Shown here in pieces: positions 1 through 64,000 of a stretch of DNA of 64,000 nucleotides. The DNA is taken from the NCBI GenBank assembly GCA_006386115.1, contig VFIW01000004.1, positions 1,144,164 to 1,208,163 of the forward strand, given 5' to 3'. A program made the translations under genes and the position numbers. The first letter of the stretch is position 1. Each line of letters starts with the position of its first letter. Source of the stretch: Globisporangium splendens (taxonomy: Eukaryota; Oomycota; Peronosporomycetes; Pythiales; Pythiaceae). The notes beneath the pieces were generated by a model. The model worked only from the letters and a program-made list of their open reading frames with translations, was not told the DNA's origin and ran no database searches.

Positions 1-1
1 T

Positions 2-136
2 GCAGTAGCGGTCTGGGACAACCGCATCACCACACACTACGCCACCTTTGACTATCTTCCTGGCACCCGCCATGCCGTCCGGGTGACACCGCACGGCGAG
101 ATCCCATACTTGGATGCTGAACCCGCTGCCCCTTAA
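2..136 (+). CDS. TauD/TfdA-family Fe(II)/2-oxoglutarate dioxygenase, C-terminal fragment
   Basis: Only the last 44 codons lie in the window; the 5' part is upstream. The readable peptide contains AVWDNRITTHYATFDYLPG followed by TRHAVRVTPHG, which is the C-terminal signature of TauD-like dioxygenases (WDNR..xHYA..DY then a His/Arg pair). In this family the His in the second block completes the iron-binding facial triad and a nearby Arg holds 2-oxoglutarate. The reading ends in TAA at 134-136. The substrate cannot be told from a C-terminus; family members oxidise taurine, alkyl sulfates or other small acids. It is transcribed convergently with the pseudouridine gene, whose stop lies about 340 bp away. 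Confidence 0.8.
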   Translation, partial: AVAVWDNRITTHYATFDYLPGTRHAVRVTPHGEIPYLDAEPAAP

Positions 137-476
137 GTGGCTGGAGCATTTTTCGTGCCCAATGCGAACGACTGGAGGAGCACTGTTGTGCTTTGATGTT
201 GCTGCTTTTGTGTTCTGCACGACATGAATGCCAGTTTCCTTTTTGACGTTTCTAGATGTCATTTTTTGTCATTTACATCTCCCGAATAGCTGAGAAAATC
301 GCCGAGTCTAATGCACAATTCCACTTGTGAGAATCCCCTCATTTTGAGTTAGTTATAACAATGTGCTTGCAATTATAACTATCGATTGGTCTTGAATTTG
401 TTGCTCACTCGTGTGCTTGCTTCATTGTGTCTTTGCCCTTCAAAACATTCGCACGATTGCCGCAAAGCGAGTCACA
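137..476. other. Convergent intergenic spacer
   Basis: This is the 3' side of both neighbouring genes. I see no ORF with coding character, repeat or RNA gene; it presumably holds both 3' UTRs. Confidence 0.5.
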
Positions 477-3393
477 TTATTTGTCGAAACCCTCAAGAAT
501 TTCCGGCGTAAGGCTCGGGTTGATCGCATTGTCCGAGACTAAGCTCTGACGGGCAGCAATCATACCGAGGTGGCAACTCTGGAAAATATCGTGTCCACTC
601 GTCAGACCATACACTGTACCGCCAACCAAACTGTCACCTACAACAAAAAAAGACGAACATCAAACTCAGATCAGCCCCACGACCCAATTGGAAAGCCAAA
701 AATTGTCTCGAGTTTGTTCGCACCAGCTCCAGTGCAGTTCTTCACTTGAATTTCAGTGCCGGGCAAATGCACCATCGCGACTTGGAACCCGCCGTGCACT
801 TGGTGCATTCCCCAGATCTCGATCGGGAACGTGCTGGACTCTGCGAGCCTCTCCAACGCGACTGCGTCCATGTTGATCGAGCCAACGAGCACGCCGTGCT
901 TGCCCATCGTGACAATGACGTGCTTTCCCTTCTTTGTGTCGCTACCTGCCATCTCCAGGAGCACCGTAATGATATCATTTTTCAGCTGATGCATCCGTCC
1001 TTGCGGCAAAATGCGCGATTCTTCACTGAGCTTGAAGCGTTCATGCGGAGGTGACGTCACACCGTTCTTGAGCTGAATAGCGTCACTGATAGCCTTGAGC
1101 TCATCGCCATTTGGGGAAACATACGTCATGTGCGCGACGGCACCGGCATCAACGACACGCACGGCTTTTTGAACTGACGTTGGCTCGAACCACACATCGA
1201 CATTCAGACACGCACTTCGCTCAAGAAGGTGCTTGAGTGCTTGTACGGATAAGTTGCCGTCTGCAACGACAAGTCCAGCTTCTTGGATCATCTCGTCTGA
1301 GATCGCTGAAGTATCCTACATTGTAGTCCCAAAAGTCAGTCTTTTTACCCAAAACTAAGAGGCTCCAAAAATGTTGTCCTTACAATGGCGTCCAGTGCCC
1401 GCATGTCGGCAATCGCGACATCCAAGTCACCTTCCGAGCATAGCACCGCAGAGTACACGGCTGTTGCGACGTCGTTCGAGACTTGGATGCCACTCGCATC
1501 CATGCCCAGCTTCTTGAGATTTTCGAGCAAAATCGATCCGGACGCGTCGTTCCCAACACTTGAAATCAGCAGTGGGTCCAACCCCAGACGCAGCAGGCAT
1601 TCGGCGATGTTTCGGCCGACACCTACAAGAAGCAGCACACAGCAAAGTACATGTGTTAATAGCCAATCCAAGTAGCCAAACACTGCGCTAATCACGATGC
1701 GAACCGCACCTCCACTCGCTTGGTGGATGGCGCCAATGTTGGAGGTCGCACGAATAATCGGAAACGAAGAGGAGCTAATAATGTCCAAGACCAGACCGCC
1801 AACAACAAGCACACGCTTCCCAGGTTTCGATTGCGCATTCTATTTCTCATTTAAAAGAACACACATATAGGTTCAATCGTATTGAGCAACATGCAGGTAC
1901 GAGCAATCTATCTCAATGCGTGGGGATCGCTTTTTTTTTTTTCAGTTTATCTGCTCACCTTGGGGTCTGGGATTGAGTACGTCACGTCACCCAGAGTGGT
2001 CTTGTCATTCTCGATCTCAAAGAGCGCTTGCGCAATCTGCTCAGCATGGAGAGAACGACAAATCAAGATGAGTTAGCCAAAAAATCGTACTTACAGAAAA
2101 CCATTCGCACGTCGAACCTGACTGCCCACAGTGGCATTGTTCTTCACGAGATCAATGTTCGAGCCGAGCGAGACGCCCTGCGTGATCTCGTTGAGACGCT
2201 TGAGCAGATATGGCGTCACTGCCTGGCCCTTGATGTTGTTTTCCACGACTTCCTTCAAGCCCAGCTGTAAAATGTTTTGCCAGTTATGACTTCGTCAACC
2301 GAGGATACTGAGGTTGGAGCCGCTCAAAACACAAAGCTACACACCTCAATGGCATTGTTGATCACATCGCTTGGCACTGGGTTTGGGTTCGGCACAGCGA
2401 TGACCATACCGTTTGGCAGCTCCAACGCACGGCTTTCGTGGATAAGCGCAGCAACATCCCGCGGCGTGTCTCGCCGCAATTGCGCCTTGAGTCCGCTATC
2501 TTGCGTGAAAAACGCTGGGAACTGGTTTGTTTGGTAGCCGACCACAGGAACACTCTACGATAAACACAATAAGAGATTTCGTCAGCATACTTGAGTCATC
2601 GGCGACATTTGCGCACACAAAACGCGGTCACGCCATACATGCGTTTCTAGGAACTCCAACGTGCGCGGGATGTCGAGAATCGACTTGATCCCAGCGCAGA
2701 TCACAGCCACGGGGGTGCGCGAGAGCTCCATCAAATCGGTCGAGACATCTACAACCAACCAAAAAAACATGCAAGGAGAAAGCATATTAGGCTTCTTCAA
2801 TAGCAAAATCAATAGTAAAATGCAACAGTAAATGCCTAGTGTACCCATCGTTTCCTCCACGAAGCGGTGGACACCACCAATGCCGCCAGTGACAAAGATT
2901 TTGACCCCTGCCGCATGCGCAATCCGCCTACCATACAAATCACACAACAACAACAACAACCAATACATTCAGTATGCGCATCCATACATAACAGTACAGT
3001 AGACATATTAACGTTGGGAAATGCTTACATGGTGCTGGACACGGTCGTGGCGCCGACCACCTTCTCGGTGACCGCGGCCGCGATGTCGCGCGTCGAGCAC
3101 TTGCGCGCGGCGCTGCCCATCTCACCGAGTCGCTGCAGGTCCTTCGCTTCAAGGCCGACCTTGAGCTCGCCGTCGGCGATGCAGATGGTTGCGGGGCACG
3201 CACCCTGCGCGCGCACGAGGTTCTCGACGGTCTGGGCCATCTCGACGTTCTGCGGGTACGGCATGCCGTGCGAGATGATCGTGGACTCGAGCGCCACCAC
3301 GGGCTTCTTGTGCTGCCCGTAGAGCGCCTCGGTCACCTCCTCGCTGAGCGCCAAGCGCTTGCTCAGCGCGCTGCCGCTGCGTCGCCACGCCAT
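477..3393 (-). CDS. Bifunctional pseudouridine-5'-phosphate glycosidase / PfkB-type pseudouridine kinase
   Basis: A fusion of PsuG (N-terminal) and a PfkB sugar kinase (C-terminal), which together break pseudouridine down: the kinase makes pseudouridine 5'-phosphate and the glycosidase splits the C-C bond to uracil and ribose 5-phosphate. PsuG hallmarks are [41 protein letters not shown] and [10 protein letters not shown]; the kinase shows [11 protein letters not shown] near its start. The PfkB signature appears only after splicing: the exon ending NCTGAG joins the next exon (intron 638-723) to give CTGAGDSLVGG with the catalytic Asp. The gene has at least seven short introns; one at about 2,915-3,034 restores TTVSSTMRIAHAAG. 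The stop is TAA at 477-479. The start at 3,393 is the first Met near the PsuG core; an upstream Met at 3,492 in the same frame is possible. Such fusions are known in several eukaryotes. Confidence 0.88.
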
Positions 3394-4212
3394 CCTCGGG
3401 AGCTCTTCGAGTGTGTCTTTGGCAGGGAAAAGCGCGAATGACATGCATGTCACTCGTTCACTTGCCTCTCTATACTTCAAGCGTACAGTCATGGCCACAT
3501 AATTTTGTTCACCAGGACATTTGTATGTGGTCGAGAGTGTTGGTCGGTTCTCCGACCCGATTGGACAAAATATGCATTTTGTACGGCTTTATTGGCTGAA
3601 AAAAGATTAATCAGTTCTTGCATGGTTTGATTGGTTAAAATATGACGATTTGAGCTTGAAGTGACACTGTGATTGCTTACCACTTCCCGCCGCTGCAGTG
3701 GTGATGAATGCGCTGACAAGAAGATGACTGGCGTAGACGATTTGCCACACGTCACCTTGCCTCCTGAAAGATACAAAGAAAGGAGGAGATGGTATGCGCT
3801 GTGCAGAATTCGCACTGCCTAACAAGGATAGGTGCTCTACGCAGTACCACTGCAATTGCACTATGGACCCGTAGGGTTACTGAGCATGGCAGCGATTTAG
3901 GAGTCGTCCGACAGCGTAGCAAAACGGCTCCCGGATGGCTTTCTCAGCTTGAACGTGGTAACTCGTCAAGTTCGTGGATGGAAACACACATCAGACTAAA
4001 GGCGAACACAGAGACAAAACTGAGCTTCTATGTATGCCATGTCTCGTACGATGGACGACAAGCAAAGCATCTTTGCTTGTCGTTTCATATTTCGACAGTG
4101 TCAGAATCGGTGTTGAGCGAAGTCCACATGATTTGGGAATTGCTGTGTCATCACGAGGACACTTTTTTCAGCCCTGGGGCAGTACATGCCGCCATGAATG
4201 AGTTCGCTCGTG
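3394..4212. other. Intergenic region upstream of the pseudouridine gene
   Basis: AT-rich sequence without convincing coding potential. ORFs here are short, lack recognisable motifs and have no splice partners. The part next to 3,393-3,500 probably contains the promoter and 5' UTR of the minus-strand gene. Confidence 0.4.
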
Positions 4213-5745
4213 TAAGAGGCTATCCGAGACAGCCTCAAACACAGCACGCACGCTTGCGCGGGAGAGGAAGACTTGAGAGGAACTTGGCAAAAATGCAACT
4301 GAATTGAAATGAGCTTGTGGTTCCTGACACTACATATAAAACACAACCAGGGCTGCTAGACGTTTTATGCATAAAACCTAAACATGCAGAAATGAATCTG
4401 ACATATTGTAATGGGCCATAACCAGCCATTACATGAAGGTGGATCTGTCCCCAGATCTAGTGTGGAACACACCACCTTCAGCGTGCATTGTGGAGACACA
4501 AACAACAAAAGGATTATGCAAGAGGGCGCTGTTCCAAACAGTCCCTCAAACACGGCACACACGCTTGTGCCAGAGGAAGCAATCTCCCGACTTGAGGGAG
4601 GAAGAAGACTTGAGTACTTGGAGGAAAATTTGCAACTGAATTGAAAAGGTTATGGTTCCTGTCGCTACTTGTAAATGAACCCCAAGGGCTCCTAGAGGTT
4701 TTATAACTAAAACCTACATGTAATGGGCTAAGGCTGCCATTACATGCAAGGTGGCTCTTTGTATGTGTCACACACCGCCTTGTGGAAGTGCATTGTGGGT
4801 GCGAAGATATTGGGTGAAGCACATAAAAGCGATCCCCACATGCACAGGTGACGTCATCGTCTGACGTCAGAGCAATCTGTGTCTGAGTTGAGTGTTGGTC
4901 GCTCGCAATCATTGAGATTCGGCGTGATTACGCACAACAGTACTCGAGACATGTGAATGATGGTTCCTACTTGGGGAAACAACACTGGTGACGAGACGGA
5001 CGTGTCTCTACCACCTGAAGTGAGTGGCGCGAGCCAATCACTTTGCAGGGATTTATACGAGACTTGAAGTTCAACCTTCTAGAAGATCCCGTAGGTTCAA
5101 CCTCAGTGTACCCAAGGTTTTATATATCAGATTCATAGGTTTTATTGTGTATGTTTAGGTTTTATGCATAAAAACTCTAGGAGTCCTAGTGCGTTTTATA
5201 TGCAGTGTCTGGAACCATAAGCTCATTTCAATTCAGTTGCATTTTTGCCAAGTTCCTCTCAAGTCTTCCTCTCAAGCGCGAGCGTGCGTGCTGTGTTTGA
5301 GGCTGTCTCGGATAGCCTCTTACACCAAACATGCACAATAAAACCTATGAATCTAATATATAAAACCTTGGGTACACTGAGGTTGAACCTACGGGATCTT
5401 CTAGAAGCTTGGACTTCAAGTCTTGTATAAAATCCCTGCAAAGTGACTAGCTAGCGCCACTCACTCCAGGTGGCAGAGACACGTCGGTCTCGTCGCCAGC
5501 CCAGTTTCCCAAGCAGGAACCATCACTCAGTACTTGATTAGTACATGAGAACAACATTCTGCACTGATCAGCACAGAGAACACTCGTGACGTCATCGAAT
5601 GACGTCACACGTGCATGTGGGGACTGTATTACCGTAATCCCTTTTGTTATTTGTCTCTCCACAATGCACGCTGAAGGTGACGTGTTCCACACTAGATCTG
5701 GGAACAGATCCACCTTCATGTAATGGCTGGTTTTAGCCGATTAGA
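4213..5745. repeat. Composite fold-back (inverted-repeat) element with internal tandem units
   Basis: Two diverged direct units of roughly 270-310 bp lie at about 4,228-4,510 and 4,541-4,800; both run from an AACTGAATTG block through a TTATG/AAAACCTA block to a CATTACATG..GGTGG block. The same modules recur in reverse: 5,209-5,325 is the complement of 4,213-4,330, and 5,635-5,740 is the complement of 4,411-4,515. Around the centre (about 5,243) longer arms pair: 4,920-5,160 with 5,330-5,545, including the GACGTCA-rich blocks at 4,848-4,870 and 5,586-5,608. No ORF in it looks like a transposase. It looks like a non-autonomous fold-back or MITE-like element, possibly several nested insertions. 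Confidence 0.7.
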
Positions 5746-6501
5746 GTATGGGCGATCTGGAACTTGCAGGCGGAGTCCCCTTGCTTCGGAATCTGCTCCC
5801 GCCATCAAAAAGCCTCGCCTTCCTCTCTCCCCCTCCTCGTTCTCCGCAGATCGCCAGTTTGACACAGTTAAAGTGGGAAATCTATAGTCTTCACCGGACA
5901 TTCGGCAGGAACTTGTTCGAAAACAAGTGTGGCGAACGTCGTTTCGAATGCATGAGAAAACGCTTTCACACCACCAGTTAGGCACGCTATCCCATATACA
6001 CATAGCACTTCATACGCACTCATTCATTGTATCCATTTACAACAGACTCGGCTTCTTAGTCACCCGACACCTGCTCTTGAGCTTCTACAAGGAGGTTCTG
6101 TCTCCAGAGATCGACCTCTTACAACCATGTTTGTGTGTAATTCTCTCAATATGTGTCATCGTTTGTCATAAATCGATTCCACTCAACAGATACGAACGCC
6201 TTTTCAACATATAGCTGGTATAAATTGAACCGCACTCACAGATGCTTTTACCCTATCAATCTGGTGAAGTCCGGAAAGACCTCCACATGCCTCTTTATTT
6301 CACATTAACCTTTTCATAACGTAATTGAATATTTATTCATAATTAAAAGAAAGATCAAATGACCTTTTACTTACCTCTACGCAGTATCAGAGGCTATCTC
6401 AACCTTCTGGCTATTTATGTAATTTCCTGCAAAGCTGCTTTTGAATCCGCAGGCGCCAGCAATCCTCCATTTCCAGCATTCGAGGAAGAGCTTCGATCAC
6501 C
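5746..6501. other. Intergenic region 5' of NDC1
   Basis: I see no supported gene. The segment at about 6,310-6,360 is very AT-rich and lies roughly 150 bp before the NDC1 start codon, so it may belong to its promoter and 5' UTR. Confidence 0.4.
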
Positions 6502-8600
6502 ATGGGCTTCGTGCACGCGCTGGAGGTGCTGCATGCGCTCGCGCACGCGTACGCGCACAACTTCCACGCGGTCGTGTCCAAGGACGCGCTAGACACGCTG
6601 CCGTTCCCGCACCTGCAGCAGCGGCTGCAGCAGACGCTGCGCGGCGTGCTGCTCGTCGCGGCGCTCGGCGTCACGTTGCCGACCTTGCTGCTCTGCGTGC
6701 TGCCCATGGTCGGCTCGCGGTACGCATTTCCGGGGTTCGCGTGGTTTATTCTGGTAACGTTCGTGCTCGTGGCCGCGGCCATGGCGCAGATCCTCGTGCG
6801 GTACGTGATGATGCCGGCGCCGCGTCCGTTTCTGCCAGACCGCGCGAGCATCTACGGCGTCGTGCAGACGAGTCTCTGCGTCGTGTTTGACATTGTCGCA
6901 CGCATTTACCAAGAACCGCAGTTGCTCGTGCTGCTCACGCTGTGTGTGTTCAACTCGTGGTTGTGGAAGTCCTGCTTTTACGCGATCACGACGGGCGATG
7001 ATGCCTCCGTGGGCGGCTACTTTTCGACGTTTGTATGGATCAGTGGCATCGTGTCGTTCCTGTCGTTCATGATACTGGAGAAAAGTATCGTCGATGATCC
7101 ATTCGTGCTGGACCCGCGCGCGGCGCTGCTGAATGGTCTCCAACGCGACTTTGTGCGCGCCGTGCGTCGCGGTGTGATCGTGTGGAGCATCACGCGCGTG
7201 CTGCTGGTGCTCGGTGTGTCGGACGTATCGCTGTTCTCGCTCCAGTTTGCGCGCGCATACTTCCAGATCACTAGTAGCGTCGTGGAAAACTTTGTGTGGT
7301 TCAGTACGGCGTCAGTGTTCCGCATCCTACTGTTCCGTGGCAACCACAAGGCTCTGGAGAACGTTGCAGCGGATGGAAGCCTTTGGGACTCACTGGACAA
7401 GTCGGCGCAGCACGATGGTGTATCGATCGAAGATCTCTTTGCGGGCGGCTTGGCTGTTGATGCGCAAGCGAATACGCCATTGAATGAGCAGTACGTTGTG
7501 GCGCTGCGCCACCGAGTTGATCGCGCGCTGGCGCAAATCTCGTCTCGTAAAGTGAAAGGATCGAGTTTTGCGTTGGAGAATGTGGAGGCGCTCGATACTT
7601 TGTTCAAGTACGGCAACCTGATGCTGGTTTCAAAGTTCAGCCGATCGGCGCGCAAGGTTGTGTTCTCGTCCGAGAAGCGTTGGAACCTACTTTTCCAGAG
7701 TGCGACTGCTGTCATCGACAGCTTCACGCTCTCGCTGCAGTTGCTCAACACAATCCCCGAACGCAAGAACCAAGGAGACGAGAAACTGGTGGCGTCGCTC
7801 GAGAAATCGTTCCCGAATCTGGTCAAGTTTGTGCTCTCGAAGGCGGACGTCAACCCACTTTTGCTGCTCGACGAGTACCCACACCTCGCCAACGTGCGCA
7901 TCTCGCCGTCTGGGTTCAAGAACAAGATCCACTACTACATTGACTCGCGCGCGCAACTTGCTGTCCGCCGCTTCTTAATAGAAGAGTCGCGACGCCGCGT
8001 GTTCTTGCGCTCCAAAGTATGTGCATTATTGGCTGTCCGATTTCTTTGGAGCTCCTCGTATTGACGTATCATGTGTATATGTGTGCTTTGATTTGTGTCA
8101 TTGTAGGTCGTGTATGCTTCGCAGGAGCTTCTTTGCCATTTGGTGAGCATTTCTCGTGTTGAGGATTCACAGGGAACAGTGCAGGTATGGTCACGCACCA
8201 CAATTTTTACTCTCCACTTTTTTGTGTATGCGTGGAAATCGTTGTTGTTAACCTTCTCTGATTGTGTGCTTTTCCTTAGCATACGGTGCCAGCGGTGCTC
8301 TCGTCGCTGGTGGAATGCCGAAAGGCGCTGGATAGTTACTTAGAGACGTGCTTGAAGAATGGTTTGGCGACGGATATCTACATGAAGGAAGCAAACGCAC
8401 TTGCGATCGGTACGTCTCGCGCTTGGATGTTTATGGAGAGGGCTTGTGCACTTACTTGTTCGTGTTTGCAATAATCAAAATCAGGGATTGACAAAGGTAT
8501 TTACCGGATCACGGACGCGTTTTACGGAGAACTGTCCTCCTTTTCGTTCTCGCCCGAAGTCAAAGATGCTCTCAATGCGTACGTCACCTTCAACGCGTAG
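6502..8600 (+). CDS. NDC1: Nucleoporin NDC1 (transmembrane nuclear-pore anchor)
   Basis: NDC1 is an integral nuclear-envelope protein that anchors the pore complex in the pore membrane. The first exon (6,502-8,016) encodes about six hydrophobic segments in the first 290 residues (for example GVLLVAALGVTLPTLLL and FPGFAWFILVTFVLVAAAM) followed by a long soluble domain. Splicing out 8,017-8,106, 8,185-8,279 and 8,410-8,484 gives a C-terminus with SISRVEDSQGTVQHTVPAVL and KGIYRITDAFYGEL. This matches the conserved NDC1 tail (EDkyGVVQ..LP.IL, then a YRIT..FG block). The stop is TAG at 8,598-8,600. The total of about 600 residues fits the family. The gene is convergent with the AAA ATPase, whose stop is only 60 bp away. 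The identification rests on topology plus the C-terminal motifs. Confidence 0.8.
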
Positions 8601-8660
8601 GTTAAAAATGCTGACTAGCGCGAAACAAGCGGCTCTAAACGTCGTAAGCAAAAAAAAACT

Positions 8661-11343
8661 CTACAACTCCGGCTTGCTGGAGCGAAACTCAAAGTTTCCA
8701 TTTTCTAATGCCTTGAGAAAGTCGCACATGTCGATGCTCTGCGAGACGAATCACACGAAGAAGCAGAGGTTAGTAAGATTTACATCCCCAGTATTTCCAC
8801 AGCAAACCAAATAAAGTTCCTACCTGACTTGCCGCCGGATCACCCGCAGAGATGCGTTGCATCGCTTGAATGGCTGCCGCTTGGCACAGCGCCACAAGCG
8901 ACGCCGCGTTCGCGCCTTCTGTCGCGGAAACGAGAGTGTCCAGGTCAACGTTCTCAGACCAGGGCATCTTGGACTGCTGGATCTTTAGAATGGCTTCACG
9001 CTCGTTGCCACTTGGCAGGCCGACGTACACTACGTTTTCAAACCGACCTGCATTTTGGATGTCAACAGATCCACACGGCACTCATCATTTAGAGGATCAG
9101 AGAAGCATTCGATTTCAGGAAATGGAAATTTACCTGGTTGCAGAAACGCCGGATCGATCGCGGCAAGTGCGTTCGTTGCTGCTAAAACGAAGACGCGAGT
9201 TGCTACGGAGGAAATCGCAGCGTCGTGCTTCGTCTCTGCTGAAGATGACGGTAAATGCGCCTGAGTGTCGTCCGACACAGCCTTGAGGTTGTCCATCTCC
9301 ATGAGCAATTGGGAGATCATCCGAGACGTTGTCTGTGCAAACAAAAAGACAACAGATTTACATCAATGTCAATGAACCGTGCCTGCCATCCTGTCCCAAC
9401 CGAAAAAAAAAGTTGATAGGTACCATGCCAGCAGTCGATCGATTCCCAAACAGCGACTGGAACTCATCAATGAACACCATGCACGGACTCAGCGCTCGCG
9501 CCGTGTCGAACGCCTTCGTAATCGCCTTTTCACTTTCCCCAAACTCGGCTTTCATCAGGTCGCTCGCCGACAAGTTCAGGAAATTGCAGCCACTAGCGTT
9601 CGCGGCAGCCTTTGCGAGCATCGTCTTGCCCGTGCCAGGCGGGCCGTGGAGGATCATACCAAACGGCGGTGAAATGCCCATCCGCAGGAACACGTGGGGC
9701 TTCTCGAGCGGCCACACGACCATCTCCAGGAGGCTTTGCTTCACTTGCTCCAGTCCTCCGATATCAGTCCACAACACATCCGGGACCGATGTCACCAAGC
9801 TACTCGAGCTACTGCTGGAGGTGGCCATTTCACGAGCACAGGATTCTAAATCGGACTCCAAGATCGCGTTCCCAGGTGGAGTGTGCATCGCCACCTGACG
9901 TGCAAGCGACACAATGTTACTCGGACGCTGGCCGTACCGCACAGCGATCGATTTCAATAGCTCAGGTGCGATTGACGTATCAGCTGGGAGCACTGACCGC
10001 AACAAATCTGCTGTCCATTGCTTCTCTGGCATCTATTGAAGGAAAACTCCAAGTCAGAAGACTTGAATATATGAGCTCTCAATTCCAGATTTCCAACCAG
10101 ACTTCGTACCTCAAGCGCCACTTCTTCGGCGAAAAGTTGACGCACTTTGTCATGCAATGCACTGATTGACGTCACAGTCCCCACGACGGCAACATTCGTA
10201 TGCTCAAGAGTGTCTACAAGTACACGGCAATACAATCGTATCATTACAGCAACAAGAACGGAAGAAACGATAACAGAATGGACATTCGACTTACTGATTG
10301 ACTCAAGACACCCGACCAATCGCCCGACAAGTCTGTATTTCGCGTCATCCAGAACTCGAGGAAACAGCAGCTCCAAGTCTTCGAGCAGCAGAACCGCTGG
10401 TTGGATACGAAGCGCTGCAGTAAACAGATCCTGGAGCTGAAGTTGCGGCGACGACAAGAGGCTGCAATCGATTGTGAGCAGATTCGCACGGAAGTGCTTG
10501 GCCACCAGCTGCACGAGCGTGGTCTTACCAGACCCGCTGGGTCCGTGAAGGATAAGCAACCTGGAATGTGAGACTACGCATGATAAGTCACACGATCATA
10601 AGTACAGAGTGATAGAAGCAAGGGATGTCCAACAAGCAAACAAACGTACTTGCTTCATGCCGCCCAGTTGGCGACATCTGCGCCGGCTGCAATGCCATCG
10701 CCACAAGCTCTTTGAAGCTCTCTCCATGTGTCCCAATCGGTTGGAGAGGATGATCACAACTCTCTCGATCTTGTAATGATGATTCGCTCGAGGCGAATGG
10801 GAACATCAGCACCAGCGTCTGCCCCTCCACAATGCCGACGTCGACATCCATTCCCAGTTCTGTGTCCTCTGCAGCATTTGCGGCAGCTTTGCCTCGATAG
10901 TACGCTCGAAATCGCCATTCTCCATAGCCAATACCGTCGTATTGAAGCGCAACAACACCACTTGCACCAGTGAACACGCGCTTGCGCAGCAGCAATTTCA
11001 CGAACGCTGTCGCCACTTTCGGTGGATCGTGGCCCACAGGCACTAGCTCCATGTACTCGACCATTCGTATATGCGCTGATGCAATGCATTGGACTTCTAC
11101 CTGTGCGCTGGAGTCTGGCACGTGACCTCCTGGCCAGTGGTCGATCTGCAGTGTGTCAGCGGCGACCGCGTCGCTGATCGCGAGGCGGAACACCACCGGC
11201 ACGTCATCACGACGGCAGCACACTGCCACGTAGCTGCTCCAACTCGCATGCAGCGCGTCGAACGTGCGCTTGGCCACGAACGCCGTCGACGTGAAGCTGC
11301 CGCCGTCCTCCGCGGCGTCAATGGCCAGCGTCAACAGCATCAT
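8661..11343 (-). CDS. Two-domain AAA+ ATPase, AFG2/SPATA5 (CDC48-like) type
   Basis: Type II AAA+ proteins of the AFG2/SPATA5 group act as hexameric unfoldases, for example in releasing shuttling factors from pre-60S ribosomes. The N-terminal exon (10,650-11,343 region) carries a non-AAA domain. D1 follows with Walker A HGPSGSGKTT and an altered Walker B (LLLEDLELL). D2 is canonical: TDIGGLEQVKQSLLE, Walker A HGPPGTGKTMLAKA, Walker B MVFIDEFQSLFG, sensor 1 VLAATN and an arginine-finger-like PGKF/AGRF region. WPLEKPHVFLRMGI before D2 Walker A resembles SPATA5 more than PEX6 or NSF. The last exon follows an acceptor at about 8,740 and ends SSKPEL with the stop at 8,661-8,663. There are about six introns. 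The start is ATG-ATG at 11,343/11,340. D1 looks PEX6-like in places, so a peroxin-6-like protein is the main alternative. Confidence 0.75.
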
Positions 11344-11728
11344 GCTCGCAGAGTGTCATTCCATGATGGCTTCGAGCTGGTTTCCACCTACTTTTGATAC
11401 AACAACAGTCTGATGACTATTGCAGCTTTAAAAGAAGGTAGAGGTCACAAAGGGAAAACGATAATTGTATACAAATCATCTTTCCATTTTTCATGCAACA
11501 GCGTAATTCATTCACCTTGTTTTGTGAATATTCTCGTTTAGAACCGTCACATCCACATTCCACAGTAGTGACATTCCATCGATTGAGAGTCTATTTATGG
11601 CAGTGTCACTAATCTGATACCACTAAACCGAGGGTAAGCTGGGACGCCGACCCGCCAGCAAAAATACAAACCCAATGCGCAGCAGTCCAGCATTGCAATC
11701 CGAAAGAAGCCCCAATTGCACCAACAGC
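11344..11728. promoter_or_regulatory. Bidirectional promoter interval between the AAA ATPase and ALADIN genes
   Basis: The two genes are divergently transcribed from this 385-bp stretch. It is AT-rich around 11,400-11,560. I see no clear TATA box; position alone supports a promoter role. Confidence 0.35.
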
Positions 11729-13859
11729 ATGACGTGGGCCGTGCCGAACGCGGACGCCGTGACGCTCGGCGAGATGGACGGCGAGCTGCTGAGCGTGTCG
11801 CCGCGTGACGAGGCGCATATCGGCGACGAGTTCGTTCGCCGTGGCGGCACCGTGTTCCCGCCCGCGCGCGTGGTCTGCACCAAGAAGCGCCGGCCGTTCG
11901 GCCAGGAGGAGTCGCTCACGCAGGAGCTCGACGACGAGCTTGACCGCCGCCCCGAGTCCGGCGCCATGAAGCTCGCGAAGCGTGCTGCGGGCGTGCTGCA
12001 CACGTTTCTCTTTGACGACGAGCAGAAGGTGATCCGGTCGGTCGTGCAGGGTGCCAAGTCGGCCGTGAAATCCGTGCTGTTGGTGTCCCGAGGTGGAAAC
12101 CCTGAAAGCGACGACGAGGACGATAGGGATGAAGTTGACGATGCGAAGAAGACGGCGGATCGATCGAGTTCAAGAACGGAGGGTGCTGATCATGACTACG
12201 TGCACGTCCCGCGCCCGAATGCTGCGTTCCCGCGACGCATGGCCGATGAAGAGAGCATTGCGGCCATGAGCTGGCACCCAACGCTGTCGCTGCTCGCTGT
12301 GGCGCAACAGGACGGCGTTGTGACCTTCTATGACGTTGCGACGGCGTCGTGGGATCCCCGCGTGTTGGAGCATGCTGCGCAGGCAAACATCACCAGCATC
12401 GAGTGGGCGAGTTACTCTGGCGGCGTGATCGCGGTCGCATGCCGGTACGTTCTAGTGATGGTCGCAGGTTTGTAGAGAATCCACCTTTTCACTCGTGTGA
12501 TGCGCGTTTATGATTGCAGTGCTGGCATTTTGCTGTGGAAACTTCACTGCAAGAACAAAAAAGAAGGTAAGAAGGATCGCGCAAATGGCGACACTCTCTT
12601 TTGATGGATGAATTTAACACCGATGTTTTTCCTGCATTTCACCAAATAGAACCGACGCTGCTGGACATCATTACGCATCCATCGAGCAAATCGTTTCACC
12701 AAGTCGCCTGGAATGCGGATGGAAGTATGCTCGCCGCATTCGCAAAGAACACGAATGCGATTTACATCGTCGATGCGGTGTTCAACCGCAAGACCGAGTT
12801 GCTGTGCCCACACAAGGTTGCCTCTGTGCACTGGTCTCCTACCGGAGAGTATTTATTCGTCGCCACCGAGTACGTCATGAAGAAAAAGCTGCAAGATACA
12901 ATATCTATCTGCACGAATGGGTGACTAAACTTATCATTTTTGTAGACGTGGCGTGTCACTGGTATGGGAAACCCTGACGTGGAAAAGTGAAATCTGGGAT
13001 CTGGCGACAGGAGTAAGTACAAGAAAGGACGATTTCAATAGAGCCAATGTCACCAAGCACCCGACTCACATTTTGTACCTGTGCGCGTGCGGTGATATCT
13101 TGTGTGATGTAGAGCTGTGGATGGTCTCGAGATGGCCGCTGTTTGCTTGTCGCGGCTCGCAGCAAGAATCTTTTGTACCCGTACGCGTTTCCAGGCACCC
13201 CACCAACAATAGGTACGACTAACTCTTTGTCTGCACAGATGGTGTGTACTTTCGTTAAGCGTCATGCTTCCTTGTGTTGTTTTGCTGCTGTTCGTCTGCA
13301 GACGCTCAGATTAGTTCGCCGCCGGTTGATTTTGCAGAGAAGCAGGTCTTTTCGTTCGACCAAAGTCTCTCGGAGTACGTTTTGCCATCCCAGCCTGCAC
13401 CCATATCGGCGTCGTAGTGTTTTTGTGCTCGTTATTGACAAGATCTAATTTTTGTTAGGCTGGTGGGTGGAAAGATTGAGAACATTGTGTGGGACCCGAC
13501 GGGAACGCGTGTTGCGGTGACGTACCGCTCAAGCTCTCCAACATCCATCGGTGGCAGCGATTTCACAGGCCGCCTTGTTGCCATTTTCTCAGTCGCGTGG
13601 GAGCCGTTCCTGATCTTTACTCGCAGGCATGTACATGCTTTCTACTTTCATCTTCTACGGCTTGCATCATCACTAATCCACATGATGTCCTTTGCGCTAT
13701 CTTCGTAGTGGCCTTCTCCGTGGTCCTCCAAATGCTGGACTTCCACGCACGCTCGGATTTGCGTCGAGCTTTGAGCAGGGTGCACTTCTGAGCGTTGGAT
13801 GGAGTCGAGGCTTGATCACGTTCCATCCGTTTTACTTCCAGGATCGTGTGGCGCAATAG
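11729..13859 (+). CDS. AAAS: Nucleoporin ALADIN (WD40-repeat nuclear-pore protein)
   Basis: ALADIN is a peripheral WD40 nucleoporin bound to the pore membrane protein NDC1 in animals. Exon 1 (11,729 to about 12,447) has an N-terminal extension and then SIAAMSWHPTLSLLAVAQ and VVTFYDVA, typical of the first ALADIN blade. Later exons give SFHQVAWNADGSMLAAFA, VASVHWSPTGEYLFVATE, WDLATG, a CLLVAARSKNLLYPYAFP block and GGKIENIVWDPTGTRVAV. The C-terminal GALLSVGWSRGLITFHPFYF is the most diagnostic block, close to the animal GALLSVGWS segment. About seven short introns occur, several under 90 nt. The stop is TAG at 13,857-13,859. An in-frame ATG at 11,675 would add 18 residues; I chose 11,729 because the family shows no conserved sequence before it. 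Confidence 0.82.
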
Positions 13860-14081
13860 TTTTCTCGTTCACTCTCTCTGGAAAATGCCAAGTGATGCAC
13901 GTTAGAGTAAGTACATACATCCAGCCTGTCAATCCCAAGAAATCTTCGACCTCGTTGGCGTTTTGTTGTCTGTCGTCAATGCGCTGCTTTTGGAAGCAAA
14001 AAGTTGAAACTGCTCAAATTCTCAAGTCCAGATCCTGCATTTGGTGCCGACTTGCTTTGACTTTTGAGTGTGAAGGTTCTA

Positions 14082-14920
14082 ATGAGTCTACCGCCGCGTA
14101 GCTTGTGTCGAGCAGGTTGTGGAGACTTTGGTGATCCAGAACTCGACCACCTCTGTGTGGATTGCCATGGGGACCGTGTCGAGGCTGAAAAACATCGCGA
14201 GCTACAGGAGTATGTCCGCCAAAAAGAGCATTCCAAGCAAAAGGAATCGCTAGCTACCGACGAGGCGGCGAAGACTAGACGGGGTCCACCATCAATTAAT
14301 CACCAGAAAGGTAAGCAGAGCCATTTGCGGGGGAGAACATCTCATTTTTACTATGTGACTTATCTATGATTTATTCCATAGCGCTACAAGCGTTTCTTGA
14401 ACGCCCCCGTGAGAAAGATGCGTGCGTGATTGCTCGCGAGAGCCAATTTCTCGAGCGTGAACTGCAGATCCGGGAGACGAACAAAGCGCAATTACGCAAG
14501 TACATGATCGTGACGGACGAAGATGAGCCTGTGGATCCGAAAGAGTGGAGTCGCTACAAGTACGGAGGTCCGCGAGATGTCCCGCGCCACGATGTCGATG
14601 AAGCGACCGAATACGCTGCGCAGCTCAAACTGTTCTGCTACTGGCGGAGACGAACGCTTTGACAACGCGTGGAGACCAAGCGGCAGCTTCTCGAGTCGGA
14701 GAAGCGAGCGAGTACGGCGCGGAAGTCCACTTTCGTGAAAACAGTCAAGGATTTGTTTGCGAGCAAGTCTTCGTCGTCGACAATGTTGCATAAAGTGACT
14801 CAGGAGCTTCGCAGGGAAGCCAAGAAACGGACCTCGCTGGTGATCCCCGATGCGAAAAAGCGAGCATCTCTTCTTGCGTGGCCAAAACAGAAACCGAACG
14901 ACCACGCAGACGCCACATGA
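14082..14920 (+). CDS. A20-type zinc-finger protein with coiled-coil tail, apparent compensated frameshift
   Basis: The N-terminus holds SLCRAGCGDFGDPELDHLC followed by VDCH, matching the A20 zinc finger (C-x3-C-x10-12-C-x2-C with the G.FG.P core), a domain that often binds ubiquitin. A Lys/Glu-rich helical region follows. The intron at 14,311-14,381 joins in frame to ALQAFLERPREKDA. The reading frame then meets TGA at 14,660-14,662, yet coding character resumes in the same frame at ETKRQLLESEKRAS and runs to TGA at 14,918-14,920. Between about 14,632 and 14,668 the best peptide lies in another frame (LLAETNALTT), as if 2 bases were gained and 2 lost. This may be a sequencing error, a polymorphism or a real lesion. 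Partner proteins cannot be inferred. Confidence 0.55.
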
Positions 14921-15195
14921 CTTGTGTCTCCCACGTACAAGGAAGCGAAGCAAATGACCAGCTCTCCTGCTGCCTTACTGTGAGATGCTCATATTTTCTT
15001 TTTCTTTTTGTTTATTGTTTTTCTCTCTCTTTCTCTGTTACGCTCATACGGTGTGGTCACAGACAGCCTTGGACGCTCGCTGATCGTCGTCGTCTAAAGC
15101 CAACTCTGGTTCTCTCAACTCATTCCACAGTCTCACAGTTCTTCTCCTCATGCCTCCAAGTCCAGGCGACAGTCGCTCGCACACACAAAAACTCT
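14921..15195. other. Convergent spacer with pyrimidine-rich tract
   Basis: Between the A20 gene and the Rab7 gene, which converge. It holds a T/C-rich run at about 14,994-15,042 and otherwise presumably 3' UTR sequence. Confidence 0.4.
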
Positions 15196-16277
<1,082 letters not shown>

Positions 16278-16282
16278 GGCTT

Positions 16283-16310
16283 CAGACAGACAGACAGACA
16301 GACAGAGAGA
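16283..16310. repeat. GACA microsatellite in the Rab7 5' leader
   Basis: Seven or so CAGA/GACA units followed by GAGAGAG, starting a few bases upstream of the Rab7 start codon, so it is in the 5' UTR. Confidence 0.8.
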
Positions 16311-17192
16311 GTGCGTGTGGTGCTGCGTGCAGGTAGCTGAATGGAGAGCGCGTGTTCGCCTTCTTCCTTCCTTCCTTCTTCGTGTGCGGCCGTCGACTCG
16401 TTCCGTTCTTTTGGATTGAAGAGTGCACGAGAATCTTTTCTGCGCATCATGTCGGAACCGGTATGAACCGGTAGAGGATCGGTTTTAATTGAACCAATCA
16501 ATTATGATAATGATAGCAACAAGTGATGCGAAACACACAATCGTATCATAATTGCTAGCTGCTGCCTATTGTGCCACTTGTGACATTTGTAATCGGTTAA
16601 TCTGAGTTGCCAACAGCATTGACCCGAGATATCGATCTGATTGCCGTGCGAGCTCGCCATTTCGTGCGCACGAAACGCAGGACTCACTTGCCATTCAAAA
16701 AGTATTAGACGAAAGGTTGATGGTACTTTATTGATGCAGTTTGATTCGATCAAGCCACACGCTCATCACAATCGTTCATCCGTCCTAGCCAAGCTACTTG
16801 AATTGTTGCTTCAACAGAATGCTGCAAATCAAATTTGACGCGTGTTACAACACTACTCTCACTCTTGAGTGTAGTGAATTGGTCTCGCTCGGATAATAAT
16901 ACCGTGGAATTGTCGTGCACTCTGAATCAAGGTCGAAGCTCTGCCATGGCTTGACGCATAATAGCAGATGAGTGAATCCTGAACCAACCAAAATGGTAGT
17001 GCGACACGAAAGCCGAGGTTACGGTGAACATTTCAAGCAAAGCAAGCACGTCCAACCTTTATAAACCAACAATTTTAGACAAACTACAGAAACCAAGTTG
17101 CTACTCAGTTTCCAACGACTCGCAAGCGCAAATACCAAGAATGCCTGCTATGCAGCCACAAAGCTTTTGACTTCGCAGAAACAATATCATCC
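16311..17192. other. Intergenic region, no gene seen
   Basis: About 880 bp between the Rab7 5' end and the 3' end of a GH3 gene. Short ORFs have no recognisable motif. It presumably contains the Rab7 promoter. Confidence 0.4.
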
Positions 17193-19535
17193 TTAGTATC
17201 TCGCCTTCAAGGATTCCTCCAAGTTGAACGGCTCGACGCCAGTCTTCAGCTCAAACTTGGCGCAGAGAGGGTTCGTGATCTCGCCGTAGACGTTGCACTC
17301 AGTCTCGGGCTTGATCGCGACAACAAAGTCGCCATCTTCCGCCACCTGGACGAAGCCGTTGCCGATCTGAGGGTCGTACACGCTCCAGTCCGCGGCCGTG
17401 AGCTTGAACTCCACCGTCGTCGAGGCACCCGCCTCGAGCGAGATCTTCTTGAACTTCTTCAACTGCTTCACTTCAGGCACGGAGATCGAGCGGTACGGTT
17501 GGATAACGAAGAGCATCACGGTCTCCTTGCCGGCCATCTTGCCCGAGTTGGTCACCGTAACGCTCGCTGTGATCGAGTCCGACTTGCCCGTGACCGTGGT
17601 CTTGCTGAGCTTCACGCTCGAGTACGTGAACGTGGTGTAGCTGAGACCGGTTCCGAAGTCCCACTCCATCTGGCAGTAGCCGCTGGCGCACTGGGTGCTG
17701 ACACGGTGGTTGTACGGGATCATGATGTTCGCAGCATCCTTCGGGTACGTGATTGGCATGCGGCCGCTTGGGTTCACCTTGCCGTAGATGATCTCCGCAA
17801 TGGCCTGACCGCCTTGTTCACATGGGAGGAATGCGTTGATCACAGCGTGCACACTGCCAGCCAAACCGTTAAGCAAACGAGGACGACCCCCGACGAGGAC
17901 AACGATCACCTTGGTACCCGTTGAGGCGAGTTCGCGAACGTAGGCGATTTGACCTGCTGGCAGCGCAAGGTCGTTGATATCACCAGGCTTTTCAGCGTAG
18001 GTAGATTCGCCAATCACAGCCACAGTGTACTCGGCTACTCTCGCTTGCGCCTTCGCAGCCGCCATGTCAGCCGCCGTGTACGAGCCGTCAGCGTTGAGGC
18101 CGTTAAAGTAGGTGACCGAGCTGTTGCCGATCTTCTCGAAGCCTTGCTTGACAGAGATGCCATGAGGGAACATGGAGTTGCCCGATTGTCCTTGCCATGC
18201 GATAGTCCAGCCACCGCACAAGTAGCCGACGTTGTCAGCAGAGTGGCCAGTGAGGAAGACCGACGAAGTAGGCGCGATCGGAAGCACATTGTCTTGGTTC
18301 TTGAGCAGTGTGACGGACTCGCGAGCAAGCTCCAGAGCCGAGGCAATGTCTTTTTCATTCCCAATGAGAGCAACATTGTCAGCACCTGGTACTGGGTTGT
18401 CGTACAATCCCAACTTGAGTTTCATCTTGACGATACGTCGAGCTGACTCCCTCAAGCGGCCCAAGTACTCTGGATTCGACTGAAGCATCGTTTTCGCGTG
18501 GTCAATGAAAGTCGTTTCATACGGCACCATGCTCATATCGAGGGAGGTTTGCGTGAGCGACATTCGCACAGCTTCAGGCTTGGATCGCGCCACGCGATGC
18601 CAGTCCTGCAAGTTGTTGATCTCAGCCCAGTCAGTCACGACGACGCCTTCAAAGCCCATGTCCGAACGAATCAAATCGCGCAGGATCTTTGGGCTCGACA
18701 CGACCGGGACACCGTTGATCGAGATGTAGTTCTCCATCGACGAGAGCACTCCAGCGTTGACAGCCGCGATGAAAGGCGGCGTAAAGTAGTTGAGCAAGTC
18801 GAAGTCCGACATGGACACGCCATCTCGGTCGTGGCCAGTTGGAGTCTTCGAGTACCCGACGAAGTGCTTCATGCACGCAGCCGTGGCATTGTTGCTCTGA
18901 AGTCCTCGGATGACCGAATCAGCCATGACGGACACCAAGTACGGATCTTCGCCGAACGTCTCGAACGTACGAGCCCAGAGTGGGTTCTGCGAGATTTCGA
19001 GGATCGGTCCAAAGACCCAAGGAATGCCAGCAGCTTCGGTGTCGCGACCAGTGATGCGACCCATTTCATACACGAGGTCAGGATTGAAGCTTGCGCCGCC
19101 GTTGATCTGCTGGCCAAAGAGCGTCGAGTTCGAGACGTACACCGCGCCGTGGACAGAGTCGATGCCGTAGACAATCGGGTGACCGCCGTTTTCCGCCATG
19201 CTGATCTCTTGGATGCGCGTGATGATCTTGCGCCACTCTTCGGCGGTCCAGCCGTACTTGCTGCCCTTTGGACCACCCGAGTATGGGCTGTTGAGGTACG
19301 ATCCGATCCGCAACTTGGCGTATTCACGGACGCGATCTTCGTTCAACGTGAGGTCGGCGTTGAGAATGTTGTCAATGTTGATCTGCGTCATTTGACCGAG
19401 GATGTCGTCGAGCGTGAACTTGCTCACGATCGCATCAGCCCTGGAATCCCAGGCGTCCGCGGCAGCGACTCCAGCGACGGTTTTGCACGCAACCACCGCG
19501 CAACAGCACACAGCAGCTAACCACGAGCGAAGCAT
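17193..19535 (-). CDS. Secreted GH3 beta-glucosidase / beta-glucan exohydrolase, paralogue A
   Basis: An intronless gene for a 780-residue glycoside hydrolase family 3 enzyme that removes glucose from beta-glucans or cello-oligosaccharides. Residues 1-26 form a signal peptide (LRSWLAAVCCCAVVACKTV..AAA), so it is secreted. The TIM-barrel domain holds GIDSVHG, KHFVGYSKTPTGHDRDG and GFEGVVVTDWAEI, with the catalytic nucleophile Asp302 in TDW. The second domain has GHSADNVGYLCGGWTIAWQG and GESTYAEKPGD, where plant exohydrolases carry the aglycone-site Trp and the acid/base Glu. A fibronectin-III-like domain closes the protein (SVPEVKQLKKFKKISLEAG). Its closest relative is the divergent copy at 26,490. 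The last 1,300 bp are nearly identical in DNA to that copy and the first part is not. Confidence 0.93.
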   Translation of the reverse strand: MLRSWLAAVCCCAVVACKTVAGVAAADAWDSRADAIVSKFTLDDILGQMTQINIDNILNADLTLNEDRVREYAKLRIGSYLNSPYSGGPKGSKYGWTAEEWRKIITRIQEISMAENGGHPIVYGIDSVHGAVYVSNSTLFGQQINGGASFNPDLVYEMGRITGRDTEAAGIPWVFGPILEISQNPLWARTFETFGEDPYLVSVMADSVIRGLQSNNATAACMKHFVGYSKTPTGHDRDGVSMSDFDLLNYFTPPFIAAVNAGVLSSMENYISINGVPVVSSPKILRDLIRSDMGFEGVVVTDWAEINNLQDWHRVARSKPEAVRMSLTQTSLDMSMVPYETTFIDHAKTMLQSNPEYLGRLRESARRIVKMKLKLGLYDNPVPGADNVALIGNEKDIASALELARESVTLLKNQDNVLPIAPTSSVFLTGHSADNVGYLCGGWTIAWQGQSGNSMFPHGISVKQGFEKIGNSSVTYFNGLNADGSYTAADMAAAKAQARVAEYTVAVIGESTYAEKPGDINDLALPAGQIAYVRELASTGTKVIVVLVGGRPRLLNGLAGSVHAVINAFLPCEQGGQAIAEIIYGKVNPSGRMPITYPKDAANIMIPYNHRVSTQCASGYCQMEWDFGTGLSYTTFTYSSVKLSKTTVTGKSDSITASVTVTNSGKMAGKETVMLFVIQPYRSISVPEVKQLKKFKKISLEAGASTTVEFKLTAADWSVYDPQIGNGFVQVAEDGDFVVAIKPETECNVYGEITNPLCAKFELKTGVEPFNLEESLKARY

Positions 19536-22533
19536 CGTAGTGCAAACTTGGAGACAAGAGGTGGAGCGAGAGTTTCTTCTGATTGCTTCCGTCGAGAACC
19601 AAGCAAATTGGAAAGTGACTCAGACGGGAAACTGCCTCGAGGCGACATCCACGCGCCACAACACCGGCCATAGAGGAGGCACGTTGACGGGATGCTGAGC
19701 AACCAATTGCTGCTGATTTGGGCAGCAATGGTGAGCCCGTGTCCGTGCGAATGGCGTCATTGCAATGCGCCTGAAGGGACTGGTGGCTGGCGTGCTGCAG
19801 CGCATCCTGACACCGTTTCCCGGATTTCGCGGCTAAAGTGCTGCTGCAATTCCCATGTCTGTCGTCCAAGCAATGGATGCAACGGCTCTTCGCGTGGCGC
19901 CTGTCTGCCTCTTGAAACCCTTTCAGTTTTGGCGTGAAACCTGTTTAGCAATTGGTTGTTTCGATAAAGCTGGCTGATTGATGACCTTTTTGCTTGTCAT
20001 GTTCATGCTGGTATTCGCTATGTGAGACTTGATGCGGGAATGGGTGTCCCGACTCTGGACGAGGTGTCAGGTCGCGCGTTGACACGCAGCGCGTTATAGG
20101 ATATTACAATTTATTCATTTATAAATCATTCAATAAATTACTGCTCTCGATAAAAACTGCTTTGCAGTATTTTGCATTTTGAAGTTCTATTTATTTTCAA
20201 AGATTGTCGACCAGACCTGCAGTATCAGTATCAGTTGAAGTTTTTGCCTTGACATCCACTCTTGAAAACTGAAGGGCAATCATATGGGAGGGACGACTGT
20301 CGTCGACTTGCTTTTGCGTCCCCTTCGACAGACGAATCGACGAAGAACTTGCATATTGTGCAGTGCACTGAAGTTTGTGCGTGGATGTCTGCTCGTTGCG
20401 CCGACTCACCTCGGAGATCGCACTCGGTTGCTGAACACCATTGATCTAATAAGTGGAGTGCCTCGGCAGCTGACGTGGCTGCTAGACGGCAACCACCAGG
20501 GCGTCTAAGGCACTGTAGCTAGGTCCCGGGGCTCGCATGCATGTGGACGCCGCCCTGCAGGGAATCCCTTCAGCAAATATGAAAATGAATCAAGTAGAGG
20601 TCACGAAGTTCAACTGGTCGACACGTTGCGTGTGTCAACCCTAGGAGCCAGAGACAGATCTTAATACAGAGTGAGATCCATTTGCATCAGGAGATGATGG
20701 AAGGATGGGACACGACTGAGTGTCTGATTACATAGATCCCTTGCACAGGCGAACTCGTAACTTCTACTACTTATAGAAGGTATTGTAATTATAAGGGTCG
20801 TGCATCATCTGGAAGCTGATATAATATGATCCAACATTTATAGAATTACACATAAGAGAAAATATGCATCACTCTCTAGTGCAAGAACATTTCCTGCAAG
20901 CTTGATTGCTCTTGCAACACCAGACGCAAGGAACAGGACCAAGCACCCATTTAGCGTTCGTCAAACTTCAACTCGAATCGGCCAGTAATACTGCAGCCTG
21001 GAGGCTGCTCTCGATAGGGGGCACTCCATCCACCTACGCGCGCGCGGTTGAAGCACTAATGCGGCCCCTTCCCAGCTCCCCCTGCTGCAAACCAAAATGC
21101 AGATTATCGTGGACAAAGGAAAGAGGAAGAACAATTTATAGTGTCAGAAGAGCTGTGTGCACTAAGTCACGCCTGAGTGTTCCTCCAAAGAAAAGTGCGT
21201 TCAACTTTCTTGTAGCGCAATGGAATGGGACTATACTTTAAACCTTGTACGCTCTTCAAGGGCTTTTGGAATTCCGTTGATGATTTGATCAAAGCACACG
21301 TGCTGAGGCAATTTGAGGGTGAGCAGCAGAAGGTGCAACTGTGGTTGCACTCAACTTCAACCAGTTCTCTCGCGTTTCTACGTACTGCAGAGTGTGTCTC
21401 CCTTCCCAAAGATCCCATCCTGAACTGCAGTAGTAGATCAGCTCAGTTTGGTTCACGACTGAACTTTAATTCGGAGGTCCGGGCCAACATCGTCGCGATT
21501 AGCGCAACAAGTTGGAAAGCGAATATTGCACTGCACTGAGTTACACAGCCTGAGAAGCGAGAAGAACAAGCGAATAGCTCCACCAACGCCTTGCTGTGCT
21601 GGAGCGGACGTAATAAACAGCTATTCACCAGGTGGAGAAGTTCAAGTTGCAAATTAATGCCATTCCATGCCGATGTGCAGTTTTTCTCCCCCCGATTGTC
21701 AATCGATAGAGGTCACAGAGGTGATGATGCGGCGACGTAAACGACGGGTGCTTTGAACTCCTGGCACAGTGGCACATGAATTGCTGAAGAGAATACTGTA
21801 TGCACGTTAAACTGCAGACGTACTGTAAGAAGCTGTGATGGGAGTTGAAGAAGGGTGACATGCATGTCTGCGAAGCAGCACACCAACGCGAGCGAAGTCA
21901 CTGAGCTTTTCGTGTCAAATTGCTGGGACCGCGTTTATTAGGTCTCACGCTTGCTCGAAGGTCGCTAGAATCAAATGCCGGCCTCGAACGCATCGACACG
22001 TGGAGAGTTAGCTTGACACCAAAGTATCCAATGTGATTGTGAGGTTGATACTTTTCGCTATTTCTGATACCAAGAACCCATGAAACAAACCTTCTCATGG
22101 ATACACTGTACTCTGCCACCGTCCCCGCCAGATATCGGACACAGCCACGCAATTCCGACAAACGGTGGCGCATGGAGCAGCTGGATATCAACATATGGGA
22201 GAGGGAGGGCGGCGCTCTCTCTCTCTCGCAGGTTACAATACGGAGACACTCACTGCATTGGCACACGGGCAGCGTCACCAAGCAAAACAAACGCGCATTG
22301 AAGCACCAGACTATCGCTCGCGACACAACGGACGCCCGGATTCGTTCGCGCTCGTGATCAGCGAAGAAAGAGTCGCGTCGACACGAAACCGCTCTACGTT
22401 GACGTCAGGACCGTTGCGCGTTTTGTTGCTGTTTTTGGAAATTAGCACCACACTGGACCAACTCGTTCTTCAGTGTCGCGCTCACTCTCGCGTCCTCTTA
22501 CCAGAAAGCGACAGAGAGCAAGCAAGCACCAGT
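19536..22533. other. Three-kilobase intergenic region, no supported gene
   Basis: Contains the GH3-A promoter side and the upstream side of an MFS gene. ORFs are short, overlap on both strands and show no family motif. A stretch at about 20,600-20,880 (ending in a TATA-rich ATATAATATGATCC segment) could be a decayed LTR, but I found no partner repeat. A short CT run lies at 22,216-22,231. An in-frame extension of the MFS ORF back to 22,165 reads through simple sequence and is not hydrophobic. Confidence 0.35.
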
Positions 22534-24120
22534 ATGTGTCTTGCGCTAACTGACCGCCTCGAGCACAATGTCAAGTTTGTGTTCCTGTTCACGCTTTCGT
22601 ACTGGTCTGCGAGCGGTATCATCTCGCAGCAGGTGCTTGTGGGATACATCTACGTGCTCACGGGATCGAACAAGTCCGTTGGCATCGTCAAGGGCATCCA
22701 GGGACTCGCGCAGTTGGTGGTTGCGCTGCCTGCGGGCTTTGCAGCCGACTTCTTGCGCCGCGACCGCATCTTGGCGTTTGCTGGAGTCGTCGGCATCCTC
22801 ACATCGCTGCTGTCGGGGTTTGCGTTCCAGGTCGAGTCGTTGTCGCTGATCTACGTTTCGTTCGGTTTATGGGGCGCGTTCACAGCTCTTCAGAGTCCTG
22901 CGATGGAGGCGTTGTTTGCAGACTCGGTGCCGCTTGGTCAGCGATCGTTGCCGTTCACGATGAAACATATCCTGCTCAACCTTGCGTTAGTGATCGGTCC
23001 ATTGTGCGCGATTGTGCTGTTTTACCACTATGGCGACACGTGGGACCTGCCAGCGCTGCGACCAGTCATACTCCTTGGCACGTTCCTCGCCGCGATCTCG
23101 ATGGCGGCGTTGTTCCAGTTCAACGACGACATGGCGTACGAAAGCCAACAGCATTTGCTCGCAATAGAGCGCGAGTTGAACTCGATCGAGCGCAATTTCA
23201 GCGTGGAGATGAGCGAGTACATGCCCGAAGAGCTCGAGGAAGAAAACAATCTCTTGTTTCGACGGGAAAGCAGCGGAAGGTCCCAGCCACTGTCGTTTAC
23301 GTTCTCACCGATTCAATCTGGCCCACTGAGTGAAGTTTCGCGGCTGCTACGATCTCCAGGCACACTGAGTACACGAAACCCTTCGGCGATGTACCTGACA
23401 AACCACTCGACTGGCGAAGAAGTACTCGATGAGCTGTCACTCGACGAAGCCCTGGAGCTCGCGAGACCAGCTTCGAGTTGCTGTGGATTCAGTGCCGCTC
23501 ATGTACCATCGATTCTGTTTGTCTCTGACTTCATCATCAGCAATGGCGCCGGCATGTCGATCCATTTCTTCCCGCTGTTTTTGTACAAGGAATTTGGTCT
23601 CACGCCGATCCAAGTCGCTTCCTTGTTTGCGTTGATGCCGATTTGCGTTGCCGTGTGCTCTTTGGCAGCCCAGTTCGTGTCCAGATGCATGGGGCGAATG
23701 CCAGTTATCGTGGGGACCCGACTCGCAGGCACGTTGTGCCTCGTGGCCATGGCGTTCTCAGTGTCCTTCAGCACACAGTGCGCATTGTTCTTGCTTCGTG
23801 GTGCGATGGTGCGTTGCACGGAGCCGCTGCGTCGCTCCTTGCTCATGGATTTTGTGCCGAAAAAGCAGCGCGCGCGGTGGAATTCGCTTGAAGGTTTGTC
23901 AGTGCTCTCGTGGGCTGGTAGCGCATTTGTCGGCGGATTTCTCGTGGAAGCGCACGGCTACCGTGTGTGCTTTGCCGTGTCGTCCATAGTGTACTTGGTT
24001 GGCGTGCTACTCGAGTCGATCTTGATCCCGATCACGACATTCGCCGTCGAAACCCATACGCGAGGAGGGAGCCCGCGTCAGCGCAGTCGAACCGTGAGCA
24101 AGGCACTCTCAGTCAAATAG
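22534..24120 (+). CDS. Major facilitator superfamily transporter
   Basis: A single-exon ORF of 528 residues with about twelve hydrophobic segments in two halves, joined by a long acidic cytosolic loop (roughly residues 190-320, with EYMPEELEEENNL and serine-rich sequence). The N-half carries ALPAGFAADFLRRDRILAF, which resembles the MFS loop 2-3 signature (G..aDr.grr). The C-half restarts with VPSILFVSDFIISNGAGM. The substrate cannot be told from sequence. I start at ATG 22,534 (MCLALTDRLEHNVKF) because the preceding 123 in-frame residues have no membrane segments and read through CT-rich sequence. It sits between two GH3 exo-glucosidases, so sugar uptake is an attractive but unproven idea. 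Confidence 0.75.
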   Translation: MCLALTDRLEHNVKFVFLFTLSYWSASGIISQQVLVGYIYVLTGSNKSVGIVKGIQGLAQLVVALPAGFAADFLRRDRILAFAGVVGILTSLLSGFAFQVESLSLIYVSFGLWGAFTALQSPAMEALFADSVPLGQRSLPFTMKHILLNLALVIGPLCAIVLFYHYGDTWDLPALRPVILLGTFLAAISMAALFQFNDDMAYESQQHLLAIERELNSIERNFSVEMSEYMPEELEEENNLLFRRESSGRSQPLSFTFSPIQSGPLSEVSRLLRSPGTLSTRNPSAMYLTNHSTGEEVLDELSLDEALELARPASSCCGFSAAHVPSILFVSDFIISNGAGMSIHFFPLFLYKEFGLTPIQVASLFALMPICVAVCSLAAQFVSRCMGRMPVIVGTRLAGTLCLVAMAFSVSFSTQCALFLLRGAMVRCTEPLRRSLLMDFVPKKQRARWNSLEGLSVLSWAGSAFVGGFLVEAHGYRVCFAVSSIVYLVGVLLESILIPITTFAVETHTRGGSPRQRSRTVSKALSVK

Positions 24121-26489
24121 CAACTCGAACACGACCGCATAAAGCTGCTGTTTCAGAATATTACCACAACATGCAAGGGTATACGTACTCTCTTGACAGT
24201 ATTGTGCATCAGGGCACCAGCTCCCAGACTGGATAAAGAAGAGACTGGATGACCCTCCTCCTTCCCTCTGACTAATCGCTTGTTACTGTTGAAGTTGAAC
24301 ATTGACAGAAGCAAATCATCCCGCTGTTCTTTTAGTCTACAGCAATCACTTGTTCCCAGCTGCTCGATGCTCTCTCACGATGTGCAGTTTCTGCTGCACA
24401 CAGCGCGGTCCCTTGCTGAGCTTCCACATCGTGATAATGTAAGGACTCTCTCAGACAAGCAGCTTTGACTCCTGATGATGTCAAACAAATGACAGGGACT
24501 TCATTTGAAATGCAGACTGCTGGAACGAGAGTACAGACTATACGGTCCACTTTGTTCTACAGGCTATCCAGCACTCTGAACAAAATCTCCTGTCCCATGA
24601 ACTATCGCGTTGTGCCCGTGTCATTCATTGTTCGATCTCACACGCCGACAACTTCAACCGTTGGGTGATGGGCAAGTCGAGGAGTGCCACTTTTTGAGAG
24701 TGGTTCGAGTCACCGAGTGGACACATCCTATCAAATCGTCCCGTGCATGCACCAGAGGATGCGCCGCTGAGGGCAAGAATCAAGTGGCAGTCGTGTTGCG
24801 TCGCGTTGTTCAACTGGTCGAACGGACTCGAACAAAACGGGATGTGATACAAAACTCACAGCAGAACAGGAACTGCAGTGTGTCAACGTGAAGTTTGTGG
24901 TGACTAGTATTGGCCAGGTGCATACTGTATCCACCGAAGCAGACCACCGTCAGCCATGTAGTCCACGTTCTCGAGAAGAATGTTTTTCGCATTGCTGGTA
25001 GTTCCGCCAGCAGCCTTGGTCGCTGTGCCGTCTTGCTCGTGGTCGAGAGCTCCGTCTTGCTGCTTGCCTTCGTCGGCTAACTCGGCTTCCTTGCACTGTT
25101 CTTCTCTTCTTGGACCGACCTTGTTCTGCAGATTTCTACTTTTTGTCACTGCACCCCCAATGTGGAGAAGCCTCATATCGTATGGACAGAAGATGGGCTG
25201 ATGCTGATCTGACCTGGTGCTTTGATCTTGTGTGACGAACAATTAATTGGCACGTCTGGATCGAAAACTTCTTGAAGTTGAGAATGACAAGTTCAGGAGC
25301 GCATTTTGAGGCGTGCAATAAGGCCAAGTGTGCTGCAGGCACAGAGAATTTCGACGGAAGGAATCAAACACTTGATTTGCATGTTGCGGTGAAACAAATC
25401 GCTTCTCTCACCAGCGCCACGCAGTAGCTGACGCTGAAATGTTTCACCACAACAAATACTGGCAAGGGTAAAATAGAGTGAATGAGAGAAGTCCTGTACT
25501 ACGCTCGATTAATCCGATCAAGGGCGTCGCCAACATTCTGTTTTTCCTTCATCTTCTCTTCAAAAATGGAGTTTGAACTTTGCAAATGTCGATGCGAATG
25601 CTGTTGAGCAATTTTTTGATGGTCATCATAAGGAAATATCATAGACAAGAGGAGCAGTGTTGCAATAATTTCACTAGAAAAATATGAACAATACTCGTGC
25701 TGCACTGTTTTTCCACTAGGAATTCCTGGAGTTCTCATTCCGATTTTGTCCACTCGATCTTTGCGCTCTCCAGTTTTCCGAAGTTCAGCTTCAATCTCTT
25801 TCCTCGTGCGCCTATCAATCGCGTCAATGCGCACAGTGTATTACAGTCCTCTGGCGCTACTAGATAATGGGTAGGCACGAAAGTATAAAGGATGCTCAAC
25901 CATCAAGTCAACAGAACTGTCTGTACCAAGCGTAGGCTTTCCGTATTTCTGCTGCATTTAGTGAAGTTGACTTGCTGGAATACTCCGCGAAGGGTGCTCC
26001 TATTCTCAGTGGCGACAGATCCAAAGAAACTCCTCAGAACTGTCTGTATATTGAGGCCAAGATTGCAGGTAGTCGTTGCACCTACAGGTGCGCAGGAGTC
26101 GCTTGGCCACATCAGTTCTTGTTTTGCACAGTCAGCACCAAGCCGATACCCACCTCACCACGCCCTCTCATTCGGGCTCGTATCAATCAATCAATTAAAA
26201 ACGCCCCTAACTGATCTGTTGCCGTGTGGAAAGTGCGTGATTGTCCTCCGCGTGATCGTGTGATTACACATGTAAAGACGACACTGGTTCCTACTAGTAG
26301 CAGGATTGAAGCTGCCTTGTTTTGCTGGTGGGTTACTGTTGCTGGAGGAGGGTCATTTTCCTCCATCGATTCCTCTGTCCAATCGACAAGACTGAACACC
26401 CCGGTCTTCTCACTTTCCAATTTTCTCTAATCGGAACACACTATCTCGTCCTTAAACACAAGAGCCAGCACTTTATCCAGCGTTCTCCG
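24121..26489. other. Intergenic region with weak minus-strand coding signals
   Basis: No firm gene. The minus-strand ORF at 25,499-25,834 (see separate entry) and the Glu/Lys-rich one at 24,904-25,242 are the only stretches with coding-like composition. The last 150 bp serve as promoter and leader of GH3 paralogue B. Confidence 0.35.
25499..25834 (-). CDS. Hypothetical small charged protein
   Basis: I do not recognise this gene. The 111-residue frame begins with a strongly charged helix-like segment (RRTRKEIEAELRKTGERKD) and ends FEEKMKEKQNVGDALDRINR, while the middle (about residues 45-85) is hydrophobic or low-complexity and may be an unspliced intron. Minus-strand ORFs at 24,904-25,342 could be further exons of the same transcript. 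It may equally be a decayed gene. Confidence 0.25.
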   Translation of the reverse strand: MRIDAIDRRTRKEIEAELRKTGERKDRVDKIGMRTPGIPSGKTVQHEYCSYFSSEIIATLLLLSMIFPYDDHQKIAQQHSHRHLQSSNSIFEEKMKEKQNVGDALDRINRA

Positions 26490-28832
26490 ATGCTTCGTTC
26501 GTGGTTCACCGCTGTCTGCTGTTGTACGCTGCTCGCAGGCAACACCTTCGGTGGCGCCGCTGCAGCCGATGCTTGGGATGCCACGGCCGACGCAATTGTC
26601 AGCCAGTTCACTGCGGATGACATCATCGGTCAGATGACTCAAGTTTCGCTTCGTACCGTGCTCAACGAAGACTTCAGCCTCAACGAAGACAAGGTCCGAG
26701 CCTTTGCGAAGGCTCGCGTGGGATCGTACCTCAGCAGTCCGTTCACGAATGGTCCTCTGAACGGAAAGTATGGGTGGACGGCACAAGAATGGCGCCCCAT
26801 CATCAAACGAGTTCAAGAGATCACGATGGAGGAAAATGGCGGCCATCCAATTGTCTTCGGCATCGATTCTGTCCACGGTTCTGTATTTGTGGAGAATTCG
26901 GCTCTCTTCGGCCAGCAAATTAACGGCGGCGCGAGCTTCAATCCTGACCTCGTGTATGAAATGGGTCGCATCACTGGTCGCGACACCGAAGCTGGTGGAA
27001 TCCCATGGATTTTTGGTCCAATTCTCGAAATCTCGCAGAACCCACTCTGGGCTCGTACGTTCGAGACGTTCGGCGAAGATCCGTACTTGGTGTCCGTCAT
27101 GGCTGATTCGGTCATCCGAGGACTTCAGAGCAACAATGCCACGGCTGCGTGCATGAAGCACTTCGTCGGGTACTCGAAGACTCCAACTGGCCACGATCGT
27201 GATGGTGTCACGCTCTCAGACTTTGACCTTCTTAACTATTTCGTGCCTCCGTTCATCGCTGCCATCAATGCTGGGGTGATGTCAACGATGGAAAACTACA
27301 TCTCAATCAACGGTGTCCCCGTCGTGTCTAGTCCAAAGATCCTACGCGATTTGATTCGTTCGGACATGGGCTTTGAAGGTGTCGCCGTCACGGATTATGC
27401 TGAAATCAACAACTTGCAGGACTGGCATCGCGTGGCGCGCTCCAAGCCTGAAGCTGTGCGAATGTCGCTCACGCAAACGTCGATTGACATGAGTATGGTG
27501 GCTCTTGATACATCTTTCATCGACCACACCAAGACGATGCTTCAGTCGAATCCAGAGTACTTGGGCCGCTTGAGGGAGTCAGCTCGACGTATCGTCAAGA
27601 TGAAACTCAAGTTGGGATTGTACGACAACCCAGTACCAGGTGCTGACAATGTTGCTCTCATTGGGAATGAAAAAGACATTGCCTCGGCTCTGGAGCTTGC
27701 TCGCGAGTCCGTCACACTGCTCAAGAACCAAGACAATGTGCTTCCGATCGCGCCTACTTCGTCGGTCTTCCTCACCGGCCACTCTGCTGACAACGTCGGC
27801 TACTTGTGCGGTGGCTGGACCCTCACGTGGCAAGGCGTGTCGGGCAACTCCATGTTCCCTCATGGCATCTCTGTCAAGCAAGGCTTCGAGAAGATCGGCA
27901 ACAGCTCGGTCACCTACTTTAACGGCCTCAACGCTGACGGCTCGTACACGGCGGCTGACATGGCGGCTGCGAAGGCGCAAGCGAGAGTAGCCGAGTACAC
28001 TGTGGCTGTGATTGGCGAATCTACCTACGCTGAAAAGCCTGGTGATATCAACGACCTTGCGCTGCCAGCAGGTCAAATCGCCTACGTTCGCGAACTCGCC
28101 TCAACGGGTACCAAGGTGATCGTTGTCCTCGTCGGGGGTCGTCCTCGTTTGCTTAACGGTTTGGCTGGCAGTGTGCACGCTGTGATCAACGCATTCCTCC
28201 CATGTGAACAAGGCGGTCAGGCCATTGCGGAGATCATCTACGGCAAGGTGAACCCAAGCGGCCGCATGCCAATCACGTACCCGAAGGATGCTGCGAACAT
28301 CATGATCCCGTACAACCACCGTGTCAGCACCCAGTGCGCCAGCGGCTACTGCCAGATGGAGTGGGACTTCGGAACCGGTCTCAGCTACACCACGTTCACG
28401 TACTCGAGCGTGAAGCTCAGCAAGACCACGGTCACGGGCAAGTCGGACTCGATCACAGCGAGCGTTACGGTGACCAACTCGGGCAAGATGGCCGGCAAGG
28501 AGACCGTGATGCTCTTCGTTATCCAACCGTACCGCTCGATCTCCGTGCCTGAAGTGAAGCAGTTGAAGAAGTTCAAGAAGATCTCGCTCGAGGCGGGTGC
28601 CTCGACGACGGTGGAGTTCAAGCTCACGGCCGCGGACTGGAGCGTGTACGACCCTCAGATCGGCAACGGCTTCGTCCAGGTGGCGGAAGATGGCGACTTT
28701 GTTGTCGCGATCAAGCCCGAGACTGAGTGCAACGTCTACGGCGAGATCACGAACCCTCTCTGCGCCAAGTTTGAGCTGAAGACTGGCGTCGAGCCGTTCA
28801 ACTTGGAGGAATCCTTGAAGGCGAGATACTAA
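26490..28832 (+). CDS. Secreted GH3 beta-glucosidase / beta-glucan exohydrolase, paralogue B
   Basis: A 780-residue paralogue of the enzyme at 17,193-19,535, in the opposite orientation. It has a signal peptide (LRSWFTAVCCCTLLAGNTF..AAAA) and the same GH3 architecture. The nucleophile Asp302 is kept, but the motif reads AVTDYAEI: Trp303, which follows the nucleophile in paralogue A and most relatives, is Tyr. A second difference lies at GGWTLTWQGVSG (residues 441-452), against GGWTIAWQGQSG in A. Residues 1-170 differ at many positions; from about residue 350 to the end the proteins are almost identical. An in-frame upstream extension to 26,322 lacks a signal peptide, so I start at ATG 26,490. 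Confidence 0.93.
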   Translation: MLRSWFTAVCCCTLLAGNTFGGAAAADAWDATADAIVSQFTADDIIGQMTQVSLRTVLNEDFSLNEDKVRAFAKARVGSYLSSPFTNGPLNGKYGWTAQEWRPIIKRVQEITMEENGGHPIVFGIDSVHGSVFVENSALFGQQINGGASFNPDLVYEMGRITGRDTEAGGIPWIFGPILEISQNPLWARTFETFGEDPYLVSVMADSVIRGLQSNNATAACMKHFVGYSKTPTGHDRDGVTLSDFDLLNYFVPPFIAAINAGVMSTMENYISINGVPVVSSPKILRDLIRSDMGFEGVAVTDYAEINNLQDWHRVARSKPEAVRMSLTQTSIDMSMVALDTSFIDHTKTMLQSNPEYLGRLRESARRIVKMKLKLGLYDNPVPGADNVALIGNEKDIASALELARESVTLLKNQDNVLPIAPTSSVFLTGHSADNVGYLCGGWTLTWQGVSGNSMFPHGISVKQGFEKIGNSSVTYFNGLNADGSYTAADMAAAKAQARVAEYTVAVIGESTYAEKPGDINDLALPAGQIAYVRELASTGTKVIVVLVGGRPRLLNGLAGSVHAVINAFLPCEQGGQAIAEIIYGKVNPSGRMPITYPKDAANIMIPYNHRVSTQCASGYCQMEWDFGTGLSYTTFTYSSVKLSKTTVTGKSDSITASVTVTNSGKMAGKETVMLFVIQPYRSISVPEVKQLKKFKKISLEAGASTTVEFKLTAADWSVYDPQIGNGFVQVAEDGDFVVAIKPETECNVYGEITNPLCAKFELKTGVEPFNLEESLKARY

Positions 28833-28875
28833 GTTTCGAATGGACATTTCTGTCTTTGAACTTCAAAGAAAGGAA

Positions 28876-28908
28876 ATCTGGAGTTCTAAATTTGAAGTCC
28901 AGATTTTC
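28876..28908. terminator. Hairpin after GH3-B
   Basis: AAATCTGGA and TCCAGATTT form a 9-bp inverted repeat with a 15-base loop, about 45 bp after the stop codon. A role in 3'-end formation is only a guess. Confidence 0.3.
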
Positions 28909-29089
28909 TAGTGAGTTGGCATTTGTGGCACAATCACCGACTAATATGCATTGTCTAACCACCTTGGTGTTCATACTGTTTTGCTGACAATTCTAAAGCC
29001 TGGATCAATCTGGTGAAAAATAGGATTTCGAGCCGCAAGAATAAAGCTGGCAAGTTTACTCTGTCGTTGCGATGCCAGTTGATAAAAAG

Positions 29090-29135
29090 ACAACTACGAT
29101 GAAAAGCCGGGTGATATCCACGACCTGAATTCACT
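29090..29135 (+). pseudogene. Decayed GH3 fragment
   Basis: The stretch reads like the acid/base region of the GH3 genes (YDEKPGDIHDL against YAEKPGDINDL) and its DNA still matches over about 40 bp. The flanks out to about 29,330 have no intact frame. It is probably what remains of a third GH3 copy downstream of paralogue B. Confidence 0.5.
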
Positions 29136-29431
29136 TGTTGCTAGAGCTTGCTCCCCGATCTTGTCCTTGCCAGGTGCTTTGACAGAAGGCGATCTCACTC
29201 AAACTGAGTCTTTCCACCACAAAACAATGCCTCATTGCCTCAAATCGTTTATCACTTCAACATGGTAGAAGAAGGTGGCGGTTGCTGGCAACTAGAAACT
29301 GGATAAGTGTCCTGGTGTCCTCTTTGCACCAAATTTATGCTGAAATCGGAATGCAACTTTACCAGATGGACTCACTCATGCCTGTTTAACTGCATGTTAT
29401 TACGTTCCGACGGCCAAAACATCACCAATGA

Positions 29432-31063
29432 TCAATTCATTTCATCTTGAATGCCTTGCTCCGTAATGGAATAAATTGCTTCGGCTTCGGGCAGGATCGG
29501 CGAGTCGACGACTTTCATCACGCGGTTCTCTCCACGTCCTTTCTTCAAACGAAGTCTGCAAATTCCACGCGCAAAAGTCATTCACACAGTACCATTTTGT
29601 GCTCCAGGCTTTGTTCACTACTCACCTTGTGCACGATGCATGGGCCATGATATTGCCGCCGATAGGCTGTAGAGGATCTTTAGCAAACATACCCGAGTCC
29701 GGATTGGCAGTCATCTGCATGAAACAACAGTGACTCGTTAAATGCACGCGCCAAATCTCATCAATACTTCGCATCCTCGTACTTGGTTTGTGACGACAAC
29801 AGCGACACCAAACTCATCCGCCATTCTTGTCAATGCTCGCAAAAACCTGAATTGTCACGAAGAAATAGCATGATTTTGATCAGTTTCCGCAATTTGAAGC
29901 AATGTGTACGCTTCAGTTCAGTCCACATACTTGGCGAGCTCCTGTTGTCTGGCAGCGAGCTCTCCACGTCCGGAGTAATCTGTTCGGAAGAGTGCCGTTG
30001 CACTATCGACGATCACTAACGCAAATCTGGACTCCGCCATCATCGCTGACGCTTGCACGAGCAATTGCATTTGGTGCTCCGAGTTGTATGCTCGTGCAAA
30101 TGCGACGTTGTCCAGCACGCTCTCGCCTAATAAAGCACAGAAAATACGAACGCGTCACATTGTACAGTGTATGAGTTAGGTCATTGCAAACCCATGAACA
30201 AATGCGAGCTTTCTTGTACCATCCAGTCCATAACGCTCGGCGATTGCCACGAGTCTCTGAGGACGGAAGGTGCCTTCTGTGTCGATGTACAAGGCCTTGC
30301 CCTCGCCGCCACCACGGTCCACTGGAAGCTGGCAAGTTACGCACAACTGATGGCACAACTGCGTCTTTCCCGTTCGGAATTCACCAAACAGTTCTGTGAT
30401 GGATCCCGTCTCAAAGCCTCCTTTCAAGAGTTCATCCAAGGCGTTCGATCCGGTCGTGAGCGTGATCAGGTCTTTTCTGCTTTGGAAAACTTCCGCAGCC
30501 TAGCCAAGCAAACAATGTGATGTCAACTTTGCTCACAGCCTTCCACAAACAAATCGTGGTACACATGCAGAATGGGAACATAGCGCATACAGTCGTGAAG
30601 CCAACGTTGACCATCTCGCGCGCAGCCTTGAGCATCTTTTCAGCCTTCACCTCGCTGATGCCTTTGATCGCGATCAACTGCTTCTTCGTGGCCATAGCAA
30701 CCTACACAGCACAATAAAATCAATCCGCACGTAGCCACAAGCAATCCCCATCAGCATCCAAATCACAACTCCAACACCGAAGCCCCCGCACATCGTCATC
30801 GAGACACATACCGCGTCCACAGTGTGCATGCCTGCTTCCTTGAGCTTGTTCACATCGGTCGCATTCACACCCGCTTGCTCCAGACAGTTCACCAGCCGCG
30901 GTCCTTGCTATCAACGCATCACAAACGTATCAATGAGTTTATCCAAGCATCGTCGCGCTCATCACAAACAGCGCCTCTCTCTCTCTCTTACAAATTCGTG
31001 CGCTTCCTCCGCGTACTGCTGCTCCTCCTGCTGTTGCTCCTCCTGGTAGCGTCCGCCCAGCAT
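29432..31063 (-). CDS. RAD51: RAD51 recombinase
   Basis: RAD51 forms the nucleoprotein filament that carries out strand exchange in homologous recombination. The spliced protein has the N-terminal HhH domain ([18 protein letters not shown], then [13 protein letters not shown]), linker [14 protein letters not shown], Walker [35 protein letters not shown], Walker [20 protein letters not shown]2 [13 protein letters not shown] and the C-terminal [17 protein letters not shown]. The start ATG at 31,061-31,063 is fixed by the first exon ([19 protein letters not shown]), spliced to [13 protein letters not shown]. The stop is at 29,432-29,434. About eight short introns. The acidic, Gln-rich N-terminus is typical of eukaryotic RAD51. 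Confidence 0.93.
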
Positions 31064-31086
31064 CTCTCTCTCTCTCTCTCTCTCTT
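31062..31086. repeat. CT/GA dinucleotide tract at the RAD51 start
   Basis: About 12 CT units on the + strand, that is (GA)n read by RAD51 right up to its start codon. A second shorter tract lies at about 30,976-30,989, inside the first intron just after its donor. Confidence 0.85.
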
Positions 31087-31287
31087 GTATAACGCTGTGG
31101 CTCTGCGTCAATCTGCGTCAAGTGCGCGAATGCGAGTGGCGAAGCGCAGTCTCCTTTGTCGTTCGCCTCTTCTCTTCCGTTGTTGATGACTGATGGCGCG
31201 GGTGAGTGATGGTAGAAAAATGTGGTGTTCGCCACACCACAGAAGCATTCCCGCCAAAATTGTGCAAGTCAATCGAACGTTTGATTG

Positions 31288-31353
31288 AAAAACAAAAACA
31301 AAAACAAAAACAAAAACAAAAACAAAAACAAAAACTAAAACAAAAACAAAAAA
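31288..31353. repeat. AAAAAC microsatellite
   Basis: About ten imperfect AAAAAC units between the RAD51 5' end and the next gene. The Lys-Gln ORF that crosses it is an artefact of the repeat. Confidence 0.85.
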
Positions 31354-31550
31354 CGAAAATAGCTGCCTGCCTTTCTCACTGTTTTCGGTTTGAGAAAAGT
31401 CGGGATTTTACCTGTGGAACATGATGAGATGGTATATCTGTTTGGAGAGGGTAGAGGAACCCGAAACGACGCGGATGGGACCTGCTTTGTGCTGTGCCAT
31501 CTCCTCTCACTATTCTCTCATTTCGTCTGCGTGCAGTTCGTCTGGTTCAC

Positions 31551-33015
31551 ATGCGCAAGCCTGAAGGCGCCGGCGGTCGAATGTGGCTGCGCTTGCTGCT
31601 GGTGGCGACAGTTGGCGTCGCCTGTGGACTGAGTGGATCCTCATCTCGGATATCTAGTGAACCCATGAACCACGTTGAAGTCAAGATTACAGTCCATGGT
31701 GATGTTGCAAGCGATCATGCGCATGCAACAGTGGCGCTTCCAACAAGCCCATCTATTGCAGTCAGTGATGGGAGTGACGCCGAGAAAACGAGACAGAAGG
31801 AACCCGTTGGAGACTTGAGTGTAGTGAGCCCTGACGATACAGCACGAGACCAAAGCGATCCTACTACGCAAAGTCTCACAAAAGCAGCGCTGATCAAGGA
31901 GCTCGAAGCGACTGAGTTGATGGTGAAGCTGCAGCAGAAGAAGCTCGAGCTACTGGAGAAAATTCGATCCGAGACGCTGCGCGAGGAAAGCGACGTGGCC
32001 ATCGTTGTCGAGCCAATGATGAGGAATCCGCGTCCAAACGAGTACAGCGACTTTATTGAGCGAAAGATCGAGACCATGACAGCAGCTGCAGTGCACGAAT
32101 TGCTCAGATCGTCTTTGCGCCATGTGTTCCAAACACTCTTTGTTGAAAAAGCAACAATGACAACGCCAAGCCCCGTAGTGGATATGAAGATGATGAAGTT
32201 GCGCGCAACTGGTATCCAGGATCTACTGGTTGTGGCGCTAGAAGATGGAACGATTGAGTTCTACCTCGCACCAGCACTACTCTTGCTGCGCTTTCAAGTG
32301 GACAGCGGCCGTACTGTTCGGTTGATTGATGTCGAGCTGCATGGTGAACGTCAGACGCTTGCGATTATCTGACGATTCCGTTCGCTTTGCCTCGAATCAC
32401 GGACTACCGTATTCTCTCCGAGTTGCATCTGTTGGCGATATTTCCTTATCATCAGTCCCAACCGCAATCGTCATGACAAGAACATCCAAGCGCAGTGTGG
32501 TGAGCGTCGGCACTGACGATGGTAGCATCGCCTTTTTCAGTTTAAATGGCACGGAGCTGCACAAAATGGAGATCCGCTCGACGATACGCGTCATGGCAGC
32601 TCACCGCCATCTTCTTGGGTTCACGAACGGATCGAATACAGTGCTTGCGTTTCTCTCTCGAGGCCGAGATCCGCCTATGATTACCTGCCCAGGCTCCACG
32701 GGAGAAGTCACCTCGATTGCTTTTGATCCTATTCATGGTGACCTCGTGTACGCTGGGACCAGCATTGGAGAAGTGCTCGTGTACTCCTTTAGAGACTCGA
32801 TGCCGTTGACACTCGAGAACGGAGAACGTGAGGCTTGCACCCTCGTCGCGCGTGCGCTCACCAAGAAGGCGTCATCTCCACCGCGTGCAGCGCCTCTCAA
32901 GCTATACGCCACCTTGCAGTGTCGTACAGGACCATGTGCTTCTTCAGCCACGTGTACAGCCGCTCAAAGTACCGAGACTCGGAATCTTGCGGCGCAGGAT
33001 CGCCATTCGCTTTGA
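31551..33015 (+). CDS. Unknown secreted or membrane-anchored propeller-like protein, apparent frameshift
   Basis: I do not recognise the family. The N-terminus has a signal peptide or anchor (MWLRLLLVATVGVACGLSG; alternative start 31,581). A Ser/Thr/acidic stalk and a coiled-coil (ELEATELMVKLQQKKLELLE) follow, then repeated WD/PQQ-like strands: IQDLLVVALEDGTIEFYLA, VVSVGTDDGSIAFFSL and TSIAFDPIHGDLVYAGTS. The frame closes with TGA at 32,370-32,372, but the propeller continues in the +1 frame (RLSDDSVRFASNHGLPYS onward), so one base seems lost or gained near 32,350. I found no intron that repairs it. The frame ends at 33,015, overlapping the convergent neighbour's 3' end by about 120 bp. Confidence 0.5.
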
Positions 33016-33756
33016 CAAGAAATGGCTGCTGGCTTTGTTTTTGCACGTGTAACTCCTCTGTTCGCTTGCTCTGATGATGATCTTGAAGCAGCTGGAAGAT
33101 CTCGGCGCGAGTGATCCCGCGCTCGCTCTCAACTGCGTACATATGAAACAGATCTACTCAGGGAGAGCAGTTAGAACTTCGAGAAAGACTCGCAGTAAGG
33201 TTCGCTGTCGGGTAGTTCTCTTTGTACTTACACTCAAGCTGCTGCGTTGCCGTTCCATGCATGATAAGCGTGCTCAGCGAGAGGCAACATTGCTCGAAGG
33301 AGAGACCGAACGAGGATGATGAGCGCGCACTGTCCGCGCTCTGGAGCTTATTGTTGCTGTCGAAGTCGCTTGTCTCATCTCTAGGAGTGTCCACGCAAAA
33401 GGCTCTCAAGACGCGATGGTGCTCTGCGAGAATACTCAACGCAGCAACATCGACTGCAACGGAGAAGTCAGCGCCAAGTCCACACAAACACACGAAATTC
33501 ATCACAACTCACAGGGTGTCTGCGCGGAGAGAGCAGCCCATGGATGTGGCGGCGCTGCTCCTTTCTTCTTGGATGCTTTCGTCTTCACGATCTCTGATTC
33601 TCTTTGAAGAAACACAGTCCTGGCGTGTTGAACAAGAATCAAGCCGGCAGTTATAATCTGTTTTTGCTTTCGCACATCAAGTCTGAAATAGATCAGCCAT
33701 CTCGCAGTAATAGGCAACCAGGCAGCCACAGAGATATGTGATCTTGCTCTGCTCAT
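32897..33756 (-). CDS. Unknown protein with winged-helix-like C-terminus
   Basis: Three exons read well on the minus strand. The first ends VKTKASKKKGAAPPHPWAAL..AQTP, the second runs DVAALSILAEHHRVLRAF to TATQQLE, and the third is LDLFHMYAVESERGITRAEI to YFERLYTWLKKHMVLYDTAR, with the stop at 32,897. Introns are about 33,463-33,525 and 33,151-33,228. The last exon has the spacing of a winged helix (GITRAEIFQLLQ then FERLYTWLKKHMVLYD), but I cannot name the family. The N-terminus is unclear: the first exon may start at 33,756 or be joined to a MNEQSKITYLCGCL piece at about 33,758. It is divergent from the next gene by about 60 bp. Confidence 0.45.
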
Positions 33757-33817
33757 TCATCTGGTGCAGTCGCAAGCAGCCATACGCTTCTGTCGTATTC
33801 GACTACATTATCGCCAC

Positions 33818-36151
33818 ATGAATAAAGTCACCGTCGTCGCGCACGAGTCCGTCAAATCACATCGTCGCAACAGACCCGCGGGACTACACCGACAAGTGAA
33901 GATCAATCAGTACCGAAGATATGAAAGCTGGGTGCCATTGGAATACACAGTGTCCCAATTGAAACAGGGCGTCGCGCGCCTGTGGCAACTCAAGCCAGCG
34001 AAATACCAACTCTGGAACTGCGATGAGATGTTACTGGATGACTGGCGCCTCGATTTTCTTGGACAGCAGCCGACGACGTTTACGCTGAAGAAAGCGTGCT
34101 CAGGAGCAACGTCAATGCCTCAGTTCAGCACAGCAACGTGCTCCTCAACAACCGTAAGCGTTCACTACCCGACGTCGCTATTGGCCAAAGGAGACAGGAA
34201 CTGTTCCCAGTCAGATCCACTCTCGGTCCAGGACCAATTGCTCGAACTCTTTCTCTTCTACGCTCTGCAAAACATGAGCAGCAAAGTGCTCTGGATCACG
34301 TGCTATCAATTCAAGGATCTGCTCCAGAAAGCGACGATCGACAGCTCATTTCAGAAAAAGAAAGCCCAGAAACTCGAGTTTGACACGCGCGTGGTCCTCG
34401 CGTTTAAAAGCTCGGTACCGGATTCGAGCGGTGCAGGCGCAAACTTCGACGGATTCCTCGATGCACTGATCGACGTGGCTGGCTTCATGTTTCCGAAATT
34501 GTCGTCACTCGAGCTCGCCTTCGAAAAACTGACGACTCAGTATGTGATCCCAATGCACCGGCGCGAGTTTGAGTACACGGGTGTCGCCGCAAGTCTTTCA
34601 TGGACGCAAATAGACGAGATGCTTGCCAAGAACAAGGTGAGGCTAATCACCCACCGGTTCGCGAAAACGATCGGCGACCTTGCCGCGTCTTACAGCTCGA
34701 CGATAGGTGGCTCGCAGCACTACCGTGGCCTCCAGTTCCGCCAATTTAGCAAATTTGTCCTCGACATCAAGCCAAAGGCAACACCTCTGACCACCAACGA
34801 CCTCTGTCGAGTCTTTCTTTACTGCTGTCGCATGGAAGTGAGCGCTCAATACTCCGAAAGCGCCACGTTAGAATCGCTGCATTTTTCCAGCAGCAAGTCT
34901 GCGTCGTCACCCACCGGAGGTTTCGAGTCCGGCAAGAAGAAAAACAACTCAAGGGCGACGATGTACGCAACCACAGGCGGCATTGGTGGACCAGACAAAC
35001 AGGAAAACGAAGCATGAATTCCACAAATTACACCAAGAAGACGCCATGGAGGATTACTTGAGCAGTCTCACGGACGAATTTCGAGCTCGCATGCCAAAAA
35101 CGTCCCAATCAGGTGCAGATACAGACCCAGTCAGAGACTCCACACGAAGCGGAGGATGACATTGCTGCACAGGAGAAGACGGATGCCGATGAAGGTTTCA
35201 AATTGCACTTGAACTGGATCGGAGAGGGTGAGGAGGACGAAGAGGGTGACGGCGACGAAGCCTACAGCGAAACATCAAGAGCATCTTCCGTCGACCCACG
35301 CGCGTTGAATGCCTTGCGGCAACGGGAGCTTGAACAGCTGACGTCGGTTCTCAACGAAGGTGATGGCATTTACTCGTTTCTCGTGAGTGAGTTGCAGCGG
35401 CATGCAATCAACAAACGCGTCGTCGATATCACAAGCACGATCCCTCAAATGCTGGATATCTGGGCTGCTGCTGGCCAGAAATACTCCCAAGTGCTCGCAC
35501 ATGTGGACCATTCACCTCCAACTAAAGCAGCTTTCCTGCAACGCTTCGGCTGCTCGTTGTTCGTGTTTGCTCTCCAGTTGATGAAGAGCACAACCACGGT
35601 ATACAGATACGAGGAGCTTTACGGCTTGACGAATGCTCGCGTGTATGGTGTGAAATCTGACTTATGGGATGATCCGAATGCAGCGTTCACGATGGATTTG
35701 GCCATGAAGACGCTCTCCTTGGCTTCTGGAAAGCTCATGCAAGCGTGTCTGGAATTTGCCAGTCAGCTCGAGTCGCCTGCTTTGAATCATGAGAGTGGTG
35801 GTGACAGCGGACAACAGCTGAGCAATGTGGAATCAGCAAATACCAGTGTGGATTTGCCCCCCAACCATGCTATACGAGAGATATCTCGAGTACCTGTTTC
35901 ATCGAGCCGATTGCCTGAGTGCGTGCGGTGACATTCTTGCTCACAACACGATTTGCACAAACGACTGTGAGCTTGGCTGTGCTCTCGAAGAGGAACTGGA
36001 GACATTTCATGGCGACCAGGAAAGACTGTCAGGGATGGACAGCCGCAGCATTAACAGCCGATCCAATGAATTGCATGACAGTACAGCAACGCTCTCCAAG
36101 TCCACATCCCCTAGTGTTTGTGTGACCAAACCGTCGTCAGACTTGGTCTAA
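33818..36151 (+). CDS. Large unknown protein, frame broken at two homopolymers
   Basis: I do not recognise the family. The first part (33,818 to about 34,960) reads HRQVKINQYRRYESWVPLEY, LLELFLFYALQNMSSKVLWI and FDGFLDALIDVAGFMFP, giving a mostly helical soluble protein. A short intron (GTACGC donor near 34,963, acceptor at 35,003) would join to KHEFHKLHQEDAMEDYLSSL. The frame then needs one base less in the A5 run at 35,096-35,100 to read MPKRPNQVQIQTQSETPHEA, and one base less in the C6 run at 35,857-35,862 to go from TSVDLPP into TMLYERYLEYLFHRADCLSA. An acidic stretch (EGEEDEEGDGDEA) lies between them. The last frame stops at 36,151, 8 bp before the DENN gene's ATG, so the two might be one transcript. 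Confidence 0.45.
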
Positions 36152-36158
36152 TCACCCC

Positions 36159-38574
36159 ATGGGTTCGCTCTCTGATTCTCTTATTTTCTTTCAGCTGTTT
36201 GCCGAACGACGGCGAGCCCCTTCGTCTTCGTCAGCTCGAAAGAGTTTTTCCAACAAGAAAGGAATTGCTGAATGCGTCGTTGTCCTCAGCGGCAAAATAA
36301 CCACAGAGACGTGCGGGGATCTGCGAAACACCAAATCTCCATCCGGCGTGCGTCTCGAGCCTGAAGTTGTCGACGTCTTCCCATCCAATGCCAGCATCCC
36401 AGGTGAGCTCTCAAAATTCTGCTTCTCGGACGATGTATTTCTCTGTGACATGCCGTTTCCGCCCAAGACCTTCGATATCGTTTTGACAGGTAGTGTTGTG
36501 ATGTTCAACTCATGCATGGAATAGTCCACACATACCATAATCGATGCTTGTCGTCCGCGTGGTCTGTCAGATATCAAAGGCGACCGGTTGTATGGATCGT
36601 GTTTGCATTTTCTCGAGGAAAAAGATCCGATGGACGTCCTGGCGCTGGTCTCAAATGTGCAAAATGGCCGAACCGCGAGTCTCCCGTCCTGGATAAGCTT
36701 GAAAGATATCCAACAGCGCAAGACGCAATGGAGGTGCTTTGTCCCAAAACCCCTCTGTGTCTTGTCAAGCCATCCGCTGTTCCAAACATTCCGCGAGTTT
36801 TTAGCCCAGCTCTATCGCCTTTCGATGACGGCATCCTTGGTTCAAATACCGATCGAGTCGTATGTGTTCAATCTCCTCAAGCAGATCCCGTTGCCGCCGA
36901 CCAGCTTGGCGTAGACAAGTCTCGCACTGCTTGATCGGAAATGCCTCTTGACAGGGTGCACGCCTGCCCAGCCGCCGTTTTACCCCACAGAAATCGATTT
37001 CACCCTCTTGTTTCAGTGCCTCAACCCAGAAAACATCCTCAAAGTAAGTAAGCCGGTGTCATATGTTCGCGCTTTCTTCACGTGGGTCCTCGATTCTCAC
37101 CATCCAAAATTGTTTGGTTGCTTTTGAAAATAGGTGCATGGATACTTGCTGTTGGAAAAGAAACTCGTGGTGTGTTCCATCAACTGCTCGATTCTCACGC
37201 CAGTAACCGAGACGCTGCGAACACTTCTGCATCCGTTTGAATCCCAACTTGTATACATTCCAGTGCTGCCACTGGTACGTTTGCTCCGATCACTTGAGTA
37301 TGTTTCGCGAGCAGGAATTAACTCGAATATCGTCGCATTGTTATTGTCCTTGGTAGTCACTTCTGGACTTTGTATCTGCACCAGTACCTTTCTTTATGGG
37401 CGTGCGCTCCGACAAGCGCGTCGACAATCTCCCCTCTGAAGGTGTAATCGTAGTCGACTTGGACAAAAATGAGGTATTACTGCCGTCCAATGAGTTGATA
37501 CCGAGTCTCCCAGACATGAAGGCCAAAAAGCTACTTCAAGCATTGCGCAAGGCATCAGCATGGGCATCCAACCAGAAATCGAGAGACCAGTTCGGCCGGG
37601 TGGATACAAAGCGTGAGCTTTCATCGACTGATCTCAAATCGGTTGGGCAATTGGACTCACTGGACCCCGACATCGCGCAACTTTGTCGTCGCCACGACGA
37701 TCTCATCGAAAAATGGGGCGAGCTGCAATCTCTATTCACCGCGTTTGCCGCAAGGTTTGTCGAAAAGTTACCCTGGTCTTGTTTTGCTGCTCACGTTGGT
37801 GCTTCTCTGGTCACTGAGCAGACTTCTGAAGGATTTCCGCAAGTACTGCAGCGAAACGACGCCACCGAAAGAGCCGAACGAAGCCATTGCGTTCGACAAG
37901 CGAAGTTTCTTGACAATGCATCCGAGCGTTCGCGAGCTCTGTACGCATTTGTTTCAAACCCAGCTGTTCCAGCGCTTTGTCGAGAAAAATGCCTCGTCAT
38001 CGTAAGTTCAATGTGCCGTTAGTTCATAATATTATGCCTCTGAGATTCATGACAAAAAAATCACCAACTTCTTACCGGTTTCAATGTATCACGACCACCA
38101 GTGAATCTGGGACCGGCATGGAGCAAGAGCCATCGTGGCTCAGTGTTCGATCCAAGAGCGTGATGTGGAAATCGTCCGAGTCCGTGGACGAGTCCACAAA
38201 GACACCACCACGGCAACTGGTTCAAGCACCGACACCATTTCCATCCAGTGACACAGCAACTCAAAGTAGTTATACTGCCGTCACGGCTCACAAGCCAGAG
38301 CACTCTCGAGACGTTTCCAGTATTCAACGCCCTCGTCTACAATGAATTGCTCGCCCGGAATAACGCAGCTTTGGGCCGATCGGGTTCGACACATCCACCA
38401 ACCACACCAGCGATAGCCGTAGTGAACCGAGCGGAACAAGATTCCAGGACCTCGATGCCGTCGTCCGCTCTCCAGCCCTCTTTGTCTTTTCATACCGGAC
38501 ATTCTGCGGCGTCGGAGCTTGTCACTGCGGCTCGATTGCGTCTGGAAGGATCCACCTGGGAAGACGAAACGTGA
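36159..38574 (+). CDS. DENN-domain protein (putative Rab GEF) with an in-frame TAG
   Basis: DENN domains exchange GDP for GTP on Rab GTPases. The three parts are in order: uDENN (FSDDVFLCDMPFPPKTFD, spliced to DIKGDRLYGSCLHFLEE), core DENN (LSSHPLFQTFREFLAQLY, PIESYVFNLLKQIPLPP, NPENILKVHGYLLLEKKLVV, YIPVLPLSLLDFVSAP) and dDENN (LLKDFRKYC, FDKRSFLTMHPSV, TQLFQRFVE). The introns at about 36,490-36,570, 37,044-37,133, 37,276-37,356 and 37,756-37,823 all restore conserved blocks. In exon 2 the frame meets TAG at 36,912-36,914 but continues as coding sequence (TSLALLDRKCLLTGCTPAQP); a CAG-to-TAG change is the simplest reading. After dDENN, the tail (TLETFPVFNALVYNELL to GSTWEDET) lies one frame over, through either an intron at about 38,140-38,247 or a frameshift. 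The start could instead be an acceptor at 36,196. Confidence 0.7.
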
Positions 38575-38810
38575 CTGATCACGTTGCACACGCAATGCCA
38601 TCGCCTCCCACGTAGATTGTTCGTCGCAATGCCTGCACAAATACCACGTGGGAGGAGAGAAAAGAAAACACAAAGCTGCACATGTATTCTTCCACCGGTA
38701 CTTACCCAGTCATAGATCGAGACAAACCTATGGATTTTCTCTCTGGTCTCTCTCTCTCTTTTTATCTCCGTATCCTCATGATGTTCTTCTAGTCCGAAAA
38801 CCACCATTTT

Positions 38811-39944
38811 TTATTTGGTCTTGGCTTTCTCGAACGCGCGCTTCTCGTAACTCTCGATCTTGCTCTTGAAGAGCGTCGGCAAGAGCGCGACGAACTGGAG
38901 CGAAAACAGGATCGCAAAGTTGAGCGCGTTGCTTCCTCCAGATTCTCCCGCGGCGCTGTTCAGCGTCGCGCCGGTCGAGATGTGCAAAAAATTGGCAGGA
39001 ATCAAACCTATATGGGGGCATATATATACAACAAATGAGACCACGAGAATCAACCACAACCACCAGTTTCGGTCAATGCCTTCGTACCGATCAAGGTCGC
39101 GAGGAAAAAGTACTTGAACGGGACGTCCACAAGCGGACTCGCAATGTTGACAAACCAGTTGGGCAACAGCGGCGTGATCCGCAGGAAGAGCAGGTAGTAG
39201 AAGAGATTGCTCTGGTTCTGCTGGATCTTGTCCTTGAACGTGGCGATCATGGACGCAAAGAGGCGGTTGAAGAGTCCGCGGCCGAGGAAGTACGAGAGCG
39301 CAAAGCAGAGCGACGCACCCGTGGTCGCGCAGAACGACACGAGGAGCTGCGCCTGCAGGAACGGGTACATGGCGCCCGAGAGGATGCTGAGCACGATCGG
39401 ACCGGGGATCGCGAACGTCTGTAGCGTGATGTACACGATACAGAAGCTCGCGAGTACGAAGCCCGGGTTCTGTTCCTTGTACTGGTTCGCGCACGCCCAG
39501 AGACCCTGCACCGTGCCCATCTTGTCATTGCGTCCATTCAGCCACGTCGGCAGCACCCCAGAGATCACGTACGAGATCGAGATCGGCTCGCACTCCTTAC
39601 TATACAATGCGCATGTTCATAAATAACGAGATCATTCACAGCATATGAGTCACTGTGAGGTACAAAAGATAGCGCAGACAGGGACGGAGCGCACTGAGCA
39701 CTCTCTTTCCCTCACATATCCTGCCTTGCGCACACATATCTAGAAGGAATAGCACGCCGCGATCCAGTCGCTTTCATGGAATCCGTACAGAAACGCGATC
39801 TTTTTTCCATATGCACACACAGAGATTCACATGCATGTGTTTTCGTACAAGGTGGCTTCGGGTGCGGTCTGGAAGAACAGGTAGACGCCCGCCGCGACGC
39901 CGACCACGAGCGCCAGCAGCCCCACCACGCGCTGGTCCACCATC
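38811..39944 (-). CDS. TMEM41-like VTT-domain membrane protein
   Basis: VTT (DedA/SNARE-associated Golgi) proteins of the TMEM41 type are ER lipid scramblases needed for autophagosome formation in animals. Exon 1 (from ATG 39,942-39,944) encodes a short tail and one membrane helix (VVGLLALVVGVAAGVYLFF). The main exon gives IPGPIVLSILSGAMYPFLQA, GASLCFALSYFLGRGLF, LRITPLLPNWFVNIASPLVD and VPFKYFFLATLIG, all conserved in TMEM41. Removing the intron that starts with GTACGAAGG joins GLIPANFLHISTGATL. The protein ends EKAKTK with TAA at 38,811-38,813. The first intron (about 250 nt) might hide one more small exon. It is head-to-head with the MFSD12-like gene. Confidence 0.85.
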
Positions 39945-40343
39945 CTCTTTATGATCCGCTAGTGCTGCAGCTAATCACAGAAGCAGAGAATGCGCGCGAT
40001 CTTCTTCGCGTTCTTTCCCCCCTCTTCTTCGTTCTCTTCGCCGCCAATTAGGACGCAAGCCTGCAGCGGCGGAATGTGTTCTCCAACCTCCTTTTCAACC
40101 AATCAAAGAGTCTACTCTTGTTCATTTCATCCAATAGTGTTGCGCTTCCAAGCACAACCACGCGATTTTTATCCCCTCATGTTGACGCCGAGGGGTAGGA
40201 AATGCGACCATCACTCTGCATTACCACACGAGTCGCGCTGACGAGATCCACGGGCTGTCAACGCCAGCAGCTCATTCCGCGACTCGCAGCGTGCGCAGCA
40301 GCCCGCCAAAGCGCGCAGAAGACACAGAGACCACTAGACGCCG
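39945..40343. promoter_or_regulatory. Shared upstream interval of the TMEM41-like and MFSD12-like genes
   Basis: A divergent 400-bp interval between two start codons. CCAAT-like boxes (CCAATTA at 40,044, ACCAATC at 40,099) are visible. No other support for promoter function. Confidence 0.35.
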
Positions 40344-42170
40344 ATGGCCGCGACGCGAGGCAGCCGCAACGGCGAGTACGTTGCGGTCCCCGACGACGAC
40401 GTGAGCAGCGCAAGCGCCGCGATGCGCGCCAAGCAGCGCGAGCGCAACGAGTGGACGTCGGTCAAGTTCGTCGCGTACGGCGTTGGCCACGTGCTCAACG
40501 ACATGTGCGCGTCGACGTGGTTCTCGTACCTGCTCGTGTTCCTGCGTCAGGTGCGTTTGCAGCCGAGGATTGTGTATATGTGTGTATGTGTGATTGCGGG
40601 TGACCATGGTGCTCATTGGCTGTGGTGATGCATTCGATCGCCTATAGGTCGCGTTGTTGTCGCCAGTGGACTCGGCGATCGTGATGTTTGCGGGCCAGAT
40701 CGCGGATGGGGTCGCAACGCCGCTGGTCGGCGTGCTCTCGGATTTCTCGAACGGCATCCCGTCGATTGGCTTTGGCCGACGCAAGACGTGGCTCGCAGGC
40801 GGCTCGTTGATGGTCATCGTCTGCTTCTTCTTTGTGTTTGCAGAGTGCGCGCCGCGGTGGTTCACGGACACGCCGAGCCGCATCGTGATGGTCGTGTACT
40901 ACGCGGTGGCCGCCAGTTTGTTTAACTTTGGATGGGCGGCAGTGCAGGTGTCGCACATGGCATTGGTGCGTTCTCAACCTCGTTATTTGTCATTTGTGTG
41001 CCGTTTTAGCTGACATTTTCCGCGATTCTCTTGTCAATGCGACTCCAACAGGTGCCAGAGCTCTCGACGGACGACAACGTGCGCTGCGTGCTCAATAGCA
41101 CGCGATACGCGTTCACGATTCTCTCGAACGTGCTGGTGTTTTGCGTGTTTTTCCTGCTTCTGCGCATCGTGAAGCCCTACAACGTGCCGGATGAGACAAA
41201 GTTTACGCTCTTGGCGTACACGTCTCTGATCATCGGCGGCGCCGCGACGCTGCTGTTCCTCGCAGGCACGCATGAGAAGCTGTCGATTACCATGAGCGAA
41301 CGCCGTGAGAGCAGCAATGTGATCACGCAGAGCCCGTCGATGGCCGACACGAAGGCGCGCGGGCCAAACACGCTCCCGTTTGATGGCGACGCCGAAATGT
41401 ACGAGGTAAACCATATGGAGATCACGGTTTCGGTGGCCAGCAACAGCAGCACGTCGATGATGACGTGGCGCAGTTGGTTCAAGATCGGCATGTTCTACGA
41501 AGTCGGCACCGTGTACATGTGCACGCGGCTCGTGGTCAACGTCACGCAAGTGTTCATCTCGTTCTACCTGATCGTGACGCTCCAAATGTCGGCGACGTCG
41601 ATCGCGATCGTGCCGCTGCTCGTGTACGTCTCGGGGTTCCTCGCAACGTTTTTCATGCGCTACCTGAACGAAGTGTGGGGTCGCACGGGGTCGTTCACGC
41701 TCGGCTCGGCACTCGTCGTGCTCTCGCTCACGTTCTGCTACGTGCTCACGCCGGAGACCGCGACGTGGATCTACGCGTTCTCGATCGTGCTCGGCATGGG
41801 CAACTCGATCATCATGGTGACCTCCGTGTGTCTCGAGGGTGACCTCGTGGGCAACAACATCGAGAGCGGCGCGTTCGTGTACGGCGCCATGAGCTTCACC
41901 GACAAGATCTCGAACGGCATCGCGATCCTGCTGATCCAGAACGAGCGCGAGAAGCTGCAGGCGCTGCCTGAGGAGGACGCCGAGTTCCTGCGCCAGGTGT
42001 ACTGCGTGCTGCCGTCGCTCGCGGCGCTGCTCGGCGTCGCGACCGTCATGTACATGCGCTACTGCAGCTCGTCGAAGCGCAGCAGCGACACGAACGGCTC
42101 GTCCGAGACCGAGAGCCTGCTCTCGCTTGAAGAACAACGCGCAGGTGACTATGGATCAGCCAACTTGTGA
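40344..42170 (+). CDS. MFSD12-like transporter (GPH/MFS family)
   Basis: MFSD12 is a lysosomal and melanosomal membrane transporter linked to cysteine import in animals. Three exons (40,344-40,550, 40,648-40,965, 41,052-42,170) encode about 550 residues with twelve predicted membrane segments. Diagnostic blocks are YGVGHVLNDMCASTWFSYL, FAGQIADGVATPLVGVLSD, FGRRKTWLAGG and FNFGWAAVQVSHMALVPEL, the last two separated by the second intron. A long loop between the halves (about residues 255-335) is polar. The C-terminus holds ETESLLSLEEQ, an acidic dileucine-type lysosome-sorting signal. The stop is at 42,168-42,170. Confidence 0.85.
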
Positions 42171-44248
42171 CTGTGTGCATGTGGCGAACGATGTCATAAC
42201 TGGATGCTTGTGTTCCTACGGTCGCTCCGTTTTGATTATATACCACAGCGGTCTGACTTTGGCTTTATCAACTCGAGAGAATGAGAAATGTGATAGGAGA
42301 ACTGGAGACCGACCAACGAGTAGCAGAAGGCTCGTCCGTCTAGCGTAATGCGTGGGAGTCTGTTGCGTCGCTCTTCATTAAAGGCTCGTGTGGCTGCCAC
42401 TCCATGTGCATTAAAAACGAGGTGTCGCTCAACGAAACTCCTTCAAATTGTATGCAATGCTTCGTAAGATGGTGATGGCATCAACTAACCGGTTATTCAC
42501 AAACGGCTGCAGTTGGAGAGAGGGTAAACCAGTTGATTGCTATTTGCCACACCGTTAGAATCAAACCGGTAATTACACTGTCCACATCACAAGATCAATC
42601 CGCACTCGAGACTGCTTTATGAGCACTTGTGTTTTGGACATTATTAAAATAACTCGACGGCACTTGTTTTAGTAGCATCGTGGCGTCGCTGCTTAAATGA
42701 CACGCCATGCGTCGATTTCTGTGTGATTCAACTGAACCCCGTAGTGATCGTGGTCGCTGTACGACGCTGCGCAGTGCACAAACCTACGTCACGGAAGAAC
42801 AATGTGGTTTGCCAGGCGTCTTGGCATGCTGTCTTCACGCTCATGCCTCACGACAACACCAATACCCAGCATTAGACGATGGCGACGCAATGTTCCACAG
42901 CAAACAGTAAGAGCAGCCGCTGCAATTACCTGGTTTTCGCTGCTCTTTGGAATAGAAGCGCGAGCAGAGTCCACGCTGCGGCGGCCGTAAAGAAATAAAC
43001 ACTGCATCATGACTTACCTCTGTTGAATTTGTTGGTACAAGTCTTAGGGATTTTGCCAAGTCAAATGGTCATAGTAGAACAATTCTGAATTTCTTAGTCG
43101 ATAGATGCAAGCAATGTGTGCCCAGTACAGTAACTCACTTATTAGACTGTACGCACTCTCAACTTGTGCATCGACTCTGCAGTCGCATCAATGCTGAGCT
43201 GCTTTGACGTCTTGACCGTGAAATATCCATTCGTGTTCACATATGGCCCTGCCGATACGGGCAAAGCTGTGGGCACGACGCCTTCTTCGCGTACAGCCAC
43301 AAGCATCGGCTGCAGGACATTGAAGCGACGGTGACGCGAGCACGACCATGATTTCAGCAATTGGTTAAATAGCCAGAGCACCGAGTGAGTCAAGAGAGAT
43401 GCAACACTATTTTTTCTTCCACAGAAACCGAAGGCTCAGCGGTCGAGACAATGAGAAGTGGACGCTGATGTGGCGTGTTCAGCGAGTGACCCAGGCTCAC
43501 ACAGCGTTTTGCAGGTAACGAGTCTGTGATCGTCTTTCTTTATCCCTCTTAAGCGATGACAGTCAACTCTTCCTCTCTCTCTCTCTGGTCGGACATGCGC
43601 CTTATCCCAAGAAGCAATCAACGGATCCATTCGACTCAAACAGCATTTGGTCGACTTCCTCAGTTGAGCAGAAAATCCGTTGACTTAGCCAAAGAAACAG
43701 CAAAGTATCCAGGCAAACTGTTGTCATAAGTGCAGGAAATGTTTGTATCAAGTTTGCGAGTGGGAGCCACGTAAAGTACACCCAAAAGATAACACAATAA
43801 AATACATTCGTGGCCTCACTGTTGAACAAAGTACTGCTTTATGTAAATGCAACTGATCACCATGTAAATTACACACGAATATCCAGGGGTCAATGCCACG
43901 GAATCTGCAGAAAGAAGAGTCCATTTCGCCACTGACGACTTGGTCGTAGACATTGAGGCACTTTGTTCCGCCCTTACTGCTAGATTAAACGGATGCGCTT
44001 GAGTTGGTATGCTGTTCCACTCGCCTGTGTTTTTTTTCTTTGTTCCGTGAGGCAGTTGCACGATCGGACGCTGCGTCACGTGGATCAGATAGTTCAGTTT
44101 GACGCCGCGCTTCGCAACGAGGGAGTGTGTGACGATCGCCATTCCCCGATTGTCGCTCTAGCGCCGAGTACCCACAATCTACAGGTCCACAGCACCGCCA
44201 CCAGCCACTTAGCTCTCTCTCCGTTCCGTTCCGTTTCTTTCACAAACT
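42171..44248. other. Intergenic region with few weak ORFs
   Basis: No firm gene apart from the small ORF listed at 42,802. Minus-strand ORFs at 43,602-43,829 and 43,816-44,142 contain hydrophobic runs (FYCVIFWVYFTWLPLANLI; VIYMVISCIYI), but no start or splice logic joins them; they may be relics of a membrane-protein gene. Confidence 0.3.
42802..42990 (+). CDS. Possible small mitochondrial membrane protein
   Basis: A 62-residue ORF with an Arg-rich amphipathic N-terminus lacking acids (MWFARRLGMLSSRSC) and one hydrophobic segment (AAAAITWFSLLFGI), the layout of small mitochondrial inner-membrane subunits. I do not recognise the family, and the ORF is short enough to be chance. Confidence 0.3.
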   Translation: MWFARRLGMLSSRSCLTTTPIPSIRRWRRNVPQQTVRAAAAITWFSLLFGIEARAESTLRRP

Positions 44249-44710
44249 ATGACTGCCGAGTCGTCGGCAAACCTACAGACTCAACCTCTAGCCCCTGCAT
44301 CAGCCACAGGCTCACAGGGAGCGCCAGCAGATCTGACGATCATCACCGAGTCCTATCGCTGCCAGTACCCGAGCAAGCGCTGCACGAACGAACGTTCGAT
44401 CAAGCGCGATGGCGACCTCCACAAGTTGTGCGAATGGCATCGTTCAAAGGCGAATCGGAACCAGCGGAAACTCGAGCAAAAGAAAAAGCTTGAGGCCAGA
44501 GTGAACAGAGGGATTTCTGGGAGATCGCCGAGAGTGAGGAATCGACGGCAACGGACGTCGTCAGCGAACAGCACTGCATCTCTCTCGGTGAACGAAGATG
44601 GAGATGAGTTTGCGGACGAGAATGCGACCTGGGAATTCCTGGAGGAGCTTGACGACCAAGACCTGCACGCGCTTGAATGCCTGGTGGACGCATCGAGCAT
44701 CAGTTTGTGA
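44249..44710 (+). CDS. Zinc-knuckle family member 1 (C-x6-C-x15-C-x2-H protein)
   Basis: The first of about eleven related small genes in this region; I know no function for the family. The 153-residue protein begins with a Ser/Thr/Ala-rich stretch, then ITESYRCQYPSKRCTNERS followed by KRDGDLHKLCEWH: three Cys and one His in the pattern C-x6-C-x15-C-x2-H, as in small treble-clef or knuckle zinc sites. The next 30 residues are strongly basic (RSKANRNQRKLEQKKKLEA). The C-terminus is acidic with FLEELDDQDLHALECLVDA, the family's tail motif. The first member is on the + strand, with member 2; the others are on the minus strand. Single exon; the start is the only ATG upstream of the knuckle in this frame. 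Confidence 0.7.
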   Translation: MTAESSANLQTQPLAPASATGSQGAPADLTIITESYRCQYPSKRCTNERSIKRDGDLHKLCEWHRSKANRNQRKLEQKKKLEARVNRGISGRSPRVRNRRQRTSSANSTASLSVNEDGDEFADENATWEFLEELDDQDLHALECLVDASSISL

Positions 44711-45426
44711 AGTCCCTAAATCTGCGAGTAGAAACCCACTCTCGTTCTCTCGATACATAGGAAAACTCGTTACGAGTTGTGCAAATATCATCTACTGAAG
44801 ACATTTTGGGTATTGGATACCAAACGCCAGTTACAAAATACCTACAATAATGCAACCTGCATATCCCACACACTGCATTGCGTCTCTTTCACTAATTAAA
44901 CATGGCTTCAGTTTCCAGCATTGCTCAAACTATACCTATTCGACTACTCGAGTGACCTGGGTACTCGTCGTGGCCTTTTTGTAAGTTGGACCGTTGCAGT
45001 TTCCGTTTGCAGAGTCCATCTGCGACTTCATCCACATGTATCATCTCACGAGAAGCTCGAGAAAGACTGAGTTTCTCGGTCCGACCTGATGCTTCACGCT
45101 CCACGTCTTTTAGTGTCGTGCACATACGAGAGCCACACGCCGTTGGGTTGCTCTCACTTTCGCGAACCCTCAAAAGCAGCGAAATATCCTGAGACACCAA
45201 GTTTGCTCGTGTTATGATTACCCAATCCATTGCCCAATCTATTCCCTGCTCCGTGAACTGGAGAAAACGAACTGCACTACTTCTAGCCGATCCCTTTGTG
45301 CGCGAGAGCTCCAATTGCATGGCATTATTCGGTTGGAGCTCTTGGGCGCAATACCAACGCATCTACGCAACTCCGCAGTCGCTGCACACAGGATCGCAAA
45401 AGCGAATCGAGTCCAGGATAGCCAAA

Positions 45427-45816
45427 ATGTATTCCGCCAGAGAACTAGCAGCCGAAGTCGAGCTCTCGATCATTACAGATTCCTACCGCTGCCAATACAC
45501 AAACACACGCTGCGCAAACGAGCGCGCCGTGAAACGCGACGGTGATCTACACAAACTCTGCGAATTTCATCGCAGCAAAGCGAATCGCAATCAGAAAAAA
45601 CTGGAGCAAAAGCGAAAGCTCGAGGCCAAGTTGAAGCGGGAGGAACTCGAAAATGCTTCTGAAGCGTCTCAGCGAGAAGTCGAGGCACCAACTTCGTTTC
45701 CAGGTTGCATTGATCTGCCTAAAGGCAATGAGACTGCTTACGGCTTGCTGAAAGATCTTGATGATGAAGATTTGCACGCTCTTGCGACTTTGCTCGACGT
45801 CAGTGACAGCTGCTAG
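45427..45816 (+). CDS. Zinc-knuckle family member 2
   Basis: Sister of member 1, 129 residues. The knuckle is SYRCQYTNTRCANERAVK then RDGDLHKLCEFH, so all four putative ligands are kept. The basic block is RSKANRNQKKLEQKRKLEAK and the tail LLKDLDDEDLHALATLLDVS. Members 1 and 2 share LHKLCE(W/F)HRSKANRNQ and form one subgroup. The open frame continues upstream to 45,214, but the knuckle-proximal ATG at 45,427 (MYSARELAAEVELSI) gives the length of its sister. Confidence 0.7.
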   Translation: MYSARELAAEVELSIITDSYRCQYTNTRCANERAVKRDGDLHKLCEFHRSKANRNQKKLEQKRKLEAKLKREELENASEASQREVEAPTSFPGCIDLPKGNETAYGLLKDLDDEDLHALATLLDVSDSC

Positions 45817-46219
45817 CCGAGTCGCGCTGGGAAGCCTACGGATGTTCGCACAGTTGTGGCTGCATTAGAACACTGTAGTCGCCTCCTTTCCTGGTTCACA
45901 CTGCACATATCGTTTAGCCTAGAGGCAAAGCGAAAGAAACGTCCTCACAGAGAGGAAGTACCTGAGAATAGCTACTAGAGATTCAATACCCAAATGATAT
46001 AACAAAAAGTGTGTATTTTCCTGACATATGAAAGCTCAATGTTAATGATTTCGTCTTGATGCTGAGCTTGAGGAGCTCAACTGGTGATCTGCCTTTGGAC
46101 CTCGTGACACTCACTAGTATTGTGCAAGAATCTCCCTGTGGATCTTACGAGATTTTTGAAGCAAGTATCTACCTTTGGATCTCGCGACGCTTTTGATGCA
46201 GCAAGGCACAGCTCATGAG
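45817..46219. other. Spacer between family members 2 and 3
   Basis: No gene or repeat recognised. Confidence 0.35.
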
Positions 46220-46651
46220 CTATTCCATCGCGCTGTCGACAGAGAGGATTGCAGCCAGCACCCGGAGATCGTCTTCGTCCAGATCGAGACCGAGCAGCAA
46301 GTCCACCGGCTGCTAGTATGTATCGAATTGCGCAGCGTACGCGTCTGAGACCCCGTACTGCTGGTCTAGCTGCACCATGTACGAACCGAGAGATTGTTGC
46401 TCCTGCTGGATTTGCACATGTCGTCGTCATCCCTCTAGCTTGCGCTGATTGAGGTTCGCTCGTGATCGGCGCTCTTCATAGAAGCGATGCAGCTCGCCGT
46501 AACGCTTGACCACTCGTGGCTTATCGCATCGCTTGCTTGGGCAGCAGCATCTCTCATCTGGGTCATCACTTCGCTCTTTAATTGCTTTGGTGACGCTGAA
46601 GTAGTTCTGCGCGGCGTGTGTAGATGGAGCAGGCGCAATATACGCGTTCAT
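46220..46651 (-). pseudogene. Zinc-knuckle family member 3, broken
   Basis: The 5' part is well preserved: HAAQNYFSVTKAIKERSDD, then RCCCPSKRCDKPRVVKRYG. The third Cys and the His of the knuckle are lost (LHRFYEERR where paralogues have LHRFCxxHR). The frame stops right after NLNQRKLEG. In another frame a recognisable remainder follows (QQEQQSLGSYMVQLDQQYG), is cut by TAG near 46,316, and ends with the tail motif LGLDLDEDDLRVLAAILSVD (stop 46,220-46,222). One frameshift, one nonsense codon and ligand loss together show a dead copy. Confidence 0.7.
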
Positions 46652-46829
46652 GGTTATCCGTCCTTATGGAGTTGACGTGGTGGCTGCGTGGTGGTAAGTT
46701 GACAAATGCAGCCAAACAGAAACGCTCCAAGCGAAGGAGATTGGGTGAAGACCACGACAGCCTCACACATCAGCGCTCCCTACAACTGCATAAATGTGTC
46801 GACGAACGTGGGCATGCGATGGAAATGAG

Positions 46830-47510
46830 GAATATCCGGACCAGAGTGAGTCCCTGAGACGTGAGATTTATGAGGTGTGCCCATTCGCCCACTGTATCCA
46901 CTCGTGATATTTCCAAGTATTTGATGCGGTGTTTCCTCCCTGGCATCTAATGCGTGGCAAACAAGAGCTGAACCCAGAAGTAAAGCTCGGTGTTTTGCTT
47001 TACAGTGTGACACAAAATCCACACCCGACAACCCGACACAAAAGAAGACAATTCAACAACCGTTGTGTCTCCAACCAGCATAACTTGTAACGCAAAAATA
47101 GAAATCACTTTGTGAGGCAGTACCATTTCTGCGGCATGAGCTGTTAACGTCGACTTCGTTCGGTCTGAAAAAGTGATAGCGGCGAACCATTTGCGGCTGT
47201 TCCTGTCGCAGCCACCAAACACCCAAAACTCCGCATAGCGCTCTCCGCGTCCGTACTTCGCTTTCTTTGCGAGGGACGTTTCGTCTATCTCCACCACATG
47301 ATCAGGACCCCCACCTAGCAAATAGAAATTAACGACACAAAAATTAGCTTCATCCTCACACGCGCCGAGTAAAACAACGTACCTTCACGTCTATGGTGAG
47401 TAGCTCTTTCGAGCAGTACCCACGACAAATGCCAAGCCATTCGGTAGCAGCTCTAGGGCTGACCTTCACGTACTGGACAACCTAAGTCACAGACTCGCCG
47501 ACGACAAAGT
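46830..47510 (-). mobile_element. Merlin/ISXO2-type transposase fragment
   Basis: Minus-strand exon 46,947-47,321 reads GPDHVVEIDETSLAKKAKYG, FWVFGGCDRNSRKWFAA and SDRTKSTL, the start of the ISXO2-like DDE domain (VEIDET..GKRKY.RGR..E.WVFGG). Upstream (about 47,385-47,500, minus) SPRAATEWLAFCRGYCS looks like the preceding helical region, separated by an intron-like gap and interrupted by a stop. The rest of the DDE core after VLPHKVISIF is not recognisable, so the element is decayed. I did not find terminal inverted repeats. Confidence 0.6.
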
Positions 47511-47587
47511 AGAATGGGAACATTACAAGCCTCGCAAGAGGTGGTTGCTACGCAGTAGGCTGCAAGAAGCTAGTTGTGTATCGCTGC

Positions 47588-47992
47588 TCAACTCTCGTCA
47601 TCGGCATCAATCGACAAGATCGATGCCAAAACGCGAAGATCCTCGTCATCTAGGTCCAATTGGGATGGATGCTCGGTCGGAGGCTCGTGCGCAGGAACAC
47701 CAAACTTCTCGTTCAATTGCTGCAAATACGCCTCCATCGACAGCTGCTCGCGCATTTGCTGCTCCTGACGACGGCGCTCGCGTTTTCGCTGATTCTGGTT
47801 GGCTTGATGGCGGTGGTGCTCGCAGAAGCGGTGGAGATCGCCTGTGCGCTTCACGGCGCGTGGATTCTCGCATCGCTTGCTGGGATATCCGCATCTTGGA
47901 TCTTTGTTTCTGGCTTCGAGTTTGTCAATGATGGCCAAGTACTCGCGGACCGCTTCGGTGCTTGTAGTTTGGTTGATGTTCAACGAGTTCAT
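47588..47992 (-). CDS. Zinc-knuckle family member 4
   Basis: A 134-residue intact member: EAVREYLAIIDKLEARNKD, knuckle RCGYPSKRCENPRAVK then RTGDLHRFCEHH, basic block RHQANQNQRKRERRRQEQQ, a Gln/Glu helical linker (MEAYLQQLNEKFGVP) and tail QLDLDDEDLRVLASILSID. All four Cys/His ligands are present. The frame is open upstream to 48,343 and a longer start (MNHVYPKMVDV) is possible, but ATG 47,992 matches the N-terminal position of the paralogues. Confidence 0.72.
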   Translation of the reverse strand: MNSLNINQTTSTEAVREYLAIIDKLEARNKDPRCGYPSKRCENPRAVKRTGDLHRFCEHHRHQANQNQRKRERRRQEQQMREQLSMEAYLQQLNEKFGVPAHEPPTEHPSQLDLDDEDLRVLASILSIDADDES

Positions 47993-49193
47993 TCTGACGG
48001 CTAGGTGCTTGTGTGGGTGGTTTGAGGCAAGATTAGTAATGTCGACGGCTGTTGCAGCGTCACGCGCTGCACTTTGAGTTGGAGAGACGTCGACCATCTT
48101 TGGGTACACATGATTCATTGCACGCAACGCTCTAGCAAAAGCAAAGCCTCTTTGCTTCCGAAATGCGGGCCACCTACTTGTCAGACACGCATATAGAGTC
48201 TTAAAGCAGGTATACCATTGGCGCGCTGCATGGGTGTATGTCCGATGATCGCTGTCACATGGGTTGATGTGGCTGCAACAACGTCGATATTTTGAGGATA
48301 CTGTATGCGTCTGATGAATACAGAAATGCGGCATGCAATACACGCCACAAGTTTTGTACCTAAACCATTATGGGCAAAGCAGATCACTGGTGCTTTTACT
48401 CTTGGGTACTACTTGCTGCTAACTGACGCAGCTGATATCCTGTTGGACGTTTCCACTTGATTTGCCTGCATCCAATATGCCCATACAAACACTAAGTCTA
48501 GGTGTCTATTTGTCTCTGTGAAAACAAGTAGGCTGCACTTTAGTGCTCTCATATCTAGAGAAATTGATCTTTTCCACTTGGTTTCCTGTTGTTTAGTAGG
48601 AGGTCTTGAATCAAGATGACACCAGGACCAAAGCAAGCATCATGCATTGCAGCAAAACTCGTGATTTGACAAAATGAAAAAGTAGACAAAAAGTACATCA
48701 CAAGAGAATAAATGAGAGGTAGCAGCAGTTTGACTCAGACGGAAATTATACCTCTTTCAAATCGATGGCAACCCGTTGATCTCTTTTGAAGGTCATTAGA
48801 TATTGGCACTCAGCATCTGTCCAAGTGGTAGAGCAATTGTGTCCAAAAACGGTAGCTCCAATTGTCGGATCTGAAGATGCACGACGAGCAGTAACTCACG
48901 CGGACATTCTCTCGTTTGCATCGTACGCGTACGAGAAAAGTAGGGATGCATGGCAACAATGTGCGCATGCTTTAGTACTCTCGGAGCGCACCAGTTCTCT
49001 CCAGAAGCGTGTGCATTTTACTGTTATCTTTTTGCAATTGCGCGCATATTCAAAACTCATTTTCACAGGAAATCAGCGAAAAAGAAACCATTTGTGGTGA
49101 ATTTAAATATCGGCATGGAAGTCGCAACAGCACGTGCCTTTATATGTTCGTGCGATGGGGGGTCATTTATCTCCATTTTTGTTCTTGGCGCGT
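47993..49193. other. Intergenic region within the array
   Basis: No supported gene. The upstream in-frame ORF of member 4 covers the first 350 bp. The remainder has short ORFs only. Confidence 0.35.
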
Positions 49194-49577
49194 TCACATC
49201 GGGTCGTCTCGGTCCTCGACACAGAGTATTGCTGCGAGCACTCGAAGGTCGTCGTCACTCAGGCCGAGTCGTGGCAAGCACTCTGTTGGCTGTACTTGTG
49301 AGAGCGACTCATGGCTCGGGGACTGCTGCTGGGATTCCTGTCGCAGTAACGAGTACTGCTGGCTGGAGCTGCAATTCTTCGCCTCAAGTTGAAGCTTCTG
49401 TGCCTGTTTAATGAGCATCGGGTCCGTTTGTGTTTGTTGGCGATCTTTCGACGCGTTTGCGGTCAAGCCGGCACGCTGTGACTCTCCTGGGCTCGCTTGG
49501 ATGACGCATGCAGTGCCGAAATACTGCTGGATCGCCTGCATACGCGACAACTGAAGCGTGTGGAAGTTGTTACTCAT
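49194..49577 (-). CDS. Zinc-knuckle family member 5, knuckle-less variant
   Basis: A 127-residue ORF that keeps both end motifs of the family but not the middle. The N-terminus RMQAIQQYFGTACVIQASPG matches the QQYFxxAxxIQ block, and the C-terminus LPRLGLSDDDLRVLAAILCV matches the acidic tail. Between them is a Gln/Ser-rich stretch (QAQKLQLEAKNCSSSQQYSL) with no C-x6-C or LHxxCxxH. The frame is intact, so this could be a functional variant. Start ATG 49,577; the frame is open back to 49,724. Confidence 0.55.
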   Translation of the reverse strand: MSNNFHTLQLSRMQAIQQYFGTACVIQASPGESQRAGLTANASKDRQQTQTDPMLIKQAQKLQLEAKNCSSSQQYSLLRQESQQQSPSHESLSQVQPTECLPRLGLSDDDLRVLAAILCVEDRDDPM

Positions 49578-51200
49578 GGTGGCTTGGATCCCGTCAGATG
49601 CAGATGCTGGAGGGAAATGCCGCGACGATGTGGACGCGAGGCAGCAAATTGAGTTGTGAACGCATTTGGAACGTTCTTGTTGGGGGAGGATTACGACATC
49701 TCGTGTGCATCGTGTCCTACGCACACACCGTCGTCACGGTTTTAAAAAGGTATGTATCCACATGCTCCTGTTCAGCAAGCCGCATAAAATGCGGATGAAA
49801 CGCCGCGTGGGTTGAACTTGGTAATCATTTCTGTCCCACGTGTTTCTGATCCAAAATTCGACATACTGGGTGCAACATCTGTGATTTTGGGTATATTTGC
49901 CGATTCGACCCTTTTAGGTACAATAGGGGATCGACTGTATCATGAAAACCCTTTTGGAGTTTGATGTGACAGAGGTTTTTGAATGCTTGCGCTGTGATCC
50001 AGAAAAGGGATACATATCTTGATATTCTCGGCTCCAAATCAGGACCAAATTGACCCAGAATGGACCACCTGCATTCATTCTCGCAGAGAAAGTGGGTATA
50101 TGAGGTACCCCATGTGACGTGGTAAACTTACACTAGATAGAGCGACTCGACAGCACATGCTTGCTGTTGTAGGTTTCAGCCACCAGACTGAAGGTCTGGC
50201 GTTGTGTGCCCTTCTGGCAGAGAAGAAGCTCAGCCAAAGTTTTAGGCTATCTGCCTCCTGCAAAGTGCGTGCAAGGTTCGGCGTTGCATGCAGATGAATA
50301 AAGGACGAATCCTCTCAACTGTGGATTAGTTGAAGTCACGATGGAGAGGATTAGTCCTCTGGCGAGCTGTCTCGCTAATCTGAATGTCGATCGACTGAAC
50401 TTGGGACGTGCGGCCAAAACCAGTTTAACGATGAGAGCAACCGCCAAACTGCAAGTGAATCGGTAGCAGTTGTAGAATGATGGTGCAGCTCGCCGATTAT
50501 CGCCTGCGTTTGCCTTTTTTTTTTTTTTTCCAGTGATAATCAACCCGTAGCTGTCAGCACTGCATGTGCAGCAGCCACGTTTACTGCGCTTGACGGACGA
50601 CTGCTTTTCGCAATCAGAGCAAATTTAGAAATGAGCACATCGTTCGTGGTCCCAGCCAGTCTGGAGCTAGTCGTGCAGCAGAGGATGAGCGAGATTATGA
50701 AGTGAGAATCCAGGAACCCAAATTACTGAACCGCTGAGCCCAAATCAGCGACCCATGGAGATGGGTCTGGTTTTCTGCGCTGGATTTTTTTGAAATGACC
50801 AATTGAAATGATAAATGACAAAGCAGGTACAATATTCTGAACCATCAAAAGCACGAGTGCTCTGGAGTCGATTTGCCACATCGCAATGCATTTCACGCCC
50901 TATTGGCGCATCATCTAAACCTCCTGGTTCCTTTTGGCATCGTTTGTCCAGTCTACTCCATCATCGTAACGAAATGGATCCAAGTAACCACGCTTGTGTG
51001 ATCAAAAGGAAGCTGTCTGCAAATAGTTGTCCTTGCTGCATAATTGACGAGACGAGAAGATTGCTTCGAGTGGAGACATGCTTTTTGTATGTTCGTTTAG
51101 GTTTATCAATACAGCATGGATCGCAGACGAATAGATAGTAGCTTTTGTGATCTGAGTGTCAGAGCTGAGTCTTCACATGGTCACTCTTCAAGCACCAAGT
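49578..51200. other. Intergenic region
   Basis: No gene recognised. A run of about 17 T lies at 50,513-50,529. The 3' part ends at the target-site duplication of a LINE insertion. Confidence 0.35.
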
Positions 51201-51214
51201 AGATCGTGCTAATG
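51201..51214. repeat. Target-site duplication, 5' copy (LINE copy 1)
   Basis: AGATCGTGCTAATG here is repeated exactly at 52,206-52,219 on the other side of the element. Confidence 0.85.
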
Positions 51215-52205
51215 TATGAGCGCGTCGCTCATACAAGCCATTTGGTGTGCGCATCTGCGACGCATGGATTCGGATCCAATCGAATCGGCTGCTGAGATGG
51301 CGATCATGATGACCAGATTAGAGGCAGGAATGCGAAACCTCACACGACTCGCTGAAGTGCAAGCTGGAGACTCTGACGGTCACACGGTTGCAGCAGTTCT
51401 CAAGGCATATGTCGACTGCTTTCTCAGCCAAACCGACACCATCCTCTTGACTCCAAGTGATACTCGCGGCGTTTACCTGTTGTTTTTCGATGGTGGATCA
51501 CGCGGCAATCCAGGACCAGGAGGGACTGGATCCATTATCGTGCGTGTCCATGAAAACTCGCACACAGCCAGTTTAATTTGGGTCGCCAGCATGGCATATA
51601 GCAGGAAGGACACGACCAACAACTTTGCCGAGTACTGGGGTCTCATACACGGACTCCGAGAAGCCTAACACAGTCACTTCGAGCCGTTGTACGTGATTGG
51701 AGACAGTGCACTGATTATCTCCCAACAGAGAATGCATCGGTCCCCTCGACAGCACCGATTGGCACGTTTATACCAGACAAGCCGACGACTCGCGGATTGC
51801 ATCGACATCCGAGGATGGTACCATCACTACCGTGCCTTCAACAAGATGACGGACTCAGCCGCCAACCTAGCCATGGACACCAGAACCTCAACGCAGGTCA
51901 ACTTCCCAACTCAAAGAGCTGCTTTCAACAATCTCACCCAGGATCTTGACAACGACGTCATGCATTGGCTTATGCTAAGTTCGGAAGACCCAAGGTCATT
52001 GGACAACACAAGGCAGCCTCACATAGGACCAAGAGAACATGCCATCCCGGTCAAAGATTATTTAGCATTCAGAAGTGATCTAGTGCAATCCGCGCTATAG
52101 ACACATTTACACTCCTGTATGAAATTCGCAATGAAGATTAGGTAGGAGAATGGCTATTGTAGGTCACGAAGATGAACCTAAATATACCTCACCTTATAAA
52201 GATAA
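51215..52205 (+). mobile_element. 5'-truncated LINE, copy 1 (RNase H end)
   Basis: The 991-bp insert starts inside the ORF2 C-terminal region and includes an RNase H domain: VYLLFFDGGSRGNPGPGGTG with the first catalytic Asp, NNFAEYWGLIHGLREA with the Glu, and then YVIGDSALIISQQ with the next Asp. A TAA at 51,666-51,668 replaces the Gln of copy 2, so this copy is dead. The ORF ends DLVQSAL at 52,100. The 3' UTR ends in CTTATAAAGATAA. The exact 14-bp duplication at both ends, with a truncated 5' end, is typical of target-primed reverse transcription. Confidence 0.85.
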
Positions 52206-52219
52206 AGATCGTGCTAATG
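52206..52219. repeat. Target-site duplication, 3' copy (LINE copy 1)
   Basis: Exact repeat of the 14 bases at 51,201-51,214. Confidence 0.85.
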
Positions 52220-52396
52220 GCAATGCAGGACCGTACCTCATATGAGAGAGTTTCAGCGAAGTAACACAAGTGTGCCCCATACTTCGAATAAATACGACAT
52301 CGTATTGTTCGCTTTATCCGTACTCAATGATTTTCAGCTATCGACACAAATCAGCAAGTTGAGTTACTGCAACTGAGATCCACGCTGCCATTGCGA

Positions 52397-52757
52397 TCAC
52401 TGTCCAAGCATGTTGTCGCTATTGCTGTCCTCTTTCTTGAAAAGTAGCACCTCGAGTACCCGCAGATCTTCTTCACTAAAATACTCGACTTCCGATTTCT
52501 CAAAGTAGCAATCAGACTGGAACTCAAGTGTGTCTTCATCTTGATGGTGTTGTACTAAGCACTCGTTCAGGTGGCGTAAATAATAGTTCGGCGTGATTGT
52601 GCCATGCTGGTGTTGCTCCGTGAGTTTTTGCTGTCGCTTCTCTCTTCGGGTGCGCGCTGGTGGAGATTCGCTTTCACGCGATGGTACTTGCAGAACCGGT
52701 ACAGTTCGCCATTGCGACCTCGAGCACGCAGACCTTGACAGTTTTTGCTCGGAGCTC
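52397..52757 (-). pseudogene. Zinc-knuckle family member 6b, 5'-truncated and joined to 6a
   Basis: Read on the minus strand from 52,757: PSKNCQGLRARGRNGELYRF followed by CKYHRVKANLHQR is the second half of a knuckle (C-x15-C-x2-H kept, first Cys missing because the 5' end is cut). After a frame change come RRTRREKRQQKLTEQ-like basic sequence and the tail EYFSEEDLRVLEVLLFKKED, with a stop at 52,397-52,399. This is a divergent member not otherwise present here. It was fused end-on to 6a and is out of frame with it. Confidence 0.6.
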
Positions 52758-53072
52758 CTCCTTCACGAACAGATCATACTGCTCACTCTGTTGTAGCATG
52801 CACTCGTCGATGGGAAGCTGCTCCACCATCTGATCCGCCAGTCGTCGTCGCTGGAGCGCGCGCTGGTTCTTGTTTGCCTTGGCGCGATGGAATTGACAGA
52901 AGCGATGCAGGTTCCCGTCACGCTTGACGACGCGCGGGTTCATGCACGGCTTACTTGGGTAGCAGCACGTCGCCTGTGGGTTGGTGCTTTTCGTTTGGAT
53001 TTCATGCGCGATGCTGAAGTACTGTTGAGTGGCTTGGGGGGTGCTGGGGTATTGGTAGACGTACGGGTTCAT
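52674..53072 (-). pseudogene. Zinc-knuckle family member 6a, A-type gene with chimeric 3' end
   Basis: The first 96 residues are the A-type protein (QATQQYFSIAHEIQTKSTNP, CCYPSKPCMNPRVVKRDGNL, HRFCQFHRAKANKNQRALQ) and match the copies at 54,781 and 56,933. Near 52,800 the sequence switches to the B-type linker (LQQSEQYDLFVKEE), and at about 52,757 it runs into member 6b in a wrong frame, giving the tail KVCVLEVAMANCTGSAS. The acidic family tail is absent. The ORF may still be expressed as a 132-residue protein with an intact knuckle. Confidence 0.6.
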
Positions 53073-53395
53073 GTTTGGGTTTGGTGGCTCGTTGGCTGGA
53101 CCTGTTAGGCTGTGTTGCTTTGGTGTTCAAAGTGCAAATTGAGTTGTGAGGATGCAAAGCTTGGCTTTAGGTGCGGTGTCCGCGTTTGGATCTGCAACGG
53201 AAAGCATAAGAAGAGATTTCGCTGTTACATGATGTCAGATTGATATCCTATGATGTATCAAGTCTGACGAAGTGGGGTGCTTGTGTGTGTCCTTTGTGAT
53301 CTCAATTCGAGAATTCCAGGACCCTGTCTGAGATTTGACTCGCACCTCGATCTGAGCGCTCCGTATACCCCAAAATAACGGGAATAACAGACAGT

Positions 53396-53441
53396 CAAGT
53401 GGGTCAAATAGAATTGTTTGTACCCGTGTTTGACCCACTTG
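53396..53441. repeat. Hairpin module within the tandem unit
   Basis: CAAGTGGGTCAAA and TTTGACCCACTTG form a perfect 13-bp inverted repeat with a 20-base loop. It recurs at 55,548-55,593. At 57,700-57,745 the left arm carries one T-to-G change. A near-palindrome (TCAGATTGATA..TATCAAGTCTGA, 53,237-53,270) lies about 130 bp before it. Confidence 0.8.
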
Positions 53442-53761
53442 GCTGATGTCTCATCTGTCATCACAATGGCTCCCTAGAACGCAGATGAACGCAAGCCTTC
53501 GTCGCCAAATGGCTCAGTATTATATGAAGAGCATCTCTTGGACACTCAACAGCGTGAAGCAAGAGGGCACACTCTAACCAGTAGCCTGTCATGCTTGTCA
53601 AATTACGCTTTCGTGGATATGTCATTTCACTGTGCATTATTTTAGGTTATCTATCTTCTAACGTGTTCGTGTGAGGCTGGTGTTGTGCAACTGGAAGTGT
53701 AAATACATTTCTAGTTGTCGTCTAATATGGTACAATTGCATGGAGGTAGCTTTTCTCGCAA

Positions 53762-54355
53762 TCAGACCTCTTTGTCCACAGAGAGAACCGCAGCGTGGAC
53801 GCGCAGATCGTCTTCGTCCAGATCGAGACGCATCAGCAGGTCAGAAGGCGGCAGCTCTTCGCACTGCTGCTCCTCTTTCACGAACAGATCATACTGCTCG
53901 CTCAGCTGCCGCATGTATTCGTCAATCAGGAGCAGCTCCACCACCTCGGTCACTTTGCGACGACTCTCCAGGTTGCGCTGGTTCGAGTTGGCCTTGACGC
54001 GGTGGGACTCGCAGAAGCGGTGGAGCTGGCTGTTGCGTTTCAACGCGCGCGGGTTCTCGCGCCACTTTCTCGGGTAGCAGCGTCGTGCTCGAGGGTCGGT
54101 GCTTTTTTCTTGGATCGTGTGCGCGACCTCAAAGTGCTGTTGGGCAGCCTGGACTGTTGGTCGTTGGTGGATGTAGGAACAGCTGCTCACAGTTATGGTA
54201 GTAGTCGTTGTTGGACTGGGGACCTGTGTGTGAGGCAGGTTTGAGTATTGAAATACTGAGTTCGTGTGGCGCGTTGTGCTTGGTCCACCCTCACGATGAA
54301 TCACGCTCAAAACGTACGTCACGCAAAGGTGATTGCATTTGTAGAGACATATCAT
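53762..54355 (-). CDS. Zinc-knuckle family member 7 (B-type), degenerate knuckle
   Basis: The family core is clear: VQAAQQHFEVAHTIQEKSTD, then RCYPRKWRENPRALKRNSQL and HRFCESHRVKANSNQRNLES, a linker with LSEQYDLFVKEEQQCEELPP, and the tail MRLDLDEDDLRVHAAVLSVD. The second knuckle Cys is absent (KWREN where A-type has KPCMN), so a normal four-ligand zinc site cannot form. The ORF starts at ATG 54,355, giving 197 residues; the Thr-rich first 60 residues have no counterpart in A-type members and may be an artefact of start choice. An identical copy is at 55,914-56,507. Confidence 0.65.
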   Translation of the reverse strand: MICLYKCNHLCVTYVLSVIHREGGPSTTRHTNSVFQYSNLPHTQVPSPTTTTTITVSSCSYIHQRPTVQAAQQHFEVAHTIQEKSTDPRARRCYPRKWRENPRALKRNSQLHRFCESHRVKANSNQRNLESRRKVTEVVELLLIDEYMRQLSEQYDLFVKEEQQCEELPPSDLLMRLDLDEDDLRVHAAVLSVDKEV

Positions 54356-54473
54356 ATCGTCATGCTAGCGAGAAGAACTACGAAATTACTTAAAGGGAGA
54401 CAGAGTGAGCTGAATGTCCTCAGAAACTCGTGATAGCAAGAAAAAGCTGACTGTGCTTCCACGTTGATTCACC

Positions 54474-54573
54474 GATTCACCACAGATTTCGTAATGAAGA
54501 TTAGGTAGGAGAATGGATATTGTAGGTCACGACGATGATCCTCACCTTATAAAGATAAAGATTCACCACAGAT
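54474..54573 (+). mobile_element. 72-bp LINE tail with its target-site duplication
   Basis: 54,488-54,559 matches the last 70-odd bases of the LINE 3' UTR (AATGAAGATTAGGTAGGAGA to CTTATAAAGATAAA). It is flanked by an exact 14-bp duplication, GATTCACCACAGAT, at 54,474-54,487 and 54,560-54,573. This is an extremely 5'-truncated insertion. The same insertion is at 56,626-56,725 because the tandem unit was copied after it. Confidence 0.85.
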
Positions 54574-54780
54574 GACTGATCAACTCATCACTCCTAGGCG
54601 AACGATTACTCGTGTAGATGAAGCGATCTCCTATTTCAATCACAAAGCAGAAACCTCTGTTTGTTTCAGAAGAATCGAGTGGTGCACATGTATCCATTTT
54701 TCATTATTTTGATACAGTCCAATTCATTTATCGGGAGTAGCTTTCTCGCGGTATACGTGGCAAGCTTCTCGTTTCTACTT

Positions 54781-55224
54781 TCACAGCGTGACCTCTTCGT
54801 CACCCTCATCCACCGACAGCACAGCGGCCAACACGCGGAGATCGTCTTCGTCCAGATCGAGTCGCACCAGCAAATCCGACGGTGGCAGCTGATCTTCATA
54901 ACCTTGCTCCTGCTGAATCAGCAACTCGTACTGCTCGTTCAGCTGCTGCATGTACTCGTCGATGGGAAGCTGCTCCACCATCTGATCCGCCAGTCGTCGT
55001 CGCTGGAGCGCGCGCTGGTTCTTATTTGCCTTGGCGCGATGGAATTGACAGAAGCGATGCAGGTTCCCGTCACGCTTGACGACGCGCGGGTTCATGCACG
55101 GCTTACTTGGGTAGCAGCACGTCGCCTGTGGGTTGGTGCTTTTCGTTTGGATTTCATGCGCGATGCTGAAGTACTGTTGAGTGGCTTGGGGGGTGCTGGG
55201 GTATTGGTAGACGTACGGGTTCAT
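54781..55224 (-). CDS. Zinc-knuckle family member 8 (A-type, intact)
   Basis: A 147-residue protein, the best example of the family plan. N-motif QATQQYFSIAHEIQTKSTNP; knuckle CCYPSKPCMNPRVVKRDGNL then HRFCQFH; basic block RAKANKNQRALQRRRLADQM; Gln/Glu-rich helical linker (IDEYMQQLNEQYELLIQQEQ); tail LVRLDLDEDDLRVLAAVLSV. The acidic tail has alternating hydrophobic residues, like an amphipathic activation or docking helix. No signal peptide or membrane segment. The gene spans the junction of tandem units 1 and 2. Confidence 0.75.
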   Translation of the reverse strand: MNPYVYQYPSTPQATQQYFSIAHEIQTKSTNPQATCCYPSKPCMNPRVVKRDGNLHRFCQFHRAKANKNQRALQRRRLADQMVEQLPIDEYMQQLNEQYELLIQQEQGYEDQLPPSDLLVRLDLDEDDLRVLAAVLSVDEGDEEVTL

Positions 55225-55913
55225 GTTTGGGTTTGGTGGCTCGTTGGCTGGACCTGTTAGGCTGTGTTGCTTTGGTGTTCAAAGTGCAAATTGAGTTGTG
55301 AGGATGCAAAGCTTGGCTTTAGGTGCGGTGTCCGCGTTTGGATCTGCAACGGAAAGCATAAGAAGAGATTTCGCTGTTACATGATGTCAGATTGATATCC
55401 TATGATGTATCAAGTCTGACGAAGTGGGGTGCTTGTGTGTGTCCTTTGTGATCTCAATTCGAGAATTCCAGGACCCTGTCTGAGATTTGACTCGCACCTC
55501 GATCTGAGCGCTCCGTATACCCCAAAATAACGGGAATAACAGACAGTCAAGTGGGTCAAATAGAATTGTTTGTACCCGTGTTTGACCCACTTGGCTGATG
55601 TCTCATCTGTCATCACAATGGCTCCCTAGAACGCAGATGAACGCAAGCCTTCGTCGCCAAATGGCTCAGTATTATATGAAGAGCATCTCTTGGACACTCA
55701 ACAGCGTGAAGCAAGAGGGCACACTCTAACCAGTAGCCTGTCATGCTTGTCAAATTACGCTTTCGTGGATATGTCATTTCACTGTGCATTATTTTAGGTT
55801 ATCTATCTTCTAACGTGTTCGTGTGAGGCTGGTGTTGTGCAACTGGAAGTGTAAATACATTTCTAGTTGTCGTCTAATATGGTACAATTGCATGGAGGTA
55901 GCTTTTCTCGCAA

Positions 55914-56507
55914 TCAGACCTCTTTGTCCACAGAGAGAACCGCAGCGTGGACGCGCAGATCGTCTTCGTCCAGATCGAGACGCATCAGCAGGTCAGAAGG
56001 CGGCAGCTCTTCGCACTGCTGCTCCTCTTTCACGAACAGATCATACTGCTCGCTCAGCTGCCGCATGTATTCGTCAATCAGGAGCAGCTCCACCACCTCG
56101 GTCACTTTGCGACGACTCTCCAGGTTGCGCTGGTTCGAGTTGGCCTTGACGCGGTGGGACTCGCAGAAGCGGTGGAGCTGGCTGTTGCGTTTCAACGCGC
56201 GCGGGTTCTCGCGCCACTTTCTCGGGTAGCAGCGTCGTGCTCGAGGGTCGGTGCTTTTTTCTTGGATCGTGTGCGCGACCTCAAAGTGCTGTTGGGCAGC
56301 CTGGACTGTTGGTCGTTGGTGGATGTAGGAACAGCTGCTCACAGTTATGGTAGTAGTCGTTGTTGGACTGGGGACCTGTGTGTGAGGCAGGTTTGAGTAT
56401 TGAAATACTGAGTTCGTGTGGCGCGTTGTGCTTGGTCCACCCTCACGATGAATCACGCTCAAAACGTACGTCACGCAAAGGTGATTGCATTTGTAGAGAC
56501 ATATCAT
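55914..56507 (-). CDS. Zinc-knuckle family member 9 (B-type copy)
   Basis: Its 197-residue product is identical to member 7, including the missing second knuckle Cys. It is a product of the tandem duplication. Confidence 0.65.
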   Translation of the reverse strand: MICLYKCNHLCVTYVLSVIHREGGPSTTRHTNSVFQYSNLPHTQVPSPTTTTTITVSSCSYIHQRPTVQAAQQHFEVAHTIQEKSTDPRARRCYPRKWRENPRALKRNSQLHRFCESHRVKANSNQRNLESRRKVTEVVELLLIDEYMRQLSEQYDLFVKEEQQCEELPPSDLLMRLDLDEDDLRVHAAVLSVDKEV

Positions 56508-56625
56508 ATCGTCATGCTAGCGAGAAGAACTACGAAATTACTTAAAGGGAGACAGAGTGAGCTGAATGTCCTCAGAAACTCGTGATAGCAAGAAAAAGCT
56601 GACTGTGCTTCCACGTTGATTCACC

Positions 56626-56725
56626 GATTCACCACAGATTTCGTAATGAAGATTAGGTAGGAGAATGGATATTGTAGGTCACGACGATGATCCTCACCTT
56701 ATAAAGATAAAGATTCACCACAGAT
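56626..56725 (+). mobile_element. Duplicate of the 72-bp LINE tail with target-site duplication
   Basis: Same sequence as 54,474-54,573, displaced by 2,152 bp. It therefore predates the tandem duplication and is not an independent insertion. Confidence 0.85.
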
Positions 56726-56932
56726 GACTGATCAACTCATCACTCCTAGGCGAACGATTACTCGTGTAGATGAAGCGATCTCCTATTTCAATCACAAAGC
56801 AGAAACCTCTGTTTGTTTCAGAAGAATCGAGTGGTGCACATGTATCCATTTTTCATTATTTTGATACAGTCCAATTCATTTATCGGGAGTAGCTTTCTCG
56901 CGGTATACGTGGCAAGCTTCTCGTTTCTACTT

Positions 56933-57376
56933 TCACAGCGTGACCTCTTCGTCACCCTCATCCACCGACAGCACAGCGGCCAACACGCGGAGATCGTCTT
57001 CGTCCAGATCGAGTCGCACCAGCAAATCCGACGGTGGCAGCTGATCTTCATAACCTTGCTCCTGCTGAATCAGCAACTCGTACTGCTCGTTCAGCTGCTG
57101 CATGTACTCGTCGATGGGAAGCTGCTCCACCATCTGATCCGCCAGTCGTCGTCGCTGGAGCGCGCGCTGGTTCTTATTTGCCTTGGCGCGATGGAATTGA
57201 CAGAAGCGATGCAGGTTCCCGTCACGCTTGACGACGCGCGGGTTCATGCACGGCTTACTTGGGTAGCAGCACGTCGCCTGTGGGTTGGTGCTTTTCGTTT
57301 GGATTTCATGCGCGATGCTGAAGTACTGTTGAGTGGCTTGGGGGGTGCTGGGGTATTGGTAGACGTACGGGTTCAT
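56933..57376 (-). CDS. Zinc-knuckle family member 10 (A-type copy)
   Basis: Its 147-residue product is identical to member 8. It spans the junction of units 2 and 3. Confidence 0.75.
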   Translation of the reverse strand: MNPYVYQYPSTPQATQQYFSIAHEIQTKSTNPQATCCYPSKPCMNPRVVKRDGNLHRFCQFHRAKANKNQRALQRRRLADQMVEQLPIDEYMQQLNEQYELLIQQEQGYEDQLPPSDLLVRLDLDEDDLRVLAAVLSVDEGDEEVTL

Positions 57377-57981
57377 GTTTGGGTTTGGTGGCTCGTTGGC
57401 TGGACCTGTTAGGCTGTGTTGCTTTGGTGTTCAAAGTGCAAATTGAGTTGTGAGGATGCAAAGCTTGGCTTTAGGTGCGGTGTCCGCGTTTGGATCTGCA
57501 ACGGAAAGCATAAGAAGAGATTTCGCTGTTACATGATGTCAGATTGATATCCTATGATGTATCAAGTCTGACGAAGTGGGGTGCTTGTGTGTGTCCTTTG
57601 TGATCTCAATTCGAGAATTCCAGGACCCTGTCTGAGATTTGACTCGCACCTCGATCTGAGCGCTCCGTATACCCCAAAATAACGGGAATAACAGACAGTC
57701 AAGTGGGGCAAATAGAATTGTTTGTACCCGTGTTTGACCCACTTGGCTGATGTCTCATCTGTCATCACAATGGCTCCCTAGAACGCAGATGAACGCAAGC
57801 CTTCGTCGCCAAATGGCTCAGTATTATATGAAGAGCATCTCTTGGACACTCAACAGCGTGAAGCAAGAGGGCACACTCTAACCAGTAGCCTGTCATGCTT
57901 GTCAAATTACGCTTTCGTGGATATGTCATTTCACTGTGCATTATTTTAGGTTATCTATCTTCTAACGTGTTCGTGTGAGGC
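57106..57981. repeat. 2,152-bp tandem repeat, partial unit 3
   Basis: The first 876 bp of a third unit. Homology stops abruptly after GTGTGAGGC at 57,981 (matching 53,677 in unit 1), before the B-type gene. One visible substitution lies in the hairpin arm (GTGGGGCAA for GTGGGTCAA). Confidence 0.9.
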
Positions 57982-58780
57982 ACGTGGCGCCATCCATGAA
58001 TGCATCCTTCCTTGGAAGTGTAACACACCCCTTGAATAGATGAATAAAGTACACCTTCGTGCTAGGCATGTGTTGGTGCGTCTTGCTTGTGCAGATTGTT
58101 CATTCCTTCATTGTTCGACCGCATGACTCGAGAACTCAGTTTGGTCGGTCGTAAGAATGTCATAAATCCCAGTTTCTGGGTTTTCTAATCGTATCTGCTG
58201 TTCGTATATTCGGGAGGAGTGTGCAATCTTCAGACTTGATATATCATAGGATATCAATCTGACATCGTATAACAGCAAAGCTCTTTCTTCTTCTGTGTAT
58301 CAGCAGAACTGGAATCCTAGAGAATTCCAGGAGGATATCCAGTTTCGGAGGCTGTAAAAGCACCCAATTTGAACCTTTCATACGCCCAAAATAACAGAAA
58401 TGAGTGGGTCAAATCGACATTTGGCCCACTTGGCCACCCGCCCCTTCTATGTGCACGTAGCTCCTCCAGGATATTTGGAATCCTGTGAGCACGACGCGGT
58501 CTAAATCAACAGTTCAGTGCGAAAGCGCATCAGTGCCACGTTGGCCACGTGACGCAGGGGCGAACTGTGCTCCGACAATGCAGTGCGCGCCAGACTCGGC
58601 AATGTGGCTGAGCAAACGATCTCTGAACTCTTCTCGGCCTCCTCCCACTCGGGAACCAAACGACACCAACGCCATCAAAAGGTGACATGGACTGGGGATC
58701 TTCGAATCATGTGTGCGATAAACATGTGAACGAATGCGTGTGTAAATGATATACTGTGGAGATTACACGCAATCGTGACC
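57982..58780. other. Spacer with a diverged hairpin module
   Basis: 58,233-58,277 is an inverted, diverged match to 53,225-53,270 (GATATATCATAGGATATCAA). 58,380-58,440 resembles the CCAAAATAAC..GTGGGTCAAA part of the module. No gene seen. Confidence 0.5.
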
Positions 58781-58782
58781 TC

Positions 58783-60560
58783 TTTTATCTTTATAAGGTG
58801 AGGTATATTTAGGTTCATCTTCGTGACCTACAATATACATTCTCCTACCTAATCTTCATTGCGAATTTCATACAGGAGTGTAAATGTGTCTACAGCGCGG
58901 ATTGCAATAGATCACTTCTGAATGCTAAATAATCTTTGACCAGGATGGCATTTTCTCTTGGTCCTATGTGAGGCTGCCTTGTGTTGTCCAATGACCTTGG
59001 GTCTTCCGAACTTCGCATAAGCCAATGTATGACGTCGTTGTCTAGATCCTGGGTGAGATTGTTGAAAGCAGCTCGATGAGTTGGGAAGTGAACCTGCGTT
59101 GAGATTCTGGTGTCCATGGCTAGGTTGGCGGCTGAGTCCGCCATCTTGTTGAAGGCACGGTAGTGATGGTACCGTCCTCGGATGTCGATGCAATCCGCGA
59201 GTCGTCGACTTGTCTGGTATAAACGTGCCAATCGGTGCTGTCGAGGGGACCGATGCATTCTCTGTTGGGAGATAATGAGTGCACTGTCTCCAATCACGTA
59301 CAACGGCTCGAAGTGACTGCGTTGGGCTTCTCGGAGTCCGTGTATGAGACCCCAGTACTCGGCAAAGTTGTTGGTCGTGTCCTTCCTGCTATATGCCATG
59401 GTGGCGACCCAAATTAAACTGGCTGTGTGCGAGTCCTTATGGACACGCACGATAATGGATCCAGTCCCTCCTGGTCCTGGATTGCCGCGTTATCCACCAT
59501 CGAAAAACAACAGGTAAACGCCGCGAGTATCATTTGGAGTCAAGGGGATGGTGTCGGTTTGGCTGAGAAAGCAGTCGACATATGCCTTGAGAACTGCCGC
59601 AACCGTGTGACCGTCCGAGTCTCCAGCTTGCGCTTCAGCGAGTCGTGTGAGGTTTCGCATTCCTGCCTCTAATCTGGTCATCATGATCGTCATCTCAGCA
59701 GTCGATTCGATTGGATCCGAATCCATGCGTCGCAGATGCGCACACCAAATGGCTTGTATGAGCGACGCGCTCATATATCGCCACAGCGTGTGTGCGACGG
59801 GATAGAGGTGATCTTGGAGATGTTCATTGGAGCACTTGTGTCCGATAATGTGTCTCTTGATCGTGGTCCATGCACGCCTTGGAATATCTGGTAGATCCAG
59901 ACTGAAGATCCAGATTGCGGGGTCGTGACCAGGAGTGATTCCGATCTTCGCCCATAGCGCATAAAGTAGTTCCACACCAGTTTGGCTTTCGGACACTCCC
60001 AGAATAGATGTTGAACAGAAGATTGGACAACTTGGGAACATTCGGGATTCGAGTAGGATAGATCAGCTTTCTCATAGTTCCACATGGAGAGTCGGTTGGC
60101 TTTCAGCCGGAGAAGAGTCTGAGCCGTGTAAGCAGTAATCCCTGGGATGCTGTGTAATTCGCTCCATTGGATTAATTGCAGTCCTGGCCACAGAGATCCT
60201 GCTGTTTGGACAGCTTTGTTGACTGCTGCATCTCGAGTATCTTTGCCAATTTGTGTCCTCGCTGCTGCAACTTGCTGCCGATAGAAAGATCTGGTCGTAT
60301 TGTATCGTCCGTTGCCGCCCCATAGTTGCACGATTCTTGTGAAACGCGGATGTGCATGGAACGACACCTTCTGCCTGTTCAAGTCTCTTGTTGCCATGAT
60401 GTCACAGTCCATTGCGGAGTGAACTGTATGCGTAGCTTTGACTAGGGTCGTGTCGACGTGGGTCAGAGTTGCTTCACTGGTGTGCAGATGCCATTCGTGG
60501 TTATAATGACGTTGCCCGTTGTACAGCCGAAGCACATATAGCAGATATATTATCATCTGT
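58783..60560 (-). mobile_element. 5'-truncated LINE, copy 2 (RT zinc-binding region plus RNase H)
   Basis: A longer copy of the same LINE on the minus strand. It reads LWGGNGRYNTTRSFYRQQ, LRLKANRLSMWNYEKADLSY and SSVQHLFWECPKAKLVWNYF (the zinc-binding region downstream of the reverse transcriptase), then AIWIFSLDLPDIPRRAW, and RNase H from VYLLFFDGG to SDLLQSAL. Lesions: frame changes near 59,950 and 59,790, and TAA within GG*RGNPGPGG near 59,490, where copy 1 has Ser. The reading GLREAQRSHFEP is intact here. The 3' UTR (58,783-58,890) ends in CTTATAAAGATAAAA. The 5' boundary near 60,560 abuts family member 11; I could not identify a target-site duplication. Confidence 0.8.
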
Positions 60561-60566
60561 CGTGAA

Positions 60567-60969
60567 TCATACCGATATGTCAAAGCAAAGCGGATCGAAT
60601 GAGTTGTCAAAGTCGATATCGATGTCATACAGGAACCCTTCTAGGACGCGTGCATCGGCTTCATCGAGACCGAGGGACGAGATCACACAGGCGAACTTGT
60701 CTTGATCGTATGTGGTTTGGAGTTGATGCTTCCATTTGCCGTTTTTGCGCCAGGTTCCGCTGTTTGCGTCTCTCGTCTTGGTGTCTCTGGTTTTCGTTGG
60801 CCCTCTTGCGGTGAGCCACACAAAAGTGATGCAACTCGCTGCTGCGCTTCATGACTCGTGGACTGTTGCAGAATTTACTCGGGCAGCAGCATCTCAAGTC
60901 AGGGTCTTCGCTTCGTTCTTGGACCAAGTGGGCAAGCGTATCGATACGAGTGACCTCAAGGCTTGGCAT
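60567..60969 (-). pseudogene. Zinc-knuckle family member 11, frameshifted
   Basis: N-part: TRIDTLAHLVQERSEDPD, knuckle RCCCPSKFCNSPRVMK then SSELHHFCVAH (all four ligands kept), basic block RKRANENQRHQDERRKQRN. The frame then runs into VRLCDLVPRSR and stops at 60,661, while the natural continuation lies in another frame (WKHQLQTTYDQDKFACVISS, SLGLDEADARVLEGFLYDID), ending at 60,567. So an indel lies around 60,720-60,740. It might be a recent lesion or a base-calling error. The LINE copy 2 adjoins its 3' end. Confidence 0.6.
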
Positions 60970-61654
60970 CTTTGCTTCAGTTAGTGCCAGCAGGGCTGGG
61001 GAGGCTCTTGTTTCTTGAAGACCGTGCCAGAGTGTCGAACTTTGTAGAGCCAGGTAAGTTGGAAAATGGAGCTGTTCGTCGACCTGAGCTAATGCAAAGA
61101 ACTTTTCGTTCCCATTCAGCCGTCATGTAGGTGCATCTCCATTGCCTCAGTATTCATTCCGCGACTAGGTTGATGAGCTGGGCCAGGTCATGCCGTGCAT
61201 CCAGCGGGTCAACTGCGCTCCAGAGGAGTCGCACGCCGACAGCTCTACCTCAGGAAACGTGTATCCGCTCTCATTGTGTGCGCGCAACGAAATAACAATG
61301 ACACGTGCAACGAAATCAATACATGTGGTCTCAGTCTGTGCGTCGCGTTTGTAGAGGTCACACCCAGCAAAATGAAACATAAAGGTTGCTTTTCGTAACT
61401 TTTCAAAACGTTACGTACACTTCAAGTAATTACTATATAGTAGACTGAGTCTGAGTCTAATGGATATTCTGCGTCTGAGTCCTCGTGATGAGACGCACTG
61501 ATAGCAGAAAAAGGGAAACATGCGCCAAAATGCGCCACTTGCCGCCGCATGACTGCGTGGATTGAGAGCGCGTGTTAGAGCAGGAAACAGCACCAACAGC
61601 AAAAGAAGCACATGGAGGTGCTTGCAGTGCAGTCGTCGGGATATAACTGAGAGC
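60970..61654. other. Intergenic region before the coiled-coil gene
   Basis: No firm gene. A 71-residue minus-strand ORF (61,165-61,380) has no recognisable feature. The last 200 bp presumably hold the promoter of the next gene. Confidence 0.35.
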
Positions 61655-62659
61655 ATGGCACCCAAGAAGACGATGAAGAAGAACGACGAGCTCGAGGAAG
61701 AGGCACTCGCCGAGTGGCTCTCGCGCGGACTCGCGATCAAGGACTTCACCATGGAGAAAATGCTCAGTGCGTCTAGCTTCCTATATACAATGTCGCATAT
61801 GTGCATGTCAGCGTGTGTATTGTACTGAGCAGTGCGTGTTCATTATTGCGCAGAGCTCTGGATGGACGAAGATGGTGACGAGGACGAAGACGGCGAGGAC
61901 GCGTTGGCAGACAAGCAGGAGCTCATTCAGAGTTTCAGTGTGCTTGGACCGGTCGTGGAGCAGGCAAAGGAGTGCGTGACCGAGTTTAAGGAGATGGCGA
62001 TCTCAGAGGTGAGAGCGGATTTGTAGTGCTCATTTTTGTGAGGTGTCGTTTTGACATGACCGTGACCTTCTTGCTTTTGGTAACAGGCCAAACGTGCGAT
62101 AGCGACAGCAAAGCGACTGGCAGAGATTCCGCCGCTGCGTCGTCGCCGTTTGTTGCGCGAGCATGTCCGTGATGTGCATCAAATGGATGCCGACACCCAA
62201 AAATATGGCTACATCAAGCGCCGATTCCTCGAAGAGTACGAAGAAGCCACGAACGCTGATGCGGAATTGCAGTTTGGGTTGAAGAAGTGCAACAAGAGCA
62301 ATGCACTGTTGCTCTCGCGCTTTCATGAAATGAAGGACGAAGCAGACAAGGAGCAGCACGCTCGCATTCTCGCCGACATTGAACAGAAACGAAGAGAACG
62401 CATGGACCGCGACTTACAGGAAAAGCGCCGCATTCGTGGGCAAAAAGAGCGAGACGCAGCAGATCAACTAGTGTATCGTCGCCAGATGAATATGAAGTTT
62501 TGGAAGAAGCAACTGAAAGAGGCCAAGGCGTTCGCAGAATCGCACACTCATGCCCAGGAGGTGCAAGAAGAGTTTGAGCACCGCGTGGAGCAAACGAAGA
62601 GCGAGATTCAGCAGATGCAACGACAGGAAAGCGAGGATGCGCTGCGCAATTTTGATTGA
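61655..62659 (+). CDS. Coiled-coil protein of unknown function
   Basis: Three exons (61,655-61,766, 61,854-62,008, 62,087-62,659) join in frame to about 279 residues. The N-terminus is Lys/Glu-rich (PKKTMKKNDELEEEALAEWL) and followed by an acidic run (MDEDGDEDEDGEDAL). From about residue 90 to the end the protein is a long charged helix or coiled coil (LLREHVRDVHQMDADTQKYG, QKRRERMDRDLQEKRRIRGQ, FEHRVEQTKSEIQQMQRQE). No membrane or signal segment. I do not recognise the family; such proteins are often cytoskeletal or flagellar. The next gene is also a coiled-coil protein on the same strand, 120 bp on, and might be part of the same transcript. Confidence 0.7.
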
Positions 62660-62778
62660 ACCGTCACGAAATCGTCAATCGGTGTGTTTGATACGTCGTT
62701 TCAGGCTGGCGAGTGGAATTCTGCTACTGACGGTGGTCACCGGCCTGGCATGGGTCAGTTTCTCGTTCTCTGTGGAAA

Positions 62779-64000
62779 ATGACAAAGACATATCTATACA
62801 ATTGCTGTTCGAGGGCTAACGAATGCATCATGTTATTCGGTATAGACGAGTTCACAGTTGGAGTAACAAGCGCACGTGGATACATCGCCGAACACGAGCG
62901 AAAACGAGTTGGGCTCATGGAAGTTCAGTCCAATGTCATACGGCTTCGAGAGAAACTGGAGCAGATCGAACAAGGTGCAAGTGCATTTGCATTGGAGCGG
63001 AGAGCAATTTTGGAGCGGAAGAATAAAGTCTTAGCCGAGTTCAAGCAAATCGGCAGTGAGCATGACGAACTCAGCCAGACACTTGCGGGGCCACCTCGAC
63101 GTGACCCAAACGAAGATGAGAAAATGCAGTTCCATGTACTAGTGACACGGCGCGCTTCCCAGATGCAGCAACTCGCTGACTTGAACTCGCGTTTGGAGAA
63201 AATTGAAAAACGAGTGCAAATCACCGTGCGGTCGGAGGCTTCGTTCAGAGTTTTGCTCAAGTCGGCACAAGAAAGCGAAGCAAGGCTTGAGGACGTTGTC
63301 GGTGATATCGACAAGGGTCGCGCCAAACTGCCCGTGGTGATTGGTCGTGGCATCTTTCGGTCAGGAAACGCGAACGATGACTCCGCTGGTGGTGATCTCT
63401 CTCTACAAACCGTCACTGCTCCCAACACCGATCCCAATGCATTGCTCTCTCAAGTCACAATGGCGAGTAAGCTCGAGCTCTTGAAGAATGCTTCGGGTCC
63501 TGTCCGTGACCACTGCAAGAGAGCCAAAAACCTGGCGACAGATAAGTGGAAGTGGGGAGAGCACAAGGTGCTAGTGGAACAGGAATTTGAAGTCACCAAA
63601 ACCCGACTTGCAGACGTCCGTGACCGATTTGTGGAGCAGCAAAAGTCAAATCTTCGCGCAGATCTAATGCACGCGATTATGAGATACCACGTAAGTCTCT
63701 CTCGCTGGGGGCTGTCGATATTGTTTGCTAACTTCGTGGAATTCGTTTTCGTAGCAAGGAGGAAATAAACTTCGCAAATGCATATTCCCGCTAAAGGGAT
63801 ACATTGAGTGGTGGCAGCGACGAGACTCGGCGAAAACATCCAGAGTGTGCTTTGCTGAGCACTTGGACGGGATGCATTTAGAGAAACCTTACATCAGCGG
63901 TCGACTAAAGGGAAGCTTTCGGTTTCCGAAGCGTTGTGGCTATCGGTTGCAGATAGTAATTCGTCTGAGTCGCATTGATAACTCGAGTGATGTCGAAGGC
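62779..64000 (+). CDS. Coiled-coil protein, 3' end outside the window
   Basis: Exon 62,779-63,690 and, after an intron at 63,691-63,754, an exon running in frame to the window edge. The first 220 residues are coiled coil (VQSNVIRLREKLEQIEQGAS, QMQQLADLNSRLEKIEKRVQ), then a Ser/Gly-rich linker and another helical stretch (VLVEQEFEVTKTRLADVRDR). The next exon begins a globular part (GYIEWWQRRDSAKTSRVCFA, SGRLKGSFRFPKRCGYRLQI). The 5' end is uncertain: an upstream segment (GEWNSATDGGHRPGMGQF, about 62,705-62,760) lies behind a good acceptor (TTTCAG) and may be an earlier exon. Family not recognised. Confidence 0.6.

Follow-up and report, generated by a model that had tools for sequence, protein, structure and literature searches.

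A Clustered Family of Zinc-Knuckle Proteins in Globisporangium splendens, Candidate Regulators of Oomycete Transcription

Introduction

What kind of protein is encoded by an array of small, related genes in Globisporangium splendens, a water mould pathogenic to plants, and is the array a local invention? Oomycete gene regulation has been catalogued through domains known in plants, animals, and fungi. One such catalogue, for Phytophthora infestans, took genes with a DNA-binding annotation as its starting set and retained 190 factors belonging to 22 families (PMC11267843). A selection of that kind would overlook any family that lacks a profile. The terms WRC, SBP, C3H, CCCH, and PITG_14938 are absent from the catalogue's main text. 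Searches of the open literature found no publications on a WRC domain or SBP-type protein in oomycetes or on five locus tags; in broader searches, none of the titles and abstract openings listed concerned the family described here, which is probably undescribed in the sense that these searches did not find it.

Organization of the Array

The window, meaning the whole stretch of 64,000 nucleotides that was analysed, is the end of a G. splendens contig. Twelve pieces of one family, comprising genes and gene remnants, lie at positions 44249-61122, together with a tandem repeat and two transposable elements:

Member 1, 44249..44710, + strand: intact, with knuckle CQYPSKRC...LHKLCEWH, basic helix, and tail LDDQDLHALECLV
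Member 2, 45427..45816, + strand: knuckle intact, with the first Met (45427) close by; true start uncertain
Member 3, 46223..46651, - strand: pseudogene with two in-frame stops, ligands lost too
Member 4, 47588..48118, - strand: knuckle intact; several Met, start uncertain
Member 5, 49194..49577, - strand: ORF without knuckle; N-terminal block QQYF and tail LSDDDLRVLAAIL retained; open on both haplotypes
Non-LTR-type element, 51214..52206, + strand: 3' end (RNase H) with a 13-bp target duplication; missing in C161, the other haplotype
Members 6a and 6b, 52394..53072, - strand: 6a a truncated copy of member 8 with the knuckle intact, joined to decayed 6b
Tandem repeat, 52774..57981, no strand: 2.4 units of 2,152 bases; one unit in C161
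Member 7, 53762..54364, - strand: knuckle degraded, second Cys replaced; all four ligands on the other haplotype
Member 8, 54781..55224, - strand: intact; product P0098 (147 aa), used for the structure model
Member 9, 55914..56516, - strand: tandem copy of member 7; second Cys lost
Member 10, 56933..57376, - strand: tandem copy of member 8; knuckle intact
Second, longer copy of the non-LTR-type element, inverted, 58782..60537, - strand: no alignment in C161
Member 11, 60567..61122, - strand: four ligands present; tail in a different frame (intron or decay)

A motif scan of stop-to-stop ORFs recovered the exact spacing C-x6-C-x15-C-x2-H in seven ORFs of the window (members 1, 2, 4, 6a, 8, 10, and 11), the same seven for which the earlier note had claimed invariant ligand spacing, and genome searches supplied five further pieces (members 3, 5, 6b, 7, and 9). 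The coordinates given in that note were correct, but the last member extends to 61122; likewise, its array of about eleven paralogues stands in location and in its seven knuckles, but the count becomes twelve. The QQYFxxAxxIQ block proposed as a shared N-terminus is present in members 3, 4, 5, 6a, and 7-10 and in near relatives, but not in the family at large.

Members 6a and 6b share one gene annotation (FI667_g1407); 6b is a fragment, and its tail reads SEEDLRVLEVLLF. On the other haplotype, member 3 has one stop, at a different place. Members 7 and 8 are near-identical to members 9 and 10 because of the 2,152-base tandem duplication, whose copies are 99.67% identical across 3,056 bases; thus, the two pairs are not independent evidence for the motif. 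The cluster combines haplotype-specific tandem growth with constrained neighbours.

An Oomycete-Wide Family

The protein of one member matches 67 genomic sites at E ≤ 0.001, and the family as a whole occupies about 51 loci in the genome (68 sites minus 17 on presumed allelic contigs). Relatives were found across oomycetes, including Albugo, Aphanomyces, Lagenidium, and Phytophthora, and every match of the protein similarity searches that carries an organism name is oomycete, many matches being without one. These searches required shared 5-residue words, and two of the three scored only candidates sharing most words, so distant diatom or brown-algal relatives could escape them. Searching IMG/VR with the profile of the knuckle yielded 58 pattern matches, not one of which was confirmed. 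The knuckle family is real and not a local novelty: the array is one cluster of an oomycete-wide family.

Among the 166 proteins found, C-x6-C-x15-C-x2-H is present in 163, and the remaining three have lost ligands; the four Cys/His are conserved in other oomycetes. Shuffled versions of these proteins gave the spacing in 3 of 33,200 trials, which, as the 166 were selected by similarity, shows that the motif is not compositional and no more. Across 116 distinct blocks, eleven positions never vary: the four ligands, Y, R, K, and H, and R28, N32, and Q35 of the helix.

The combination of basic region and acidic amphipathic tail recurs far outside the window. Net charge over the knuckle plus 25 residues is positive in 163 of 163 proteins (median +9), and the last 50 residues are net negative in 148 of 163 (median -10). 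Two patterns for the tail motif, both composed after the tails had been inspected, matched 108 and 95 of the 166 proteins, against shuffled means of 8.0 (maximum 16) and 5.4 (maximum 11), respectively. The motif is absent in 5 of the 22 tails displayed, including those of the deep-branching P0049, P0089, P0096, and P0097.

Predicted Structure

AlphaFold2 modeled the knuckle alone with pLDDT 89.4 and pTM 0.63 (strands 17-20 and 26-30, helix 31-56), and the full protein P0098 with pLDDT 78.9 and pTM 0.42, with short separate helices at the tail. In the predicted fold, a beta-hairpin leads into a long, basic helix whose start carries CxxH. A PDB structure search with both models found no confident match to any solved fold. 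A one-sided stripe of conserved helix residues was not significant over two ranges (permutation p 0.07 and 0.19). A leucine zipper after the basic helix was also considered and dropped, as inspection of member 8 by eye showed an internal Pro and no clear heptad pattern.

Proposed Role

The array members are probably an oomycete family of small nuclear DNA-binding transcription regulators with an activation-like tail. The family is well supported; for its function, we infer zinc binding, nuclear location, DNA binding, and activation. In the proposed mechanism, Cys-x6-Cys and Cys-x2-His would hold one zinc ion, which would pin the beta-hairpin (R-x2-K-R-N-G-x-L-H) to the start of the long basic helix. 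This helix (H-R-x-K-A-N-x-N-Q-R-x-x-x-x-K/R-R/K), with its invariant Arg, Asn, and Gln, would dock on DNA, while the acidic leucine-rich C-terminal motif (S-D-L...L-D-x-E/D-D-L-x-x-L-x-x-L-L) may be a helix of the activation type to which a coactivator docks. Unequal exchange would generate tandem duplicates, some of which would lose the knuckle and decay. DNA-binding families gave no profile match and solved folds no confident match, so homology lends no support to DNA binding. A basic zinc finger with an acidic tail would also fit a role in binding RNA or protein, and the weak structure matches include LIM and 60S assembly intermediates.

More tentatively, the knuckle may represent a new, oomycete-restricted zinc DNA-binding domain with an architecture of its own, in which zinc pins a hairpin to a long basic helix. 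It would have founded a transcription-factor family that ranks among the largest in oomycetes, and knuckle-less paralogues such as member 5 would persist in it as natural competitors, retaining just the ends that bind partners. If DNA binding holds true, the family adds about 51 candidate regulator loci in one species and a testable domain spanning Aphanomyces and Albugo to Phytophthora.

Alternative Explanations

An RNA- or ribonucleoprotein-binding finger, in which the basic helix would bind RNA, for example during the assembly of ribosomes or in controlling mRNA, while the tail would contact a partner protein, is unlikely. The helix is very basic, and the weak structure matches include chains of 60S assembly intermediates, among them 8v83_u (31% identity over 39 columns, E 6.4 and 6.2), an eL24-type protein; the best PDB sequence match of the family profile is ribosomal L36 (E 0.048). 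However, none of these scores rises above chance, and about 51 loci with divergent flanks are more regulator-like than core RNA machinery.

Less plausible still is that the family is a diverged offshoot of the zinc domains WRC or SBP (Zn1) of plants, whether by inheritance or by acquisition. In UniProt, the 166 proteins include at least four with the name WRC domain-containing, at least four SBP-type, and at least one SCA7, and part of the SBP sequence resembles the knuckle (see below). However, a Pfam rescan of seven relatives with such labels did not bear the label out: WRC was unmatched in P0036 and P0047, two of those named WRC, and SBP in P0137, P0141, P0142, and P0157, all labelled SBP-type. 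WRC (PF08879) was found in none of 28 members at E ≤ 10 and SBP (PF03110) was unlisted for the same 28, both being absent also among 25 of the 35 families listed for 80 members, while the same Pfam library recognised a WRC control sequence at 2.7e-24. A genome search with the WRC profile at E 10 gave three weak matches, none at family loci. Profile comparison by hhalign returned probabilities of 6.8% for SBP (four SBP rows, over 15 columns) and 0.8% for WRC (one WRC sequence), and ligand spacing differs from both. More broadly, no credible Pfam domain was found for the knuckle in the 28 members or among those 25 of 35 families, nor a credible NCBIfam model in three members. Of the two results that the earlier note had said would refute it, a known annotated domain and a lack of Cys/His conservation in other species, neither emerged in the libraries searched, the UniProt labels notwithstanding.

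Constraint and Decay

Omega was estimated for a first set of 12 allele pairs and four paralogue pairs, with the allele pairs of members 5 and 11 added afterwards. The values are indicative only. The number of codon changes between two alleles ranges from 2 to 57, except in C141/C171 a, which has none and hence no value. Member 1 alleles differ by six silent changes and one replacement (omega 0.05, seven changes in all), member 8 alleles give 0.04 on eight changes, and member 4 alleles give 0.74. Beyond members 1, 2, and 8, omega between alleles is higher: with member 4 set aside, it spans 0.31 to 1.14 in the remaining eight pairs of the first set for which it could be computed. These include C29/C139 (0.59 and 0.31), C141/C171 b (0.41), C74/C169 (0.92 and 0.74), and C135/C106 (0.50), whose ORFs were cut stop to stop or nearly, so that non-coding flanks possibly included would raise omega. 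C29/C139 a has five replacements against one silent change within the knuckle.

Members 1 and 8 look constrained. The array relatives on a single G. polare contig appear colinear, and the array backbone appears to predate the split from G. polare. Fast birth-and-death evolution, as first suggested, thus fits the multiplied 7-8 block and the decay in members 3, 5, 6b, 7, 9, and 11, but not members 1 and 8, with their near-silent allele differences, or the apparently older backbone. That the window cluster is mostly decaying gene debris with no function left is very improbable: the damage in members 3, 5, 6b, 7, and 9 would suit it, but the low omega of members 1 and 8, if on few changes, and a G. 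ultimum relative of member 8 with 89% identity across 84% of the query argue against it.

A secreted or host-directed effector family is scarcely credible, for although effectors of plant pathogens often occur in fast-changing clusters next to transposons and one relative carries the name Secreted protein F2, a strongly hydrophobic N-terminus occurs in only 5 of 166 proteins (by a crude hydrophobicity test, not a signal-peptide predictor) and an R-x-L-R string at 21-100 in 2 of 166, members are conserved in Albugo, Lagenidium, and Aphanomyces, and replacements between alleles are few in the knuckles of members 1, 2, 4, and 8.

Comparison With Known Systems

The proposed DNA-binding knuckle can be set beside several known domains. 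The retroviral and cellular CCHC zinc knuckle, C-x2-C-x4-H-x4-C, holds one zinc by three Cys and one His, as the family presumably does, but ligand order and spacing differ, and the family has a predicted beta-hairpin between its ligand pairs. The zf-C3Hc3H domain (PF13891) is likewise a single small C3H knuckle, in nuclear proteins; searching this genome with its profile gave nothing at E 10.

The WRC domain of plant growth-regulating factors (GRFs) has a single C3H zinc site with a C-x2-H end followed by a basic stretch, but its consensus spacing is C-x9-C-x10-C-x2-H. In GRFs, WRC is credited with DNA interaction (PMC7380329). The SBP domain of SPL factors (PDB 1ul4, 1ul5) is similar in its Zn1 half, where the first site is described as Cys3His (PMC4035897). 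Its H-x2-C-E-x-H-x-K-A stretch, H-K-V-C-E-V-H-A-K-A, resembles L-H-K-L-C-E-F-H-R-x-K-A-N of the family. However, spacing of the metal ligands in these SBP chains is C-x4-C-x16-C-x2-H, and the second (C2HC) zinc site has no counterpart in the family: in 116 blocks, none of the 25 positions that follow C-x2-H has Cys as one of its four most frequent residues.

At the level of the cluster, there is a likeness to the bZIP and C2H2 factors of P. infestans, which are tandemly clustered and whose growth the main text of the catalogue ascribes to unequal crossing-over (PMC11267843). The difference is that the families described there have known DNA-binding domains.

An array of small knuckle proteins

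The window (G000:C140:1144164-1208163) is the terminal part of a contig of 1,208,163 bases in the G. splendens genome searched, which comprises 53.3 Mb in 195 contigs; the published draft of G. splendens rgcb-1 is a 53.3 Mb hybrid assembly of PacBio and Illumina data (PMC7163027). An earlier note, made from the sequence alone, described an array of about eleven small paralogues here. The array was borne out, and the count becomes twelve (1, 2, 3, 4, 5, 6a, 6b, 7, 8, 9, 10, and 11) once damaged pieces are included. The seven members whose knuckle spacing the note called invariant are the same seven ORFs that match the knuckle, C-x6-C-x15-C-x2-H, exactly in a motif scan of the window's ORFs.

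Array members departing from the common plan, and neighboring elements
Members 7 and 9: second Cys of the knuckle lost
Member 3: stops on both haplotypes, at positions that differ between the haplotypes
49194-49577, member 5: knuckle absent, N-terminal block and tail retained
Member 11: tail in another frame
51214-52206 (+): RNase H end of a non-LTR-type element
58782-60537 (-): inverted copy of the same end

The two element copies are 97% identical over 995 bases. Because the copy at 51214-52206 shows a target duplication of 13 bp and the other haplotype lacks this copy, it is taken to be a recent heterozygous insertion.

Size and conservation of the family

The three protein searches together gave 166 distinct proteins, and the G. 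splendens genome studied accounts for at least eight of these; all organism-named matches are oomycete (Globisporangium, Pythium, Phytophthora, Nothophytophthora, downy mildews, Lagenidium, Albugo, and Aphanomyces of the Saprolegniales). The expectation that the four Cys/His would be conserved in other species held, as exact knuckle spacing is kept in 163 of the 166, other oomycetes included. The remaining three (P0104, P0108, and P0158) have lost ligands and group with members 7 and 3. Eleven positions (C1, Y3, C8, R12, K15, H21, C24, H27, R28, N32, and Q35) are invariant in 116 distinct blocks, though these were chosen by the four-ligand pattern from a similarity-gathered set, so that ligand invariance is by construction and that of the other positions is somewhat inflated. 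Among 40 aligned knuckles of this genome, also pattern-selected, C, Y, C, K, C, H, R, and Q are invariant. One protein, P0100 of [Pythium] brassicae (389 aa), carries two knuckles, the sole double among the 166. Some records bear odd names (P0059, RAN GTPase-activating protein 1; P0093, 12-oxophytodienoate reductase; P0156, Secreted protein F2) or fuse a family member to a PF00332 domain (P0088), and these look like annotation errors.

Genome searches with three different queries converged on 67, 65, and 65 sites, and a fourth, more distant query found 49. The pooled 68 sites are the 65 of the second query plus three found by the first alone. Since 17 of the 68 fall on contigs aligning as the other haplotype (C161, C139, C171, C169, and C106), there are about 51 loci, damaged ones included. 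Several regions are represented in the draft twice, by one contig per haplotype (C139/C29, C171/C141, C169/C74, C106/C135, and C161/C140), and gene counts from this assembly are therefore inflated. A cluster on contig C118 holds 14 loci in about 80 kb (G000:C118:231946-310925), against 12 in the window; contig C23 has five and the remaining contigs one to three each. This is a real family, large and conserved among oomycetes.

Charge, tail, and predicted fold

The basic stretch reported beside the knuckle is general, with the knuckle plus 25 residues carrying positive net charge in 163/163 proteins (median +9). The acidic tail is less uniform: net charge over the final 50 residues is below zero in 148/163 (median -10) but above it in 10/163. 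An acidic-leucine tail motif, its pattern defined after inspection of the tails, occurs in 108/166 proteins, where 100 shuffles averaged 8.0 and reached 16 at most, and a second form in 95/166 against 5.4; it is missing from five of 22 tails printed (P0163, P0049, P0089, P0096, and P0097). The QQYFxxAxxIQ block, put forward as a shared feature, was seen in the clade of members 3-10 rather than family-wide, and AlphaFold2 predicts it as a helix (residues 12-30 of member 8).

For the knuckle alone (40 rows), AlphaFold2 gave a pLDDT of 89.4 and a pTM of 0.63, with strands at 17-20 and 26-30 and a helix from 31, thus placing C-x2-H at the helix start. By description, the modeled fold appears treble-clef-like; neither Foldseek nor VIA-align returned a confident structural relative. 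The invariant R28, N32, and Q35 lie within a 60-degree arc on a helical wheel, and one-sided conservation of the helix did not reach significance in either of two ranges tested (p 0.07 and 0.19).

Haplotypes and evolution of the array

C161, the other haplotype of the window's contig, is colinear with the window across about 58 kb, the main pieces being mostly 92-99% identical. The window's 8-7-8-7-8 (unit of 2,152 bases) corresponds there to a single 8-7 unit. The tandem copies in the window are 99.67% identical over 3,056 bases, and such slight differences would speak against simple duplicate assembly.

Omega between haplotypes
Member 1: 0.05
Member 2: 0.20
Member 4: 0.74
Member 5 (knuckle-less): 0.27
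Member 7: 1.14
Member 8: 0.04
Member 11: 0.40

Aligned knuckles of members 1, 2, 4, and 8 show 0, 0, 0, and 1 replacements. The member 5 ORF is open and indel-free on both haplotypes, with seven silent and seven replacement changes, and is possibly a retained knuckle-less paralogue. Six further allele pairs outside the window have omega of 0.31 to 0.92, and one (C29/C139 a) carries five knuckle replacements; constraint is thus non-uniform across the family.

In a tree of 43 rows, with strong support on 19 of 40 inner branches and with members 5 and 11 on long branches, G. polare 3506 groups with member 4 (99/99), 3507 with member 3 (96/61), 3508 near members 1 and 2 (94/86), and 3501 among relatives of members 7 and 8. 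All four lie on one contig of 83,171 bases, so that, if tag numbers follow position, their order is that of the window and the array is old, with one recently multiplied block. The fast birth-and-death evolution suggested earlier fits the multiplied 8-7 block and the decayed members, but not the apparently old backbone of the array or the low omega of members 1 and 8.

Proposed function and relation to known domains

The anatomy of the proteins, the cluster expansion, and the scarcity of secretion-like features in an N-terminal sequence check suggest that the family is somewhat more probably than otherwise a nuclear DNA-binding regulator. Zinc would pin the hairpin onto the first turn of the long basic helix, which carries R28, N32, and Q35 and would contact DNA, and the tail would recruit a coactivator. 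An RNA-binding role, which the earlier note had allowed beside DNA binding, is unlikely.

That note could name no domain for these proteins, and indeed no matching profile was found in Pfam or, for three members tried, in NCBIfam; no paper describing the family was found in the literature searched. WRC, SBP, and zf-C3Hc3H were not among the Pfam matches listed for members scanned (one scan listing 25 of 35 families, all weak), and WRC and zf-C3Hc3H profiles run over the genome matched no family locus. UniProt names at least four relatives WRC (P0032, P0036, P0039, and P0047), at least four SBP-type (P0137, P0141, P0142, and P0157), and at least one SCA7 (P0092). Such names presumably stem, at a guess, from another profile set; a Pfam rescan of seven of these nine gave nothing. 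By eye, the stretch H-x2-C-E-x-H-x-K-A is plainly SBP-similar. However, profile comparison gives a probability of 6.8% against four SBP rows and 0.8% against a single WRC sequence, and membership of neither is therefore claimed. Although not a demonstrated member of the plant single-zinc regulators, the family most likely works as they do.
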